DNA of 64,000 bases from Thermodesulfobacterium sp. TA1 (GTDB lineage Bacteria > Desulfobacterota > Thermodesulfobacteria > Thermodesulfobacteriales > Thermodesulfobacteriaceae), in the NCBI RefSeq assembly GCF_008630935.1, contig NZ_CP043908.1:434001-498000 (forward strand), written 5' to 3'. The notes beneath the pieces are model-generated. The model saw only the letters and a list, made by a program, of their open reading frames with translations. It ran no database searches and had not been told where the DNA came from. A program made the translations under genes and the position numbers. Below, piece by piece: positions 1 to 64,000 of this stretch (position 1 is the first letter of the stretch; every line of letters starts with the position of its first letter).

Positions 1-50
1 AAAAAAGATGGGAAAGATTGTTGCAGGGGATTTTTAAAGATGAGGGTTAA
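1..50 (+). CDS. C-terminal end of the gene upstream of fliI (probably fliH), cut by window edge
   Basis: Only the last codons are inside the window. Frame 3 reads RWERLLQGIFKDEG and stops at 48-50, overlapping the fliI start by 11 nt; frame 2 also closes, at 35-37. In most flagellar operons fliH precedes fliI and the overlap fits translational coupling, so the fragment is probably fliH. The frame choice is a judgement and nothing more can be said from so few residues. Confidence 0.35.
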   Translation, partial: KRWERLLQGIFKDEG

Positions 51-1347
51 AGATTTAGAGTTTTACCATAAAAGGATTGATAACCTTCTTCCTTTTGAGG
101 TTTATGGTTATGTAACTAAAGTTTTAGGTTTAACCATTGAGAGTACAGGTCCCTTTTTAAAGGTAGGTGACCTTTGTAAGGTTGAGGGACAACAAAAAAG
201 CATACTTGCTGAGGTGGTAGGCTTTAATGACAACCGTTTTATCCTTACCGCTTTAGGAGAGCTGAAAGGGATAGAAATAGGGGCTAAGGTTTATCCTTTA
301 GGGTCTTCCTATGCTCCTGTAGGAGAAAAATTCTTAGGGAGGGTAGTTAATGCCTTGGGAGAACCTTTAGACCAAGGATTAGCCCCAAAGGCCTCAGATT
401 TTTATCCACTTTATGGAGAACCTCTTAAACCTTTAGAAAGAGCACCTATTAAAGAGATTTTGGATGTAGGGATAAAGGCTATAAACGCCCTTTTGACGAT
501 AGGCAGAGGACAAAGAATGGCTATCATGGCAGGCTCAGGGGTTGGGAAAAGCACCCTTCTTGGTATGATAGCAAGATATACCGAGGCTGATGTTAACGTT
601 ATAGCCTTGATAGGAGAGAGAGGAAGGGAAGTAAGGGAGTTTATAGAAAGAGACTTAAGAGAGAGTATTAAAAAATCGGTGGTAGTAGTGGCAACTTCAG
701 ATGAAGCCCCTTCTATGAGGATAAGAGCAGCTTACTATGCGATGAGTTTAGCTGAATACTTTAGAGATAAAGGCTTAAGAGTGCTTTTATTAATGGATTC
801 TCTTACAAGGTTTTGTATGGCAGGAAGAGAAATAGGGTTAGCCTCAGGAGAGCCTCCTACTGCTCGAGGTTATACCCCTTCGGTCTTTGCGATGCTACCC
901 AAGGTGCTTGAAAGGGCAGGGGCTAAAGTAGGAGGGGGAGATATCACCGGTATTTACACCGTCCTGGTTGAAGGAGACGATTTTAACGACCCGATAGCAG
1001 ATGCGGTTAGAAGTATCGTAGACGGACATATTGTACTTTCTAGAGACCTTGCCCATGAAGGGCACTATCCTCCGATAGACGTTCTGGCAAGTATTAGTAG
1101 GTTGATGAAAGATATAGTCCCAAGAGAACATTTAGACTTAGCTTATCAAACCATTTCCGTGCTGGCTACCTACAAAAAGGCTGAGGACTTAATTAACATC
1201 GGTGCCTACGTAAAAGGTTCTAATCCTGAAATAGATAGAGCTTTAGCCTTGATAAAACCTTTAAAAGAATTTTTAAAACAACATTTAGACGAACGCTATG
1301 ACTTGCTAACCTCTTTAACCCTTCTTAGAAACATTTTAGCAGGATAA
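40..1347 (+). CDS. fliI: Flagellum-specific ATPase FliI
   Basis: This is the export ATPase of the flagellar type III secretion system; with FliH and FliJ it powers delivery of rod, hook and filament subunits at the inner face of the membrane. The 435-residue length is normal for the family. A beta-barrel N-terminal domain is followed by the RecA-like core with Walker A AGSGVGKST at about 164-172, the GERGREVREF segment and LLLMDSLTRF as Walker B. FliI is separated from F1/V-ATPase catalytic subunits by the GSGVGKST loop and by the fliJ neighbour. It starts at ATG 40 and is followed after 1 nt by fliJ. Confidence 0.96.
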   Translation: MRVKDLEFYHKRIDNLLPFEVYGYVTKVLGLTIESTGPFLKVGDLCKVEGQQKSILAEVVGFNDNRFILTALGELKGIEIGAKVYPLGSSYAPVGEKFLGRVVNALGEPLDQGLAPKASDFYPLYGEPLKPLERAPIKEILDVGIKAINALLTIGRGQRMAIMAGSGVGKSTLLGMIARYTEADVNVIALIGERGREVREFIERDLRESIKKSVVVVATSDEAPSMRIRAAYYAMSLAEYFRDKGLRVLLLMDSLTRFCMAGREIGLASGEPPTARGYTPSVFAMLPKVLERAGAKVGGGDITGIYTVLVEGDDFNDPIADAVRSIVDGHIVLSRDLAHEGHYPPIDVLASISRLMKDIVPREHLDLAYQTISVLATYKKAEDLINIGAYVKGSNPEIDRALALIKPLKEFLKQHLDERYDLLTSLTLLRNILAG

Positions 1348-1348
1348 A

Positions 1349-1780
1349 ATGAGAAATAAACTTAGAGCCCTAAAAACTTTAGCCTGGTATAAGGAACTAA
1401 AAGAAGAGCAAGCTAAGGCTACACTTTTACAAGCTAAACAAGTTTATCAAATCCTTTTAAAAGAAAAAGAAAATTTGATAAAGGAAAAAGAAGAGGCCTT
1501 TAAAGGTTTAGAGAATAAAAAGGTATTAACCGCAGAAGAACTAAAGACCTATCTGGAAATTTTAGAGGTTTTTTTTGTGGCTAAAGAAGAGCTTGAAACA
1601 AAAATAAAAACTCAAGAAAGAGAAATAGACTTACTTTTAGAGGCCCTAAAGAATGCCTATCAAGAAAAAAGAGTAGCTGAAATCTTAAGAGATAAAACCT
1701 ACAGGTTATTTTATGAAGAAGGTTTAAAAAATTTTTATCGACAGATGGACGACTTGATGGTGATTAGAAGAGGGAAATAG
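1349..1780 (+). CDS. fliJ: Flagellar export protein FliJ
   Basis: This 143-residue, almost entirely charged alpha-helical protein is rich in Lys, Glu and Leu and predicted to be a coiled coil along its whole length, as in FliJ. FliJ sits in the central pore of the FliI hexamer, resembles the gamma subunit of F1, and couples ATP hydrolysis to export. Sequence conservation in the family is weak, so the call rests on length, helical character and position directly after fliI. The next gene starts at the base after its stop. Confidence 0.8.
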   Translation: MRNKLRALKTLAWYKELKEEQAKATLLQAKQVYQILLKEKENLIKEKEEAFKGLENKKVLTAEELKTYLEILEVFFVAKEELETKIKTQEREIDLLLEALKNAYQEKRVAEILRDKTYRLFYEEGLKNFYRQMDDLMVIRRGK

Positions 1781-2374
1781 ATGAAAAACAAGTTTATCAA
1801 GCCTCCTAAAATTAGGTTAAATTTAGAAAAATTTAAAAAACTTAAGTTTCTATCAAGGACTAAAAACCTTTTTTGGGTTTTGTTTGGTTTAGGGGTTTTT
1901 AAAGTTTTTTTAGCTTTGTTGATTTTTGGGGTTTATACTTATGAGTTAAGCGCTAAAGAAGAAAGAATAACTGCAGGTTGTCCTCCTGATTTTGCAGATT
2001 TTTTACAGGTAGAAAGACAAAGACTGAGTGATAAAGAAAAGGAGTTAAAGATAAAAGAAGAGGAGTTAAAGCTTTTAGAGGCACGTATTCAAGAACAACT
2101 TACCTCATTGAAAGAATTAGAGGCCTCGATAGAGGACAAACTAAATAAGATACAAGCAGTTAAAGACCAGAGAACGATTCTTCTCGTAAGAGCTATCTCA
2201 GAGATGAAACCCTCTAAAGCTGCTGACATGCTGATAAACATGGACAAAGACATGGCTGTTAAGATTCTTTCTCAGTTAAAGAGTTCTCAAGTAGCAAGTA
2301 TTTTAAGCGCCATGCCTCCAGATAAAGCTGCTTCCCTTTCAGAGGCCCTTTCAGGCGAAGGAAGTAAGGAATAG
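1781..2374 (+). CDS. MotE-like flagellar protein (TM, coiled coil, MgtE N-like domain)
   Basis: A basic N-terminus leads into one membrane helix at about residues 31-53. A charged coiled coil follows at about 75-130, with the repeating pattern LKIKEEELKLLEARI. The C-terminus has two helical repeats of the MgtE intracellular N/FliG-like fold, with the hallmark segments KPSKAADMLINMD and KSSQVASILSAMPPDKAA. MotE proteins of this layout stabilise the stator protein MotC in other bacteria; here it closes the fliI-fliJ operon. The role is inferred from architecture and neighbours. The gene converges on the minus-strand GGDEF gene 8 nt downstream. Confidence 0.75.
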   Translation: MKNKFIKPPKIRLNLEKFKKLKFLSRTKNLFWVLFGLGVFKVFLALLIFGVYTYELSAKEERITAGCPPDFADFLQVERQRLSDKEKELKIKEEELKLLEARIQEQLTSLKELEASIEDKLNKIQAVKDQRTILLVRAISEMKPSKAADMLINMDKDMAVKILSQLKSSQVASILSAMPPDKAASLSEALSGEGSKE

Positions 2375-2382
2375 CAATAGAT

Positions 2383-4809
2383 TTAATCTGCTATTACCCG
2401 GTTTTTACCAAGGTTTTTAGCTTGGTAAAGCCTTTGGTCTGCTATCTTATAAAGTTCCTCTAAAATTGTACCGTCTTCTGGTAGGCTTGCTATTCCAAAA
2501 CTTGCGGTGATGTTTATGATTGTTCCTCCTTCTAAATCAATAGACATCCTTTCTATGAGAAGCCTAAGTCTTTCAGCCAGTTTTTTGGCTTCTGCCTTGG
2601 AGGTTTGAGGAAGAACTATGATAAATTCTTCACCTCCCCAGCGTCCTACCATATCCATTTCTCTTGTATTTTCTTTAAGCAATTTGGCTATTTTTTGAAG
2701 TGCTAAATCCCCGCTAAAATGACCAAATCTATCGTTTATAGTCTTAAAGTCATCAAGGTCTAAAAGTATGATAGAAAGGTTGCCCCCTTTTCTTTTCCAA
2801 AGGTTAAACTCTTTTTTTAAAAATTCTTGCACACACATCCGGTTGTAAACCTTGGTAAGATAGTCGGTATAGGATATTTCTTTTAGTTTGTTTATAAGGT
2901 AAAGATTAATGAAATAGAAAGAAAAGTTAGTAAGCATTTTCTTTAAGTTTTCTTTTTCCAGGTCATTAAAAGGACTCTTTCTTATAAGACTAAAAACCCC
3001 AACTACTCTACCTTCTAAAATCAAAGGATAACAGAAGAAGTAGATGTTTTGTTCGTTTTTTAAAATTGGACAAAATGTTTCCTTATGTTCTATCAAAGTA
3101 CCTGTTCGGTAGGCTTTACATTCGTTTATGTTGCCCTCTACACATCCTTTCCATAAAACTTTGTCTCCTTGGACTTCAATCGACAGGATTTCTCCTGTTT
3201 CAGCGTTTATTTCTATAAACTGTAAGGTATCTATAAAATCAAGCAGATATTTATAAAGCACAGATAAGGCTTCTTCTTTAGACTTGCAAAGGCTTAGCTC
3301 TCGGTTTAAATTTTCTATCTGATAGATAGGTTTAACCTTGCTTGATATTACTACATAAGGTTTGTCAAGGGTAATTTTAAAAACATAAGTTTCTACAGGT
3401 ATTTTGTCTCCGTTTTTGGTAAGATAAAGCCTCTCACTTTTTATTTCTTTTCCTTCTTTTACCACCATATTAAGGTTTGTTTTTATTTGCTGATAAGGTA
3501 GGTAAACGAGGTCATAGATAGTTTTTTGGTTTATCTCTTCTTGATTATACCCAAGAATAGATAAAACCATCTGGTTGTAAAACCTAAAAGTTCCGTCTTC
3601 AGGGTCTACTACTAAAATCATACTATCTATCGAGTTGATCAAGGTTTTTATGACTTCTATCTGAGTTTGCAAATCGGTTAAAAAACGATGATTTTGGGTA
3701 ATGTCTCTTAAAATTAGATGGATTTTTCCTTCCCCTTCAACCTGAAGTTTAAGATAAGAACCTGAAGCTTCAAAAATCTGTCCTTTAAGGGTTTTTATCG
3801 GTTCTTTATGGACCTTGTTTAATTTTTTTAACTTCCCGAACAACCGATACCAATCTTCTTGGTCGAAGACTTCATACACACTTTTTTCATTTATCTGTTC
3901 TCCCAAAAGTTCTTGGGCTTTGGCACTTCCCCAGTAGACGACCTGGTCATATCCTAAGTCTAAAATTTCAAGCACTACCTCAGGTAAGATATAGAGTAAA
4001 TCTTTGGCTTGTTTAAATTTGTTTTCTATATAAGAACTATAAGTTTCTTTTGCCATAGACAATAAATCCCTAGTAGAAAGGAGACCTATTGCCCTTTCCT
4101 CTTCATCAACCACTACCAAATGATTAACCCCGCATGCCTTGAACTTGATTTTTACATAGGATATTGGCTCGTTTTTAGAAACGGTATAAACTTTTTTTAA
4201 GGCGATGTTGCGCAATTTTTCTGAAAGGTTTTTTAGCTCAAAATTAAAGATAAAATCTTTTTCTGTCAGTATTCCTACCGTCTTTCCCGTATCTTCAAGA
4301 ATAGGAACAGCACCGATGTTTTTTTCTACCATCAAATTCAAGGCATCTTGTAAGGTATGGTCTGGGCTAAGGTAATAAAAAGGTTTGTTTTTGATAAAAT
4401 GTCCTGCAGTTATTTCTTTTTTAAAAAGGTCTGGGTCTAAAATTTCAAAAATATCTTTGTGAGTTATTACGCCCCTATAGTTTCCCTTTTGGTCTACTAC
4501 TATCAATCGCCTTATTCCATATTCTATCATAATGGTGAGTGGTATAGCTAAAGGCCTGTCTTCACGAATTTTTACTAAGTTTTTTTGTGCATACATCCGT
4601 ACCTTTTCATCTAAGGAAACCCCTGCAGCTAAACATCTTATCAGGTCTCTTTCGGTAAAAATACCGGTAGGAAAGTGATTTTCCAGAAGGATTACAAAGG
4701 TCTCTCCGGTTTGATTCATCTTTTCTATTAATTCTTGAAAAGTCGTATTAACGGTGATGGTTAGAGCAGACCTTGGGATTAAACAGGCCAAAAGTTCAGT
4801 AAAAACCAT
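2383..4809 (-). CDS. Diguanylate cyclase with four CBS repeats, PAS and GAF-like domains
   Basis: An 808-residue soluble protein predicted to make cyclic di-GMP. Residues about 1-260 hold four CBS motifs, which usually bind adenine nucleotides. Two PAS-like regions follow (about 270-370 and 385-490), then a GAF-like region (about 500-640) and a C-terminal GGDEF domain (about 650-805). The active site reads GGEEF, the expected variant. An RxxD inhibitory site (REMD) lies five residues before it, so product feedback is likely. No membrane segment is visible. It is the last gene of a four-gene signalling operon that also encodes an HD-GYP phosphodiesterase, so synthesis and breakdown are encoded together. 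Confidence 0.92.
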   Translation of the reverse strand: MVFTELLACLIPRSALTITVNTTFQELIEKMNQTGETFVILLENHFPTGIFTERDLIRCLAAGVSLDEKVRMYAQKNLVKIREDRPLAIPLTIMIEYGIRRLIVVDQKGNYRGVITHKDIFEILDPDLFKKEITAGHFIKNKPFYYLSPDHTLQDALNLMVEKNIGAVPILEDTGKTVGILTEKDFIFNFELKNLSEKLRNIALKKVYTVSKNEPISYVKIKFKACGVNHLVVVDEEERAIGLLSTRDLLSMAKETYSSYIENKFKQAKDLLYILPEVVLEILDLGYDQVVYWGSAKAQELLGEQINEKSVYEVFDQEDWYRLFGKLKKLNKVHKEPIKTLKGQIFEASGSYLKLQVEGEGKIHLILRDITQNHRFLTDLQTQIEVIKTLINSIDSMILVVDPEDGTFRFYNQMVLSILGYNQEEINQKTIYDLVYLPYQQIKTNLNMVVKEGKEIKSERLYLTKNGDKIPVETYVFKITLDKPYVVISSKVKPIYQIENLNRELSLCKSKEEALSVLYKYLLDFIDTLQFIEINAETGEILSIEVQGDKVLWKGCVEGNINECKAYRTGTLIEHKETFCPILKNEQNIYFFCYPLILEGRVVGVFSLIRKSPFNDLEKENLKKMLTNFSFYFINLYLINKLKEISYTDYLTKVYNRMCVQEFLKKEFNLWKRKGGNLSIILLDLDDFKTINDRFGHFSGDLALQKIAKLLKENTREMDMVGRWGGEEFIIVLPQTSKAEAKKLAERLRLLIERMSIDLEGGTIINITASFGIASLPEDGTILEELYKIADQRLYQAKNLGKNRVIAD

Positions 4810-4812
4810 TTT

Positions 4813-7143
4813 TTAATCCCTCTTTTTTAAAATAATATCTCTTACCAAACTTTGGACCTCGTTACAATCTATCCCAGATTTTATCAAAAACCTAACATTT
4901 TTATAAGGATGTTTGTTTAAAAGTTCTTCTACCTTAGACTCTGCTGAGATTAAAATTACAGGGATTTTTGAGTTTTTTTCGCTTAAATAATCTAAAATTT
5001 CTATCCCAATCCCGTCGGCTAAAAAATAATCAAGGATTATTAAATCTATTTTTTCTTCTTGTAGTATCTTAAGCCCTGTCTGAGAAAAGTTAGTCAAAAA
5101 AAGAGTAAACTCGTTTTTCAAGCATTCTTTAAGCTGATGCATAACATATTCAGAGTCTTCTAATATGAGGAGATTTTTAGCACCTGATATTTCGGCTTTT
5201 AAAACCTCAAGGATTTTTGAGTCTTCTCTTACAGGTATGGAGAAATGAAAACAGGTGCCCTTCCCATACTCACTTTCAACCCAGATTTCACCTTTATGAA
5301 GCTCTATTAATTTTTTTGTGATAGCAAGACCAAGGCCTGTCCCTTTTGTAGATTTATAAAAAGGATTATCCAGTTGGGTGAAAGGATTAAACAGCTTAGG
5401 GATATCCTCTTTTTTAATCCCTATTCCGGTATCACAGACGCTAAAGATATAGACCTTTTTTGATTTTGACACTTTAATTTCAATCCAGATTTTACCCCCT
5501 TCAGGGGTAAATTTAATAGCGTTAGAAATCAGGTTGAGAAAAACCTCCTTTATTAGTTTAGGGTCTACATACAAATTAAAAGAAGAAAATTGAGGGTAGT
5601 AAAATTCAAGTTTTTTATTCTGGATAAGGGGTTTTACTATCTCAATAACCTGAAATAACACATCTTTTATGTTTATCTTTTCGGGTTTGAATTCAATTTT
5701 TCCAGCTTCTAATTTTGCAAAATCAAGGATGCTGTTCACCTGTTCAAGTAAGGTTTTTCCGGCTATGTAGATTTTTTCAACATAAGGCTTTATATGCTCG
5801 GGCACATCTTGTCGCATTTGCAAAATCTGAGAAAACCCTAATATGGCGTTTAAAGGTGTTCTGAGTTCATGACTCATATTGGCTAAAAACATGTCTTTAG
5901 CCTTACTGGCAGCTTCTGCTCTATTTGCTAATTCCACAAGGTCGAGTTCTCTTTGCTTTAATAGAATTAGCAGTTTGCTTATACCTAAAAGTAGTTGAAC
6001 AAGGTCCTTTATGTAAGGTTTGTAAGGGTGGGGATATAGTCTTATGCAAAAATAAACTTTTCTATCATCAAAGACACCAGAAAAACCGTGAACTATATCA
6101 TAATAGTTATCTTTGGGTTTTTCATACAAAAGACTTAGGTCTTCAATAGCCCATAAAAGAGTGTCTTTTAAAGTTTCCTTTATCGTTTCCGTAAGGTTTA
6201 TGAATGTTCCTTCTCTAGTTTCTTTTAACTCTTCGTCTTCATAAATCATTTCTGTGATTTTATACAGGAGTTTTATTCCAGAGTTAATTAAAAGCACCAT
6301 GCCGCAGGCTGTGTCTTGAATAGGTCTGAATAGGGCTTCCAAAATTTCTCGAGAGGTTTTTAAAAATTTTTCATAAATAGTATCTAATTCTTTAAGTTCT
6401 CCTTTTTCTACCAGCACTGCCATTTTATATAGATAAGAAAACCAATTTAATTTTAGATTTTTTACTTTTTTTAAAATTTCCTTATCTAACCCTATTTCTT
6501 CTTTTTCTATTTTTTGTAAATGTATTAGGAGAGGACATTCTTCAGGGGTTAAAGGGATGTTTTTTTCTTTTAAAACTTTGGTTAAACCTTCTTTCTCATT
6601 TAAGTCCCACCAAGCCCGAACTACCTTGACCGCTTTTTCATGAATTTTAACGGCTTTAAAAAGTTCGTTAATCTCTTGCAGTATGCTCTCATAGAAAAAC
6701 CTATTTATAGGATTTTCATAATATTTTTCGTAAAAAGACAGTTCTACAAATTTGAAAAATTTAGTAATAAAAAGAAAGTTTTCTTTGATAAATTCATCTT
6801 TTTGTGCTATTTCATAGATTATAGAATTAAACAAAAGGAATCCGTAGCCTAAGTCTGCAGGTTTAAGTCCTTTTTGGAAATGAACATAAGATGTTTTTTC
6901 TATTAAAGCATCTAATTCATTTTTGAGGTCTGGCGAAAACCACAAATTCCTCCAAAATTCTTTCAGTTTTTTTTCAACCCTCGGTAAACCTTTTGCCGGA
7001 GATTTATCCTTAAACTCTGGGCGCTTTAAAATTTCTGTAAAAAATCTATAACAAATAAAGTCTTCATATAACCGTAATCTTTCTCCTATTTCTTTTCTTT
7101 TGTTTAAGTCCTCTACCTCAGAAAGTAGAAGTTCTTTAACCAT
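4813..7143 (-). CDS. Hybrid sensor histidine kinase with possible globin-like sensor head
   Basis: A 776-residue soluble hybrid kinase. The C-terminal half is clear: H-box MSHELRTPLNA, N-box NLISNAIKFTPEGG, G1 DTGIGI and G2 GTGLGLAI, followed by a receiver domain whose phospho-acceptor Asp lies in LIILDYFLADG. The first ~150 residues are helical and resemble globin-coupled sensors: FFTEILKRPEF early on, KEFWRNLWF, then YVHFQKGLKPADLGYGF, where the His would be the proximal haem ligand. A second helical region of unknown type (about 160-390) links this head to the kinase. The kinase call is secure and the globin head tentative. It lies 3 nt upstream of the GGDEF gene and 26 nt downstream of the REC-FIST gene. 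Confidence 0.88.
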   Translation of the reverse strand: MVKELLLSEVEDLNKRKEIGERLRLYEDFICYRFFTEILKRPEFKDKSPAKGLPRVEKKLKEFWRNLWFSPDLKNELDALIEKTSYVHFQKGLKPADLGYGFLLFNSIIYEIAQKDEFIKENFLFITKFFKFVELSFYEKYYENPINRFFYESILQEINELFKAVKIHEKAVKVVRAWWDLNEKEGLTKVLKEKNIPLTPEECPLLIHLQKIEKEEIGLDKEILKKVKNLKLNWFSYLYKMAVLVEKGELKELDTIYEKFLKTSREILEALFRPIQDTACGMVLLINSGIKLLYKITEMIYEDEELKETREGTFINLTETIKETLKDTLLWAIEDLSLLYEKPKDNYYDIVHGFSGVFDDRKVYFCIRLYPHPYKPYIKDLVQLLLGISKLLILLKQRELDLVELANRAEAASKAKDMFLANMSHELRTPLNAILGFSQILQMRQDVPEHIKPYVEKIYIAGKTLLEQVNSILDFAKLEAGKIEFKPEKINIKDVLFQVIEIVKPLIQNKKLEFYYPQFSSFNLYVDPKLIKEVFLNLISNAIKFTPEGGKIWIEIKVSKSKKVYIFSVCDTGIGIKKEDIPKLFNPFTQLDNPFYKSTKGTGLGLAITKKLIELHKGEIWVESEYGKGTCFHFSIPVREDSKILEVLKAEISGAKNLLILEDSEYVMHQLKECLKNEFTLFLTNFSQTGLKILQEEKIDLIILDYFLADGIGIEILDYLSEKNSKIPVILISAESKVEELLNKHPYKNVRFLIKSGIDCNEVQSLVRDIILKKRD

Positions 7144-7169
7144 CGCTCTCTTCCTGATTTATCAAATTT

Positions 7170-8612
7170 TCATAAAATACCGAGTAAGATTGTTTTATTA
7201 AAAATCCTAATTTCGTCATATCCTATGTTTGATATTTCACCGATACTGGTAAATCCATATATATCAACCTCTTTTTTCTTAGCACATTCAAAAACTTTAT
7301 CTAGCTCTTTTTGAAAACCATCTTTTCCTAAAAATAACACCCTGGAAACACAGTCAAAAAGAAATCCTAATTTTTCTTTTGAACGCTGAAAGGCTCTTCG
7401 AGAGATTTCACAAGCCGAATTTATAAGTTTTTCTGGTTCTCCTTTCATTATAAATATCGTAGAAAACGAGGGGATAGAGCTAACGATCACAAGAGAATTG
7501 TTTTTTCCGATTGCTATAGGGTCTCTGATGATAAATTCGTCGTCTTTAAACGAAACCATCCCTAAAGGATATGCCTTGGTGAATTCTTTAAAATTTTCAC
7601 GGTTTAATTCTATCCCTTCTTTTTCTTTTATCGACTTTTTATAAACCTGAAAAGCAGGCTCTCCGTTGATTTCATACACCACATTTTTTTCGCTTTTTGT
7701 TACTACCAAAGGACCATAGATAGGTTCCCAGCCATGTCTAACCTCAGCATTTAGCTTTAAATTTAGTCCTATAAGCAACGCAGAGTCCTGATATGTCCCA
7801 TTAAAATCAAAAATACAAGGTTTTTGGATGAAATCTTTACTTCCAACCCCAGCTCCTACAATCCTTGAATTTTTTAATATTTTTTCGATCTGTTTGATAA
7901 AATCTTCTATATAAGGACTTAACCCGTCTACAAACAACAATATACTTTGATAATCTTTGAGTTCCTCAACTAGATTCAAATCTGGTTTTTCCATGGAAAC
8001 GACCACAGTTTTTGCGTTTTCGTCTAAGGGGACCAAGATCACCCCTTCCTTGATAAGCTCTCTGTTTGCGATAAGATAAGGGGCCATTATTCCGGCAATC
8101 TTAACTTTTTTATTTAAAAATTTATCTATTGTGCTTGTTAAGTTTTTAAACATTCCCTCTGTTAAAAACAACAAATAGTTACCCTTTTCTAACAGCTCAA
8201 ACTCTTTTTTTGTTTTATATACCTTTATATTAAACGTTTTTCTCTTTTTAATGTATTTATCAAGTGCGTTTTTTACGTCTTCTATGTTTATAGGTTTGGG
8301 TATATAATCATCAAACCCTTCTAATAGAAATTTTTCTTTATCTCCTATAATCGTAAATGCAGTATAGGCAATGATAGGAACAGAAGGATTTTTTTCTTTT
8401 ATTTTTTTTAAAAGTTCAATCCCACCTATTTCAGGTAATGCGATATCAGAAATCACTAAATCAATCTTTTTTGATGAAAATAGATTCAGGGCTTCTTTTC
8501 CGTTACCTACTGTTTCTACTTCGACAAAAGGATATAACAATAGGATGATATCTTTTAGAACCGTTTGACTTAATTCATCATCCTCTACTATCAAGACCTT
8601 CATTTTTTTCAT
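7170..8612 (-). CDS. Receiver (REC) fused to FIST sensory domain
   Basis: Residues 1-120 form a CheY-like receiver with the acidic pair VEDD and phospho-acceptor Asp in LVISDIALPEIGG. The rest matches a FIST N plus FIST C module. Visible marks are RIVGAGVGSKDF with a following DSALLIGL segment, the HGWEPIYGPLVVTKSE junction and the terminal GFTSIGEISNIGYDEIRIFNKT, which is the usual FIST C end. FIST domains are thought to sense small ligands, possibly amino acids. A receiver in front of FIST makes this a possible phosphorylation-gated ligand sensor rather than a classical output regulator. Its start overlaps the end of the HD-GYP gene by 35 nt, which argues for translational coupling. Confidence 0.85.
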   Translation of the reverse strand: MKKMKVLIVEDDELSQTVLKDIILLLYPFVEVETVGNGKEALNLFSSKKIDLVISDIALPEIGGIELLKKIKEKNPSVPIIAYTAFTIIGDKEKFLLEGFDDYIPKPINIEDVKNALDKYIKKRKTFNIKVYKTKKEFELLEKGNYLLFLTEGMFKNLTSTIDKFLNKKVKIAGIMAPYLIANRELIKEGVILVPLDENAKTVVVSMEKPDLNLVEELKDYQSILLFVDGLSPYIEDFIKQIEKILKNSRIVGAGVGSKDFIQKPCIFDFNGTYQDSALLIGLNLKLNAEVRHGWEPIYGPLVVTKSEKNVVYEINGEPAFQVYKKSIKEKEGIELNRENFKEFTKAYPLGMVSFKDDEFIIRDPIAIGKNNSLVIVSSIPSFSTIFIMKGEPEKLINSACEISRRAFQRSKEKLGFLFDCVSRVLFLGKDGFQKELDKVFECAKKKEVDIYGFTSIGEISNIGYDEIRIFNKTILLGIL

Positions 8613-9687
8613 CCTTATCAGAAAATCGTTCTTTTATTTTTAGAAAACTTTCTATGTTATTTAAAAATAAGTCCAAAAGTTCCGGGTCAAATTGGGTGCC
8701 TTTTCCTTCCCTCATTATCTCAATCGCTTTTTCTAAAGGAAAGGCTGGTTTATACACACGAGGAGAGATTAAAGCATCAAAGACATCTACGATAGCTACA
8801 ATCCTTCCGTAGATATGTATTTCTTCCCCTTTTAATCCATAAGGATATCCCTTCCCATCCCATCTTTCGTGATGCTGAAGTGCTATAATCTTCCCAGCTT
8901 TTAATACAGGATACTTCTCTCCTCCATCAAGGATTTTTGCACCTATTATCGTGTGTTGTTTCATAATCTCAAACTCTTCAGGGGTAAGCCTTTCGGGTTT
9001 CAAAAGTATAGAATCTGGAATTCCTACCTTTCCTACATCGTGCAAAGGAGAGGCATAAAGGATTAACTCTTGTTCTTCCTTAGGTAGTCCATAAAGTTCT
9101 GCGAGTTTTTTAGAACCATGGCTTACCCTCATGATGTGCATACCTGTCTCTATATCTCTAAATTCTGCGGTTTTACCAAGTTTTAGAGCTATTTCATATT
9201 CTAATTCTTTGGAAAGTTTTAATGCCTCTTGAAGTTGCTTTGTCCTTTCTTTTACTTGTTCTTCTAAAATAGTAGTAACATTTCTTAAAAAATCGTTGTA
9301 ATGCTTTATATCAACATAGTTTTTTGTCCTAAGCTTTATCTCTTCGATGTCAAAGGGTTTAGGTATGAAATCGTTTGCCCCTAAGGAAAGAGCCTTTTTC
9401 TTCTCTTCTGCGTTTGCGGTTATTACTATCACAGGAATGTATCTAAATTTTTCGTTAGATTTTAAAACCTTTAAAGTTTCGAAGCCGTTCATAACCGGCA
9501 TCGAAAGGTCAAGAAGGATTACGTCAACGTCCTTCCCAGAATCTAATATTTCTAAAGCCTCTTTACCGTTTTTAGCCCTTAAAAATTCAACCCCAGTATT
9601 TTCAGCAAAAGCAAGTTCCAGAAGGTCTAAATTGAGCGGTTCGTCATCAACCGCCAAGATGACCATCTTATTCTTTTTTTCCATCAT
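8578..9687 (-). CDS. Response regulator with HD-GYP phosphodiesterase output (RpfG-like)
   Basis: A 369-residue REC plus HD-GYP protein that should degrade cyclic di-GMP. The receiver has the acidic pocket AVDDE and phospho-acceptor in VILLDLSMPVMNG. A coiled linker follows, then the HD-GYP domain with HDVGKVGIP, the HHERWDGKGYPYGLKG signature and DVFDALISPRVYK. It is the first gene of the minus-strand signalling operon. A tandem ATG at 9687/9684 gives an ambiguous start of no consequence. The hybrid kinase two genes downstream is the natural candidate to phosphorylate it. Confidence 0.94.
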   Translation of the reverse strand: MMEKKNKMVILAVDDEPLNLDLLELAFAENTGVEFLRAKNGKEALEILDSGKDVDVILLDLSMPVMNGFETLKVLKSNEKFRYIPVIVITANAEEKKKALSLGANDFIPKPFDIEEIKLRTKNYVDIKHYNDFLRNVTTILEEQVKERTKQLQEALKLSKELEYEIALKLGKTAEFRDIETGMHIMRVSHGSKKLAELYGLPKEEQELILYASPLHDVGKVGIPDSILLKPERLTPEEFEIMKQHTIIGAKILDGGEKYPVLKAGKIIALQHHERWDGKGYPYGLKGEEIHIYGRIVAIVDVFDALISPRVYKPAFPLEKAIEIMREGKGTQFDPELLDLFLNNIESFLKIKERFSDKDEKNEGLDSRG

Positions 9688-9799
9688 ATAAGCTTAATTT
9701 TTTTATCTTAAAATTAATATTAAACTTAAAATATATTTTTACAATCCCAGATTAACGGTAATTTATGGTAGATAGATGTGAATACCGGGAAAACAGACC

Positions 9800-9830
9800 C
9801 TAACATTCGGGATGAAATCCCGAATGTTAG
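9800..9830. other. Perfect 14-bp inverted repeat (hairpin)
   Basis: CTAACATTCGGGAT, a three-base spacer GAA, then the exact reverse complement. It lies in the 178-bp gap between the HD-GYP start (9687) and the PerR-like stop (9866). There is no proper T-run on the minus strand, so it is not a textbook terminator for the regulator; on the plus strand only a weak TTTATT follows. It may be an mRNA end-stabilising hairpin, a bidirectional stop or a protein-binding palindrome. Confidence 0.6.
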
Positions 9831-9865
9831 TTTATTAAAGGAGTTCACAAAAAAGATTTTTGATT

Positions 9866-10279
9866 TTAATTTTCCTTAGCTTTACATTCAGGACAAACAC
9901 CTATAAACACTACTTGAAAATCCTCTACCTCACAACCTTTAAGTTCATTGGGCAAGGAGAATTGAATTTTTTGAGAAACATCTATTACTTTTTTACAGTA
10001 TTTACATACAAAATGATGGTGGTTGTGAGTAAAGGCATCAAATCTCTTTTTATAAGGGTCTACTATAATTTCTTTAATGAGACCTTTTTTTACTAATACT
10101 TCTAAGGTGTTATACACTGTAGCAAAAGACATACTGGGGAAATTTTGTTTTAAAGCGTTATATATATCTTCTGCCGAGGGATGAGTCTTGTTACCTTCTA
10201 AATACTCTAAAATAGCAATCCTCTGAGGGGTTAGCTTTAAACCCAAACTTTTATAAAATTCTAATTTTTTTTCTTCCAT
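9866..10279 (-). CDS. Fur-family regulator, PerR-like
   Basis: The 137-residue protein has the winged-helix DNA-binding part (LTPQRIAILEYL, SFATVYNTLEVLVKKGLI) and a C-terminal dimerisation domain with two CxxC zinc pairs (CKYC, CPEC). The regulatory metal site reads RFDAFTHNHHHF. The residue after CKYCKKVI is Asp, as in peroxide sensors of the PerR type, where iron sensors of the Fur type usually carry Glu. I therefore favour PerR-like, with moderate certainty. ATG at 10279 follows a good GAGGTG site; a GTG nine bases upstream is possible. Fur-type operators stand at 12491-12510 and 13063-13082. It may be co-transcribed with queC and ykgJ upstream. Confidence 0.9.
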   Translation of the reverse strand: MEEKKLEFYKSLGLKLTPQRIAILEYLEGNKTHPSAEDIYNALKQNFPSMSFATVYNTLEVLVKKGLIKEIIVDPYKKRFDAFTHNHHHFVCKYCKKVIDVSQKIQFSLPNELKGCEVEDFQVVFIGVCPECKAKEN

Positions 10280-10350
10280 CTTTCTCACCTCGTTTGTTTT
10301 TGATCTTTTTATTATTTTAAAACGTTTTTTAACTTATTCAAGATTTAATT

Positions 10351-10695
10351 TTATAAATTTTTAACTCCTAAACAATGATTTTTCAGAATTTCTAAATTTG
10401 TAGGGTCTTTAAACAGCGCCTCTACTAAAGGCCATTCTTTGCATTTTTTAGGTTTAACCGGGTGTATGGTACAACTTCTTGTTTTTTTATCAAAAAAAAT
10501 ACAATAACCTTGTTTAGTTTTCATTTCAGTTCTATACTTTCCTACTTTAACCGTATATTTTTGCTTAAATTCTTCCACCGAGAGGTTTAAAAAATTAGCT
10601 ATCCGATAAATTTCTTCTTCGTTTAAGGAAACGGTGCTTTCTCCTTGGCAACAATTTCCGCAGCGTTGGCATTTAAAATTTTCTAAATTAAGCAT
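10351..10695 (-). CDS. YkgJ-family cysteine cluster protein
   Basis: A 114-residue protein with the family pattern: an N-terminal CQRCGNCCQG cluster, CIFFDKKTRSCTIHPVKPKKCKEWP in the middle and a late Cys near HCLGVKNL, about eight cysteines in all. Members are thought to bind zinc or an iron-sulfur centre, and no reaction is established for most. It overlaps the queC stop by 8 nt, so the two are translationally coupled. Confidence 0.85.
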   Translation of the reverse strand: MLNLENFKCQRCGNCCQGESTVSLNEEEIYRIANFLNLSVEEFKQKYTVKVGKYRTEMKTKQGYCIFFDKKTRSCTIHPVKPKKCKEWPLVEALFKDPTNLEILKNHCLGVKNL

Positions 10696-11371
10696 ATTCT
10701 ATCGGGTCCTTTACTCCAGCTTCTTTAAAAGCATTAAGTCTTATACGACAAGAGTCACATCTTCCGCAGGCTTTTTCTGTTTGTCTGTAGCAAGACCAGG
10801 TAAGATGAAAGGGGGTATTAAGCTTTATACCAAGCTCTACGATTTCCTTTTTAGAAAGATTGATAAGAGGAGTTTCTATAGTGATTTGAGTTTCCGGTTT
10901 GGTTCCTTTGTTTACCGCCTGGTTAAAAGCTTGAATAAACTCTTTTCTACAATCTGGATAGCCTGAAAAATCTATTTCATTTACTCCTATAAATATTTTT
11001 TTAGCACCTATTACTTCTGCCCAAGCTACCGCTAAGCTTAGAAATACACCGTTTCTAAAAGGCACATAAGTAGAAGGAATCCCCTGTTTTTCGGAACCAT
11101 TAGGTATTTCAAGCTCTTCTGAAGTAAGGCTTGAACCTCCTATTAGTTTGAAAAAAGGAAGTTCTGCAACTAAATATTTTTGTGGTTTAAAATAATCAAT
11201 CATTTTATAAAAACAGGTAAGCTCTTTTTTTGCCGCCTTTTGTCCATACTGAAAATGTAAAAAGGCTAACTCATATTCCTGAGCTGCAAGGCTTGCACAA
11301 ACAGCACTATCCATCCCCGAACTCAACAAAACCACTGCAAATTCTTTTTCCTTTGGTTTAAGCAAAGACAT
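10688..11371 (-). CDS. queC: 7-cyano-7-deazaguanine synthase QueC
   Basis: QueC converts 7-carboxy-7-deazaguanine and ammonia to preQ0 with ATP in queuosine synthesis. The PP-loop ATP site is LLSSGMDSA near the N-terminus; the common form is SGGxDS, so the second Gly is Ser-shifted here. The zinc-binding tail CYRQTEKACGRCDSCRIR has the four family cysteines. Length 227 is typical. No other queuosine gene is in the window. The stretch upstream (11372-11498) shows no gene I can support. Confidence 0.93.
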   Translation of the reverse strand: MSLLKPKEKEFAVVLLSSGMDSAVCASLAAQEYELAFLHFQYGQKAAKKELTCFYKMIDYFKPQKYLVAELPFFKLIGGSSLTSEELEIPNGSEKQGIPSTYVPFRNGVFLSLAVAWAEVIGAKKIFIGVNEIDFSGYPDCRKEFIQAFNQAVNKGTKPETQITIETPLINLSKKEIVELGIKLNTPFHLTWSCYRQTEKACGRCDSCRIRLNAFKEAGVKDPIEYA

Positions 11372-11498
11372 TTTTAATCTCAGGATAAAGCTTTTATTAG
11401 AATTTTTCCAAATTTACCACATTTCCTTTTAATTTCAATAATTTTAATTTTTTCAAAAAGCTTTGTTTATAGATTAGGATTCTTTATCTCTGGTTTGT

Positions 11499-11932
11499 AG
11501 TGTTTTTTTGTGTAAAGACTCTTTTGAAGAGGGCATGTTAGTCCCCGATTTAACCTCTATTAAATCCTCAAGTATAATGAACCTTTCAGCTGCCCTCTCA
11601 TCTGGAAACACTTCTACCACCCTTACCCTTCTTTTTATCTTTTTGCTAACCTCTCAAAGCCTGATTCGTTGCAAACAGCAAAGCCTTTACTTTCTCATCA
11701 CACAACCAAAATCCCCTTTTTCTAACTCGAGGTACTTTTAAACCTTCTATTTCCCCATATTAATACTTCTTTCCTCAAACATAAAGTTTTCCAAAAGGTT
11801 TTTAAGCACCTTATAAAACAAGTTTAAAATCTCTTCTAAGAAAAAGGTAGGTAATCTTCGTTTGTTTCCCTTTGGGGAAGTTATCATACCCTTGGGTATT
11901 CTTCAAGGATTTATACACACAATAAAAATAAG
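11499..11932 (-). mobile_element. Degenerate IS256-type element (relic A)
   Basis: The region is a decayed, internally deleted copy of the element also found at 17906-18592. The left edge AGTGTTTTTTTGTGTAAA (11499-11516) matches the terminal repeat of the better copy; the right edge near 11910-11932 (ATTTATACACACAATAA) is more eroded. Minus-strand readings give transposase-like pieces: KRRVRVVEVFPDE from the C-terminus and LEEILNLF, NLLENFMFEERS from the N-terminus. Several stops and frameshifts separate them, so it cannot encode a transposase. Boundaries are approximate. Confidence 0.65.
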
Positions 11933-11944
11933 TTTTTGGACTGA

Positions 11945-12190
11945 ATGCAAAAAGTAGGGATAAGAGACTTTAGATTTCACGACCTAAGACATACTTTTGC
12001 TTCTCATCTTGTTATGTCTGGGATAGATTTAAAGAGCGTTCAGGAGTTTAAAGACATATTAATGACTTTGAGGTATTCCCATTTAAGTCAAGATCACAAT
12101 AGAGAGGCCGGGGAAAGGTTAGAAAGAGTGATTTATCAAAATTCTATCACAATGGAAGGAGTTAAGTTTTTGAAAGCCTTGGAAGTACAA
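11945..12190 (+). pseudogene. Tyrosine recombinase/integrase C-terminal remnant, inactivated
   Basis: The reading frame carries FRFHDLRHTFASHLVMSG, the box II His-x-x-Arg region of phage-type integrases, and TLRYSHLS with the nucleophile Tyr. Between them intact enzymes have a LLGHK-like segment containing a conserved His; here VQEF runs directly into KDILMTLRY, about three codons short, so that His is gone. The N-terminal arm, core and first catalytic Arg are missing. The frame runs on without function through the antisense of tRNA-Pro. The remnant stops at the 3' end of a tRNA, the usual attachment site for such integrases, so an integrated element once stood here. Confidence 0.8.
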
Positions 12191-12191
12191 A

Positions 12192-12265
12192 TCGGGGCGA
12201 GAGGATTTGAACCTCCGACCCCCTGCTCCCAAGGCAGGTGCGCTCCCAAGCTGCGCTACGCCCCG
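12192..12265 (-). tRNA. tRNA-Pro (anticodon UGG)
   Basis: A full cloverleaf can be drawn on the minus strand: 7-bp acceptor CGGGGCG/CGCCCCG, 4-bp D stem GCGC/GCGC, anticodon stem CCTGC/GCAGG around loop CTTGGGA (anticodon TGG at loop positions 3-5), a five-base variable region and a T arm with loop TTCAAAT closed by one G-U pair. The discriminator is A and CCA is not encoded. Length is 74 nt. Confidence 0.95.
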
Positions 12266-12280
12266 ATGATTATTTAATCA

Positions 12281-12308
12281 ATTATAACTTATTCCTTAAA
12301 TTTTACAA
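12281..12308 (-). promoter_or_regulatory. Promoter of tRNA-Pro
   Basis: On the minus strand TTGTAA (12308-12303) and a perfect TATAAT (12286-12281) are 16 bp apart. The predicted start is about eight bases before the mature tRNA. The remaining sequence up to 12471 shows no gene or repeat I can support. Confidence 0.65.
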
Positions 12309-12471
12309 TAACGAAATCAAAAACTCTTTAAAAATTAATGCCATAACAATTTCACCTAAAACATAGCGGAAACAACTTTTATTACTTTCTAAGAAGTTTA
12401 AGAGAGAAATGTTAATTGGCTGTTATGTTGAGGGACCAGAGTTATTTAGTGTTGTTTATTTGATAGGTCCC

Positions 12472-12510
12472 TTGACAATCTAATATATATGATTATAATT
12501 CTCATTATCA
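12472..12510 (+). promoter_or_regulatory. Promoter with overlapping Fur-family operator, upstream of first NifX-like gene
   Basis: TTGACA (12472-12477) and TATAAT (12494-12499) are 16 bp apart. The palindrome GATTATAATTCTCATTATC (12491-12509) covers the -10 box and start site and matches the classic 19-bp Fur box at 15 of 19 positions. A regulator bound here would block RNA polymerase. Iron or peroxide control is inferred, not shown. Confidence 0.7.
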
Positions 12511-12536
12511 GTTAAAACGAGTTTAGGGGGTTAAAA

Positions 12537-12896
12537 ATGAGGATTGCTGTGGCTACAGAAGAGGGTTATGTGGCTCAACATTTTGGAAGATGTCCTGGTT
12601 TTACGATCGTGGACGTAGAGGATGGTCAGGTGGTCAGTCAAAGCTTTGTAGAAAATCCTGGTTATAAGGCCCATCAGCCAGGGCTTGTGCCTAATTTTTT
12701 GAAAAGTCAAGGAGTAAACTATGTGATAGCAGGGGGGATGGGACCAAACGCCATCATGATGCTTGAATCCTTTGGTATAAGGGTTGTCCTTGGGATAATC
12801 GGTAGGGTTGAAGAGGTTATAGAAGCCTTTTTAAAAGGTAATCTCAGGGGTGGAGAAAGTCTTTGCGAACATGGAGACCATGAATGTAGGCATTAA
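12537..12896 (+). CDS. NifX/NifB-C-like (dinitrogenase Fe-Mo cofactor biosynthesis family) protein
   Basis: A 119-residue single-domain protein of the RNase H-like NifX/NafY fold. Visible family marks are MRIAVATEEGYVAQHFGRCPGF at the start, GLVPNFLKSQGVNYVIAGGMG in the middle and a C-terminal Cys/His tail GESLCEHGDHECRH that could bind metal. In nitrogen fixers such proteins carry iron-molybdenum cofactor precursors; in non-fixers they probably handle iron-sulfur or other metal clusters. No nitrogenase gene is nearby, so a general metal-cluster role is likelier. Expression is probably controlled by the operator just upstream. Confidence 0.85.
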   Translation: MRIAVATEEGYVAQHFGRCPGFTIVDVEDGQVVSQSFVENPGYKAHQPGLVPNFLKSQGVNYVIAGGMGPNAIMMLESFGIRVVLGIIGRVEEVIEAFLKGNLRGGESLCEHGDHECRH

Positions 12897-13028
12897 TGGT
12901 TTTTGCTCGGGTTAAACTGTAAGGTTTTTACACAGAAAAAGATGGCTTTTGGGGTAAAAAAGTTGGTTAGAGGAACTTAGACCAAGAAGGAAGATTTAGA
13001 GATTGATGCCTAAGACCTATTAAAGGAC

Positions 13029-13082
13029 TTGACTTTTAAAAGTTAGAGGTTATATTTAAAAATGATAATGATTTTCAATAAA
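13029..13082 (+). promoter_or_regulatory. Promoter with Fur-family operator, upstream of DUF5320 gene
   Basis: TTGACT (13029-13034) and TATATT (13051-13056) are 16 bp apart. Directly downstream TGATAATGATTTTCA (13063-13077) matches the 7-1-7 Fur consensus TGATAATnATTATCA at every specified position but one. Together with the operator at 12491-12510 this makes two Fur-family sites within 600 bp, controlling two transcription units of the same cluster. Confidence 0.7.
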
Positions 13083-13107
13083 AATTTTAAAAAGGAGGTG
13101 AAAGGGT

Positions 13108-13437
13108 ATGCCTTGGGGAGACAGAACAGGACCGCTTGGATTAGGTCCAAGAACAGGTAGAGGTTTAGGATTTTGTTCTGGGGCAGATGCCCCAGGATTT
13201 ATGGTTCCAGGGCCAGGTAGAGGTATGGGGTTTGGTTGGGGAAGAGGTAGAGGTTGGAGATGTTTTAGATGGTTTGGAGGTTTAGGAAGAGGCTGGAGAT
13301 GGTTTTGGAGAAGGACTTTTTGGGGAGGGGCTTCTCAGGTAGATGAGACAGAGATCTTAAGGCAAGAGGCAGAGGTCTTAAGAAAAAATCTGGAGGCTAT
13401 AGAAAGGCGTTTAGGCGAAATCGAAAAGAATAAGTAA
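13108..13437 (+). CDS. DUF5320-type small Gly/Arg/Trp-rich protein
   Basis: A 109-residue protein that begins MPWGDRTGPLGLGPRTGRG, the hallmark start of DUF5320. The middle is low-complexity Gly, Arg, Phe and Trp; the tail (about 75-109) is a charged coiled coil with EILRQEAEVLRKNLEAI. Such proteins regularly accompany NifX-like and Mrp-like genes in anaerobes; their function is unknown. A strong AAAGGAGGTGAAAG site precedes the ATG. It is the first gene after the second operator and likely leads the transcript that continues through 17736. Confidence 0.85.
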   Translation: MPWGDRTGPLGLGPRTGRGLGFCSGADAPGFMVPGPGRGMGFGWGRGRGWRCFRWFGGLGRGWRWFWRRTFWGGASQVDETEILRQEAEVLRKNLEAIERRLGEIEKNK

Positions 13438-13452
13438 AAAAAGGTATGGCCT

Positions 13453-13476
13453 GCGTGGAGGCACAAGCCTCCACGC
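13453..13476 (+). other. Intercistronic perfect hairpin
   Basis: GCGTGGAGGC, loop ACAA, GCCTCCACGC: a perfect 10-bp GC-rich stem in AT-rich surroundings, between the DUF5320 gene and the next NifX-like gene. It is not followed by a T-run (TATAACTTTAA), so it is not a clear terminator. An mRNA stabiliser, processing site or partial attenuator that keeps the first, small protein in excess would fit. Confidence 0.6.
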
Positions 13477-13499
13477 TATAACTTTAAAGGGGGATTTTT

Positions 13500-13811
13500 A
13501 TGAAAATTTGTATTACTTCTCAAGGAAAAGAATTAGGTTCAGAGATAGACCCAAGGTTTGGGCGTTGTAAATATTTTATATTTTATGATACAGAAACAGA
13601 CCAATATGAGGCAGTAGAAAATCGCTGGAGAGAGGCTGCTCAAGGTGCTGGAACTCAGGCTGGTCAATTTGTTGCCTCGAAGGGAGTTAGTGTTTTAATT
13701 ACTGGTAAAATAGGACCTGGAGCAGAAAGGGTGATAAAGGCTGCAGGGATAAAAGTGATAGAGGCCCAAGGTATGGTAATAGATGCGATAAATAAAGTTA
13801 AGCAAGGCTAA
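13500..13811 (+). CDS. Second NifX-like metal-cluster protein
   Basis: A 103-residue relative of the protein at 12537, with MKICITSQGKELGSEIDPRFGRC at the start and GVSVLITGKIGPGAERVIKAAGIKV in the core. This subgroup (DPRFGRC type) lacks the His-rich tail of the first copy. It precedes an Mrp/NBP35 ATPase by 12 nt; this pairing suggests assembly or transport of an iron-sulfur or related cluster. No catalytic residues are known for the family, so it is more likely a carrier than an enzyme. Confidence 0.85.
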   Translation: MKICITSQGKELGSEIDPRFGRCKYFIFYDTETDQYEAVENRWREAAQGAGTQAGQFVASKGVSVLITGKIGPGAERVIKAAGIKVIEAQGMVIDAINKVKQG

Positions 13812-13823
13812 AAGGAGGAGGAT

Positions 13824-14678
13824 ATGGCAGAAGAGAAGACCTGTCAATGTGGAAGTCAATGTGAAGAAGAAAGCATAAAAGATGAAAGTGAAATAAAATT
13901 GCAAAAAACCGTATCAGACATTAAAAGAAAGATTTTAGTTTTATCTGGTAAAGGTGGGGTTGGTAAAAGCACGGTTTCTGCTAATATTGCTGTAGGGTTA
14001 GCACAAAAGGGATATCAGGTAGGTCTTCTTGATGTCGATATACACGGTCCTAATATTCCTAACATGCTGGGGTTGCAAGGACTAATTCCTTTAATTACAG
14101 ATATAGGGCTTTTTCCTATAAAAGCTTATGAAAATTTACAGGTAATCTCTATCGGGTTTTTTTTAGAAGGAAAAGATACCCCTGTGATCTGGAGAGGTCC
14201 TTTAAAGCATAACATGATAAAACAGTTTTTAACCGAGGTGCGATGGGGAAAGCTTGACTATCTGGTGGTAGACTCTCCTCCAGGAACAGGAGATGAGGTT
14301 ATCTCGGTGGTGCAACTTCTTAATAAAGTAGATGGTGCGGTTATCGTGGCCACCCCTCAAGAAGTCGCTTTGGCAGACGTACGCAGGTCTATAAGGTTTT
14401 GTCTTGAAGCCTCCGTCCCGGTCCTTGGGATTGTTGAAAACATGAGTGGTTTTGTCTGTCCTCGTTGTGGGGATGTTATAGAAATATTTAAAACCGGAGG
14501 GGCAGAAAAGCTTGCCCAGGAATACAACGTTCCATTTTTAGGAAAAATCCCTCTTGACCCAAGGGTTGTGCAAGGAGGAGATGAAGGAAAACCTGTTTTA
14601 CTTTATTATCCTGACAGTGAACCTGCTAAGGCTTTTGCTAAGGTGGTTGACCAAATTGCAGAGGCTTTAAAGATATGA
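13824..14678 (+). CDS. Mrp/NBP35-family iron-sulfur carrier ATPase
   Basis: A 284-residue MinD-type P-loop ATPase of the Mrp (ApbC/NBP35) family, which binds a labile 4Fe-4S cluster and transfers it to apo-enzymes. The deviant Walker A GKGGVGKST lies about 45 residues in, DVDIHGPNIPNMLGL and SPPGTGDE follow, and CPRC near residue 210 is the CxxC that bridges a cluster between two subunits. The N-terminal extension has another CQCGSQC Cys group, as in NBP35-like members. Its TGA overlaps the MBL gene start. Confidence 0.93.
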   Translation: MAEEKTCQCGSQCEEESIKDESEIKLQKTVSDIKRKILVLSGKGGVGKSTVSANIAVGLAQKGYQVGLLDVDIHGPNIPNMLGLQGLIPLITDIGLFPIKAYENLQVISIGFFLEGKDTPVIWRGPLKHNMIKQFLTEVRWGKLDYLVVDSPPGTGDEVISVVQLLNKVDGAVIVATPQEVALADVRRSIRFCLEASVPVLGIVENMSGFVCPRCGDVIEIFKTGGAEKLAQEYNVPFLGKIPLDPRVVQGGDEGKPVLLYYPDSEPAKAFAKVVDQIAEALKI

Positions 14679-15409
14679 TAGAACTTATCATAGTTTTTGA
14701 TAATTATCTTGGAGAAAAGGGGTTTGAAACCGGATGGGGATATAGCTGTCTTATCAAAAGAGATGAAGAATTTCTTCTTTTTGATACAGGAGAAGATGGA
14801 CAAAAGCTGATAAAAAATCTTCAAAGAGCCGGGTTAGACCCTACCTCAATTTCTAAAGTTGTTATATCTCACGCCCATAAAGACCATACCGGGGGTTTAA
14901 AAGAAATATCAGGTTTAAACCTCAAAGCTGAAATTTATGTTGGAGCTTCGTTTTATGAAGAAGCCAGAAGACTTTTGCCTGAGGCAAAACTTTATAAAGT
15001 TTCTTCAAACCCTTTGGAAATAATCAAAGGAGTTTTTGTTACCGGAGAGTTAGAAGGACCGATAAAAGAAACTTCTTTAGCTATAAACACTAAAGAAGGT
15101 TTAATCATCATTACAGGTTGTGCCCATCCTGGAGTAAAAAAGATCATAGAGAAAACAACTTCTGAGATTAACCCTAAGGTTTTTGCCCTTTTAGGTGGGT
15201 TGCATCTTTTACATAGAAAACGAGAAGAAATCCTTGATTTGTTGACTTATTTAGAATCAAAAAATTTTAAACACCTCGCCCCTTCTCATTGTACCGGAGA
15301 TTTAGCCTTAAAGCTTTTCCAAGAACATTTTAAAGATAAGTTTTTAAAGGTAGGTGTAGGTACTCATATTTGTTGGAGAGAAAGAGATGGATACATCCTC
15401 ACCTTATGA
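14675..15409 (+). CDS. MBL-fold metallo-hydrolase
   Basis: A 244-residue metallo-beta-lactamase-fold protein with HAHKDHTGG as the HxHxDH metal motif, a downstream GCAHPG and HCTGD as further ligands. It resembles the subgroup annotated as dihydropteridine-type phosphate synthases or archaeal-type hydrolases. The substrate cannot be named from sequence. The gene overlaps the ATPase gene before it by 4 nt and the methyltransferase after it by 23 nt, so all three are coupled. Confidence 0.85.
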   Translation: MIELIIVFDNYLGEKGFETGWGYSCLIKRDEEFLLFDTGEDGQKLIKNLQRAGLDPTSISKVVISHAHKDHTGGLKEISGLNLKAEIYVGASFYEEARRLLPEAKLYKVSSNPLEIIKGVFVTGELEGPIKETSLAINTKEGLIIITGCAHPGVKKIIEKTTSEINPKVFALLGGLHLLHRKREEILDLLTYLESKNFKHLAPSHCTGDLALKLFQEHFKDKFLKVGVGTHICWRERDGYILTL

Positions 15410-16046
15410 GGTTTTTGTCAAAAAATATGATGCTTGGTATGATTCGGAAGAAGGTAAGATTTTGTATGAAAACGAGAAAAAATGTATTGAGCCTTTGATT
15501 AAAAGTTGTGATAAAGTTTTAGAAGTAGGTGTGGGAACAGGAAGGTTTGCCCTTTTAGCCAAGCATGCTGTCGGAATAGATATAGCCTTTTTCCCTTTAA
15601 AAATGGCGAAGAAAAGAGGAGTTTGGGTTATCCAAGCAAAGGCAGAGGAATTGCCTTTTAAAGATAAAAGTTTTGAGTGTGTAATGTTTGTTTTGTCTTT
15701 AAGTTTTATAAAAGATGGGTTCAAGTCCTTACTTGAAGCTAAAAGGGTTTTGAAAGAGCAGGGTAAAATAATCATTTGTGAGGTTTTTAAGGGGTCAAAG
15801 CTTGGCAAGGTTTATGAAGAAAAAAAGCAAAAAGGGCATCCCTTTTATAGTCATGCCAATTTTTATGATTTCATTGAGTTTAAAAAAATGTTAGAGGCTT
15901 GCGGTTTAAGAATCGCTAAGGCTTACGGAACCCTTGTAAATTATCCTTGTAAGCCTGTAAGATTAGAAGACCCGTCAGAAATTTCTTTTGATACTCAGGT
16001 TTTAGCTCAACTACCTGGTTTTGTGTGTTTAGAGGTTAGGCCATGA
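15387..16046 (+). CDS. Class I SAM-dependent methyltransferase
   Basis: A 219-residue Rossmann methyltransferase with motif I VLEVGVGTGRFALLAK, the acidic residue in GIDIAFFPL, motif IV VMFVLSLSFIKDG and post-I region KAEELPFKDKSFECVMF, as in the UbiE/methyltransferase 11 group. The acceptor is unknown. Its position inside a metal-cluster operon suggests a substrate linked to the ATPases beside it, but that is inference. It overlaps both neighbours. Confidence 0.85.
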   Translation: MDTSSPYEVFVKKYDAWYDSEEGKILYENEKKCIEPLIKSCDKVLEVGVGTGRFALLAKHAVGIDIAFFPLKMAKKRGVWVIQAKAEELPFKDKSFECVMFVLSLSFIKDGFKSLLEAKRVLKEQGKIIICEVFKGSKLGKVYEEKKQKGHPFYSHANFYDFIEFKKMLEACGLRIAKAYGTLVNYPCKPVRLEDPSEISFDTQVLAQLPGFVCLEVRP

Positions 16047-16891
16047 TAATTTCAATTGCCAGTGGAAAGGGTGGGACAGGAAAAACTACCGTTGCAGTTT
16101 CTTTAGCTTTAAGTATAGGAAATTCGCAAATCATCGATTGCGATGTAGAAGAACCAAACGTTCATTTGTTTTTAAAACCAGAGGTTAAGCAAACGTTTGA
16201 GGTAAATACCCTTATTCCTGAAGTAGATTATCAAAAATGTACATATTGTGGTTATTGTGCTAAGGTATGTGCATACAATGCCCTGTCTGTGTTAAATTTT
16301 GAACAAAACGGACAGGTTTTATTGTTTCCTCATCTGTGCCATGGTTGTAAAGGCTGTATTTTACTTTGTCCTGAGAAAGCTTTGTTTGAAGGTTTTAGGC
16401 CTATTGGAAAAATCATCGTAGGTTTTAAAGAGAAAGTAGAGTTTATAGAAGGACGGTTAAACGTTTCAGAGGTGCTTGCTCCAAGGGTGATTGAAGAGGC
16501 TAAAGAATTGATTAATCCTAACAAAATAACCATCATAGATGCACCCCCTGGAACTTCTTGTCCGGCAGTAGCTGCGATTAAAGGCTCTGATTTTTGTTTG
16601 CTTGTTACCGAACCAACTCCTTTTGGGCTTCACGACTTGGAGCTTGCTTATGAAGTAACCCAAGTCTTAAAGGTTCCTGCAGGGGTAATCGTTAATAAAT
16701 CACAAGAGCAAGAAGATGAACTGGTAGAAACCTTTTGTGAGAGAACTAACCTTCCTGTTTTAATGAAAATTCCTTTTAAAAGGGAGATCGCCGAGGTTTA
16801 TTCAAAGGGAATCCCTTTGGTGGTTGCTATGCCAGAATATAGAGAAAAATTTCGGAACCTTATTAATTTAATAAAGGAATTAAAACGATGA
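16043..16891 (+). CDS. MinD-superfamily P-loop ATPase with inserted ferredoxin domain (copy 1)
   Basis: A 282-residue ATPase with N-terminal GKGGTGKTT, DCDVEEPN and DAPPGTSCP. Between about residues 60 and 115 a two-cluster 4Fe-4S ferredoxin is inserted: CTYCGYCAKVC and CHGCKGCILLC. Such proteins come in tandem pairs in anaerobes and are thought to move electrons or clusters with ATP control; their partner is unknown. The next gene is a paralogue starting 4 nt before this one stops. Confidence 0.92.
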   Translation: MIISIASGKGGTGKTTVAVSLALSIGNSQIIDCDVEEPNVHLFLKPEVKQTFEVNTLIPEVDYQKCTYCGYCAKVCAYNALSVLNFEQNGQVLLFPHLCHGCKGCILLCPEKALFEGFRPIGKIIVGFKEKVEFIEGRLNVSEVLAPRVIEEAKELINPNKITIIDAPPGTSCPAVAAIKGSDFCLLVTEPTPFGLHDLELAYEVTQVLKVPAGVIVNKSQEQEDELVETFCERTNLPVLMKIPFKREIAEVYSKGIPLVVAMPEYREKFRNLINLIKELKR

Positions 16892-17736
16892 AGCAGATTT
16901 TAGTAATCAGCGGAAAAGGTGGAACAGGAAAAACCTTTTTTACCGGTTGCCTTGCGGTAGCCATCTCAAATAAAGTGATTGTGGATTGTGATGTAGATGC
17001 AGCCAATCTACATTTACTTTTAGATCCTAAGATAGAACAATCTTTTGAGTTTATCGGAGGTAGGTTTGCTCTTATAAACAAAGAAAACTGTATTGAATGC
17101 GGGGTTTGTAGAGAGACTTGCCAATTTGGAGCTATCACAGAAGATTTTCAGGTAGATCTGCTTTCTTGTGAAGGTTGTACCGTCTGTAGTTATGTTTGCC
17201 CTACTTCTGCGGTAAGTCTTAACGATAGAATTTCTGGACATTATTTTATTTCAAACACCGAGTACGGAAAGATGGTTTATGCACGTTTAGGTATTGCCCA
17301 AGAAAACTCAGGTAAATTGGTTACTAAACTCAGGGAGTTGGCTAAGGAGATAGCCGAGGTTAATAACGCAGATTTTATAATCATCGATGGACCACCTGGG
17401 GTAGGTTGTCCGGTGATGGCTTCTATGACAGGGGTTGACTTGGCTATAGCGATTACTGAACCTACGGTTTCAGGCCTTCATGATTTAAAAAGGGTTATAG
17501 AACTTGCTAAGCATTTTAAAGTAGAACTAAAAGTAATCATTAATAAGTATGACTTAAACCTGCAGATGAGCGAATACATTACCGAGGAAATAAAAAAGGA
17601 AGGGATTGAAGTTATAGGTATCCTACCCTTTTCTGAAGAAATTTTAGCCTCGGTAAAAGCTGGAGTTCCTTATTTAAAATTCTCTAAAAGTAGTTTAGCT
17701 CAAAAAATCGAACAGATAATCTATAAAATCATCTAA
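16888..17736 (+). CDS. MinD-superfamily P-loop ATPase with inserted ferredoxin domain (copy 2)
   Basis: A paralogue of the preceding gene with exactly the same length (282 residues). Walker A is GKGGTGKT, with DCDVDAANLHLLL and DGPPGVGCP following. The inserted ferredoxin has CIECGVCRETC and CEGCTVCSYVC. The pair probably works as a heterodimer, as MinD-type ATPases dimerise across the nucleotide. It closes the operon. After its stop, 17737-17905 holds no gene I can support. Confidence 0.92.
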   Translation: MKQILVISGKGGTGKTFFTGCLAVAISNKVIVDCDVDAANLHLLLDPKIEQSFEFIGGRFALINKENCIECGVCRETCQFGAITEDFQVDLLSCEGCTVCSYVCPTSAVSLNDRISGHYFISNTEYGKMVYARLGIAQENSGKLVTKLRELAKEIAEVNNADFIIIDGPPGVGCPVMASMTGVDLAIAITEPTVSGLHDLKRVIELAKHFKVELKVIINKYDLNLQMSEYITEEIKKEGIEVIGILPFSEEILASVKAGVPYLKFSKSSLAQKIEQIIYKII

Positions 17737-17905
17737 GCCTAAACTTTAGGTAATCTGTAAAAACTGGACAGAAGTTTAGTTTAGAAGCCTAAAGGAGCCT
17801 CTCACAAGAGATGGAACAGAATTGACAGGATAAGCTTTATATTCTTTAATTACCTTTTTAAAAATTAATCAGATAATTTTAATGACATAAGAAGCCGAAG
17901 ATCAT

Positions 17906-18592
17906 AGTGTCCCTTTTATTGTGTAAAAATTTTTCCAGGAAAGGCATGGTAGTTCCCCAATTCAATTTTATTAAACCCTCTTAACTTCCTTGAGTTTAAC
18001 CTCTCATTCAGTTCTTTCAAGATTAAATATAACAACCTCTCAACAGAGCCTTCATCCGGAAATACTTCTATTACCTTTATCCTCCTTTTTATCTCTTTCG
18101 CTAACCCCCTTCCCTTCAGACCCAAATATCCAAAATCCAAGTATTTCTCTTCTCCCATCAGGCTTTATCCCTAAAGCTAAATATACTGGCTCCTTTGCTA
18201 CCTCATTTCGCCGAATAGACAAATAAGTTCTTTAACTTCATCTTCAGTCACCTTTATTAACCGAGAAATGCTTTTCAGCCCTCCTTCTTTCAGGAAGTAG
18301 GAAGGCACGAAAAGTAAATCTCTTGTATAAAAACCGTTTGCATAGTCTTCTTGCTCTTCTAAATAAATCCTTCTTTCTTCAAGCATAAGGTTTTCTAAAA
18401 GGTTTTTAATAAGATTGTTGACTTCTTGCTGAAAAAGGTTTAGAATTTCTTCTATAGGTTGTTTTGTTAAAGTTTTAGTTTTTTCTTTCACGGTAGCTTC
18501 CCCTCCTTTCTGGTAGTTTTGGTTATTATGCATTGGGGAAGCTACCATACCCTTCCCTTTCCCTCAAGGCTTTACACAATTAATGAGACACT
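17906..18592 (-). mobile_element. Degenerate IS256-type element with recognisable terminal repeats (relic B)
   Basis: Left end 17906-17927 and right end 18571-18592 are inverted repeats of 22 bp matching at 19 positions (left begins AGTGTCCCTTTTATTG; both end inward in GTGTAAA). The inside codes on the minus strand for the two ends of an IS256/Mutator-type transposase, with the catalytic middle deleted; the full family protein is about 400 residues. No 8-9 bp target duplication is visible at the flanks, so the insertion is old or a deletion end. Confidence 0.75.
17916..18548 (-). pseudogene. Transposase remnant of relic B (N- and C-terminal pieces)
   Basis: The N-terminal piece (18548 down to 18198) reads through LEERRIYLEEQEDYANGF and YTRDLLFVP, the conserved start region of IS256-type transposases, then ends in a stop. 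The C-terminal piece (18158 down to 17916) has AKEIKRRIKVIEVFPDE and SVERLLYLILKELNER, the conserved tail. The DDE catalytic core between them is missing, so no active enzyme can be made. Relic A at 11499-11932 holds the same two pieces in worse condition. Confidence 0.8.
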
Positions 18593-18690
18593 ATCCTCGG
18601 GTTTCTCTACTTCAAGTTCTTCTGCTCTTTTCAGCATAGTTGTATCTACAGGTTTTTTTGAAGCAAAGGGAAAATTGCTTTCTTCTTACC
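18590..18690 (-). pseudogene. Unidentified coding fragment beside relic B
   Basis: On the minus strand an open stretch reads NFPFASKKPVDTTMLKRAEE and continues with LEVEKPEDSVSLIV before a stop inside the relic's terminal repeat. It looks like ordinary coding sequence, but no start or family is recognisable and a stop lies just upstream. It may be a gene end truncated when the element inserted. Low confidence. Confidence 0.3.
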
Positions 18691-18732
18691 GAGAAAGCTA
18701 AAAAGGAGCAATCTCTAAAGGTTAGTTCAAAC

Positions 18733-18760
18733 GGGTGGCTTTAAGCCCCCTTCTTTATTT
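18733..18760 (+). terminator. Possible terminator ahead of the photolyase operon
   Basis: GGGTGGC, loop TTTAA, GCCCCC forms a six-pair GC stem with one bulged T, followed by TTCTTTATTT. It lies between the relic region and the first gene of the next operon and could insulate that operon from upstream read-through. Confidence 0.45.
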
Positions 18761-18802
18761 TAAAATTCCACAAAGAATAATCAGCCAAAAATTGGAATCA
18801 AA

Positions 18803-18817
18803 ATTCTAAATTAGAAT
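18803..18817. promoter_or_regulatory. Perfect 7-1-7 palindrome in the promoter region of the photolyase operon
   Basis: ATTCTAA, A, TTAGAAT is a perfect inverted repeat with a one-base centre, 34 bp before the first start codon of the operon. The spacing is that of Fur/PerR-family operators, though the half-site differs from their consensus. A -10-like TAGAAT or TATATT overlaps it. It is the best operator candidate upstream of the seven genes; the binding protein is unknown. Confidence 0.5.
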
Positions 18818-18850
18818 ATATTTTTTTATAAAAACAAGAAGGAGGGGGCT

Positions 18851-19099
18851 ATGAAAAGGATTTCTATTTTTATGTTTTTATTTTTTATTATCTTTTTTAT
18901 TAGTTTAATTTTAGGGTATTCTCAAGAAAGGATTAAGATTGCCAATGAAGAATGGATACTTTTAAACATCGGTCCAAAAGAGGAAAAGCTTTTTTATTCT
19001 CCGAGTAGTATTAAAAAGATTACAAAAGATAAAATAAGAGTAAATATTTTATATTATCCTTCTTCAGAAATAGTTAATATCCAAGAGATATTAAGCTAA
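18851..19099 (+). CDS. Small exported protein of unknown function
   Basis: An 82-residue protein. Residues 1-24 form a signal peptide or anchor: positive MKR start, a long Phe/Ile-rich core, then GYSQE as a plausible cleavage area. The mature part holds WILLNIGPKEEKLFYSPSSI and IRVNILYYP, a Trp-x-beta-strand pattern faintly like the surface-adhesin E domain, which is too weak to name. A strong GGAGGGGG site precedes the ATG. It is the first gene of the plus-strand operon ending with the photolyase. Confidence 0.6.
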   Translation: MKRISIFMFLFFIIFFISLILGYSQERIKIANEEWILLNIGPKEEKLFYSPSSIKKITKDKIRVNILYYPSSEIVNIQEILS

Positions 19100-19130
19100 C
19101 CTTAACATAAAAATTGCAGGAGGTATAATA

Positions 19131-20339
19131 ATGATAGATTACATTAAAAGAGGGGTTGAGCTGATTTTAAGGATTGAGTGGGAATCGAAACTTGCTAAAC
19201 ATGTTGATGAGTATTTTTGTAAGGTGAATGTTTGGAGGGAGTGCGACCTTTTCCCTGAGGAATTACGTGGTCTTGTTAGAGATGGAGCAGTTGGGGAAAG
19301 CATTAAGGTTAATTATCAAGCTGGGAAACTTTTACCTTTCAATAAGGAAAAGGTCTTTGAGTGTAAGGCTTGGCAATGCAGCCCACCAGATAAACTAAAA
19401 CATATCAAGTTAAGAAAGGGAAGATTTTATCCTCTTGGATATTTCCGTGGCATTCCAGGGATTTATGCAGGAAATCCCTATCCAGGAAGGATTTTAGCGA
19501 TAGAAAATAATGGAGATTTCATTCTTGATGCAAACCATCCCCTTTCTTACTACGATTTAAAGTTTGAGGCAAAGATTTTAAATATCTTTGAAAAAACATC
19601 GGAACTTGGTGGAAGGTGCAAAGATCACATGGAAATCTTTCTACTTGGACCTGGGATGCAGGCTCGGTATTATAATGAACCAACTGATTTTGGTATAGAT
19701 GAAAAAGAGGCATTCTTGCGAGAGGATAAGTCCCCTGATACTATCTTCTATGCTGAACCTCGTTTGATAGGACATATTGACAGAGTATGCCATGAAAACC
19801 TCGTTAGATTCTATGCACAAAACCTACCTAAATCTGGTAGAATACTTGACCTTATGAGCTCCTATGAATCCCATTTACCGAGTGGTGAGTACGAGATTTG
19901 GGGTCTTGGAATTAATGAGATAGAGCTTAGAGAAAATTTACAGCTTAATGAGAGAATTGTTAAAGATTTGAACGCAGAGCCTTCGCTTCCTTTCAAGGAT
20001 GAATTTTTTGACGCAATTGTCTGTGACCTCTCGATTGAATACGTTATTAAACCTCTTGAACTACTCAAAGAGGTTAAAAGAGTATTAAAAAAGGGTGGAA
20101 AGTTCTTCTTTTCCTTTTCAAACAGATATTTTCCATCCAAGGTTATAAGAAGTTGGATAGACATGCATGAATTTGAGAGGATGGGATTTGTGCTTGAGCT
20201 TTTGACAAGAACTGAAGGTTTAGGAAATTTAAAAACTTACTCCCTAAGGGGATATACCCGTCCGATTGATGACAAATGGAGCATAGCTTGTAACCTATCA
20301 GATCCTCTCTACGTGGTTTATGGAGAAAGAGTTTCGTAG
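19131..20339 (+). CDS. FKBP/SlyD-like domain fused to class I methyltransferase
   Basis: A 402-residue protein with two parts. Around residues 100-160 a SlyD/FKBP-like stretch ends with DFILDANHPLSYYDLKFEAK, which mirrors the DGNHPLAG signature of FKBP-type prolyl isomerases. The C-terminal half (about 215-390) is a Rossmann methyltransferase: RILDLMSSYESHLP as motif I, FFDAIVCDLSIEYVIKP as motif IV and LKEVKRVLKKGGKFFFSFSN. The Asp in LDLMSS replaces the usual Gly-rich loop form, so SAM binding may be altered. Substrate unknown. It is followed by the flavoprotein gene after 13 nt. Confidence 0.75.
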   Translation: MIDYIKRGVELILRIEWESKLAKHVDEYFCKVNVWRECDLFPEELRGLVRDGAVGESIKVNYQAGKLLPFNKEKVFECKAWQCSPPDKLKHIKLRKGRFYPLGYFRGIPGIYAGNPYPGRILAIENNGDFILDANHPLSYYDLKFEAKILNIFEKTSELGGRCKDHMEIFLLGPGMQARYYNEPTDFGIDEKEAFLREDKSPDTIFYAEPRLIGHIDRVCHENLVRFYAQNLPKSGRILDLMSSYESHLPSGEYEIWGLGINEIELRENLQLNERIVKDLNAEPSLPFKDEFFDAIVCDLSIEYVIKPLELLKEVKRVLKKGGKFFFSFSNRYFPSKVIRSWIDMHEFERMGFVLELLTRTEGLGNLKTYSLRGYTRPIDDKWSIACNLSDPLYVVYGERVS

Positions 20340-20352
20340 GAGAAGTTAAAGA

Positions 20353-21801
20353 ATGGAGGTTGCAGTCGTTGGTGCTGGAATAGGAGGCATATTCGGGGCT
20401 TTGGTTTTTAGACACCTTGGATACGAAGTTTCTTTACTTGAAGCGAGGGATAAAATCGGAGGCTGTGCCGAAACTTTTCAAAGAAATGGAGTAATGTATA
20501 ATGCTGGAGCAACAACTATTCCAGGTCTTAACCCCAACTACCCATTAGAAAGACTTCTCACCTTACTTAATCTTCACGATAAAGTGAAAAAGAGCTATAA
20601 ACTTTTAGATGTTGTATGCGTGGTTAGCTTTGAAGATGGAAAGATGGTAAGAATATTTGCAGATCCGGAAAGGACTTGTGAGGAATTCTCACAAGCCTTT
20701 CCCATAAAGGGGCACAGGACATTCTTTTCCTTTGTTGAAAGAACAACGAGAACATTACTTACAACACCTTTTGAATTTAATCTAAACGGAGGAATAATCT
20801 CGCCTCTTAAATCTCTCTTTAAGATTCAAAACTTAAGGTTACTGCCCTATCTTCCTTTAGCAAAAAAGAAAACTCTATCCCTTTTAAGTGCTTTTTACAA
20901 GAATGTGCCTAAAGAATTATTAGAATACTTTAAAGCTCAAACTTTTATCGTTGGGCAGGTTGAACTTGAGAAGGCAAATGCCCTTGCTTTAACCTTAGGA
21001 ATTGGTTACAACTTCACGGGAATTGCTTACTCAAAGATAGGCGTAGGAGGATTTCTCGAAACCTTAGCCAAAGGATTAACCGTAAATTTCAACTGTCCTG
21101 TTAAAAGGATTGAAAGGCTGGGAGAAGGATACCTAATAAATATTATAAATGAAAAGATATTTTCGCAAAAGATCATCATATCCTTTCCTTTCTTAGAAAA
21201 TCTTTCAGTGTTTGATAGTGAGAGTTACTTGTACAGATATTTTAGTAGGTTTACTTGTAAGCTCAGTCCCTACTCTGCCTTTGTGGTCTATGGTAAGATT
21301 AAGAAGAAAGTTTTAGCAAACTTTACAGCAAAGCATTATTTGATAATCGGAGACAGGGATAGTCTTAAAGGAACTTCAAGCTATTTACATTTATCAATCC
21401 TTGAGCAGGAAAATGGAGAATTCGCAACCTTTACCGTTTCTACGCACACACCAATTAAGCTTTGGGCAAATCTTGATGAGGAAGAGGTTAAGAAGTTGAA
21501 AGTTGAGCTTGAAAGAAAAATTATAAAAATAATAATAAAAAGATTTGAAATAAAGGAAAGTGATTTTGTTGAAGTCTTTTCAGCAACACCTCACACTTTT
21601 AAACGTTATGTACATAGAGTTAGCCTTGGTGGTTTTTCGGCAAGCGTAGACACACCCTTTTGGAGCATACCTAATAATTTTACCCCTTTTAATGGAATGT
21701 ATCTTGCTTGTGACCATGCCTTTGCCGGACAGGGATTTATGGGAATAGCCCTCGGTTGTTTGAACCTCTACTACAGCTTGAATAGAAAGGCAAAGGACTA
21801 A
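20353..21801 (+). CDS. Phytoene-desaturase-like FAD/NAD(P)-binding oxidoreductase
   Basis: A 482-residue flavoprotein with the N-terminal dinucleotide site VAVVGAGIGGIFGALVFRHL, then LLEARDKIGGCAETF, and a C-terminal FAD region MYLACDHAFAGQGFMGIALG. This layout is that of the CrtI/CRTISO amine-oxidase-like group, which desaturates or isomerises polyenes or quinone-like lipids. No phytoene synthase is in the window, so a carotenoid role is not established. Similar FAD proteins sit beside photolyase genes in light-responsive clusters of some proteobacteria, which is suggestive here. Confidence 0.85.
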   Translation: MEVAVVGAGIGGIFGALVFRHLGYEVSLLEARDKIGGCAETFQRNGVMYNAGATTIPGLNPNYPLERLLTLLNLHDKVKKSYKLLDVVCVVSFEDGKMVRIFADPERTCEEFSQAFPIKGHRTFFSFVERTTRTLLTTPFEFNLNGGIISPLKSLFKIQNLRLLPYLPLAKKKTLSLLSAFYKNVPKELLEYFKAQTFIVGQVELEKANALALTLGIGYNFTGIAYSKIGVGGFLETLAKGLTVNFNCPVKRIERLGEGYLINIINEKIFSQKIIISFPFLENLSVFDSESYLYRYFSRFTCKLSPYSAFVVYGKIKKKVLANFTAKHYLIIGDRDSLKGTSSYLHLSILEQENGEFATFTVSTHTPIKLWANLDEEEVKKLKVELERKIIKIIIKRFEIKESDFVEVFSATPHTFKRYVHRVSLGGFSASVDTPFWSIPNNFTPFNGMYLACDHAFAGQGFMGIALGCLNLYYSLNRKAKD

Positions 21802-21812
21802 GGGGGTGAAAG

Positions 21813-22907
21813 ATGTTAGAAGTTGAGGCAAGGAATTTAGAATTTGTTGAACCCTTTGTTGACCTAAAGATTAAAATAACTGATGGTATGTTATTACTTG
21901 TCATTGGACTACTTTATGGAGGAGTGCTTGTAGGGCTTTTCTATTCTTTGCTGGGAGAGGGATTTTCAAGAGGTTTACTTCATGGATTCCTGCTTGGAAT
22001 GTACATTGGGTTGCTATCTTATATTGTAATTTACTTTAATAATCAAAATGTCCTTCCAAAGATTAAGCAAGTTCTCCTCTGGTGGGTTGTTTGGGGGATA
22101 CTATCCTTTGTGGTTGGGCTCTTTGGTTTCCTTTTAGCCTTTAAGACACTCCTTCTTTTTAAAGTTAAGGTCCCTGTTTTTCTTACGCAGAAAGAGAAAT
22201 TTCTAATTGCCTCACTTTCCACTGGGATTTTAACCTACTTAACGGGATTGATGGTCTATCAATTCGTAAGAATGCGTAATCGCAAAGAAGCTATTGAAAG
22301 GATAACTCTTGAAGCAAACTATAAGCTAACTTTAAGGATGCTTAATGCTCACTTTCTTTCAAACTCCCTTCACACCCTACTTGAGCTCATGGATATGAAT
22401 AAAGAGGTGCTTGAATGTTATGTGAAACATTTAGTAAACTACCAAAGAAGGGCTCTAACCTCTCCTAAAATTATTCCTTTGAAAGAGGAAATTAGCATGG
22501 TTAATTCTTACGTTTTCATTGAAAAAATTCGCAAAGGAAGGGATATTGTTTTTACGACAGATGTAGATGAGAATTTAGAGAACGAGCCTATTCCTGCGCT
22601 TATCCTTCAGCCCATCATTGAAAATGCAATTCAACATGGACTACCCGAAGATAAAAGCAAGCACTTTGAGATTTCTATAAGTGCTAAGAGGAATGGACAG
22701 TATATCATTCTATGCGTGCTGAATAATGGAAATCCCATATCTAATTTTCAACCAGGGATTGGATTGTCTTTACTCGCAAAAAAGCTTGAATCTCAAGGAG
22801 GCAAACTTATACTTAAAAGTAAAAATCCACCTTGTTTTATGGTTAAACTACCAATACTATCCATAAAAGGTTATAAAATAGCCTATGAAAGTTCTAATAG
22901 TAGATGA
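21813..22907 (+). CDS. LytS-family membrane histidine kinase
   Basis: A 364-residue kinase. Residues about 25-155 hold four hydrophobic helices (for example LLVIGLLYGGVLVGLFYSLL). The cytoplasmic part has the His_kinase-type phospho-acceptor LNAHFLSNSLHTLLEL, where the His replaces the usual PHFLFN context, and the ATPase segment ALILQPIIENAIQHGL. A GIGLSLLAKKLESQGG box closes the catalytic part. The sensed signal is unknown. The next gene, its LytTR partner, overlaps its end by 23 nt. Confidence 0.88.
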   Translation: MLEVEARNLEFVEPFVDLKIKITDGMLLLVIGLLYGGVLVGLFYSLLGEGFSRGLLHGFLLGMYIGLLSYIVIYFNNQNVLPKIKQVLLWWVVWGILSFVVGLFGFLLAFKTLLLFKVKVPVFLTQKEKFLIASLSTGILTYLTGLMVYQFVRMRNRKEAIERITLEANYKLTLRMLNAHFLSNSLHTLLELMDMNKEVLECYVKHLVNYQRRALTSPKIIPLKEEISMVNSYVFIEKIRKGRDIVFTTDVDENLENEPIPALILQPIIENAIQHGLPEDKSKHFEISISAKRNGQYIILCVLNNGNPISNFQPGIGLSLLAKKLESQGGKLILKSKNPPCFMVKLPILSIKGYKIAYESSNSR

Positions 22908-23580
22908 TGAACCTTTAGCTTTAAGAAGGCTTGAACGTCTTCTTAAGGAGGCTGGTCTACAAGAAATATTAAAAGCTGAGAATGCTTATGAAGCAAAAAG
23001 AATACTGGAAATTAATCCAGATGTAGATGCAGTTTTTCTTGATGTCCGTATGCCTGGGAAAGATGGTCTTAAACTTGCTCGAGAGATCCTAGGAGAAAGG
23101 GATGATGTATTCATAGTTTTTCAAACCGCCTACGATGAGTATACTTTACCAGCCTTTGAAGTCGGAGCTGTTGGCTATTTAATAAAACCCTTCTTTTTTG
23201 ACGATATAGTAAAGGTTTTGAATCGAATAAGAAAATTCAAAGGAGAAAAACCTCGAATCTTTGTTTTCAATAAAGAGGGAAAACTTGTTCCCACAGCATT
23301 GAACGAGATTTATTACTTTGAAGCACAGCTAAAACACAGCCAATGCGTTAAAAAGGAAGGAAGTTTTCACTGCCCAAAAAGTATAGGGTACTTAGAGGAG
23401 GTATTGAAACTCTATGGGTTCTTGAGAGTGCATAAGTCCTACCTTGTAAACTTAGAAAAGATTAAGAATATAACTTCACTTCCTGACGGAAGGATAGAAA
23501 TTACCTTTAAGGAGATAGAAAAAAACATCATAACAAGCAAACTTGGGGCTAAAAAATTGCGGGAAATTTTAAAAATATAA
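22885..23580 (+). CDS. LytTR-type response regulator
   Basis: A 231-residue regulator. The receiver has VDDEP, phospho-acceptor Asp in AVFLDVRMPGKDG and the conserved Lys in YLIKPFFFDD. The C-terminal LytTR DNA-binding domain shows IYYFEAQLKHSQCV and FLRVHKSYLVNLEKI. Regulators of this class bind direct repeats upstream of their targets; I could not identify such repeats with certainty near 18780-18850. Coupled to the kinase before it, it probably controls this operon, genes elsewhere, or both. Confidence 0.93.
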   Translation: MKVLIVDDEPLALRRLERLLKEAGLQEILKAENAYEAKRILEINPDVDAVFLDVRMPGKDGLKLAREILGERDDVFIVFQTAYDEYTLPAFEVGAVGYLIKPFFFDDIVKVLNRIRKFKGEKPRIFVFNKEGKLVPTALNEIYYFEAQLKHSQCVKKEGSFHCPKSIGYLEEVLKLYGFLRVHKSYLVNLEKIKNITSLPDGRIEITFKEIEKNIITSKLGAKKLREILKI

Positions 23581-23605
23581 AATATCATAGCAAGAGAGGT
23601 GGCTT

Positions 23606-24682
23606 ATGCACGAAAAACCCTGTCCAAAGTGTGAAATTTTGCCAAAATTTCCAGAGGGTAAAGTTGACGTGGTTATCTTTTCCTCCATAGATTTCCTAAT
23701 ACAAAAAATTGTAAAGCTTCTTTTTGAAAACAACTTCTCGTATACCCTACTTCAAGGTCAGATACTAATTCCAGAGGTGAATATGGAAAAATTAATATCG
23801 ATCCTTACCAATCAACCTCTCAGTGAAGTTGAAAAAGAAGAGTTGAAAGTCGGATTTCTTACAGAGGGAGAAAATTTATTTTCTGTTATCCCTCGATTAA
23901 AACCCTTGAGCATTTATTTAGCTATTTTAAGGTATACTGAATACCTTGAGATTTTAGAAAGGAGGAGACTTACCGTTTACTTTCATCCTATTGTGAACTT
24001 GGAGAGAAAGGAAATTTATGGTTTTGAATGCTTGATAAGGGGTGTTAAGGGAAGCGGAGAGATTTTAAATCCATCCTATCTTTTTGAGGCTGCTCGGGCA
24101 ACTGACACGCTTTTTTTTCTTGACCGAATTTGCAGAGAGATTTGCATAAAGACCGCCGCTGTTAAAGGTCTTAAAGATCATAAGATCTTCATTAACTTTA
24201 TACCAACTGTAATCTATGATCCTGCTTTTTGTCTGCAAACTACAATAAAATGGGCTTTTCAATTAGATTGGAATCCTGAAAATCTAGTCTTTGAGGTGGT
24301 AGAAACCGAAAAATTAAAGGACTTTGAACATCTTAACAAAATTCTTGAATACTACAGAAAGCATGGATTAAAAACCGCTTTAGATGACGTTGGCACTGGT
24401 TTTAGCTCCCTTGAGGCCTTAATAAAATTACAACCAAATTATATCAAAATTAGTAGAGAATTGATTGAAGGAATAGATCGAATCCCTATCAAGTTTGATT
24501 TAATAAAGGCACTTATCCATGCGGTAAGCTCCCATGGAATTGAAGTAATAGCTGAAGGAGTGGAAAGGGTAGAAGAAGCCAAAACTCTTTACAAACTTGG
24601 TGTAAGATTAATGCAAGGATTCCTTTTTGCAAAACCCTATCCAGAGCCGATATATCAGCTCGACTTTAGCTGGCTCAAATAA
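23606..24682 (+). CDS. EAL-domain cyclic di-GMP phosphodiesterase
   Basis: A 358-residue soluble protein. The N-terminal ~100 residues include a CPKC motif and no known domain. The EAL domain (about 110-355) has ECL in place of EAL, INFIPT with the metal-binding Asn, FEVVETEKL, ALDDVGTGFSS with the two Asp residues, YIKIS with Lys, EGVE and QGFLFAKP. All catalytic positions seem filled, so activity is plausible despite ECL and DDVG. It overlaps the photolyase start by a single base. Its presence links the operon's output to c-di-GMP. Confidence 0.9.
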   Translation: MHEKPCPKCEILPKFPEGKVDVVIFSSIDFLIQKIVKLLFENNFSYTLLQGQILIPEVNMEKLISILTNQPLSEVEKEELKVGFLTEGENLFSVIPRLKPLSIYLAILRYTEYLEILERRRLTVYFHPIVNLERKEIYGFECLIRGVKGSGEILNPSYLFEAARATDTLFFLDRICREICIKTAAVKGLKDHKIFINFIPTVIYDPAFCLQTTIKWAFQLDWNPENLVFEVVETEKLKDFEHLNKILEYYRKHGLKTALDDVGTGFSSLEALIKLQPNYIKISRELIEGIDRIPIKFDLIKALIHAVSSHGIEVIAEGVERVEEAKTLYKLGVRLMQGFLFAKPYPEPIYQLDFSWLK

Positions 24683-26040
24683 TGAAAGAAAAAGAAAGGT
24701 ATAAAAGGGCTATTGTTTGGTTTAAAAGGGATTTAAGAATTGAGGATAATGAGGCTCTGTTTGAAGCTTCTGTTTTTGCAGAGGAGATTATCCCTATCTT
24801 TATTTTTATTCCAAGCCTTTTTGAAATATTTGGCAAAAGAAAAGACAGACTTGGATTTATTGTATCAGCCTTAAAAAAGCTTGACAAAGATTTAAGGAAT
24901 CTTGGAGGTAAGCTCTATGTCTTTGTTGGCGAGCCAAGAGAAATCTTCTCAGAGATAATTAAGACCTCTCAAGCTCAGGGAGTTTTTACTAATAAAGACT
25001 TTTCCTTCACGGGAGAGGAAATTGAAAGCGAGATAAGGTCAATCTGCCTTTCTTTTGGCATAGATTTCCATGTTTACTTAGGAAACTTTCTTTGCGACAT
25101 AACAAAAATACCTTTCAAGAGAATTTATAGCCACTTTTTAAAAGAATGGTTAAAAAATTTAAGGCTTGATTGCAAACCAATTCCTACCAAAATCAACGTT
25201 CCAGAAATGCCTTTTAGCACTCTGGATAACCTCTTGCAAAAATTGGAGTATGAAGAAAACAGACATTTTACCTTAGATTTTGGTTTTCAGAGATTGAACA
25301 ACTTTGATTTTAGAAGATATAATGAAACAAGAAATAGGCTTGACCTTGACGGCACATCAAAGCTTTCGCCCTATATAAGATTTGGAGTCCTCTCCCTTCG
25401 AAAGATATTTAAGAAGGCTGAAGAGGTTGCTGGAAAAGACTGCCAATTTATTAAAGAATTAGCCTGGAGAGAGTTTTGGTATCATATAAAGCACTATTTT
25501 CCTCAACTTAAAGAATTAGAATTTCAGGAAAAGAGAAGGAACATTCCTTGGGAAAATGATGAAAAACTTTTTAAAGCCTTTATAGATGGAAGAACTGGAT
25601 ATCCTATTGTTGATGCTGGAATTAGGCAGTTACTATTAGAGGGGTTCATGCACAATCGGGCAAGGATGATCGTTGCCTCTTTCTTAACTAAAGACTTGTT
25701 TATCGATTGGAGGCTTGGTGAAGCCTTCTTCAAAGAACATCTTATCGATTACGATGAAGTAGTGAACACAGGAAATTGGCAATGGGTAGCTTCTGTGGGA
25801 GTTGATCTAAAGCCTTTCAGGATGTTCAACCCCATCCTTCAGGCTAAAAATTTTGACCCTGAAGCAAAGTACATAAAGAGATACCTTCCTGAGTTAAAGA
25901 ATTTACCTCCTTATATGCTTCATAACCCCTTGCGGTATAAACTTCCCTATCTTCAACCCATCGTCAACCATTTTGATAGGGCAAGAGTTGTAAAAAAATA
26001 CTTTCTGCTATCCTCTGTAATTCCAAAAGCAAGAGCCTGA
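24682..26040 (+). CDS. Deoxyribodipyrimidine photolyase (class I cryptochrome/photolyase)
   Basis: A 452-residue light-driven repair enzyme for cyclobutane pyrimidine dimers. The N-terminal antenna domain starts AIVWFKRDLRIEDNEAL. The C-terminal FAD domain has KLSPYIRFGVLS, ELAWREFWYHI, GRTGYPIVDAGIRQLL, MHNRARMIVASFLTKDL, YDEVVNTGNWQWVASVGVD and FRMFNP. The Trp and Asn residues for FAD reduction and dimer binding are in place. The family would also include cryptochromes, but the operon gives no other reason to prefer that. Light-exposed habitat of the host is implied. Confidence 0.95.
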   Translation: MKEKERYKRAIVWFKRDLRIEDNEALFEASVFAEEIIPIFIFIPSLFEIFGKRKDRLGFIVSALKKLDKDLRNLGGKLYVFVGEPREIFSEIIKTSQAQGVFTNKDFSFTGEEIESEIRSICLSFGIDFHVYLGNFLCDITKIPFKRIYSHFLKEWLKNLRLDCKPIPTKINVPEMPFSTLDNLLQKLEYEENRHFTLDFGFQRLNNFDFRRYNETRNRLDLDGTSKLSPYIRFGVLSLRKIFKKAEEVAGKDCQFIKELAWREFWYHIKHYFPQLKELEFQEKRRNIPWENDEKLFKAFIDGRTGYPIVDAGIRQLLLEGFMHNRARMIVASFLTKDLFIDWRLGEAFFKEHLIDYDEVVNTGNWQWVASVGVDLKPFRMFNPILQAKNFDPEAKYIKRYLPELKNLPPYMLHNPLRYKLPYLQPIVNHFDRARVVKKYFLLSSVIPKARA

Positions 26041-26100
26041 AGCATCTTTAGTTAAATATTGCTTAACCAGATTTTAATAGAATAGTAGGAGCAATTTTAT

Positions 26101-26244
26101 TTACCTTGAAAGCTCAGTAAGTGATGCTTTTACTCTTTGATAGGAATCATTGACTTTGTTATCAGGTTGATTTTCAAGGAAGATGTTTCTTTCAGCTTTC
26201 ATGAGGTGTTAATAAACTCTTCAAGAAAGTACTGAATAGCAAGC
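26101..26244 (-). pseudogene. Transposase fragment, IS256/Mutator type (relic C)
   Basis: On the minus strand one frame reads KLAIQYFLEEFINTS and stops; a one-base shift leads into MKAERNIFLENQPDNKVNDS and then YQRVKASLTELSR before a stop. Together they match the N-terminal region of IS256-type transposases, whose family form runs on without a break. The fragment is thus frameshifted and truncated. It differs from relics A and B, so it derives from another subgroup. From 26245 to 26476 I see no gene; an eight-base inverted repeat ATGGATAT/ATATCCAT at about 26307-26363 is the only structure. Confidence 0.65.
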
Positions 26245-26476
26245 TTTTAGGTAAAAAGATCAGTAAAAAGGTTGTTATATTAAAAACGAGAATTGAAGAA
26301 CATTTTATGGATATCCAATCTAACCGGTTATATCTTAAAGTTTTGTTAAATATCCATGCTTCACAGCACTAAATTTTTTGAAGGCTAACTGACTTAACAT
26401 CTAAACTTATGTTTAGATAAATTCTCATTTAGAAAAATATTTTATAAAATATTTTTTTAAATTTAAAAAATTGGTC

Positions 26477-26530
26477 TTGACTTTTAATGAGTTTTTAATA
26501 TTGTAAGTGGTATATAGTGGTAAAAAGTGG
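26477..26530 (+). promoter_or_regulatory. dcw promoter with three MraZ-type direct repeats
   Basis: TTGACT (26477-26482) and TATTGT (26499-26504) are 16 bp apart. Overlapping and following the -10 are three copies of AGTGG starting at 26506, 26516 and 26526, exactly 10 bp apart. This is the arrangement of MraZ operators, repeats of a GTGG/TGGG core with five-base spacers, just ahead of mraZ. Autoregulation of the division operon by MraZ is therefore very likely. Confidence 0.8.
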
Positions 26531-26536
26531 AATAAA

Positions 26537-26986
26537 ATGTTTAGAGGAAAGTTTAAACATAGTTTAGATGAAAAAGGGCGGTTCAGTCTTCCTGCTAAGT
26601 TTAGAGAAGTTCTAAGGGTTAAGTATGGGAGTGAAAACTTAGTGATTACCAACTATCCTGAGTGTTTAGTAGCCTATCCTGTAGAGGAATGGCAAAAGAT
26701 AGAAGAAAAGTTGTTAAGTCTACCTTGGGACGTACCTGAGGTAAGAGAATACATAAGGTATTTTTTAGGCTCTGCTGAGGAATGTCAGCCTGATAAGCAA
26801 GGAAGAATCCTTTTACCACAATCATTGAGAGAAGAGTTTTCTTTAGAAAAAGAGGTAGTGCTGTTAGGTATGCTTTATCATTTTGAGATATGGAACCCTG
26901 TTCAGTTAGAGGCCAGGTTTAAACAAACGAAAGACAACTTTAATCAGATTATGCAGATGATAAACCCTTATCTTACCAGGGGGTAA
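26537..26986 (+). CDS. mraZ: Transcriptional regulator MraZ
   Basis: A 149-residue protein with two SpoVT-AbrB-like MraZ repeats: MFRGKFKHSLDEKGRFSLPA at the start and SAEECQPDKQGRILLPQ about 75 residues later. The DKxGR motifs are characteristic. Start ATG 26537 is chosen because MFRG is the conserved beginning; a longer frame from 26507 would run through the operator repeats. MraZ forms rings that bind the repeats upstream and adjusts expression of the cluster. Confidence 0.94.
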   Translation: MFRGKFKHSLDEKGRFSLPAKFREVLRVKYGSENLVITNYPECLVAYPVEEWQKIEEKLLSLPWDVPEVREYIRYFLGSAEECQPDKQGRILLPQSLREEFSLEKEVVLLGMLYHFEIWNPVQLEARFKQTKDNFNQIMQMINPYLTRG

Positions 26987-26989
26987 GGT

Positions 26990-27850
26990 ATTTTTTTCCA
27001 TGAGCCTGTGCTTTTGGAGGAGGTTTTAGGTTTGCTTCAGGTAACCAAAGATAAGGTTTATGTAGATGGAACGGTAGGGATGGGGGGGCATAGCGAAGCC
27101 ATTCTTGAAAGATCCTCTCCTACAGGGGTTTTATATGGTTTTGAATGGAACGAACCGTCTTTTGAGTTGGCTAAAAAAAGATTAAGTAAATACGGAAATA
27201 GGGTAAAACTGTTTAATAAAAGTTTTATTTATATAAAAGATGTTTTAGAAAAAGAAGGGGTTTTGGCAGACGGAATAGTTTTAGACCTTGGCCTTTCTTC
27301 TTTTTTGTTAGAACATTCTGGAAGAGGTTTTTCCTTTCAAAAGGATGAACCCTTAGACATGAGGATGAACTTAGAAACAGAGATTACCGCCGAAAAGATT
27401 TTGAATACCTATGATGTAAAAAGACTTGCGCAAGTGTTTTTAAAAGGTGAAGTCCCAAGCGCTATAAGATTTGCTCAGTTTATCGGTGAAAAAAGAAAAA
27501 GAAAATCCTTTAAAACCACCCAAGATTTGGTAGAGGCGGTCAAAGAGTTTTATAAAACCACCAGAAAAAGTCTTTTGGCTGTTATTTTTCAAAGTTTAAG
27601 GATAGAGGTAAACGAAGAGCTTAAAAACTTAGAAAAGGTTTTAAACGAGGTGCCGGAGGTTTTAAAACCAGGGGGAAGGATAGCGATAATTTCTTTCCAT
27701 TCTTTAGAAGATAGGGTGGTAAAAAACTGGTTTAAATCAGACCCAAGGTTAAAACCGGTGTTAAAAAAACCGGTTGTGCCAACCTTAGAAGAGATAAAAA
27801 GAAATCCAAGGGCACGTAGTGCCAAATTAAGGGTGGGAGAAAGGATATGA
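26990..27850 (+). CDS. rsmH: 16S rRNA m4C1402 methyltransferase RsmH, apparent ATT start
   Basis: RsmH (MraW) methylates N4 of C1402 in 16S rRNA with SAM. The core is clear: DGTVGMGGHSEAIL as motif I, GLSSFLLEHSGRGFSF and FQSLRIEVNEELKNLE. The conserved N-terminus, HEPVLLEEVL, is encoded from 26999. The first standard start in frame is GTG 27008, inside this motif, and a TAA stands at 26984. The only plausible codon before the motif is ATT at 26990, preceded by AGGGGG. The gene therefore seems to start at ATT, giving 286 residues; from GTG it would be 280 and lack HEP. Confidence 0.9.
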   Translation: MFFHEPVLLEEVLGLLQVTKDKVYVDGTVGMGGHSEAILERSSPTGVLYGFEWNEPSFELAKKRLSKYGNRVKLFNKSFIYIKDVLEKEGVLADGIVLDLGLSSFLLEHSGRGFSFQKDEPLDMRMNLETEITAEKILNTYDVKRLAQVFLKGEVPSAIRFAQFIGEKRKRKSFKTTQDLVEAVKEFYKTTRKSLLAVIFQSLRIEVNEELKNLEKVLNEVPEVLKPGGRIAIISFHSLEDRVVKNWFKSDPRLKPVLKKPVVPTLEEIKRNPRARSAKLRVGERI

Positions 27851-28203
27851 TGGCTAACAGAACTTTGGTATATAGGCCCCATTTAGACTCTAAAAGCAAT
27901 AAGACCTCAACCGATCAGAAAAAAAATACAGAAAAAGTTTGTCTTAAAGATTGGATAAAGCAATGGGTGTTTAATGTCTCTTTAATTTTAACCGTAGTTT
28001 TGTTGTTTGTGATGTCAGTCGCCACTGCTTATAAAACTTACGTATGGATTAGGTTAAAAGTAGAAAAACATCAGCTTCTTAGTAAAAATAAAGAATTGAA
28101 AAGCCAGTTTTATAGCTTAACCAGCAGAGAGGTGGTATTAGAAAAGGCTAAAAAACTTGGATTAAGACCACCTCAAGAAGGAGATTACATTTCGCTAAAA
28201 TGA
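27847..28203 (+). CDS. ftsL: Cell division protein FtsL-like
   Basis: A 118-residue bitopic protein with cytoplasmic N-terminus, one membrane helix (about residues 40-60, SLILTVVLLFVMSVATAY), then a leucine-zipper-like coiled coil and the LREVVLEKAKKLGLRPP-like tail (here SREVVLEKAKKLGLRPP) typical of FtsL. It overlaps the rsmH stop in ATGA fashion. FtsL bridges FtsB/Q to FtsW and FtsI. FtsL is poorly conserved, so position between rsmH and the ftsI remnant carries weight. Confidence 0.85.
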   Translation: MMANRTLVYRPHLDSKSNKTSTDQKKNTEKVCLKDWIKQWVFNVSLILTVVLLFVMSVATAYKTYVWIRLKVEKHQLLSKNKELKSQFYSLTSREVVLEKAKKLGLRPPQEGDYISLK

Positions 28204-29174
28204 GTAAAAGAGATTATTATAGTTTATGGGGTTTTTTGTGTGCCTTTTTTCTTTTCTTGATTGTGGTGCTTAATTTTTCTGTAGAAAAGGTTACCGGTAA
28301 ACCTTCTGTCCCTGAGGTAAAACGCGGCTACATCTTTGATAGGAACTTAGAACCTTTGGTGATTACCTTGGAAAATCACAAGGCCTATTATGTAATTAAA
28401 AACGATAATTGGATGGCTAACACCATCCCTCCAGTCGTTAAAAATTATCTACCCTCAACCTTAAACCTACCCAAAAAAGGAATAGTTCTTCTTTCTGAAG
28501 ACCTGACCTTAGATGAGGTAGAAAAACTGGCTAAGGAAGAAAATGTGCTTATAGAAAGGTCTTTTAAGAGAAAAAACCTTGTCCCAGAGATGGACTTTCT
28601 TATTGGAGAGACTTTTAACGGTTATGGAGTATCTGGTTTAGAAAAAAAGTTTGATCATCTCTTGCAAAAGGGAGAACCGTTGGTTTTATCGTTAGACTTG
28701 AAAAAGGAAAGAAAGTTTATAAATGTTAAAAAACAATTAGAAAGTAGGTATCAAGTGGGTTTAGCTGAGATAGACCTTTCTACCGGTGAGGTGTTGGCTT
28801 ACATAGACGATAAAGAAAAACCATTGTTTGAAGAAACCTATCTTTCATCAATTTTTGGCATCCCTAATAAGAATCAAAAAATAAGTTTATGGGATTTGGG
28901 CGGATACTTTTTAACCAATCTTTGTGGAAAGGAGATGTCTGTGGATTTTGTTAAAAAATCGAACAGGATTTGTAATCCTGATTTAAGCAGTTTTCCTAAA
29001 GAAAAAAGAATGTTTTTTATTGATAAAACGGTGGTGAGGGTTTATTTTAAAGACGGAAAGATGTTGATAGCGGCTTTAAAGGAAAAATCTGGTGCTCCCG
29101 AAGGTAACAAGGAAGATAACAAACTTAGTCCAGCTTCTGAAAAATTTGATGCCTGGTTTGCAGAACTGTTATGA
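28200..29174 (+). CDS. FtsI-like division protein lacking the transpeptidase domain
   Basis: It stands in the ftsI place but is only 324 residues; FtsI proteins are about 550-650. One membrane helix (about 10-28) is followed by the pedestal start KRGYIFDRNLEPL, the GYGVSGLEKKFDHLL segment and VGLAEIDLSTGEVLAYIDD, which opens the transpeptidase domain in normal FtsI. The SxxK, SxN and KTG catalytic motifs are not present; after GEVLAYIDD the sequence goes to a short unrelated-looking tail. No frameshifted remainder follows, since murE begins 4 nt before its stop. A non-catalytic scaffold is likely. Maintained ORF and tight overlaps argue against a simple pseudogene. Confidence 0.75.
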   Translation: MSKRDYYSLWGFLCAFFLFLIVVLNFSVEKVTGKPSVPEVKRGYIFDRNLEPLVITLENHKAYYVIKNDNWMANTIPPVVKNYLPSTLNLPKKGIVLLSEDLTLDEVEKLAKEENVLIERSFKRKNLVPEMDFLIGETFNGYGVSGLEKKFDHLLQKGEPLVLSLDLKKERKFINVKKQLESRYQVGLAEIDLSTGEVLAYIDDKEKPLFEETYLSSIFGIPNKNQKISLWDLGGYFLTNLCGKEMSVDFVKKSNRICNPDLSSFPKEKRMFFIDKTVVRVYFKDGKMLIAALKEKSGAPEGNKEDNKLSPASEKFDAWFAELL

Positions 29175-30673
29175 AACCATTAAAAGAGATACTAAAAGAA
29201 GTAGAAATATTAGAGGTTTATCCAAAGGATGAGAGTTGGTTAAATCAACCGGTTTATGGTGTTTCAGACAATTCCAAGGAAGTTTCTGAAGGTTATGTTT
29301 TTATTGCCAGAAAAGGGACTTCTTTTAGAGGAGAAGATTTTATAGATGAGGCGGTTGAAAGAGGGGCTAAAGTTATCGTTAGAGAAACACCTGTAGAAAC
29401 CGAAAAAAAACTGCAAGGGGTTTATCAAATTCGGGTAAAAGACGTTAAAAAAGCCCTTTCTCAGATAGTGCTTAATTTTTTTGACCACCCTGAGAAAAAA
29501 TTAACCCTTATAGGAGTTACCGGAACTAATGGAAAAACATCTGTATGTTATTTTACTAAAACCCTTTTACAAACCTTGGGGATAAAAACCGGTTATGTGG
29601 GAACTATTTTTTATGAAATAGAAAGGAGAATTCCTGCTACAGAGACTACGCCTTCTCTCATAAGATTGGCGGGTCTGATGAAAGAAATGGTAGAAAAAGG
29701 GTTTAAAGCTTGTGTTATGGAAGTTTCTTCTCATGCCTTAGATCAAGGAAGGATAACAGGGCTTAAGTTTGAGGTAGCCGGCTTTACCAATCTTTCAAGA
29801 GATCATTTAGACTACCATAAAACGATGGAAGACTATTATCAGGCCAAAAAAAAGCTTTTTACCGAATATTTAGCCCCAGAGGGAAAGGCAGTTTTGTCCT
29901 TCGAAACAGAATCTGGTAAGAGACTTTATCAAGAATTAAAAGACTTCTTGTCTGAAGATAGGATTTTAGTTGTAAACAACGGGACTTTAAGGGTAGAAAT
30001 TTTAGGTTTAGAAGAGGGCCTTGAGGTAGAGTTAAAGTTTTTAAATACAGGGGAGGCATACAGGGTTAAAACTTCCCTTTTTGGAGAATATCAAGCCAAA
30101 AATTTGGCTACGGTTGTTGGGATTTTGATGGCCTTGGGCTATTCTAAGGAAGAAATATGTTCCAGATTAGAAACCCTTAAAAATCCAGTAGGAAGGTTAG
30201 AGCTGGTTGCAGAGTTTAGAGGGGCTAAAATCTTTGTAGATTATGCGCATACCCCATCTGCTTTAGAACATGTTTTAAAAAGTTTACTTCCTTTAAAAAA
30301 GAATAGGCTTATAGTGGTGTTTGGTTGTGGAGGCAACCGAGATCCTGGCAAAAGGCCTCTTATGGGGGAGGTGGCTGAGAATCTATCTGATTATTTAATC
30401 ATTACTTCTGATAACCCACGATTTGAAGACCCTGAGCGTATAATTCAAGATATCAAACAAGGATTAAAAGGGGTAAAACCCTGTAAGGTTATCCCTGATA
30501 GAAAGGAAGCCATAGAGGCTGCTATAAACCTTTTAGAAAAAGGAGATATATTGGTAATTGCAGGTAAAGGGCATGAGACTTACCAAGAAATTCAAGGAAA
30601 AAGATATCCCTTTTCTGACCAAGACGAGGTTTTAGAGACTATTAAAAGACTAAACAAGGAGTATCTAAAATGA
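29171..30673 (+). CDS. murE: UDP-MurNAc-tripeptide synthetase MurE
   Basis: MurE adds the third amino acid to UDP-MurNAc-L-Ala-D-Glu. The ATP site is GVTGTNGKTS, with EVSSHALDQGR and FTNLSRDHLDYH following. The specificity motif reads DNPR in ITSDNPRFEDP, the form found in meso-diaminopimelate-adding enzymes, so the peptidoglycan is predicted to be DAP type. Length of 500 is normal. It overlaps both neighbours by 4 nt. Confidence 0.95.
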   Translation: MKPLKEILKEVEILEVYPKDESWLNQPVYGVSDNSKEVSEGYVFIARKGTSFRGEDFIDEAVERGAKVIVRETPVETEKKLQGVYQIRVKDVKKALSQIVLNFFDHPEKKLTLIGVTGTNGKTSVCYFTKTLLQTLGIKTGYVGTIFYEIERRIPATETTPSLIRLAGLMKEMVEKGFKACVMEVSSHALDQGRITGLKFEVAGFTNLSRDHLDYHKTMEDYYQAKKKLFTEYLAPEGKAVLSFETESGKRLYQELKDFLSEDRILVVNNGTLRVEILGLEEGLEVELKFLNTGEAYRVKTSLFGEYQAKNLATVVGILMALGYSKEEICSRLETLKNPVGRLELVAEFRGAKIFVDYAHTPSALEHVLKSLLPLKKNRLIVVFGCGGNRDPGKRPLMGEVAENLSDYLIITSDNPRFEDPERIIQDIKQGLKGVKPCKVIPDRKEAIEAAINLLEKGDILVIAGKGHETYQEIQGKRYPFSDQDEVLETIKRLNKEYLK

Positions 30674-32073
30674 ACATAGATAACCATTTTTTGACTGAAG
30701 AGATTGTAAGGGCTGCTTCTGGGATTTTGCTAAACGGAGACATGAGCTCAAGTTTTAGAGGGATTTCTACCGACACCAGGGTTATAAAGCCAGGGTATTT
30801 GTTTTGGGCTTTAAAAGGGAAAAACTTTGACGGACATGATTTCTGGAAAGAGGCTTTAGATAAAGGGGCTAAAGGGTTGGTTATTTCTCGTTTTCCTTCA
30901 GGTTTTAGATTAGAAGAATTGCCTAAAACGTTAACCGTTATTTTGGTAAAAGACACTTTGCAAGCTTTAGGAGATTTTGCTAAATTTTGGAGAAAAAAGC
31001 TTAACTTTGTAGGAGTCGCCATAACCGGTTCTTGCGGAAAGACTACAACAAAAGAACTTTCTTTTGAAATTCTTTCCAAGTTTTTTAAAACCTATAAAAA
31101 CTTAGCCAACTATAATAACTTGATAGGGGTCCCCCTTTCTATTCTTTCTATCAAAGAAGGTACCGAGGTAGCTGTTTTAGAACTCGGGACTAACGTCCCT
31201 GGCGAGATAGCACGTTTGTCAGAAATAGTGTTCCCTCAGGTTTCTGTGATTACCTGTGTATACCCTGCTCATTTAGAGGGTCTTAGCTCTTTGGAAGGGG
31301 TTTTAGAAGAAAAAGTATCTCTTTTTAAAAACACAGACCCCAACGGAAGATTGGTCTATTTCTATGATCAAGAAAACCTAAGAGAAAGGGTAAAGGTTTT
31401 TAATCAAGAAAAGATTTCTTTTGGTTTTGAAGAAGGGGCAGACTTGAGGGTTCAAAATCTAAGTATAGAGGGAGATAGACTTAAAGGGGAATGGATTTTT
31501 AAAAATCAAAAGCAACCCTTTCACTTGCCAGATATAGGTAAGCATAATCTTTTAAACCTTCTTGCAGCCATAGGGATAGGTTTAAGCCTTAACTTAGAGT
31601 GGGAAGCTATTTTAGAGAAAGTAGAAAAAGAAATTTCTTTTTATCAAAGGGCTAAGAGTTACAAAAAGGGAAGGTTTTTGGTGATAGACGATACTTATAA
31701 TGCCAATCCAGGCTCTATGAGGGCAGCTTTAGAGCTTTTAAGAGACCTTTCAGGATATCTAAAGAAGGTGGTTATTTTAGGAGATATGTTAGAGTTAGGT
31801 CCTGAAAGCAAAAAGTATCATGAGGAGATAGGAGATCTGGCTAAGGAAGTAGCTGACCAAGGCTATTTTATAGGAAGAAATGCTAAATTTTATGCCTGCA
31901 CCTTTTCCCCTAAGCCTTGTGAGGTTTTTGAAACTACAGAACAATTTTTGGAAAACCTCAGGTTTTTAAAACTTAAAGAGATGTTTACTGAAGATACCGC
32001 TATTTTAGTAAAAGGCTCAAGGGGATTAAGATTAGAAAGGGTAGTAGAAAGACTTTTGGAGGAGCTTGAATAG
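30670..32073 (+). CDS. murF: UDP-MurNAc-pentapeptide synthetase MurF
   Basis: MurF adds D-Ala-D-Ala to the tripeptide precursor. The ATP motif is VAITGSCGKTTTK, the usual TGSxGKT form of MurF rather than the TNGKT of MurE. AVLELGTNVPGEI and VIDDTYNANPGSMRAALELL are diagnostic. The 467-residue length fits. mraY begins at the base after its stop. Confidence 0.95.
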   Translation: MNIDNHFLTEEIVRAASGILLNGDMSSSFRGISTDTRVIKPGYLFWALKGKNFDGHDFWKEALDKGAKGLVISRFPSGFRLEELPKTLTVILVKDTLQALGDFAKFWRKKLNFVGVAITGSCGKTTTKELSFEILSKFFKTYKNLANYNNLIGVPLSILSIKEGTEVAVLELGTNVPGEIARLSEIVFPQVSVITCVYPAHLEGLSSLEGVLEEKVSLFKNTDPNGRLVYFYDQENLRERVKVFNQEKISFGFEEGADLRVQNLSIEGDRLKGEWIFKNQKQPFHLPDIGKHNLLNLLAAIGIGLSLNLEWEAILEKVEKEISFYQRAKSYKKGRFLVIDDTYNANPGSMRAALELLRDLSGYLKKVVILGDMLELGPESKKYHEEIGDLAKEVADQGYFIGRNAKFYACTFSPKPCEVFETTEQFLENLRFLKLKEMFTEDTAILVKGSRGLRLERVVERLLEELE

Positions 32074-33153
32074 ATGCTTTACTATTTTTTATATTCTTTA
32101 AGCGACTATTTTTCGGTTTTTAACGTTTTTAAATACATTACTTTTAGAATGATTTGCGGGGCTATTACCGCTTTCTTTTTGGTCTATTTTTTGATGCCTC
32201 CGTTTATCAGGTTTATGAAACTAAAACAGTTTGGTCAGATAGTAAGAGAAGAGGGACCTGAACATCATAAAAAAAAGACTGGAACTCCTACGATGGGAGG
32301 GACGATAGTTCTTTTTTCTATTCTAATTTCTTGTCTTCTTTGGTGTAGGTTTTCTAATCCGTTTGTATGGTTGGTTCTTTTGGTAACCATAGGTTTTGGT
32401 TTGATAGGATTTTTGGATGACTATCTTAAGATCAAAAGAAAGAAAAATTTAGGACTTAAGGCTAGGGAAAAAATTTTACTTCAACTTTTTTTGGTAGGGG
32501 TTTTCTATCTCTTACTTTTTAATGGGCTTAATTTTTCTTCTCAGTTGGTTTTTCCGTTTTTTAAAAACTTAGCCTTAGACTTAGGGGTAGGGTATCTGCT
32601 GTTTAGTATGTTGGTTATTCTTGGCAGTTCTAACGCGATGAACCTTACAGACGGGCTTGATGGATTGGCCATAGTGCCTTTTATAGTAGTTGCCGGGGTT
32701 TACAGTGTTTTAAGTTATGTAGCAGGAAACATGAAGTTTTCTACCTATCTTTTGTTGCCTTACATCCCTTATGCCGGTGAATTAGCCATCGTTTGTGCCA
32801 TATTTATAGGAGCGGGATTAGGGTTTTTATGGTATAATTCGTATCCAGCAGAAATTTTTATGGGAGATGTGGGTTCCTTAGGTTTGGGGGCAGGATTAGG
32901 GGCTATTTCGATCTTAGTAAAACAAGAATTTTTGTTGGTGATAGCTGGAGCTCTTTTTGTTATGGAAGCCCTTTCGGTGATGCTCCAGGTAGGTTATTTT
33001 AAGCTTACTCACGGGAAAAGAATTTTTAAGATGGCTCCACTACACCATCATTTTGAGCTTTTAGGATGGCCAGAAAACAAAGTAGTGGTAAGGTTTTGGA
33101 TTATTTCTATAATTTTTGGACTTTTAGCCTTAAGCACTTTAAAAATTAGGTAG
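32074..33153 (+). CDS. mraY: Phospho-MurNAc-pentapeptide transferase MraY
   Basis: A 359-residue, ten-helix membrane enzyme that attaches phospho-MurNAc-pentapeptide to undecaprenyl phosphate, forming lipid I. Conserved parts are HHKKKTGTPTMGG, GFLDDYLKIKRKKNLGL with the catalytic Asp pair, NAMNLTDGLDGLA and KMAPLHHHFELLGWPE. It keeps the typical N-terminal layout. murD follows after 10 nt; no gene is missing between them in the usual order. Confidence 0.97.
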   Translation: MLYYFLYSLSDYFSVFNVFKYITFRMICGAITAFFLVYFLMPPFIRFMKLKQFGQIVREEGPEHHKKKTGTPTMGGTIVLFSILISCLLWCRFSNPFVWLVLLVTIGFGLIGFLDDYLKIKRKKNLGLKAREKILLQLFLVGVFYLLLFNGLNFSSQLVFPFFKNLALDLGVGYLLFSMLVILGSSNAMNLTDGLDGLAIVPFIVVAGVYSVLSYVAGNMKFSTYLLLPYIPYAGELAIVCAIFIGAGLGFLWYNSYPAEIFMGDVGSLGLGAGLGAISILVKQEFLLVIAGALFVMEALSVMLQVGYFKLTHGKRIFKMAPLHHHFELLGWPENKVVVRFWIISIIFGLLALSTLKIR

Positions 33154-33163
33154 GTGAAAGAAA

Positions 33164-34558
33164 ATGGAAGTTGAAGGTAAAAGGGTTGTAGTCATCGGTT
33201 TTGGTAGAAGTGGACAGGCGGCTACTAAACTTTTAATAAAAAAAGGTGCTCAAGTTTTGGTTTCTGAGGCTAATCCAAGAGAAAAGTTTAACCCTACTCT
33301 TATCTCTCAGTTTGAAACCCAAGGGGTTGAATTTAAGTTTGGAGGGCATGCTTTAGAAGACTTTTCCCAGGCTGATTTAGTAGTGGTAAGTCCAGGTATT
33401 CCAAGAGAGGTTTATAGAGATTGTTTAAAAAAGGGTATTCCCGTTTTAGGGGAGCTTGAGCTTGCTTGGCAGTTTTTAGAAAAAAAAGACCAGGCTATAG
33501 CTATTACCGGGACCAACGGTAAAACCACCACCACCGCTATGGTTTCAGAACTTTTAAAGCTTTCAGGCTATAAGGTTTTTACCGGAGGTAACTATGGGAT
33601 ACCTCTTTCGGAGTTGATTTACCTTAATACCAAGGTAGATAAATTAGTGCTTGAAGTCTCAAGTTTTCAGCTGGAAACCATCTATACCTTTAGACCTAAG
33701 GTAGGGCTTTTGCTTAACATTACCCCTGACCATTTAGAAAGGTATGAATCTGAAGAAGAATATGCCTATTTTAAATATAGGCTTTTTGAAAATCAGACCT
33801 TAGAAGATTATAGCGTCCTTCCTTTAAAAGAACCTTGGTTTTCAAAGTTTAAAGACTTGGTAAAGGGTAAAGTTTATCGGTTTTCGGAAAAAGAGGAAGA
33901 CGGAGCCCAAGCCTATTTAAAAGATGAGAAGCATTTTGTGTTAAGGATAGAGGGAAAAGAGGAGGTATATTCTTTAGAAGGATTTAGGCTTTTAGGTTTA
34001 CACAATAAACTAAACTATATAGCTGCAAGTTTAGGGGCTCGACTGATAGGAGCTTCTCAAGAAAGTATAGAAAAGTTAGTAACTGAGTTTGAAGGCTTTC
34101 CTCATAGGATTGAATATATCACCTCTGTGGGAGGGGTAAGTTTTATTAACGATTCTAAGGCTACTAATGTAGACGCTACCCTTCAGGCTTTAAAAGGGCT
34201 TGAAGGCAGGTTTATCCTTATCATGGGAGGAAAACATAAGGGAGCTTCGTATAGTCCTTTAATTCCTTATATTAAAGAAAAGGTTAAAGCTTTAGTTTTG
34301 ATGGGGGAAGCAAGGTATGTGATAACTGAAGAATTAGGACAGGTAGTAGAAACTTACCTTGCAGAGACTTTGTCCCAGGCTGTAGCCATAGCTTTAAAAT
34401 TGGCTGAACCAGGAGATTGTGTACTTTTATCCCCTGCTTGCTCTAGTTTTGACCAATTTAAAAACTACGAAGAAAGAGGAGAAGTTTTTAGAGAATTAGT
34501 TTTAAAATACGCCCCCCTCTTCCTTAAAGAGAAAGAAATAAACGAGGTGTACCATTGA
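33164..34558 (+). CDS. murD: UDP-MurNAc-L-alanine:D-glutamate ligase MurD
   Basis: A 464-residue Mur ligase. N-terminal Rossmann site VVVIGFGRSGQAATKLL, ATP site AITGTNGKTTTTAM, LEVSSFQLETI, LNITPDHLERY and SKATNVDATLQAL are all in order. In most bacteria ftsW comes next; here the TTG start of murG overlaps the murD stop, so there is no room for it. Confidence 0.95.
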   Translation: MEVEGKRVVVIGFGRSGQAATKLLIKKGAQVLVSEANPREKFNPTLISQFETQGVEFKFGGHALEDFSQADLVVVSPGIPREVYRDCLKKGIPVLGELELAWQFLEKKDQAIAITGTNGKTTTTAMVSELLKLSGYKVFTGGNYGIPLSELIYLNTKVDKLVLEVSSFQLETIYTFRPKVGLLLNITPDHLERYESEEEYAYFKYRLFENQTLEDYSVLPLKEPWFSKFKDLVKGKVYRFSEKEEDGAQAYLKDEKHFVLRIEGKEEVYSLEGFRLLGLHNKLNYIAASLGARLIGASQESIEKLVTEFEGFPHRIEYITSVGGVSFINDSKATNVDATLQALKGLEGRFILIMGGKHKGASYSPLIPYIKEKVKALVLMGEARYVITEELGQVVETYLAETLSQAVAIALKLAEPGDCVLLSPACSSFDQFKNYEERGEVFRELVLKYAPLFLKEKEINEVYH

Positions 34559-35634
34559 GGTGGTTGATAGTTGCTGGAGGAACAGGAGGCCATCTTTTCC
34601 CAGGGATAGCTGTGGCTGAAGAATTGCAGAGGCTGGGTAGGGAGGTGTTTTTTGTTTCTGGCACAAGAAGGATAGAAAAAACCATCCTTAAAGACAGACC
34701 TTTTAAAGTTTATGAGCTTGAGGCAGAAGGATTTTTAGGAAGGTCGGTTTTAGATAAATTTAGGGCTGGGTTAAAGATGTTAAAAGCTATTTTAAAGGCT
34801 GACCAGATTATAAAAACCCTTAATCCAGACATTATTTTTGCTACAGGGGGATATATCTCTTTTCCTGTGGTTTTTGCAGGTAAATTAAGAAAAAAAATAA
34901 CCGCCCTTCATGAGCAAAACGTGGAGCCAGGATTAGCCAACAAGATACTTTCTCGTTTGGTAGACAAAGTTTTTATAAGTATTAAGGGAAGTGAAAAGGC
35001 TTTCCCCTCAAAAAAGGTAGTTTTTTCAGGAAATCCTGTGAGAAAGACTATTTTAACCAAAAAACCTAAGGAACATAAAGGTTTAGGGGTTTTGATTTTA
35101 GGCGGAAGTTTGGGGGCTAAGTTTATCAATGAGTTATCGGTAGAGATAGTGCCTCGGTTGTTAGAGGAATTTAAAGATTTATTGATTATTCATCAGACAG
35201 GCCTTGATGAGTACGAAAAGGTTAAAGCTGGTTATGCACAAAAAATTTCTAAAAGTTTTCAAGAAAGACTTAAGGTTTTCCCTTTTATAGAGGATATGGG
35301 ATGGGCTTATTCTCAAGTAGACCTGTTTTTAGGAAGGGCAGGGGCTACAACCCTGGCAGAGCTTTTTGCGGTAGGATTACCGGCTGTTTTTATACCTTTT
35401 CCCTATGCTACCAGAGACCATCAAAAGAAAAATGCTTTAAGGGTAGCAGAAAAAGGAGGGGCAGTAGTTATAGATCAAAGAGAAGCTACCCCAGAAAGGG
35501 TTTTAGAGGTGTTAAAAGATATGCTTAAGGATAAGAAAAAACTGGAAGAAATGTCTGAGGCTATGAAAAGTTTTTATGTCCCTTTCCCAGAAAGGATTAT
35601 CATCGAAGAACTTGAGAGGTTGCATAATGTTTAA
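34555..35634 (+). CDS. murG: Lipid II synthase MurG (GlcNAc transferase)
   Basis: MurG transfers GlcNAc to lipid I at the membrane. N-terminal VAGGTGGHLFPGIAVAEEL, HEQNVEPGLANKIL and the C-terminal donor site GRAGATTLAELFAVGLPAVFIPFPYA are diagnostic. The start is a TTG codon at 34555 that overlaps the murD TGA by three bases; the GAGG site in AACGAGGTG lies about 10 bases upstream. Length 359 is normal. Confidence 0.95.
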   Translation: MRWLIVAGGTGGHLFPGIAVAEELQRLGREVFFVSGTRRIEKTILKDRPFKVYELEAEGFLGRSVLDKFRAGLKMLKAILKADQIIKTLNPDIIFATGGYISFPVVFAGKLRKKITALHEQNVEPGLANKILSRLVDKVFISIKGSEKAFPSKKVVFSGNPVRKTILTKKPKEHKGLGVLILGGSLGAKFINELSVEIVPRLLEEFKDLLIIHQTGLDEYEKVKAGYAQKISKSFQERLKVFPFIEDMGWAYSQVDLFLGRAGATTLAELFAVGLPAVFIPFPYATRDHQKKNALRVAEKGGAVVIDQREATPERVLEVLKDMLKDKKKLEEMSEAMKSFYVPFPERIIIEELERLHNV

Positions 35635-37030
35635 GTTTTTGGGGCATAAAGAAGGACCTAAGAGGATACATTTTATAGGAATTGGCGGTGTAGGAATGAG
35701 CAGTTTAGCGATGATCCTTCATTCCTTAGGGCACAAGGTAAGCGGATGCGATATCAATAAAAGCAAATATACTGAAATGCTTGAAAAACAGGGTATCAAA
35801 GTCTATTATCAACATGATGAAGCCCATCTTAAAAAAATAGATGTAGTGGTCTATTCTTCTGCGATTTCTCAAGATAATCCAGAGCTTTCTAAGGCTAAAG
35901 AAATGGGCATTTGGGTTATTCCTCGGGCACAGATGTTAGCTGAGGTAATGAACCTTTACCCTAAAAGTATCGTGGTTGCAGGTTCTCATGGTAAGACTAC
36001 AACCACCTCCATGATAGCAGAGATGTTGCTTAAATTGGATAAAAGCCCTACGGTAGTAGTAGGAGGTATCATAACCAACATAAAAACTCATTCTCTTTTA
36101 GGTAAAGGAGATTATTTAATAGCTGAAGCCGATGAAAGCGACGGCTCCTTTTTATGTTATAACCCTTACATAGAGGTAATTACCAACATCGATGTAGAAC
36201 ATTTAGATTTTTATGCAGACTTTAATGCCATTAAAAAGGCGTTTATCAATTTTATAAAAAAATGTTCTCCAGAAGGAAAGGTTATCTTATGCGGAGATGA
36301 TCCAGGAATAAAAGAGGTGCTCCAAGAGATTAGGGGTCCCTTTTTACTTTATGGTTTTTCGGCAGACAATCAACTGAGGGCAGAGATTTTAGACGAAGAT
36401 GAAGGGTATCCTTTAGTAAAGGTTATGTTTAAGGAAAAAGTTTTAGGACAGATGAGGCTTTCTATCCCTGGTAAACATAATGTTTGTAACGCTTTAGCAG
36501 CTATAGGGGTGGGTTTAGAGCTCGCATTACCTATAAAACAAGTGATAGAAATTTTACAGGAATTTAAAGGGGCAGGAAGAAGGCTTGAACATAAAGGTTT
36601 TTGGAGAGGGTCGGTTTTGATAGACGATTATGCTCATCATCCTACTGAGATAAAAGCTTCTCTTGAGGCCTTAAGAAAGGTTTATAAAGATAAAAAAATC
36701 GTATTGGTTTTCCAACCCCATCGTTATACCAGGACTAAGTTTCTTTGGGATAAATTTTTATTAGTTTTAAAGGAACCTGATATTTTGGTGTTGACCGAGA
36801 TTTATCCTGCCAGCGAAAATCCTATTCCTGGGGTTTCGGGTTTTATTCTTTTTGAAAACCTTAAGAACTTAAGAGGAGGAAAGCCTACCTTTTTTGGAGA
36901 AAATCTGGAAAAGGTAAAAGAATTTTTAGAAGAGATTGTAGATGAAAACCAGGTGGTCATCACGATGGGTGCAGGAAACATTTATAAACTACATCGTTTG
37001 ATTTTAGAAAGCGATGAAAGAAAAAATTAA
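35627..37030 (+). CDS. murC: UDP-MurNAc:L-alanine ligase MurC
   Basis: MurC catalyses the first amino-acid addition. Residues near the start give IHFIGIGGVGMSSLAMIL, then AGSHGKTTTTSM, EADESDGSFL and DDYAHHPTEIKASLEAL. I place the start at ATG 35627, just before the murG stop, preceded by GAGAGG, giving 467 residues; a longer frame reaching back to 35576 would run deep into murG and lacks conserved sequence. Confidence 0.95.
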   Translation: MFKFLGHKEGPKRIHFIGIGGVGMSSLAMILHSLGHKVSGCDINKSKYTEMLEKQGIKVYYQHDEAHLKKIDVVVYSSAISQDNPELSKAKEMGIWVIPRAQMLAEVMNLYPKSIVVAGSHGKTTTTSMIAEMLLKLDKSPTVVVGGIITNIKTHSLLGKGDYLIAEADESDGSFLCYNPYIEVITNIDVEHLDFYADFNAIKKAFINFIKKCSPEGKVILCGDDPGIKEVLQEIRGPFLLYGFSADNQLRAEILDEDEGYPLVKVMFKEKVLGQMRLSIPGKHNVCNALAAIGVGLELALPIKQVIEILQEFKGAGRRLEHKGFWRGSVLIDDYAHHPTEIKASLEALRKVYKDKKIVLVFQPHRYTRTKFLWDKFLLVLKEPDILVLTEIYPASENPIPGVSGFILFENLKNLRGGKPTFFGENLEKVKEFLEEIVDENQVVITMGAGNIYKLHRLILESDERKN

Positions 37031-37925
37031 AGAATTTTTAGAAAAAAATAAAATTGTTTACTTAGAAAAAGAACCTTTGGCTCCTTATACTACCATCAAG
37101 ATAGGCGGGGCTTGCGATTTTTTTGTTTTTCCGTCAGAAGAAGAGAGTTTGATTAGATTGTTAAAGTTTTTAGAGAGTATAAAATTTCCTTATTATATTT
37201 TAGGTGGAGGAAGCAATCTTTTAGTAGCCGACGAAGGATTTAACGGGATGGTAATAAGTTTTAGAAAGTTAAAAGGGATAGAGTTCGTAAAAGAAGAAAA
37301 AGAAGAAGTAATTCTGAAGGTCAAGGCTGGTGTTGGTGTTAACGAGCTTTTAAGTTTGTGTTTGAAAAGAGGGTTTTCTGGGTTAGAGTTTTTGGCAGGG
37401 GTTCCTGCCACTATAGGTGGAATAGTTAAGATGAACGCAGGGGCTTTTGGAAGGAGTATTTCTCAAATAGTAAAAAAGGTCTATCTTTACCAAGAAGGAG
37501 TATTAACCTATTTTGAGCCCAAAGAAGAAGACTGGAGCTATAGAAGGTTTAAAAAAGAAGGAGTGATTTTAGAAGTAGAGTTTAGACTTAAAAAAACAGA
37601 GAAAGAGGCGGTAAAAAGTAAGGTGTTAGAGTTTTTAAATAAAAGAAGGCTTACCCAACCCCTTTCTAAAAGAACCTTTGGCTCGGTGTTTAAAAACCCT
37701 CCTTGTTATTATGCTGGACAGTTGATAGAGGCCTGTGGTTTAAAAGGTTATAGGGTAGGAGAGGCAGAGATTTCTAAAAAACATGCTAACTTTATCGTAA
37801 ATTTAGGTAAAGCTAAGGCTAAAGAGGTTTTAGAGTTGATGAAAATAGCCCGAAATAAGGTTTGGGAAAAGTTTAGGGTGAGTTTAGAGCCTGAGGTAAA
37901 GTTCTTGGGGATAAAAAATGGGTAG
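37014..37925 (+). CDS. murB: UDP-N-acetylenolpyruvoylglucosamine reductase MurB
   Basis: A 303-residue flavoenzyme that reduces UDP-GlcNAc-enolpyruvate to UDP-MurNAc with NADPH. FAD-binding motifs YTTIKIGGACDFF, LGGGSNLLVADEGF and AGVPATIGGIVKMNAGAFG are present; TFGSVFKNPP holds the Ser general acid and LEPEVKFLG the C-terminal Glu. It is a type II MurB in length. It overlaps murC by 17 nt and ftsQ by 8 nt. Confidence 0.95.
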   Translation: MKEKIKEFLEKNKIVYLEKEPLAPYTTIKIGGACDFFVFPSEEESLIRLLKFLESIKFPYYILGGGSNLLVADEGFNGMVISFRKLKGIEFVKEEKEEVILKVKAGVGVNELLSLCLKRGFSGLEFLAGVPATIGGIVKMNAGAFGRSISQIVKKVYLYQEGVLTYFEPKEEDWSYRRFKKEGVILEVEFRLKKTEKEAVKSKVLEFLNKRRLTQPLSKRTFGSVFKNPPCYYAGQLIEACGLKGYRVGEAEISKKHANFIVNLGKAKAKEVLELMKIARNKVWEKFRVSLEPEVKFLGIKNG

Positions 37926-38646
37926 ATTTTTTAGTTTATTAAAACGTCCTTTTTTTTGGGGAACTATCGGGATATTAGGGTTGTTAGCCTTAGTGTTTTA
38001 TGTGCTTTATTTTACCGACCTTTTTGTTTTGAAAGAGGTTAAGGTTTCTCCTACTAAAAGGGTAAGTAAAGAAGAAATTATTAAACTTGCTGAGCTTAAA
38101 GGAGGGGAGCGCTTTTTTACCATTTCTTTAAAAGACTTGAGGGCAAGGATCCTTTCTAATGAAAACATAGAGGAAGTAACGATTGTTCGGCGTTTACCTG
38201 GTACTTTAGAGTTTATTATTAAGGAAAGAGAACCATTGGCTATTTTAATCAAAAATAATAAAGGGTATTTAGTAGACAAAAAAGGCGTTATTATGGAGGG
38301 GATATTACCGGAAGATTACTTCTTTTATCCGGTGTTAGAAATTAAAAATGAGATGTTAAAAGATAAACTTTTTGAGTTTCTTTATTGGTTAAAAAACAAT
38401 AAAAATTATTTGCCTGTTTACGAAAACATTTCTAAAATTGAATTAGAAGACAGTAAAATGATTATACTTACTAAAAATAAGATAAAAATCTATTTACCTT
38501 TGATTGCTGAAAAAGATTGGGTTTACTTTTATAAAAATTTAGACAAAATAATGGCATATCTGTATGAAAAAGGGCAGACAGAAAAGATAGAGTTGATTAG
38601 ATTAGACTACCCTGTAGGACAAGCTTTAATTAAATTTAGGGAGTGA
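37918..38646 (+). CDS. ftsQ: Cell division protein FtsQ
   Basis: A 242-residue bitopic protein: one membrane helix at about 13-35 (GTIGILGLLALVFYVLYF), a POTRA domain beginning LKEVKVSPTKRVSKEEIIKL and containing ENIEEVTIVRRLPGTLEFII, then the FtsQ beta domain. FtsQ with FtsB and FtsL passes the divisome activation signal to FtsW and FtsI. It is kept although those two partners are missing or degenerate in this cluster. Confidence 0.9.
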   Translation: MGRFFSLLKRPFFWGTIGILGLLALVFYVLYFTDLFVLKEVKVSPTKRVSKEEIIKLAELKGGERFFTISLKDLRARILSNENIEEVTIVRRLPGTLEFIIKEREPLAILIKNNKGYLVDKKGVIMEGILPEDYFFYPVLEIKNEMLKDKLFEFLYWLKNNKNYLPVYENISKIELEDSKMIILTKNKIKIYLPLIAEKDWVYFYKNLDKIMAYLYEKGQTEKIELIRLDYPVGQALIKFRE

Positions 38647-38650
38647 TAAG

Positions 38651-39895
38651 ATGGGCAAGGAAGTAGGGATTTTGGTGGTAGATGTAGGGACTACCAAGGT
38701 ATGTGCTTTGATAGGAGAAGAAAGAGAAGGAGAACTTTGGGTTACTGGAATCGGTATAGCACCTTCTCAAGGTTTAAAAAAGGGTATGGTTTTAAACATT
38801 GATGAAGCCACCCAGAGTATTAAGAATGCTATAGAAAAGGCTTTAACACAGGCTAAAGTAGAAATAGGAAGTGTATATGTGAGTATAGCAGGTGCTCACA
38901 TTAAAACCATTCCAGGAATGGGAGTTGTAGCTTTAAAGCAAAAGTGTGTAACAGAAGAGGATGTAGAAGAGGTGCTCCGTTCAGCTCAAAATTTAAACCT
39001 ACCCCCTGAGACTGAAATCCTACATGTAATACCGCAAGAGTTTATCTTAGACCAACAAGGGGGTATTTTACAGCCTGTAGGAATGACAGGGGTAAGGTTG
39101 GAAGCTCATGTAAAACTTATCGTTTGTAATCGTTCTTCTTTGCAGAACTTGCTTAGATGTTTTGAGAACCTTAACTTAGGGGTTGATGGGGTTATCTTTC
39201 AGGGGCTTGCTTCAGCCGAGGCGGTTTTAACCCCAGAAGAAAAAGAATTAGGGGTAGTGCTTTTGGATTTTGGAGGAGGCACTACGGATGTGGTCATTTA
39301 CTGGGATAACGTATTAAGAGATGTTTTTTCTATTCAGGTAGGAGGAGAGCATCTAACTAACGACTTGGCGGTTGGGCTTAGGACTTCAAGAAGAGAAGCA
39401 GAAAAACTTAAAATAGAAAAAGGGGTATGTTTAAGGGAACTGGTGGAAGAGGACGAAATTATAGAAGTAGCAGGTATCGGTAATCGTCCTCCGAGAAAGG
39501 TAAATAAGAAATTTTTGGCAGAGATTTTAGAACCAAGAGTCAAAGAGCTTTTTGAGTTGATTGAGAGAGAACTTCGGAAAGAGGTTGCAAGCCAGTTTAG
39601 AGGTTTTGATCTAAAGTCTAAGATAGGAAGTGGAATAGTAATTACCGGTGGTTCTTCTCTTATTCCTGGTTTAGTTTATTTGGCAGACCAGATGTTTGAC
39701 CTCCCAGCAAGGATAGGTTATCCTATAAGACTTGCAGGACTTACAGAGGAAGTTTCTCATCCCCAATTTTCTACTGCAGTAGGTATGCTTCTTTATGCCT
39801 ATAATTATGGAGAAAAAACGGAACCAACAGAAAAGGAAGAAGGATTTTTAGAAAAATTAAAAAAAATATACAAAAAATTTTTAAAAGGAGGATAA
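38651..39895 (+). CDS. ftsA: Cell division protein FtsA
   Basis: A 414-residue actin-like protein that tethers FtsZ to the membrane. Phosphate-binding loops ILVVDVGTTKVCALIGE and VVLLDFGGGTTDVVIY, the SHS2 1C region GVYVSIAGAHI-like (here SVYVSIAGAHIKTIPG) and VITGGSSLIPGL are visible. The C-terminus, EGFLEKLKKIYKKFLKGG, is the amphipathic membrane-targeting helix. It lies 4 nt after ftsQ and 1 nt before ftsZ. Confidence 0.96.
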   Translation: MGKEVGILVVDVGTTKVCALIGEEREGELWVTGIGIAPSQGLKKGMVLNIDEATQSIKNAIEKALTQAKVEIGSVYVSIAGAHIKTIPGMGVVALKQKCVTEEDVEEVLRSAQNLNLPPETEILHVIPQEFILDQQGGILQPVGMTGVRLEAHVKLIVCNRSSLQNLLRCFENLNLGVDGVIFQGLASAEAVLTPEEKELGVVLLDFGGGTTDVVIYWDNVLRDVFSIQVGGEHLTNDLAVGLRTSRREAEKLKIEKGVCLRELVEEDEIIEVAGIGNRPPRKVNKKFLAEILEPRVKELFELIERELRKEVASQFRGFDLKSKIGSGIVITGGSSLIPGLVYLADQMFDLPARIGYPIRLAGLTEEVSHPQFSTAVGMLLYAYNYGEKTEPTEKEEGFLEKLKKIYKKFLKGG

Positions 39896-39896
39896 C

Positions 39897-41024
39897 ATGG
39901 GTATCTCTTTTGAGCTCTTAGATGAAGAAGTGAAGGTTCAACCTAACATTAAGGTAGTGGGAGTAGGTGGAGCTGGTGGCAATGCTATCGCTAACATGAT
40001 TAGAAATAAACTTGTAGGGGTAGAATTTGTAGTGGCTAACACAGACTACAGGGTCCTTGAATTAAACCCAGCCCCGATTAAAATTCAATTGGGGAAAAAA
40101 CTTACTAAAGGACTGGGAGCAGGTGGAAAGCCAGAAGTAGGTAGACAAGCAGCCGAGGAGAGCGAAAAAGAGATAAGAGATGTGTTAAAAGATGCAGACA
40201 TGGTTTTTATAGCTGCAGGTATGGGAGGAGGTACAGGAACCGGTGCAGCTCCCGTGATAGCCAACATTTGTAAAGACCTTGGAATCCTAACAGTAGCGGT
40301 AGTAACCAAACCTTTCACTTTTGAAGGAAGACACAGGATAAAATTGGCTGAACAAGGCTTAGAAGAACTCTCCAAGTTTGTAGATACCTTGATTACTATT
40401 CCAAACGACCGTTTACTTACCCTTGGGTCTCCACAAGAAAGATTGTCGGATATGTTTAAAAAAGCAGACGATGTATTATATTATGCTGTAAGAGGTATTT
40501 CAGACCTTATTCTTTCTCCAGGTTATATCAACCTGGACTTTGCAGACGTTAAGGCAGTGATGAGTGAAAGTGGAGGTATGGCTTTGATGGGAATGGGAGA
40601 GGCTGTAGGAGATTCTAGGGCAGAAATCGCTACTCAGATGGCAGTTTATAGTCCTCTTTTAGATGACCTTACCCTTTCAGGTGCTAAAGGTGTATTACTT
40701 AATATAAGCGGACATTCTGAAACTTTGACTATTCAAGAAACTCAATTTATAACCACCATGATAGCCAAAGAGCTTCATCCAGACGCTAAAGTATATTGGG
40801 GTGTAGTTTTTGATGAATCCTTAGGAGATGCTTTAAGGGTTACGGTGATTGCTACAGGCCTTGAATCATCCAAAAAAGAAGAAAAAAACGGCAAAGTAGT
40901 AACCATAGAAGAGGGATTAAGAAGGAGAGAAGGCAAAGAAAAGTTTAATAAGATAGAGGAATATTCTTTAGAAGAGGAAGAAGTACTTGATATACCTACC
41001 TTTCTTAGAAGAAACGCAGATTAA
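39897..41024 (+). CDS. ftsZ: Cell division GTPase FtsZ
   Basis: A 375-residue tubulin homologue that forms the division ring. VVGVGGAGGNAIANMI opens the GTPase domain, GMGGGTGTGAAPVIA is the tubulin signature, FKKADDVLYYAVRGISDLI holds the T7-region context. A short linker leads to the C-terminal peptide VLDIPTFLRR, which binds FtsA and other partners. Start ATG at 39897 follows AAAAGGAGGATAAC. It is the last gene of the dcw operon. Confidence 0.98.
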   Translation: MGISFELLDEEVKVQPNIKVVGVGGAGGNAIANMIRNKLVGVEFVVANTDYRVLELNPAPIKIQLGKKLTKGLGAGGKPEVGRQAAEESEKEIRDVLKDADMVFIAAGMGGGTGTGAAPVIANICKDLGILTVAVVTKPFTFEGRHRIKLAEQGLEELSKFVDTLITIPNDRLLTLGSPQERLSDMFKKADDVLYYAVRGISDLILSPGYINLDFADVKAVMSESGGMALMGMGEAVGDSRAEIATQMAVYSPLLDDLTLSGAKGVLLNISGHSETLTIQETQFITTMIAKELHPDAKVYWGVVFDESLGDALRVTVIATGLESSKKEEKNGKVVTIEEGLRRREGKEKFNKIEEYSLEEEEVLDIPTFLRRNAD

Positions 41025-41050
41025 CGATTAAGATTAATTAGAGGGGGACT

Positions 41051-41833
41051 ATGAAAGAGATAGCCACTTTTGATGACCCTGTTAGAAAACAACCCCTCAC
41101 TTTAGCTATCTTTGATTTAGAAGAAATCCATAGACCACCTTTTCAGCGGGATATCTCAGAAAGTTTAAAAAAACATTTAGAGATGGCTATAGAAAAGTTA
41201 GGGTTTTTAACACCGATAGTAGTGGTAAATAAAAACGGAAAATATTATGTCGTTGACGGACAGCATCGTTTAGAGGCGATGAAGGACATAGGTGCAAGAG
41301 AGATAGTGGGAATAATCGTAGATGAAAGCCTTTATCATCATATTTTAGAATTTAACACCGAAAAGCCCCCAAACGTTAAAGAAAAGTCAAAACAAGCCTA
41401 TCGATTGTATCAAGACCTGCTTAAAGAAGATGAAAATTTGATAGAAGAAGAGCTGTTTACCTATTTTAAAGACCCGATGTTTATTACTTTTGGTTTTGCT
41501 ATAGAAGAGTTTGACCCAAAGTTTCCAGCCAGTTTTTATGAAAGTTTTGTGTCTAAAATAGACGAGTTTTTGAGAAAACCATTAAAAGAGTCAGCAGAAG
41601 AAAGAAGAAAGAGGGCGAAAGCTTTGATAGAGCTTAACCAAGTGGTTAATCAGAAATATGCAGAGTTTGGTTGGGATAACGCTCTTCTTAAAGGAGAGAT
41701 CGTTAGAAAGGCAGTACAAAAAGCCTTTGGTGTAAGGGTAAGAACTATTGAAGAAGAGTTTTATTCAGCTATAAAATTGGTAAAACAGGCTTGCGAAAGC
41801 CTGACTCCACAAGATTTTGGAGAGGAAGAATGA
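41051..41833 (+). CDS. ParB/sulfiredoxin-like nuclease-domain protein
   Basis: A 260-residue protein with a ParB-like N-terminal domain: HRPPFQRDISESLKKHLEMA, LGFLTPIVVVNKNGKYYVVD and GQHRLEAMKDIGAREIVGI. The GQHR motif belongs to the ParB/Srx CTPase-nuclease fold. The helical C-terminus shows no helix-turn-helix I can name, so a classical chromosome-partition ParB is unlikely. It follows ftsZ by 26 nt and overlaps the Memo-like gene, so it may share the division operon's transcript. Role unknown. Confidence 0.75.
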   Translation: MKEIATFDDPVRKQPLTLAIFDLEEIHRPPFQRDISESLKKHLEMAIEKLGFLTPIVVVNKNGKYYVVDGQHRLEAMKDIGAREIVGIIVDESLYHHILEFNTEKPPNVKEKSKQAYRLYQDLLKEDENLIEEELFTYFKDPMFITFGFAIEEFDPKFPASFYESFVSKIDEFLRKPLKESAEERRKRAKALIELNQVVNQKYAEFGWDNALLKGEIVRKAVQKAFGVRVRTIEEEFYSAIKLVKQACESLTPQDFGEEE

Positions 41834-43032
41834 TGGAATTAGAATATCCTTTGGATTATAAGCCCATTTTAAGGTATGTAGATGTAATACCTGCTGAGCA
41901 CGAAGGTCAACCGGTATTTTTTTTAAGAGACCCTTTAGGTTTTATAGATGAATTGGTAGTAGTGCCTCAATATCTTGCTTTTTTGCTTGCCTTGATGAAC
42001 GGACAAAACGACCTAAGAGACTTACAGTCTGAAGCAACCAAACAGTTTGGTCAGATGGTACCTTTAGAAGAAGTAGTAAAAATAGTTAAATTTTTAGATG
42101 AGAAAGGTCTTTTATGGTCTAAAACCTTTGAAGAAATCAAAGAAAAAGCTTATTCTAAATGGTTTTCTTATCCTTTTAGGGCTATGGCTCATGCTAATTC
42201 AGCCTATCCTTTATCTGCAGCCGAGGCAAAATTTTTTGTTGAAGACATCCTAAAACTTGGTTCTTCTGAGTCTGCCAATCCCCCTAAAATTTTGATAGCC
42301 CCTCATATAGACATAAAAGCAGCTGCTAGATCTTATGCTGAAAGTTATAACAGGTTTAAATTACCTCCTGGGGCTAGAATAATAATTTTAGGGGTAGGAC
42401 ATCATTTAGACCTTCCTTTTTCTGTGCTTACTAAAGACATAGCTACTCCTTTTGGGTTGATAAAAAACGATAGGGGAGGCTTATTTTTTTTAACTAATTC
42501 TAAAAAGATAGAGGTTTTCCCTGACCACATAGCCCATCGGTTAGAACATTCTATAGAATTTCAAGCCCTGTTTTTGCATTATCTTTTAAAAGACCAGTTT
42601 ATGGTTTTACCTGTTTTAGTAGGTCCTATGCCTACTCTTTTTGAAAATCCAGAACTTACAAATAGGTTTGTCGAGGGTTTAGCCCAGTTGATGGAAGATG
42701 AACATACCTATTTGGTTTTAGGTATAGATTTTTGTCATCTCGGATTAAGATATGGAGACCCCTTTGAGGTTTCTGAAGAACATGCCCAAATAGCCTTAGA
42801 AAACGATAAAGCCTTGTTACAACTTACTTTTGATGGAACCAAAGAGGAGTTTTTAGAAAAAGCTAAACAAACCTTACCTTTAAAAGTATGCGGTCTTTCT
42901 ACTCTTTATCTTACTAAACTTATCATGGAAAAATTAGGGGCTAAAGGAAAATTAGACCTATACCATCAGGAGTTTGTTCCTTTTGGTCAGGGCTCGGCAG
43001 TTTCTGTATCCTCTGCAGGATATGTAGTTTAA
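41830..43032 (+). CDS. Memo-like protein (AmmeMemoRadiSam system B family)
   Basis: A 400-residue protein whose C-terminal ~270 residues are of the Memo fold: ILIAPHIDIKAAARSYA, ILGVGHHLDLPFSVL, the HRLEHSIEFQALFLHYLL segment and VLGIDFCHLGLRYG carry the His residues that line the metal-like pocket. The N-terminal ~110 residues are an added domain. In many prokaryotes Memo occurs with AMMECR1 and a radical SAM protein; neither is adjacent here. ATG 41830 overlaps the previous stop; a longer frame from 41791 is unlikely. Confidence 0.82.
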   Translation: MMELEYPLDYKPILRYVDVIPAEHEGQPVFFLRDPLGFIDELVVVPQYLAFLLALMNGQNDLRDLQSEATKQFGQMVPLEEVVKIVKFLDEKGLLWSKTFEEIKEKAYSKWFSYPFRAMAHANSAYPLSAAEAKFFVEDILKLGSSESANPPKILIAPHIDIKAAARSYAESYNRFKLPPGARIIILGVGHHLDLPFSVLTKDIATPFGLIKNDRGGLFFLTNSKKIEVFPDHIAHRLEHSIEFQALFLHYLLKDQFMVLPVLVGPMPTLFENPELTNRFVEGLAQLMEDEHTYLVLGIDFCHLGLRYGDPFEVSEEHAQIALENDKALLQLTFDGTKEEFLEKAKQTLPLKVCGLSTLYLTKLIMEKLGAKGKLDLYHQEFVPFGQGSAVSVSSAGYVV

Positions 43033-43643
43033 ATTAATTGGGCAAAGAGCTTTTTTATTTTTTGATGGTCTTTTATTCCAGGGGAGGCTTCTATTCCTGA
43101 AGAAAGGTCTATGGCATAAGGACATACGGTTAAAATAGCTTCTTTTACGTTTTCTGGGTTTAAGCCTCCTGCTAAAAAGACTTTATAACCTTGGTCGACA
43201 AGAATCTTAGCTAAACTCCAGTTAAAGGTTTGACCTGTTCCTCCAGGTATCCCCTTTACAAACGTATCGGTAAGAATGGCATAAGCTTTTTTCCAAGGTA
43301 AAACCTTTTCTGGTTCTATTTTATCTTTAACTCTAAAGGCCTTTATTACTCTTGTAAGCCCTATTTTTTGAGCAAATTCAACCGTTTCCTCTCCGTGAAG
43401 CTGAATTAAATCTATCCCAATGTCTAAGGCCTTTTTTACCTCTTCGTAATTAGGATTAACAAATACCCCTACTTTTTTAATCCCTACTCTTACACAACCC
43501 AAAAGTTGGTCTATATTTTCTCCTACATACCTTGGGGACCGAGGATAAAACACAAAACCTATATAATCTACCGGAAATTGATTTAAAAACAAAACATCCT
43601 CTTTACGGGTTAAACCACAGATTTTTATTTTGGGTTTCATCAA
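43029..43643 (-). CDS. trpF: Phosphoribosylanthranilate isomerase TrpF
   Basis: TrpF catalyses the Amadori rearrangement in tryptophan synthesis. The 204-residue TIM barrel shows KICGLTRKEDVLFL with the catalytic Cys, IGFVFYPRSPRYV, VGVFVNPNYEEV, IQLHGEE, DTFVKGIPGGTGQTFNW with the catalytic Asp and phosphate loops FLAGGLNPENV and IDLSSGIEASPGIKD. No other trp genes are near. It ends 4 nt inside the Memo-like gene's tail, converging. Confidence 0.95.
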   Translation of the reverse strand: MMKPKIKICGLTRKEDVLFLNQFPVDYIGFVFYPRSPRYVGENIDQLLGCVRVGIKKVGVFVNPNYEEVKKALDIGIDLIQLHGEETVEFAQKIGLTRVIKAFRVKDKIEPEKVLPWKKAYAILTDTFVKGIPGGTGQTFNWSLAKILVDQGYKVFLAGGLNPENVKEAILTVCPYAIDLSSGIEASPGIKDHQKIKKLFAQLI

Positions 43644-43648
43644 AGTCT

Positions 43649-44203
43649 TTATTTTAAAGGGGGCCTGTCAAAATAGATGTTCTTTCCTTTTACACTTAAG
43701 GGTATTCCCATGATTACGTTCCCTTTAATCAGGTTTAATCTTTTAGCTGCTACGCCTATGGTATACATGATCCGATTGTCTACACAAAGGTCTTTAGCCT
43801 TAGCCACAGCTGAACCTAAAGCAATTCCCATGTCTAAAAGTTTTATTCCGCAAACAGGCCCATCAAAATCAAGCTGACTTTTTTCTTGTTTCATCAATTC
43901 CTCGCATTTAAATCCGCAGATTCCACAGTCCATCCCTAAGGGTTTAGTAAAATTAAGGGCTATCAAGATAATCGCTTCCGAATTTCTTACATTGTCAGCA
44001 TCTCTTTTAAAAAACTTAAAGGCTGCACCTTTTTCTTCAGCGATTTTTTCCATCTCTTGGGCCAGTTTTTCTTTTTCTGCGGGGTCGGTAATCAAACCAA
44101 AAACTAAGTCATCTACCCCCTTGGCTTTAGGAGCGGTGCGTGCTGCCACCAGTATTTGTTTAGCTAAAGCTTCTATTATTTCTAACTCTGGATTAAGCTT
44201 CAT
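43649..44203 (-). CDS. DUF2148 ferredoxin-like domain protein
   Basis: A 184-residue protein with TAPKAKGVDDLVFGLI at the start and the Cys-containing MDCGICGFKCEEL, then GPVCGIKLLDMGIALGSAV and CVDNRIMYTIGVAA. The fold resembles nitroreductase-type FMN proteins with a ferredoxin-like Cys patch; function unknown. Its ribosome site is now AGGAGG, inside the left end of the IS110 element, while the inferred pre-insertion site was AAGGAGG. Before insertion it would have followed the dehydrogenase-like gene by about 22 nt. Confidence 0.85.
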   Translation of the reverse strand: MKLNPELEIIEALAKQILVAARTAPKAKGVDDLVFGLITDPAEKEKLAQEMEKIAEEKGAAFKFFKRDADNVRNSEAIILIALNFTKPLGMDCGICGFKCEELMKQEKSQLDFDGPVCGIKLLDMGIALGSAVAKAKDLCVDNRIMYTIGVAAKRLNLIKGNVIMGIPLSVKGKNIYFDRPPLK

Positions 44204-44286
44204 CTTCCCTCCTCCTGCAATTTTTATGTTAAGGTTTGTTTAACACATTTTGTTTTGTATAATAAAACAAAAGCTTATAAGTTAGA

Positions 44287-44415
44287 GAGGGACAGGGACT
44301 CCATTTTTGGTAGGCCTTTGAGCCTCTTAAGGAGTATGTCCCTCTGTCCCTCAACACCCGATAAGTTGGTTGGGCTACCAAAGCCCCAGCTACTCGGGAG
44401 GATGGTGTGAGGGAC
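44287..44415 (+). ncRNA. Candidate bridge RNA of the IS110 element
   Basis: Two adjacent stem-loops share the same clamp, GAGGGAC/GTCCCTC: loop 1 is 44287-44293 with 44338-44344, loop 2 is 44346-44352 with 44409-44415, the second extended by ACACC/GGTGT. Loop 1 has an apical hairpin AGGC/GCCT (44312-44325); loop 2 has GGGCT/AGCCC (44372-44386). The internal-loop strands fit bridge-RNA guides: CUUAAGGAG (44326-44334) pairs with the right flank at 45663-45671 (eight Watson-Crick and one G-U), and AGUUGGUU (44364-44371) pairs with the right element end at 45657-45664 (six plus two G-U). The other two guides fit less well. Transcript ends are not known. Confidence 0.65.
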
Positions 44416-44441
44416 AAAAATCTTAAAAAGGAGGTAGCATC

Positions 44442-45641
44442 ATGACCCATTACATCGGTGTTGACATTTCTAAAGATAACTTCCACTTCTGCATCCTTAA
44501 CCATGAAGCTAAAACCCTCTCCTCCGGCAAACTCTCTATGTCTCTTCAAGGCTTCTCTGATTTCTTTAACCTTCTCAAAACCCTCTCTGACCCTATCGTT
44601 GTTATGGAATCCTCTGGTAGGTTCCACATCCCCCTTTACTGCTTCCTCGTTGAAAAAGATATCCAAACCTTCATCCTTAACCCTAAAATCGTCCACAGAT
44701 TCTTTGAATTTATCTCCGCTAACAACCCCTCTAAATACGACACAAAAGATGCCAAAATCCTTGCACTCTTCGCTCTTAATAACCCTGAATTCCTTAAATC
44801 CTATCCTGAAAACTCTGAACTCCGTAGTGCTTCTCGTCTTATCCAAAAACTTAAACATGAACTTGCTGAAGCTAAAACTCAAATCAAATACGCCCTCACT
44901 GTTCTTTTCCCAGAAGCTGAAAAGCACTTTAATATTTACTCCCACTCCTTCCTTAACATACTCCTTAAATTCCCCTCTGCTAAAACCCTTAAAAAAGCTA
45001 AACCAAATGAAATTTCCGAAATTATTAAATCCTCTGTTCCTAAAGGTAAAACCCCTTCCTTTTCTCCCGATGAAGTCATAAACCTTGCTAAAAACTCTAT
45101 CGGGGTTGACAATCCTTATCTCTCTCAAACTCTTATCATCTACATCGAAAAACTCTTTTTCCTTGAGCCAAGAATAAAAAAGCTTGAAGAGATGCTTGTA
45201 GAGAAAATGGATGAAGACCAGCAAGAACAAATTAAGCTCATTTCCTCTATAAAAGGTATTTCCTCTAAACTTGCAAGTCTCTTTTTGGCTGAAATCAGAG
45301 ACGTAAAAAGATTTTCTAATGCCAAAAAGCTCATAAAGTTTGCGGGCACAGACCCAGTAACAAAACAATCTGGTAAGTATAAAGCTAAGATGAGCATATC
45401 TAAGCAAGGGTCGAGCTTTCTCAGAAATGTTCTTTTCCAGATGGCGGTAGGTGTAGTAAAATGGAATTTTTACTTCAGATCCTATTTTATACGTAAGAAG
45501 AAAAACTTTGGCAGTTATAAGAAAGCTATGATAGCAGTTGTAAACAAACTTATAAGAGTTATCTATGCAATTTGTAGAAAAAAAACTTTCTTTAATCCTG
45601 CTTTTTCTAAGTTCCCTGTTCTGGAGGTCTCTCATGTTTAA
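44442..45641 (+). CDS. IS110-family transposase (bridge recombinase)
   Basis: A 399-residue DEDD transposase. The RuvC-like domain begins YIGVDISKDNFHF (Asp8), has VVMESSGRF (Glu56) and KYDTKDAKILALFA (Asp100, Asp103). A coiled-coil middle leads to the C-terminal Tnp domain with ISSIKGISSKLASLFLAEI, the conserved Ser in KQSGKYK (about residue 310) and SISKQGSSFLRNVLFQMA. All catalytic positions are present, so it may be active. AAAAAGGAGGT precedes the ATG. The first two thirds use a C-rich, G-poor coding strand; from about 45160 the composition resembles the host more, which suggests a chimeric or recently amelioated gene. Confidence 0.95.
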   Translation: MTHYIGVDISKDNFHFCILNHEAKTLSSGKLSMSLQGFSDFFNLLKTLSDPIVVMESSGRFHIPLYCFLVEKDIQTFILNPKIVHRFFEFISANNPSKYDTKDAKILALFALNNPEFLKSYPENSELRSASRLIQKLKHELAEAKTQIKYALTVLFPEAEKHFNIYSHSFLNILLKFPSAKTLKKAKPNEISEIIKSSVPKGKTPSFSPDEVINLAKNSIGVDNPYLSQTLIIYIEKLFFLEPRIKKLEEMLVEKMDEDQQEQIKLISSIKGISSKLASLFLAEIRDVKRFSNAKKLIKFAGTDPVTKQSGKYKAKMSISKQGSSFLRNVLFQMAVGVVKWNFYFRSYFIRKKKNFGSYKKAMIAVVNKLIRVIYAICRKKTFFNPAFSKFPVLEVSHV

Positions 45642-45679
45642 TTCCTATTTTCTGATAGTTGACTCCTTGAGGATTAATT

Positions 45680-46540
45680 TTATCCAGATGTCTGAGTTTG
45701 TAGACTTTTTAAAACATAATATATAGCCGAAAAATCTTTATCTTTTAACCCTAAATTAATCCCAATTCTGTATAGTTCTTTTACCAAAGCTCCTTCTAAG
45801 GCTATTCCTGAAAAGGTTTTAAAAAGTTCTTCAGCGTAGTTTAAGTCTTTTATCAAGTTTTCCAAAGAAAAATGAGGGATGAAGTTTTCTTTTAGCAGGG
45901 CTTCTTTTTTAACCTTTAACACATAAGAATTTCCCGCCCCGTTTTCTAATATGTTTAAAAGTTCTTCTTTGTTAAACCCTATGTTTTCTCCTAAAACTAT
46001 GGCAGAAGCTAAAGCCTCCATAATCAAGGCTAAAAGATAGTTGTTGATTAGTTTAGCTTTGGTAGCTTTACCAGGTGTTTGGAGATAAAAACACCGTTGG
46101 GATAAGATTTGTAAAAGAGGTTTAACCTTTTCAAAAACTTTTTCTTCTCCACTTATAAGAAGGGTAAGCTGTCCTTTTTCTGCTGGGATAACGCTTCCTA
46201 AAACAGGACACTCTAAATAAAAACCTCCTTTTTCTTTTAAAAAACGATGAAATTCTAAAACCTTAGAGAGGCAATTGGTAGAGGTATCTATGATAATTTT
46301 ATCTTTTAGATATGGAGACATTTGGGTCAAAAGGTCTTCAACTGCTTGACTATCTTTAACACATAAGAAAATAGTCTCCTCTTTATCTATAAGCTCTTCC
46401 AAGGTTTCTACATAAGGTAACCCAGAAACTTTAGCTTTTTCTAAAGACCGGTTCCAAACCGTAACTTTTACCCCCTGAGAAGAAAGCCTTTTTACCATAG
46501 CTTGTCCTAAAAGTCCTAATCCTACAAACCCTACTTCCAT
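45680..46540 (-). CDS. 3-Hydroxyisobutyrate dehydrogenase-family NAD(P) oxidoreductase
   Basis: A 286-residue beta-hydroxyacid dehydrogenase. N-terminal VGFVGLGLLGQAMVKRL binds NAD(P); TVWNRSLEKA favours NADP by its Arg. LECPVLGSVIPAEKGQL is the substrate loop and GKATKAKLINNYLLA carries the catalytic Lys. Members include glyoxylate/succinic semialdehyde reductases, so the substrate cannot be fixed. Start ATG 46540 has GGAG eight bases upstream; a TTG at 46555 is less likely. Its stop is 15 nt from the IS110 right edge. Confidence 0.88.
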   Translation of the reverse strand: MEVGFVGLGLLGQAMVKRLSSQGVKVTVWNRSLEKAKVSGLPYVETLEELIDKEETIFLCVKDSQAVEDLLTQMSPYLKDKIIIDTSTNCLSKVLEFHRFLKEKGGFYLECPVLGSVIPAEKGQLTLLISGEEKVFEKVKPLLQILSQRCFYLQTPGKATKAKLINNYLLALIMEALASAIVLGENIGFNKEELLNILENGAGNSYVLKVKKEALLKENFIPHFSLENLIKDLNYAEELFKTFSGIALEGALVKELYRIGINLGLKDKDFSAIYYVLKSLQTQTSG

Positions 46541-46567
46541 GTTTAAACTCTCCAAGAGGTTATAAAA

Positions 46568-47221
46568 TCAAAAAAATCCATGTTGTTTGAGAAACTCTAT
46601 AGAAAGTTGAGAACTTTTTTCTGCCTTTTTTAGATAGGGAGAAAGCCATTTGTGCACCATTTTAGCTATCATATCTATCTCTATATTAATCAAATCTCCG
46701 GGCTTTAGGCGTTTTAAAGTAGTTACCTGATAAGTATGAGGGATAATCATAAGCTCAAAGGAATTTTCTATTACTTTGTTTATAGTAAGACTAATCCCGT
46801 CTACAGCAATAGACCCTTTTTCTATTAAATAAACCGCCAAAGTCTCAGGTATTTCTATCAAAAATCTGTAAAACTCTCCTAAAGGATTGACGGTTAAAAC
46901 TTTACCTATGCCGTCTACATGGCCGGAAACAAGGTGTCCTCCTAACCTATCTCCTAAGCGGAGGGATCGTTCTAAATTAACCCAGTCTCCTTGTCTTTTG
47001 TATTTAAAGGTGGTTCGGTTTAAGGTCTCTGGAGAAACATGGGCTTTAAAGGTTTTATCTTTGACTTCGATAGCAGTTAAACATACCCCGTTTACCGCAA
47101 TGCTATCGCCTATTTTAACATCGGTTATATCAAAAGGGGGTTGAATTTCGATAGTAAGCCCTCCCTTCTCAGGGAGAAGGGAGGTAATCTTACCTTCTCC
47201 TTCTATTAGTCCGGTAAACAA
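46568..47221 (-). CDS. ribE: Riboflavin synthase alpha subunit RibE
   Basis: RibE dismutates two lumazine molecules into riboflavin. The 217-residue protein has two lumazine-binding repeats: MFTGLIEGEGKI to FKAHVSPETLNRT, then LGGHLVSGHVDGIGKV to MIIPHTYQVTTL. The motif SIAVNGVCLT and its copy SIAVDGISLT mark the two halves. It lies 3 nt after ahcY, and other rib genes are not in the window. Confidence 0.95.
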   Translation of the reverse strand: MFTGLIEGEGKITSLLPEKGGLTIEIQPPFDITDVKIGDSIAVNGVCLTAIEVKDKTFKAHVSPETLNRTTFKYKRQGDWVNLERSLRLGDRLGGHLVSGHVDGIGKVLTVNPLGEFYRFLIEIPETLAVYLIEKGSIAVDGISLTINKVIENSFELMIIPHTYQVTTLKRLKPGDLINIEIDMIAKMVHKWLSPYLKKAEKSSQLSIEFLKQHGFF

Positions 47222-47224
47222 GTT

Positions 47225-48487
<1,263 letters not shown>

Positions 48488-48505
48488 TTATCCTCCTTAA
48501 ATCAG

Positions 48506-49669
48506 TTATTTATCAAAACCAGCAAGTTCTTTAATCTTTTCTACCATATCTAATTTTTCCCAAGTAAACTCAGGCTCATTTCTACCGAAATGTCCATAAC
48601 AAGCTGTTTTTCTAAAAATAGGCCTTCTTAGGTTAAGGTATTCTATCATGTGCTTAGGCCTAAAATTAAAAAGGGTATTGATGATGTCTAAAATTTTTTC
48701 TACAGGAATGTTTTCAGTTCCATAAGTGTTGACGTTTATCGCTAAAGGTTCTGGTACACCTATGGCGTAAGCTACCTGTACTTCAAGTTCCTTAGCTACT
48801 CCCGCTGCTACCAAATTTTTAGCTACATATCTTCCGTAATAAGAAGGTGTTCTGTCTACTTTTGTTGGGTCTTTTCCAGAAAAAGCACCTCCTCCATGAT
48901 GCCCTCTTCCCCCGTAGGTGTCTACAATGATTTTTCTTCCTGTCATACCACAGTCAGCTAAAGGTCCTCCTATTACAAACCTTCCTGTTCCGTTTATGAT
49001 GATTTTGGTATCTGGTCTTAAATGTTCGGGGACTATAACTTTTTTGATTACTTCTTCTGTAATGGCTTCTCTCAATTCTTTTAAAGTAACCGTAGGGTCA
49101 TGCTGGGCTGCGATAACGATAGTGTGTACGTCTACCGGTTTTCTCGCTTCATACCGGACAGTTACCTGAGTTTTACCGTCTGGCCTTAAAAAGGGAAGAA
49201 TGCCTTTTTTTCTTACTTCAGCAAGCCTCATGGCCAATCTATGGGCATACCAAATAGGCATAGGCATGAAATCAGGTGTTTCGTCACAAGCATACCCAAA
49301 CATAAGTCCTTGGTCTCCGGCGCCTATCTCTCCGTCTCTGTCAACTCCCATAGCAATGTCTGGGCTTTGTCTATCTATACTAATAAGTACCGCACAGGTC
49401 TGGTAGTCAAAACCTAAGTCAGAATGGTTATATCCTATCTCTTTTACTACCCCACGGGCTATGGTAGGATAGTCAATCCGAGCTTCAGTAGTAATCTCCC
49501 CAGCAATAAGTATCATACCTGTGTTTACTAAGGTTTCGCAAGCTACCCTAGCATAGGGATCTTTTTCTAAGATAGCGTCTAAAATAGCGTCTGAAATTTG
49601 ATCCGCTACCTTATCAGGATGGCCTTCGGTAACCGATTCAGAAGTAAACAAAAAGTTTTGTACAAGCAT
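48506..49669 (-). CDS. metK: S-adenosylmethionine synthetase MetK
   Basis: A 387-residue enzyme making SAM from methionine and ATP. Signature parts: [61 protein letters not shown] and [20 protein letters not shown]. The start is ATG 49669, behind GGAGGT; a longer frame to 49735 would add non-conserved residues. No SAM riboswitch structure is visible in the 180-bp divergent gap with alaS (49670-49852), which is AT-rich and holds only a repeated AAAACTTCTAAAA. Confidence 0.96.
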
Positions 49670-49852
49670 AGTATACCTCCTACATAAAGTGATTAACTTT
49701 GAAGAAAAATTTACTATATCTTTAAAATAAAGCAAGAATAAAGAAAAATTTTTTGATATTTTATTGAAAATTGCTGAAAAACTTCTAAAATAAAACTTCT
49801 AAAAAAACCTTAAAGGTTAAGCTATGTTTAAAAGTTAAGATGGGGTGAGAAG

Positions 49853-52450
49853 ATGAAAGGTTCTGAAATAAGAGAGAAATTTTTACGATTTTTTAGGGAA
49901 AGAGGTCATGAGGTTGTCCCAAGCTCACCTTTAGTTCCTGTAGACGACCCAACCCTTCTTTTTACCAACGCAGGGATGGTTCAGTTTAAAAAGGTTTTTT
50001 TAGGAGAAGAGACTAGACCTTATAAGAGGGCTACTTCATGTCAGAAATGCATGAGGGCAGGAGGAAAACATAACGACCTGGAAAACGTAGGCTACACTGC
50101 AAGACACCATACCTTTTTTGAGATGCTGGGTAACTTTTCTTTTGGGGATTATTTTAAAAAGGAGGCCATAGCTTATGCTTGGGAATTTATTACTCAGGTT
50201 TTAGGGCTTCCTAAGGATAGAATATACGTTACTGTTTATAAAGAAGATGACGAGGCGGCAGATTTATGGAAGAGTATAACAGGATTTTCTGAAGATAGGA
50301 TTATAAGACTTGGAGAAAAAGATAATTTTTGGATGATGGGAGATACCGGTCCTTGTGGGCCTTGCTCAGAAATCATCTTTGATCAAGGAGAGAGTTTTGG
50401 TTGTGGTTCCCCTCAATGTGGTCCTGGGTGTGATTGTGATCGTTTCCTGGAAATTTGGAATTTGGTTTTTATGCAGTATGAAAGAAACGAGAAGGGAGAA
50501 TTAAAGCCCCTTCCCAAAGGTTGTATAGACACAGGTATGGGGCTTGAAAGAATAACCGCTGTCCTTCAAGGCTTATCTTCTAACTATGAGACTGACCTTT
50601 TTAAAGGAATTATGGATAAAATAGCCGAAATTACCGGGAGGGGTTTTAAAGACAGTAAGGACACTGAGGTAGCTTTTAGGGTTATAGCAGACCATATAAG
50701 AGCTGCTACCTTTCTCTTAGCTGAAGGAATAGTCCCTTCTAACGAAGGAAGAGGCTATGTTTTGAGAAGGGTCATCCGCAGGGCAGAGAGATTTGGTCGT
50801 CTTTTAGGTTTAAAAGAACCTTTTTTATATAAAATAGTTCCTGCAGTAGTATCAGAATATAATTCCGTCTATCCAGAGGTCTTACAAAACCAGGAGTTTG
50901 CAGAAAAGGTTATCAAGTTTGAAGAAGAAAAATTTTTAGAAACCCTGGAGGTGGGTCTTAACATCCTTGCAAGAGAAGTGGAGAAGCTTAAAGAAAAGGG
51001 AAGTAAGGTTATCCCTGGAGAACTTATTTTTAAACTATACGATACCTATGGTTTTCCTTATGATTTAGTAAGAGACTATGCTATAGGGATAGGTTTTAAT
51101 TTAGATATTGAAGGGTTTGAGAAGTTAAGAGAAAAGGCAAGAGAGGAAAGCAGAAAAACCTGGAAAGGAACCCTTGAAAAACTGCCTGAAATTATAAAAG
51201 AAAAGGTAAAAGAGGGCTTGCAAACCCTTTTTATAGGGTATGATACCTTAGAAACTTCAGCCAAAATTTTAGTCTTAAAAGAAGACCAAGGGTTTTATTA
51301 CCTAATTACTAACCTTACTCCTTTTTATCCAGAAGGCGGTGGTCAGGTTTATGACCAAGGATGGGTGATAGGTAAAGAGGGAAGGGCGCAGGTTTTAGAG
51401 GTCTATAAGGTAGGAGAACTTATCTACCATAAGATTAAGCCAGTTCAAGGAATGCTTAAAGAAAACGAAGAGGTTTGGTTAAAGGTAGATGCAGAAAGAA
51501 GAGCCCATATTGCCAGACATCATACAGCTACCCATCTCTTACATGCAGCCTTAAGAAAGGTTATAGGAAGTCATGTAAAACAAGCTGGTTCGTTAGTAGA
51601 AGAAGAACGCTTAAGGTTTGATTTTACCCATTTTTCTGGTTTGACCCAGGAAGAAATAACCCAGGTAGAGGAGCTTATCAATCGATGGGTATTAGAAAAC
51701 CATCCTATAGAGTTTATGTGGGTTAGTCGTGAAGAAGCAGAGGCTATGGGAGCAATAGCCCTTTTTGAGGAAAAATATCAGGATATCGTAAGGGTGGTTA
51801 AAATCGATGAAATTTCTATGGAGCTTTGCGGAGGAACCCATGTTAAACATACAGGAGATATAGGTTTAGTAAAAATCGTTTCAGAAAGCAGTGTAGCCTC
51901 AGGAATAAGACGAATAGAGGCTGTAGCTGGGATGAAAGCCTATCAATGGGTTAAAAACCAAGAAAAACGGATTACCACCCTTGCCGATCTTCTTAAAACC
52001 TCTCCTAAAGAATTAGAAAAAAAGATAGAAGGTCTTTTAAAACTTATTGACGAACAAGAAAAAGAGCTTAGACGTCTTAAGAGTTTCGACTTAAAGCAAG
52101 ACTTGGAAAAGAAACTTTCTGAGGTAGAAGAGGTAGGCGGGATTAAAATTTTGGTAACCTCATTTAAGACTGAAAAGATGGAAGACCTAAGAGAAATAGG
52201 TGATTGGTTTAAGAACAAATTAGGTTCTTGTGTAGTTTTGTTGATAGGAGAAAAGGAAAAAGGGGCTTTAGCCCTTTGTATGGTTACCAAGGACTTGGGA
52301 GAAAAATATCCAGCTTCTAAAATTTTTAAGGTTTTACAACCTTTTGGGCTTAAAGGAGGTGGAAAAGAACTTCTTGCACAGGGAAGTTTTAATGAAATTC
52401 CTGATATAAACCAGATTAAAGCAGAGATAAAAAAAGAGGTTTTAAAGTAG
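49853..52450 (+). CDS. alaS: Alanyl-tRNA synthetase AlaS
   Basis: An 865-residue class II synthetase with all parts: catalytic core (FTNAGMVQFKKVFLGEE, HHTFFEMLGNFSFGDYF, TGMGLERITAVLQG), tRNA-recognition helices, the editing domain with HHTATHLLHAALRKV and CGGTHVKHTGD zinc ligands, and the C-Ala coiled coil and globular end. GGGGTGAG precedes the ATG. It is followed after 2 nt by an unknown gene. Confidence 0.97.
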   Translation: MKGSEIREKFLRFFRERGHEVVPSSPLVPVDDPTLLFTNAGMVQFKKVFLGEETRPYKRATSCQKCMRAGGKHNDLENVGYTARHHTFFEMLGNFSFGDYFKKEAIAYAWEFITQVLGLPKDRIYVTVYKEDDEAADLWKSITGFSEDRIIRLGEKDNFWMMGDTGPCGPCSEIIFDQGESFGCGSPQCGPGCDCDRFLEIWNLVFMQYERNEKGELKPLPKGCIDTGMGLERITAVLQGLSSNYETDLFKGIMDKIAEITGRGFKDSKDTEVAFRVIADHIRAATFLLAEGIVPSNEGRGYVLRRVIRRAERFGRLLGLKEPFLYKIVPAVVSEYNSVYPEVLQNQEFAEKVIKFEEEKFLETLEVGLNILAREVEKLKEKGSKVIPGELIFKLYDTYGFPYDLVRDYAIGIGFNLDIEGFEKLREKAREESRKTWKGTLEKLPEIIKEKVKEGLQTLFIGYDTLETSAKILVLKEDQGFYYLITNLTPFYPEGGGQVYDQGWVIGKEGRAQVLEVYKVGELIYHKIKPVQGMLKENEEVWLKVDAERRAHIARHHTATHLLHAALRKVIGSHVKQAGSLVEEERLRFDFTHFSGLTQEEITQVEELINRWVLENHPIEFMWVSREEAEAMGAIALFEEKYQDIVRVVKIDEISMELCGGTHVKHTGDIGLVKIVSESSVASGIRRIEAVAGMKAYQWVKNQEKRITTLADLLKTSPKELEKKIEGLLKLIDEQEKELRRLKSFDLKQDLEKKLSEVEEVGGIKILVTSFKTEKMEDLREIGDWFKNKLGSCVVLLIGEKEKGALALCMVTKDLGEKYPASKIFKVLQPFGLKGGGKELLAQGSFNEIPDINQIKAEIKKEVLK

Positions 52451-52452
52451 AG

Positions 52453-53151
52453 ATGGGGTTTTATACCTTAGAATGGATAAAAGGGGTGTTTCAAAAATTT
52501 GTGGAGAGTGAAGGCAGTTTTTTTCTCGAAGAAAAGGAAGTAGGGTTTGGACCTCAACACTTCTTCTTAGCTTTAGTTCATATCTATCGAAAACAGGACC
52601 TCCCTGAAATCTTTAAAAACTTAGGGGTCAGTTTGGAAGAATTAGAAAACCTTTTTAATCATCAAGAATTTGATTTCATGTACTTGGTAGACCTTTTACG
52701 CAAAGAATTTTCCTTTTGGTTTCGTGAAGTCTTACTTCATAGGGACTTTAAAGAAGAAAACCTTTTGAGGATAGCTTGGGAGTTTTTACTTTTAGAGGAA
52801 CAACTTAGGAAACAAGTGCAGATACCCCTTCTTGATAGATTGAAAAAACTTGTTCTTGAGGCTGAAGAAATTTTAGAAAAAGGCTCCTCTTTAGAGGGTT
52901 TTAACCAAAAACAATTTTTACGTTTACTTAAGTTTTTTGATGCTGTAGAAACCTTAGAAAGGTCTTTGACCGAAAGATTGGTTAATCGAGCTAAAGAGGT
53001 AGAACAAAAATTAAACCTTGGGTTTCAAGGTTTAACCTTTTCACTCTCTGACGAAGAAAAAAAAGCTTATCACCAAAAACTTATACAAGGGCTTATAGAA
53101 ATAGGAGGCAAGTCTAATGGACCTTTACCAAAAAGTAAGGTTAATCGTTAA
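52453..53151 (+). CDS. Unknown helical protein between alaS and nth
   Basis: I do not recognise this 232-residue protein. It is soluble, almost wholly alpha-helical, and rich in Leu, Glu, Phe and Lys, with no Cys or metal motif. Features are FGPQHFFLALVHIYRK, a central FSFWFREVLLHRDF and a charged C-terminal part. It is 2 nt from alaS and overlaps nth by 35 nt, so it is clearly translated as part of that operon. It could be a lineage-specific scaffold; no function is claimed. Confidence 0.7.
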   Translation: MGFYTLEWIKGVFQKFVESEGSFFLEEKEVGFGPQHFFLALVHIYRKQDLPEIFKNLGVSLEELENLFNHQEFDFMYLVDLLRKEFSFWFREVLLHRDFKEENLLRIAWEFLLLEEQLRKQVQIPLLDRLKKLVLEAEEILEKGSSLEGFNQKQFLRLLKFFDAVETLERSLTERLVNRAKEVEQKLNLGFQGLTFSLSDEEKKAYHQKLIQGLIEIGGKSNGPLPKSKVNR

Positions 53152-53755
53152 AAAACTTAAAGAGGCCTATCCAGAGGCTAAGATAGCCCTTAAATTTGAA
53201 AACCCTTTACAACTTTTGGTAGCTACCATTCTTTCTGCACAATGTACTGATGAAAGGGTAAACGAAGTGACAGAAAAGCTATTTAAAAAATATCGAACAG
53301 CCGAAGACTTTGCTAATGCTTCATTAGAGGAGTTAGCCGAAGACATTAAAAGCACAGGATTTTATCAGCAAAAGGCAAAGTATATAAAAGAGGCTTGCCG
53401 GATTATAGTAGAAAAACACAACGGTGAAGTTCCTAAAACCATGGAGGAGCTTTTAGAATTCCCAGGTGTTGCTAGAAAAACGGCTAACATCGTGCTGGCT
53501 AATGCTTATGGAATAGTAGAAGGTATCCCGGTTGATACCCACGTAAGAAGGCTTTCACAAAGACTTGGTTTAGTGAAGTCTAATCAGCCAGAAAAAATAG
53601 AAAAAGAATTGATGGAAATAGTGCCTAAGGAAGAATGGTTTATTTTTCCTCATTTGTTGCAGGCCCATGGAAGAAAGGTATGTTTAGCCAGAAAACCTAA
53701 ATGTGAGAAATGTGTTATCAAGGAGCTTTGTGATGCTTATACATCCGCAAATTGA
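53117..53755 (+). CDS. nth: Endonuclease III Nth
   Basis: A 212-residue DNA glycosylase/AP lyase for oxidised pyrimidines. The helix-hairpin-helix reads LLEFPGVARKTANIVLANAYG, with the catalytic Lys in that segment and catalytic Asp in VDTHVRRLSQRLGL. The C-terminal 4Fe-4S loop has CLARKPKCEKCVIKELC with the C-x6-C-x2-C-x5-C spacing. LSAQCTDERVNEVT is the N-terminal signature. The lgt start lies inside its last codons. Confidence 0.96.
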   Translation: MDLYQKVRLIVKKLKEAYPEAKIALKFENPLQLLVATILSAQCTDERVNEVTEKLFKKYRTAEDFANASLEELAEDIKSTGFYQQKAKYIKEACRIIVEKHNGEVPKTMEELLEFPGVARKTANIVLANAYGIVEGIPVDTHVRRLSQRLGLVKSNQPEKIEKELMEIVPKEEWFIFPHLLQAHGRKVCLARKPKCEKCVIKELCDAYTSAN

Positions 53756-54524
53756 TCCGGTTATTTTTAAAATAGGTCCTTTTGAGGCACGTTGGTATGG
53801 GTTGATGTATGTAATCAGTTTTTTTTGTGTATTAATGTTAACCAGGTATCAACTAAAAGAAAGAGCCCTTACCAATCTTTATCCTTTTTTAGAAAACCTC
53901 CTTTTTTACAGTTTTTTAGGACTGATAATAGGTGCCAGGTTAGGTTTTTGTTTTTTTTACTATCCTGATTATTTTTTAACCCATCCTTGGGAGATTATCG
54001 CGGTGTGGAAAGGAGGCATGTCCTTTCACGGAGGTTTAATAGGAGGGTTGTTAACCGGATATGTGTATGTTAAAAGCAAAGGGCAATCCTTTTTGTGGTG
54101 GGCTGATTTAATAGCTGTTTGCGCTCCTATCGGACTTTTTTTTGGAAGGATAGGAAATTTTATCAACGGAGAGATTTACGGAAAGCCCACCTCTTTACCT
54201 TGGGGTATGGTTTTTCCTGAAGGCGGTCCTGTTCCAAGGCATCCGGTACAGGTTTATGAGGGGTTGGTAACCGGACTGTTATTATTCCTTTTCCTCTGGA
54301 GTTTGAGAAAAAGAGATTGGGCTCCAGGAACAAAATTTGCCATTTTTATGATAAGTTATGGGATATTAAGGTTTTTGTTTGAGTTTTTAAGAGAGCCTGC
54401 TCAAAGCTTTGACCTTATTTTCGGTTGGATGACGATGGGACAGGTTCTTTGCTTGGGGATGATAGCCGCAGGAGGTCTATTACTTTATTTAGTTAAGAGA
54501 CAGGGGTTTCAAAAGGTTTTCTAA
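53733..54524 (+). CDS. lgt: Prolipoprotein diacylglyceryl transferase Lgt
   Basis: Lgt adds diacylglycerol to the lipobox Cys of prolipoproteins in the inner membrane. About seven hydrophobic helices are present. The signature GRIGNFINGEIYGKPTSLPWG and SFHGGLIGGLLTG are diagnostic. I place the start at ATG 53733 with AAGGAG eight bases upstream, giving 263 residues; the earlier frame start at 53703 falls well within nth. Its end overlaps that of the opposing tyrA-like gene by 36 nt. Confidence 0.94.
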   Translation: MLIHPQIDPVIFKIGPFEARWYGLMYVISFFCVLMLTRYQLKERALTNLYPFLENLLFYSFLGLIIGARLGFCFFYYPDYFLTHPWEIIAVWKGGMSFHGGLIGGLLTGYVYVKSKGQSFLWWADLIAVCAPIGLFFGRIGNFINGEIYGKPTSLPWGMVFPEGGPVPRHPVQVYEGLVTGLLLFLFLWSLRKRDWAPGTKFAIFMISYGILRFLFEFLREPAQSFDLIFGWMTMGQVLCLGMIAAGGLLLYLVKRQGFQKVF

Positions 54525-55307
54525 TTCCTTAGCTAAAGCTTTAACCTCCTTAAAGTTTGTCTCAAAAAGGGTTTGTGCTTGGTCAGAATTAAGGACCTTG
54601 ATTAGCTTTTGGCACTGTTTATAAAAGAGATTCCTAAACCTTTTCCCGTAAGGGTTATCCAGTTGAATCTTTCCATAAAGCTTTTCGTCTTGATAGGCTA
54701 ACCTCTGTAAAATTTCAAGCTGTTTTAAAAAACTGGGGGTGGCCAGAGATACTATTTCTTCAAGAGTAAAACCTGACTGCTTGATTAGGTTTCCTAAAAG
54801 AATTAACCAAAAATGGTTTAACACCTGTACCAAACCCATAATCTGGTCATGCTTCTTAGGGGGTATTTTTACTAATTTTAATCCTTCTTCACACATAACT
54901 TGGCTAAACCATTTTAACAAGTTTTTTCCTCTTATCGGAAAATAGGCGATGGTTTTGCCTTTTAACGAGGGTTCATAGGGACCAAAAAGCGGATGGGTAG
55001 CCAACACCTCAGGTTTTTTAAGTAAGCTCCTCATTACTTTATACGGCTCCAATTTTAGCGAACACACATCCAAAACCCAATGTTTTTCAGTAGTTAAGTT
55101 TGCTATTTCTTCTACTACTTGGGGAAAAACAGACATCGGCACAGAGAGGATGATAACCTTAGTTTCTTTTAAGAGGCTACGGTTATCAAGTTTGGTGTTT
55201 TTATCTGAAATAAGGACCTCATAACCCTTTTTTTGAAAAAACCTGGTAAAGAACTCACCCATTTTCCCCTTTCCACCGATGATACCTATCTTAAAGTTGT
55301 CATCCAT
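54489..55307 (-). CDS. Prephenate dehydrogenase-family protein (TyrA-like)
   Basis: A 272-residue NAD(P)-dependent dehydrogenase that would convert prephenate to 4-hydroxyphenylpyruvate. N-terminal IGIIGGKGKMGEFFTRFF binds the cofactor; VLATHPLFGPYEPSLKGK carries the His used in catalysis by TyrA. The form GGKGKMG resembles archaeal-type and chorismate-mutase-fused TyrA. No mutase domain is attached. Exact substrate, prephenate or arogenate, is open. Confidence 0.85.
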   Translation of the reverse strand: MDDNFKIGIIGGKGKMGEFFTRFFQKKGYEVLISDKNTKLDNRSLLKETKVIILSVPMSVFPQVVEEIANLTTEKHWVLDVCSLKLEPYKVMRSLLKKPEVLATHPLFGPYEPSLKGKTIAYFPIRGKNLLKWFSQVMCEEGLKLVKIPPKKHDQIMGLVQVLNHFWLILLGNLIKQSGFTLEEIVSLATPSFLKQLEILQRLAYQDEKLYGKIQLDNPYGKRFRNLFYKQCQKLIKVLNSDQAQTLFETNFKEVKALAKELENLLKPLSLN

Positions 55308-55328
55308 TTTAAAACTCCTTCTTTAAAT

Positions 55329-57797
55329 TTAAGCTATTTCAGAAAGTTTTAACCTTTCTTCCCACCTTCTGATCAATTCCTCTTTAAGGATGGGATGTTG
55401 TATAAGCTCAGGGTCTTTTTCTATTAAAGAAAAGGCGTCTTCTCTTGCCCATAAAAGGATCTGATAATCTTTTATCAGATCAGCCTTTTTGAATTCAAGA
55501 TATCCAGACTGTTTGGTTCCTAAAAAGTCTCCAGGTCCTCTAAGTTTTAGGTCTTCTTCTGCTATTTTAAACCCGTCGTTGGTTTGACAGAGTATCTGTA
55601 AACGCCTGAAAGCTTCACTTTCCATAGAAATTTTATAAGCTATCAAAAAGCAATAGGACTGGTCTTCCCCTCTTCCCACCCTTCCTCTTAGTTGATGAAG
55701 TTGAGATAATCCAAACCTTTCAGCATGTTCTATCACCATCACCGTAGCGTTAGGTACATCTACCCCCACTTCTACCACGGTGGTAGAAATCAAAACATCG
55801 ATTTCCTTCCTTTTAAACTGATGCATAACCCTTTCTTTTTCTAAGGAGCTCATTTTTCCGTGTAGAATACCTACCTTAAAATCTGGAAAAACTTTGCTCT
55901 GTAGTTCTTCCCCATAGGTAGTAACCGCTTTAAGGTCAAGCTTTTCTGATTCTTCTATCAGAGGAAGGATAACATAGGCCTGGTGTCCTTTCCTTAATTC
56001 TTCTTTAACGGCTTCATAGGCTTTGTGTTTGTTGTACTCTAAAAACAGTTTGGTTATGATGGGCTTTCTTCCTTTAGGCATCTCATCTATTATAGAAAGG
56101 TCTAAATCCCCGTAAATGGTAAGTCCTAAGGTCCGGGGAATGGGGGTAGCGGTCATCACTAAAGTATCAGGGGTTACTCCTTTTGCCTTTTCACGTAAAG
56201 CCGCCCTTTGTAATACCCCAAACCGGTGTTGTTCGTCTATGATAACCAGTCCTAATTTCTTAAACTCAACCTTTTCTTGGAAAAGGGCATGGGTTCCTAT
56301 CACAAAATCTATAAAACCTGTAGTTAATCCGTGATAAATCTCTCTTTTTTTGGCAGGGGTAATACCTCCCGAAAGTAGGGCTACGTTTACCCCCATAAGT
56401 TGAGCATAACGTCTAAAGTTATGATAGTGTTGTTCAGCTAATATTTCTGTAGGGGCCATCATCGCTACTTGATATCCGTTTTCTATGGCTATAAGGGCTG
56501 CTATAAAGGCTATGACCGTTTTTCCGCATCCCACATCCCCTTGTAAAAGTCGGTTCATCGGCAGACCGCTTGCCATGTCCCTTCTAATTTCTTCTAAAAC
56601 CCTCTTTTGGGCAGAGGTAAGCTCAAAAGGAAGTTTAGCTAAAAAGGACCTTACCTTTTCTCCGTCGGTTTTAAAAGAAATACCTTTTTCTTTTTTAACC
56701 TTGCCTTTTTTAAAGGCAAGAGCCAGCTCTAAGAAAAAGAACTCGTCATAAGCAAGGCTTTTGTGATAAATACTTTCTTCTTTTTTAAGTAGAGAAAGGT
56801 TTTCTTCGTTCTCAGGAAAGTGCAGGTTTTTAATGGCTACATTAAGCGGTAAAAGTTTTCTTTTTTTAAAAAAACTTCTTGGGATAAAATTTTCTAAAAG
56901 ATCTGCATACTCTTCTACTGCATTTTTTATGATTTTTCTAATCTGTCTTTCGCTAAGTCCTTCTACTGAGGAATAAATCGGAACTATTTTTCCTAATTCT
57001 AACTCAAGTTTTTCTTCTTCTCCCTCTGGAATGATTTCAGGATGAACCATTTCGATAGTTCTACCAAACCTTGTGACTTCTCCTACTGCGTAAAAATTTT
57101 TACCAGGACGTAAAAGGTTTTTTAAATAAAATTCGTTAAAATTAAACCAACGCAAGGTGATAAAACCTGTGCCGTCAGTGAGGGAAGCTTCAAATACTTT
57201 TCTTTTTGAAGTATAGGCAATTCCACTTTTAATTACTTCTCCAAAAATTACGGCTTTTTGTCCTTCCTTTAAGTCTGAGATAGGGATTAATCGCCTACGG
57301 TCTTCGTAATCTCTTGGCAAGAAAAACAACAAGTCCTCTATCGTGTGAATTTCTTTTTTAGCCAGCTTTTTAGCTACTTTAGGACCTACACCTTTTAAGA
57401 ACTGCACCGATTTTTTTAACTCTTCTTTAGCCTTTCTGTATTCCTCTAAAGAAAGTTTGGGCTCTTGATAAACCTCTAAGGAAATTTCCTTTAAAGGTTC
57501 TTCGTTTTTAGAAGGTTCTTTTCTCGAAAAACCTAAGGAGATAGCAACCTCAAGCAGAACTTTTATTCTTTCTTTTTTCTCTTCTAAAGAAGCCTCGTCT
57601 AATCCTTTACAAAGACTTAAAAGTCTATCTTTATGTCCCTCAAACTCTTGGGGAATCCTTTCTATTAAGGCTAAAAGTGTTTTACCTAAATCTTTTATTT
57701 TATGTAGATTTTGAAATTGGTTTTTAGAGGCAAATTCTAAGGGTTTTACAAAATTTAGCAACCAATCTTCTTTTGTGAGTGTTTTATCTTCTCTCAT
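55329..57797 (-). CDS. recG: ATP-dependent DNA helicase RecG
   Basis: RecG remodels stalled forks and branched DNA. The 822-residue protein has an extra N-terminal helical region (about 1-125), a helix-hairpin-helix followed by the wedge domain (VQFLKGVGPKVAKKL, then LEDLLFFLPRDYEDRR-like region), and helicase domains: Walker A LLQGDVGCGKTVIAF, DEQHRFGVLQR, VMTATPIPRTL, and motif VI QLRGRVGRGEDQSYC. The N-terminal extension is also found in other thermophiles. It overlaps the glycosyltransferase end by 4 nt. Confidence 0.96.
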   Translation of the reverse strand: MREDKTLTKEDWLLNFVKPLEFASKNQFQNLHKIKDLGKTLLALIERIPQEFEGHKDRLLSLCKGLDEASLEEKKERIKVLLEVAISLGFSRKEPSKNEEPLKEISLEVYQEPKLSLEEYRKAKEELKKSVQFLKGVGPKVAKKLAKKEIHTIEDLLFFLPRDYEDRRRLIPISDLKEGQKAVIFGEVIKSGIAYTSKRKVFEASLTDGTGFITLRWFNFNEFYLKNLLRPGKNFYAVGEVTRFGRTIEMVHPEIIPEGEEEKLELELGKIVPIYSSVEGLSERQIRKIIKNAVEEYADLLENFIPRSFFKKRKLLPLNVAIKNLHFPENEENLSLLKKEESIYHKSLAYDEFFFLELALAFKKGKVKKEKGISFKTDGEKVRSFLAKLPFELTSAQKRVLEEIRRDMASGLPMNRLLQGDVGCGKTVIAFIAALIAIENGYQVAMMAPTEILAEQHYHNFRRYAQLMGVNVALLSGGITPAKKREIYHGLTTGFIDFVIGTHALFQEKVEFKKLGLVIIDEQHRFGVLQRAALREKAKGVTPDTLVMTATPIPRTLGLTIYGDLDLSIIDEMPKGRKPIITKLFLEYNKHKAYEAVKEELRKGHQAYVILPLIEESEKLDLKAVTTYGEELQSKVFPDFKVGILHGKMSSLEKERVMHQFKRKEIDVLISTTVVEVGVDVPNATVMVIEHAERFGLSQLHQLRGRVGRGEDQSYCFLIAYKISMESEAFRRLQILCQTNDGFKIAEEDLKLRGPGDFLGTKQSGYLEFKKADLIKDYQILLWAREDAFSLIEKDPELIQHPILKEELIRRWEERLKLSEIA

Positions 57798-58651
57798 AAG
57801 GCTTTAAAAGGGCTAAACACTAAATCTTTAAAAGTTTCTTCAAAAAGTTTTTGCAATCTAAAGGCATGTTTTAAGTTTCCATGTTTTAAAGCACCTTGAT
57901 AAAAGATGTTAAACTTTTTTTTGGCTTCTGCCAAGAGGATAAGTTTTTGTTCTAAACTTAAATCTTTTGATTGATTTTTAAAGAGTTTTATTAAAGCTAA
58001 AGTTCTGTAATAATCAAGCCCCTTGGTTGCAGAAAGCTGGTCGTCCCTTCCTCCGCTTTTGATTACTAAAGGTTTAGGGATCAATCCTACAGGGTATTTT
58101 ACCGCTACCCTTAACCAAAACTCATAGTCTTCGCATACCCAAAAATCCTCATCAAAAAGCCCTATCTCTTCAAAAAGTTCTTTTTTTATCAAAACCGTAG
58201 AAATGGAAACCACACATAACTTAACCGCTCTTTCGAAAAACCACCCTTCAGCTTTTTTATGGATTTTTTTAGGATTAATCCTTTTCTCCCCTTTATACCA
58301 GATTTCTTCAGTCTGAACTATTTTATAATTGGGATTTTTTTCAAAAAAGGCTAATTGTTCTTCAAGTTTGGTAGGGACAAAAAGGTCGTCACTGTCTAAA
58401 AAAGCGATGTAGCTACCTTTAGCATGGAAAAGTCCTCGGTTTCTTGCATGGGCTACTCCTTTTCTGGGTTTTCTTACATAAACCACAGGATACTGAGTAA
58501 TAAGTTTAGGTGTTAAGTCTGTTGATCCATCGTCAACTACGATGATTTCTAAGTTTTTAAAGGTCTGGTTTAGTACACTTTCTACTGCTTTAAACAGAAT
58601 GTAAGCCCGATTATAAGTAGGAATGATTACGCTTATTAAGGGGTGTTTCAT
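57794..58651 (-). CDS. Family 2 glycosyltransferase
   Basis: A 285-residue GT-A glycosyltransferase with N-terminal ISVIIPTYNRAYILFKAVES, NLEIIVVDDGSTD and IAFLDSDDLFVPTKL as the DxD metal site. CEDYEFWLRVAVKYP is the acceptor-side ED/W motif. Donor and acceptor are unknown; cell-surface polysaccharide is the usual setting. No transmembrane helix is seen. It is divergent from the sensor kinase gene. Confidence 0.9.
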   Translation of the reverse strand: MKHPLISVIIPTYNRAYILFKAVESVLNQTFKNLEIIVVDDGSTDLTPKLITQYPVVYVRKPRKGVAHARNRGLFHAKGSYIAFLDSDDLFVPTKLEEQLAFFEKNPNYKIVQTEEIWYKGEKRINPKKIHKKAEGWFFERAVKLCVVSISTVLIKKELFEEIGLFDEDFWVCEDYEFWLRVAVKYPVGLIPKPLVIKSGGRDDQLSATKGLDYYRTLALIKLFKNQSKDLSLEQKLILLAEAKKKFNIFYQGALKHGNLKHAFRLQKLFEETFKDLVFSPFKAL

Positions 58652-58711
58652 CGGGTTAAATTATACCCTTATTTTAGGAGATTGACAAAGTTGTGGTATA
58701 TTAAACTTGAG

Positions 58712-60013
58712 ATGAAAAGGTTAAAGCAAGTTTTAGGTCAAACAAGCTTTAAGTCTGTGTTGATTTTATGGGTGGTGTTGGTTTTGGCTATTGCTACCCT
58801 CTTTTTAAGTGCTGTTTTTTCTTATAAAAATTCAAAGGTTTTAGCTCAAAAAGCCCTTGAAGACCAGGCGATGATGATAGCTATTACCCTTCAAGGTGTT
58901 ATGACCTACACTAACCTTGAGGAGATGAACTACAATGCCTTTTTAAACATCATTCTAAGTCAAAACTGGGAAAACCTTGAGTTTATCATGCTATATGATG
59001 AAGACGGAGACATTATCCTTCATTCTAATCCAGAATTGATAGGCTACAGGTTAGCTCCTGAAGAAATAAACTTTATCAAAAATTGTAAACTTCCCTATTA
59101 TCGTTTTTATTTAGACCAAGAAGATGAAGCTTTAAACCAAAAAATATTTATCGCGGATTTTAACTTTTATACTCAGAAGTATAACCTTTATCTTAGGGTA
59201 GGGTTAAACATAGCTACTTTTTCTTTTATCATAAAAAGGGCACAATTTTTATTTTCTCTTAAGATGTTAGCCTGTTTAGGCCTTTTGATTGCAGGTTTCA
59301 TAGGTACTAAGTTTCTTATTGGTTATGAACGCATGCAGCTTAAGATGAAAGAGTTAGAAAGCATCTCCACGATGGCAAAGATTTTATCGCACGAGATAAG
59401 GAACCCTTTAGGAAGTATTAAAGGTTTTTCTCAGTATTTAAGGGAAAAAATTCCAGACCCAAGTTTTAGTAGATATTTAGAGATTATTTTTAGAGAGGCT
59501 TTAAGGATAGAAAGGTTAACCGATGAGTTAATCCTTTATGTCAATCCAGTTAAAGTGGAACCTAAAAATTTTAACCTTAAAGAGTTGATAGAAGAGGTTT
59601 GGTTTAGCTTTAAAGATAAATACCCTCAGGTAGAGTTAAAGTTTTTTACTCAAGGAGAAAATTTTGAAGTAGTGACCGACCCTGATAAAATTAAAGAAAT
59701 AGTGGTAAATTTAATACAAAACGCCCTTGATGCTGTATTAGAAACCAACCAAGAGAAAAAAGAGGTTAAAATAGAAGTTGAAGATTATGGTGAAAGTTTA
59801 AGGGTTAGAGTAGTGGATAACGGTCCAGGTATGGATGAAGATACCTTAAAAAAGGCTTTTGATCCCTTTTTTACTACTAAACCTAAAGGTTCAGGTTTAG
59901 GTTTGGCTATAGTAGAAAAACTTTGTGAGGCAATGAAGATAAAAATTAACCTTCAAACCCAAAAAGGGGAAGGAACAAGTATATGGTTAGAAATCCCAAG
60001 GTTTTTATCTTAG
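58712..60013 (+). CDS. Membrane sensor histidine kinase, ZraS/NtrB-like
   Basis: A kinase of about 433 residues. Two membrane helices (about residues 15-38 and 180-205 counted from ATG 58712) flank a periplasmic sensor region of ~140 residues. The H-box is [20 protein letters not shown], the N-box [12 protein letters not shown]1 [10 protein letters not shown] and G2 [12 protein letters not shown], a set typical of NtrB/ZraS-type kinases paired with sigma-54 activators. Start ATG 58712 is preferred; a GTG at 58643 would overlap the divergent gene. It overlaps its regulator by 31 nt. Confidence 0.88.
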
Positions 60014-61338
60014 AGGATGACCTTTCTTTTGCTACCCTTTTAGAAGTTTTGCTTAAGGAAAAGGGTTATCAGGTGGAAACCTGTGAAGACCCTGAGGTTG
60101 CTTTGAAAAGGGTGGTTGATTTTAGTCCCGACCTTATCATTACTGACTTAAGGCTTCCTAAAATGAGCGGTATAGAGTTTATCGAAAGAGTAAAGGCACT
60201 TTTACCAGATACCCTTTTTTTGGTGATAACGGCTTATGCTACGGTAAGTTCAGCAGTAGAGGCTATGAAAAAAGGGGCGGTAGATTATATTACCAAACCC
60301 CTGGGGAGTCCTGAAGAGTTCTTAAGTTTAGTTCAAAACCTTTTATTCAAAAAATCTCAAAAGGAAACCTTCGAAGAAGAGCAGGAAGAACTTCCTCCTT
60401 TAGAAATACTTTTTTTAGATATAGAAGATGTATACGAAAAAGTGATAAAAGTGGCTCCTACCGATATTACCGTTACTTTATATGGTGAGACAGGCACCGG
60501 AAAATCTTTGATAGCCAGAGTAATCCATCGATTAAGCAAAAGACCAGGTAGGTTTGTAGAGGTAAACTGTGCAGCCATTCCCGAAACTTTGATAGAATCT
60601 GAACTTTTTGGGTATGAGAAAGGAGCTTTTACCGGGGCCTTAAAAACCAAACCAGGTAAAATAGAGACAGCTAAGGACGGAACGTTGTTTTTAGACGAAA
60701 TTTCTGAGATGAACCTTACGGTTCAGGCTAAGTTTTTAACCTTTTTGCAAAATAAAACCTTCGAAAGGTTAGGGGGTCTGGCTCCTATCAAGGCTAACGT
60801 CAGGTTTATCACTGCTACCAACCAAGATTTGGTAAAGTTGGTTAAAGAAGGTAAGTTTAGGGAGGACCTTTTTTTTAGAATAAACGTGTTTCCTATCGAG
60901 ATTAAACCTTTGAGAGAAAGAAAAGAGGCTATCTTGAAAATCGCTGAATATATTATCCAAAAGTTAGCTCAAAGGTTACAAAAAGACCCTTTACCCTTAA
61001 GCCAAAGGTTAAAGGAGTTTTTGTTAAACTATCCTTTCCCAGGTAATATAAGAGAACTTGAAAACCTATTAGAAAGAGCTTTTGTGATGGCAACAGGAAA
61101 AGAGATAGATTTAGACCAACCTGTTATTCCTTTAAACATAAACCACAAACCTTTAGTAGAAAAAGATATGTCTTCTAAAGAGGTAATAGACCTTAGGTCT
61201 TTAGAAAAAAACGCTATCATAGAGGCTTTAAAGAAAACAAAGGGTAACAAAAAGGAAGCAGCTAAACTTTTAGGTATTTCTTTAAGAACTCTTTATTATA
61301 AAATAAAAGAATACAACCTTAAAATCGAAGGAGAGTAA
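59983..61338 (+). CDS. Sigma-54-dependent response regulator, ZraR/NtrC-like
   Basis: A 451-residue activator. Receiver (about 1-120) with LEDD and phospho-acceptor Asp in LIITDLRLPKMSG; AAA+ domain with GETGTGKS, ELFGYEKGAFTGA (the sigma-54 contact loop) and GTLFLDEISEM; C-terminal Fis-type helix-turn-helix NKKEAAKLLGISLRTLYYKI. It should bind enhancer sites and activate sigma-54 promoters; a matching promoter with upstream repeats stands less than 400 bp beyond its stop, before the opposing small secreted protein gene. Confidence 0.95.
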   Translation: MVRNPKVFILEDDLSFATLLEVLLKEKGYQVETCEDPEVALKRVVDFSPDLIITDLRLPKMSGIEFIERVKALLPDTLFLVITAYATVSSAVEAMKKGAVDYITKPLGSPEEFLSLVQNLLFKKSQKETFEEEQEELPPLEILFLDIEDVYEKVIKVAPTDITVTLYGETGTGKSLIARVIHRLSKRPGRFVEVNCAAIPETLIESELFGYEKGAFTGALKTKPGKIETAKDGTLFLDEISEMNLTVQAKFLTFLQNKTFERLGGLAPIKANVRFITATNQDLVKLVKEGKFREDLFFRINVFPIEIKPLRERKEAILKIAEYIIQKLAQRLQKDPLPLSQRLKEFLLNYPFPGNIRELENLLERAFVMATGKEIDLDQPVIPLNINHKPLVEKDMSSKEVIDLRSLEKNAIIEALKKTKGNKKEAAKLLGISLRTLYYKIKEYNLKIEGE

Positions 61339-61342
61339 GTTT

Positions 61343-61699
61343 TTACCATCCGCAAAGTTTTCTAAAATTTAGACCTTTCCTTGGACCATAAGGTAGACCT
61401 TTCTCATATGCCTTTTTTTGGATTTCAACCCTAAGCCTTTGGATTTCCATTTCTTTTTGTAAAATAGCCTCCCAGTTAGGAGGATTTTGACCCCACAAAT
61501 TAAGCACTTCAGAAGAAAGTTGCCATTGTTTTTGCCATAAAGGTTGTATTTCTTGGCAAAATTCTTTAACCTTACTCGGATTAACATTAGGAGGATAATA
61601 TTTACCTCCTACCATACCTTCTTTTTTACCCCAAGATATTCCTGAAATTAACAATCCAAAAAGACTAATAAACCCAAAAACTTTAACTAAAGTTTTCAT
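61343..61699 (-). CDS. Small secreted ZraP/Spy-like protein
   Basis: A 118-residue exported protein: signal peptide about 1-24 (VFGFISLFGLLISGISWG), then a helical mature part with QPLWQKQWQLSSEVLNLW and EMEIQRLRVEIQKKAYEKG. It resembles the CpxP/Spy/ZraP group of periplasmic helical hairpin chaperones/metal sensors in size and charge, but the LTxxQ signature is not evident, so membership is inferred. It is the opposing neighbour of a ZraS/ZraR-like pair and has a sigma-54 promoter, as zraP does in enterobacteria. Confidence 0.65.
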   Translation of the reverse strand: MKTLVKVFGFISLFGLLISGISWGKKEGMVGGKYYPPNVNPSKVKEFCQEIQPLWQKQWQLSSEVLNLWGQNPPNWEAILQKEMEIQRLRVEIQKKAYEKGLPYGPRKGLNFRKLCGW

Positions 61700-61732
61700 A
61701 AATTACCTCCTCACTTAATCGGTTTACAATAT

Positions 61733-61748
61733 AGCAAAAAAAATGCCT
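61733..61748 (-). promoter_or_regulatory. Sigma-54 promoter of the small secreted protein
   Basis: On the minus strand AGGCATTTTTTTTGCT matches TGGCACnnnnnTTGCT at every key base: GG and GC have the exact spacing. The start codon at 61699 lies about 34 bases downstream, with GAGGAGGT in between. This is the only sigma-54 site I recognised near the operon. Confidence 0.7.
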
Positions 61749-61821
61749 AAAAATTATTTCCAAAAAATTTTATTAAAAGGTTGCGAAAAAAGAGATAGCT
61801 TAAATAAATACCAAACTTAAG

Positions 61822-61868
61822 TTTGCAAAAATTGCAAATTTTGTAAAGTTTTATAAAAATTACAAAAT
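61822..61868. promoter_or_regulatory. Inverted repeats upstream of the sigma-54 promoter (possible enhancer sites)
   Basis: TTTGCAA, AAA, TTGCAAA (61822-61838) is a perfect 7-bp inverted repeat. Next to it TTTGTAA (61840-61846) and TTACAAA (61860-61866) form another, wider pair. They lie about 75-130 bp upstream of the promoter, where NtrC-type activators bind. The AT-rich context makes chance repeats possible. Confidence 0.45.
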
Positions 61869-63209
61869 TTATTTTAAGGTTTGAAGGTAAATCCCTTTTA
61901 AGGAGTGTTTTCCTGCTTCCTCTATTTTGACTTTTACCAACCTCCCTTTAAGGTTAAGTCTTGGGGCTGAAAAGTTTACTATCACGTTGGTGGTGGTGCG
62001 TCCCATAAGTTTATCTTTAGACTTTGAGCTAAAACCTTCTACCAGCACATCTACTTCTTTTCCTACATATTCTTGATAGATTTCTTCAGTAATGGTTTTT
62101 TGTAATTTCTGAACCGCCTCAAGCCTTCTTTCTTTTTCCTCTTCAGGTACTTTATCTGTAAAGTTTTTAGCAGCCGTAAACGGACGGTCTGAATACTTAA
62201 AAGAAAAAATTTCATGGTATCTTACTATTTTTAGCATCTCTAAGGTTTCTTCAAAGTCTTCTTCTCGTTCTCCTGGAAAACCTACGATGATATCTGTGGT
62301 TAGAGCAATGTCAGGAATTAGTGCTTTAAGTTTAGCTACCTTTTCTAAATATTCTTCTTTAGTATATTTACGGTTCATCTTTTTTAACACTCTGTTTGAA
62401 CCTGCTTGGAGAGGAAGATGGAGATGATGACATATTTTAGGATTTTCAGCCATGGTTTTTATCAAACGGTCTGAAAGGTCTTTAGGATGACTGGTGGTAA
62501 ACCTTATCCTCCAAAGTCCTTCTATCTGTGAGATAAGGTTTAATAGTTCCGAAAAATCAGGATAACCTGTTTCTTTAAGGCCGTAAGAGTTTACGTTTTG
62601 TCCTAAAAGAGTTATCTCTCTTACCCCTAAATCTACCAACCTTTTTATTTCTTCGATAATTTCCTCTGGAGGTCTACTGGTTTCTCTTCCCCTTACATAA
62701 GGGACGATACAATAGGAGCAAAAGTTATCACATCCTTGCATGATGGTTACAAAAGCAGTAACTCTTTCCGGGTCCTTTATTAAACTTTCTTCTGGAAGGA
62801 CCAAAGGAGGTTTAAAATTTGGGTTTAATTCAGTTAATACTATAGGGTTAGGGTTTTTTGGGAGTTGTTCTAATACTTCTTTTATTCGATAAAAACTTTG
62901 GGTGCCAAGTGCAAAGTCTATATAAGGAAGTCTGACGAGCAAGTTCTCTCCTTCTTGTTGAGCCACACATCCCATAACCCCTATAAGAAGCTGAGGTTTT
63001 TTCTTTTTTAAGGATTTATATCTTCCTACTTCACTATAAACTTTATGTTGAGGTTTTTCTCTTACAGAGCAAGTATTTATTATGATAAGGTCTGCTTCTT
63101 CTGGATTGTCAGTAGGTATATATTCATCCTTTAAAAGAAAAAGCACTTTTTCCGTATCGTTTTCGTTCATTTGACAGCCGAAAGTTTTTACATAAACCCT
63201 TTTTTTCAT
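61869..63209 (-). CDS. miaB: tRNA-2-methylthio-N6-isopentenyladenosine synthase MiaB
   Basis: MiaB adds methylthio to A37 of tRNAs reading UNN codons. The 446-residue radical SAM enzyme has the N-terminal cluster Cys residues in VKTFGCQMNENDTEKV, INTCSVREKPQHKV and VMGCVAQ, the radical SAM motif GCDNFCSYCIVP (CxxxCxxC), TLLGQNVNSYG and a C-terminal TRAM domain starting near YVGKEVDVLVEGF. The QNVNSYG form is that of MiaB rather than RimO or MtaB. No miaA is in the window. Confidence 0.95.
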   Translation of the reverse strand: MKKRVYVKTFGCQMNENDTEKVLFLLKDEYIPTDNPEEADLIIINTCSVREKPQHKVYSEVGRYKSLKKKKPQLLIGVMGCVAQQEGENLLVRLPYIDFALGTQSFYRIKEVLEQLPKNPNPIVLTELNPNFKPPLVLPEESLIKDPERVTAFVTIMQGCDNFCSYCIVPYVRGRETSRPPEEIIEEIKRLVDLGVREITLLGQNVNSYGLKETGYPDFSELLNLISQIEGLWRIRFTTSHPKDLSDRLIKTMAENPKICHHLHLPLQAGSNRVLKKMNRKYTKEEYLEKVAKLKALIPDIALTTDIIVGFPGEREEDFEETLEMLKIVRYHEIFSFKYSDRPFTAAKNFTDKVPEEEKERRLEAVQKLQKTITEEIYQEYVGKEVDVLVEGFSSKSKDKLMGRTTTNVIVNFSAPRLNLKGRLVKVKIEEAGKHSLKGIYLQTLK

Positions 63210-63271
63210 AGCAAATTTAATTATAATTCAAAATTAGGGAATTTTAATATTTTTTTAAAAGGTTTTAGAAA

Positions 63272-64000
63272 ATGTTGATGGAAGAAATAACCTCTGTAGC
63301 CTTTGAAAAGGCTAAAAAAGAAGTAAAAACAGTTATTTTCCCTGTAGGTTCTGTGGAAGCTCACGGACCTCATCTACCTTTAGCTACTGACCTTTATACT
63401 ATCTATGAGGTCTGTAAAAAAGTATCTCAGAAAAAGAAGGTACTGATAGCCCCGCCTCTTTACTATGGGCTTTGTAGAAGTACCGGCTCTCTTCCGGGGA
63501 CAATCAGTCTTACAGGAGAAGTTCTGAAAAAATTGATGTTTAACCTTTTTCATCAGTTTTATCTTGCTGGTTTTAAAAACTTTATGGTTCTTTCTGGGCA
63601 TGCCGGGGGCACCCACAATGCCTATTTAATAGACGCAGCCGAGTCTTTTATATCAATAGTACCTTATTGCAATTTTTTTGTAGCAGATATTTTTCAGTTG
63701 CTTAAACCCTGTTTAAAAGAACTTGGTATCCCAGAAGAAGATTCTCATGCAGGAGAATGGGAAACTTCTCTTATGCTTTATTTAAGACCAGATTTAGTCA
63801 AAGAAGGAGGTTTTGAAGACTACCCTAAGTTTCCTAAGTTTAGAATAGTTTCGGACAAAGAAAAATATTGGAGTACTGGAATATGGGGTGATCCAAGAAA
63901 AGCTTCTTTAGAAAAGGGGAAACAGATGGTGGACTGGTTGGTACAATTTTTGATAAAAGAAATCGAAAAGATGGAACAGGAACTTGAGGAAAAATGCTTT
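63272..64000 (+). CDS. Creatininase-family amidohydrolase, cut by window end
   Basis: An open frame of 243 codons from ATG 63272 runs off the window; it has no stop inside. It reads VIFPVGSVEAHGPHLPLATD with the metal-binding Glu, His and Asp, PPLYYGLCRSTGSLPGTISL, NFMVLSGHAGGTHNAYLID and EEDSHAGEWETSLML, all creatininase-family marks. Members include creatininase, MftE peptidase and formamidopyrimidine hydrolases; the substrate cannot be named. Typical length is about 240-260, so it should end a few codons past the edge. Confidence 0.88.
   Translation, partial: MLMEEITSVAFEKAKKEVKTVIFPVGSVEAHGPHLPLATDLYTIYEVCKKVSQKKKVLIAPPLYYGLCRSTGSLPGTISLTGEVLKKLMFNLFHQFYLAGFKNFMVLSGHAGGTHNAYLIDAAESFISIVPYCNFFVADIFQLLKPCLKELGIPEEDSHAGEWETSLMLYLRPDLVKEGGFEDYPKFPKFRIVSDKEKYWSTGIWGDPRKASLEKGKQMVDWLVQFLIKEIEKMEQELEEKCF

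Follow-up and report, generated by a model that had tools for sequence, protein, structure and literature searches.

In the dcw cluster of Thermodesulfobacterium sp. TA1, the place between ftsL and murE is taken by a gene whose product bears none of the motifs of a penicillin-binding transpeptidase. Across the phylum, the usual layout is FtsI by murE, with FtsW some 5 kb on. Is the TA1 gene still an ftsI and, if so, which enzyme builds the septal wall? The features that bear on the first question are the following, in coordinates of the window, i.e., the whole stretch of 64,000 nucleotides that was analyzed.

27847..28203, forward strand: ftsL (118 residues), its 3' end overlapping the dead ftsI; assigned by position and weak NCBIfam FtsL matches (TIGR02209 at 5.5e-5, below the cut-off)
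28200..29174, forward strand: dead ftsI, encoding a pseudo-transpeptidase (324 residues, ATG start); assigned by slot, orthologues, alignment, AlphaFold model, and fold match
28206..28280, forward strand: membrane helix of dead FtsI (residues 3-27), a helix in the AlphaFold2 model; the LQV-type motif of intact FtsI is missing after it
28320..28694, forward strand: pedestal (dimerisation domain; about residues 41-165, limits approximate) with RGxIxDR and GLEKxFD; assigned by conserved columns, profile match to FtsI chains, and fold
28695..29171, forward strand: transpeptidase-domain remnant (residues 166-324) without the active-site part; assigned by AlphaFold model and alignment with full FtsI
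29171..30673, forward strand: murE, with a 4-base overlap with the dead ftsI

As for the gene itself, the original prediction holds. It had described a gene between ftsL and murE with a membrane anchor and a pedestal motif, and the open reading frame indeed overlaps the stop of ftsL and the start of murE (29171) by 4 bases each, carries the sequence KRGYIFDR, and begins with a helix in the AlphaFold2 model. Its 324 residues were also said to lack SxxK, SxN, and KTG. None of the three is found in the protein sequence, and the SxxK-SxN and KTG stretches are missing when it is aligned with two full-length FtsI from the same phylum. Pfam and NCBIfam profiles, including PF00905 and PF03717, return zero matches to the protein up to E = 1.

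The fold was predicted by AlphaFold as a single chain, with the window protein and 14 orthologues as input, giving a model with a pLDDT of 83.6. Its top structural matches are FtsI/PBP3 proteins. It aligns with Pseudomonas aeruginosa PBP3 over 278 of 497 residues (Z 18.4, rmsd 6.3) and with the FtsI of the FtsWIQBL complex 8bh1 over 308 residues (Z 18.1, rmsd 12.7), and the best Foldseek matches are again PBP3 (E 4.5e-11). The model spans the pedestal and the sheet of PBP3. Of the transpeptidase domain, it keeps the first helix, a five-stranded core (residues 184-192, 197-202, 269-274, 277-284, and 287-295), and the last helix. The model thus shows a predicted FtsI fold from which the half of this domain that holds the active site has gone. 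Taken with the dcw slot, the N-terminal membrane helix, and the RGxIxDR pedestal, which are hallmarks of FtsI, this indicates at the level of sequence and prediction that the window gene is a true ftsI descendant in which transpeptidase catalysis has been lost.

Every genome of the genus (14 of 14) has an orthologue, and so do eight genomes from another two genera of the family; the frames span 284-351 residues. Contig ends cut the copies of G011 (L066) and G025 (L087), and the shortest frame (284 residues) is one cut in this way. Wherever the interval was read, the orthologues sit between ftsL and murE, the closest named ones being those of T. hveragerdense and T. thermophilum (73% identity). 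Within the genus, the dN/dS of dead ftsI is 0.09-0.22, about that of ftsL, rsmH, and murE. Both halves of the protein are constrained, the C-terminal one being somewhat more relaxed, and the invariant columns of the ortholog alignment fall outside the active site. The impression that the frame is maintained, first gained from the overlaps with both neighbors, is thus strengthened. Since the orthologues occupy the same slot, dN/dS is low, and the fold matches FtsI, this is not a chance open reading frame.

Across the order, whose members are thermophilic sulfate reducers, the slot protein has about 290-340 residues in genera g1, g2, and g6; 379-392 in g4 and g5, which have PASTA at the C-terminus; 449-461 with PASTA in family f3; and 522 with PASTA in family f2. 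The ftsL-murE intervals read cover the order's three families, and in none of them does the slot protein show all three motifs at their positions. In g3, represented by one genome that is 64% complete, there is no murE match and the slot was left unread; this genome has one PBP2-type PF00905 match. Alignment of relatives, which the original prediction had proposed, finds a shortened, motif-less protein throughout the intervals read, and the full-length orthologues that it had named as counterevidence number zero in them. A recent deletion is therefore rejected, the motif-less state being order-wide.

The second question concerns the rest of the septal machinery, for which the relevant features of the window are as follows.

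34555..34558, forward strand: murD-murG junction, a 4-base overlap with no ftsW between the genes
37918..38646, forward strand: ftsQ (242 residues, POTRA domain)
38651..39895, forward strand: ftsA
39897..41024, forward strand: ftsZ

Further along, a 399-residue open reading frame (44442-45641, forward strand) has, by eye, the look of an IS110-type transposase.

No SEDS match is found within the 64-kb window at E up to 1. In each of the order's 41 genomes, PF01098 identifies a single SEDS gene (that of G012 is split into two pieces, on contig ends). It adjoins PBP2 wherever both were seen and is assigned to RodA, which leaves no FtsW. This is in line with one phrase in a dcw survey stating that ftsW was lost from the Thermodesulfobacteria dcw cluster (PMC8871954). 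Since FtsW is also absent, it is the entire septal SEDS-bPBP synthase that has been lost, beyond the crosslinking domain alone, a point that the original prediction had overlooked.

The remaining wall enzymes are few. The PF00905 matches across the order's 41 genomes are confined to one PBP2-type protein, one class A PBP, DacA-like proteins, and slot-protein relics (f2 and f3). Apart from the slot, the penicillin-binding transpeptidases of the closed TA1 genome are PBP2, whose gene adjoins rodA, a single class A PBP, and a DacA-like carboxypeptidase, so that the search for other class B PBPs by PF00905 yields PBP2 only. This PBP2 is of the MrdA type (TIGR03423, 628.9 bits, over the cut-off) with motifs STFK, SCD, and KTGT, and its locus reads mreC-mreD-pbp2-rodA (MreC is matched, mreD is placed by position and hydrophobicity only). 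The SEDS protein of TA1 is closer to RodA than to FtsW, yet below both cut-offs. The class A PBP of TA1 combines a GT51 with a TP domain. Septal crosslinking by another penicillin-binding protein, as originally proposed, is well supported by this inventory together with the lack of a full FtsI in the slots read. L,D-transpeptidases were rejected as a specific replacement because, judged within the order, one to three YkuD genes per genome are not distinctive.

One additional GT51 protein of about 280-330 residues is present in many genomes of the order. A second GT51 gene at G000:C1:948093-948587 (reverse strand; about 330 residues), with no TP match, is probably a monofunctional glycosyltransferase. 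Class A PBPs are present in most genomes of the order, but one MAG of TA1's own genus, g1 (G008, estimated at 99% completeness, locus L077), has no GT51 and no class A PF00905 match. This is a single MAG in which an assembly gap is possible; the gene flanking PBP1 elsewhere is not conserved in it. If the absence is confirmed, G008 would offer a natural way of telling the two candidates for septal synthase apart.

The joint loss of catalysis and FtsW extends beyond the order. We surveyed 78 genomes of the phylum, some of them MAGs. Dead FtsI goes without FtsW in 15 of 15 genomes and intact FtsI with FtsW in 61 of 61, with zero exceptions. This count sets aside G087 (contig end) and G101, and scores as intact the FtsI of G050, which is split in two overlapping frames with its motifs kept. 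The corresponding Fisher value (p 3.5e-16) ignores relatedness and is therefore not a probability. Outside the order, dead slot proteins are found in families f17, f20, f27, f31, f54, and f55, whose genomes with dead FtsI have one SEDS gene each, beside PBP2 (in two frames in G054). On a tree of RsmH, MurE, MurF, MraY, and MurD, the dead state amounts to four changes, but the AU test does not reject a single origin (p 0.212). We therefore claim only that these sequences suggest between one and four losses in the phylum; four independent losses as a firm claim was dropped, a single origin being compatible with the data.

Other arrangements were seen in the same survey. Five genomes (G058, G059, G062, G103, and G105) display the reverse state, with the dcw FtsW as sole SEDS protein and an intact FtsI, RodA appearing to be lost. 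In G101 (f49; L184), only RodA-PBP2 was found, with no FtsW, no FtsI, and, at 1e-40, no murE match. Slot proteins of 248-329 residues at L154, L174 (f27), and L175 (f54) have no RGxIxD and a PASTA-like C-terminus; those of f27 and f54 seem to have eroded along a path other than that of Thermodesulfobacterium. At L193 and L194 (f17), and several other loci, murE lies within a frame of about 950-1140 residues, which suggests a murE-murF fusion.

Which parts of dead FtsI have been kept? An LQV/LQI-type motif directly follows the membrane helix in 15 of 15 intact FtsI. It is absent from the 17 dead FtsI, the lone match, in L179, being a chance one inside a hydrophobic stretch. The linker between membrane helix and pedestal has 13 residues in the window protein and 12-16 in g1, g2, and g6, versus 27-32 in intact FtsI; the dead FtsI of f17, f20, and f55 show no such shortening. 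In P. aeruginosa, ECL4 of FtsW touches this linker and the FtsI membrane helix touches TM8/9 of FtsW (PMC7614612). FtsL binds the pedestal and the TP domain of FtsI, and in an E. coli model the C-termini of FtsQ, FtsB, FtsL, and FtsI share one sheet (PMC7614612, PMC10390529). In Thermodesulfobacterium, the retained pedestal and sheet, the missing motif, and the shortened linker, read against these contacts, suggest that the FtsL-facing parts are kept and the FtsW-facing part is gone. PASTA has been lost in Thermodesulfobacterium and Caldimicrobium, and f27 and f54 have lost the pedestal and keep PASTA. Since lineages retain different pieces, no single kept interface accounts for all of them.

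Together, these findings are probably best explained by loss of the FtsW-FtsI synthase, with FtsI kept as a scaffold for FtsL/FtsQ and the septal wall made by RodA-PBP2 and/or the class A PBP. It is most likely that dead FtsI remains part of the divisome in a structural role, alongside FtsL and FtsQ, which fits its retained pedestal and sheet. By means of the membrane helix and pedestal/sheet, it would still bind FtsL and, by way of FtsL, also FtsB and FtsQ, and would hold or position the FtsL-FtsB-FtsQ complex at the Z ring. Dead FtsI would no longer engage a SEDS glycosyltransferase, and septal wall synthesis would fall to an enzyme whose gene is not part of the dcw cluster. That a class B PBP can have noncatalytic roles in division follows from S. 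aureus, where septal plates fail to form once PBP1, or just its PASTA domains, is lost, a defect distinct from that of lost TP activity (PMC9426605), and laboratory mutants indicate that a noncatalytic bPBP can support septation (PMC12713402). As to the synthase, RodA-PBP2 serving both elongation and division is our favored candidate, at slightly under even odds, because it is the sole SEDS-bPBP pair left and because the one MAG G008, with neither GT51 nor class A PBP found, leaves only RodA-PBP2. The two enzymes may also share septal work.

The class A PBP ranks below RodA-PBP2 as main septal synthase, a plausible but second choice. In the corresponding scenario, to which we give about one chance in three, it drives septation as in Clostridioides difficile (PMC10693644) and dead FtsI recruits it to FtsQLB. 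E. coli FtsI does bind PBP1b (PMC12539705), and TA1 has a suitable bifunctional enzyme, but the absence of both class A signatures from G008 argues against this scenario, as does the fact that FtsQLB is dispensable for growth in C. difficile (PMC12539705) while ftsL, ftsQ, and dead ftsI are kept here. Dead FtsI could instead be an allosteric activator, acting at the septum on RodA rather than FtsW, as dead bPBPs can. The catalysis of B. subtilis PBP2B is dispensable, the protein being thought to activate FtsW (PMC12713402), and the bPBP pedestal activates SEDS proteins (PMC8078798). We consider this unlikely, since the cognate SEDS protein is gone, the LQV-type motif is lost, and in the family the linker is short as well.

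Slow pseudogene decay, in which a functionless protein persists through the operon overlaps, would account for lengths and retained domains that differ between families. It is very improbable given the open frame, the in-frame conservation with low dN/dS in both halves, and invariant columns that lie outside the active site. The chance that an assembly or annotation error, or a catalytic domain split off elsewhere, underlies the finding is negligible. Error or frameshift was rejected because orthologues of similar length and the same state occur in independent genomes, including closed ones, and relocation because the closed TA1 genome has no extra PF00905 domain.

Several known systems come close. 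Dead FtsI resembles FtsI/PBP3 in slot, membrane helix, RGxIxDR pedestal, and pedestal and TP-sheet fold; it differs in having no SxxK, SxN, or KTG, active-site half, LQV-type motif, FtsW partner, or Pfam match. Almost all walled bacteria are considered to have FtsW-FtsI, Clostridia being the exception on record (PMC10693644). C. difficile, which uses class A PBP1, likewise divides without a canonical FtsW-FtsI synthase; however, it keeps catalytic dcw enzymes for sporulation, whereas the present lineage, outside the Firmicutes, has a dead enzyme in the slot and has lost the SEDS gene. A noncatalytic bPBP also supports septation, with other transpeptidases crosslinking, in B. subtilis PBP2B and C. 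difficile SpoVD mutants devoid of catalysis, but these are laboratory mutants with their SEDS partner present, in contrast to a natural, order-fixed state in which that partner is absent. The dcw survey (PMC8871954) concerns the same taxon and the same missing ftsW, and its phrase is silent on the loss of FtsI catalysis and on the phylum-wide coupling. In the open-access papers searched, we found nothing on a degenerate or noncatalytic FtsI such as this one.

It is conceivable, though we hold it with less than even confidence, that a large group of bacteria divides without a division-specific synthase, FtsW-FtsI having been dismantled, possibly repeatedly, with FtsI left as an FtsQLB scaffold and RodA-PBP2 serving both modes. 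Our findings add a Gram-negative order, together with other families of its phylum, in which FtsI has a natural separation-of-function form, and these dead forms show what FtsI can retain when both catalysis and the SEDS partner are gone. They make testable the idea that one SEDS-bPBP pair runs both growth modes, and they predict that FtsI-directed beta-lactams would have no divisome target in these organisms.
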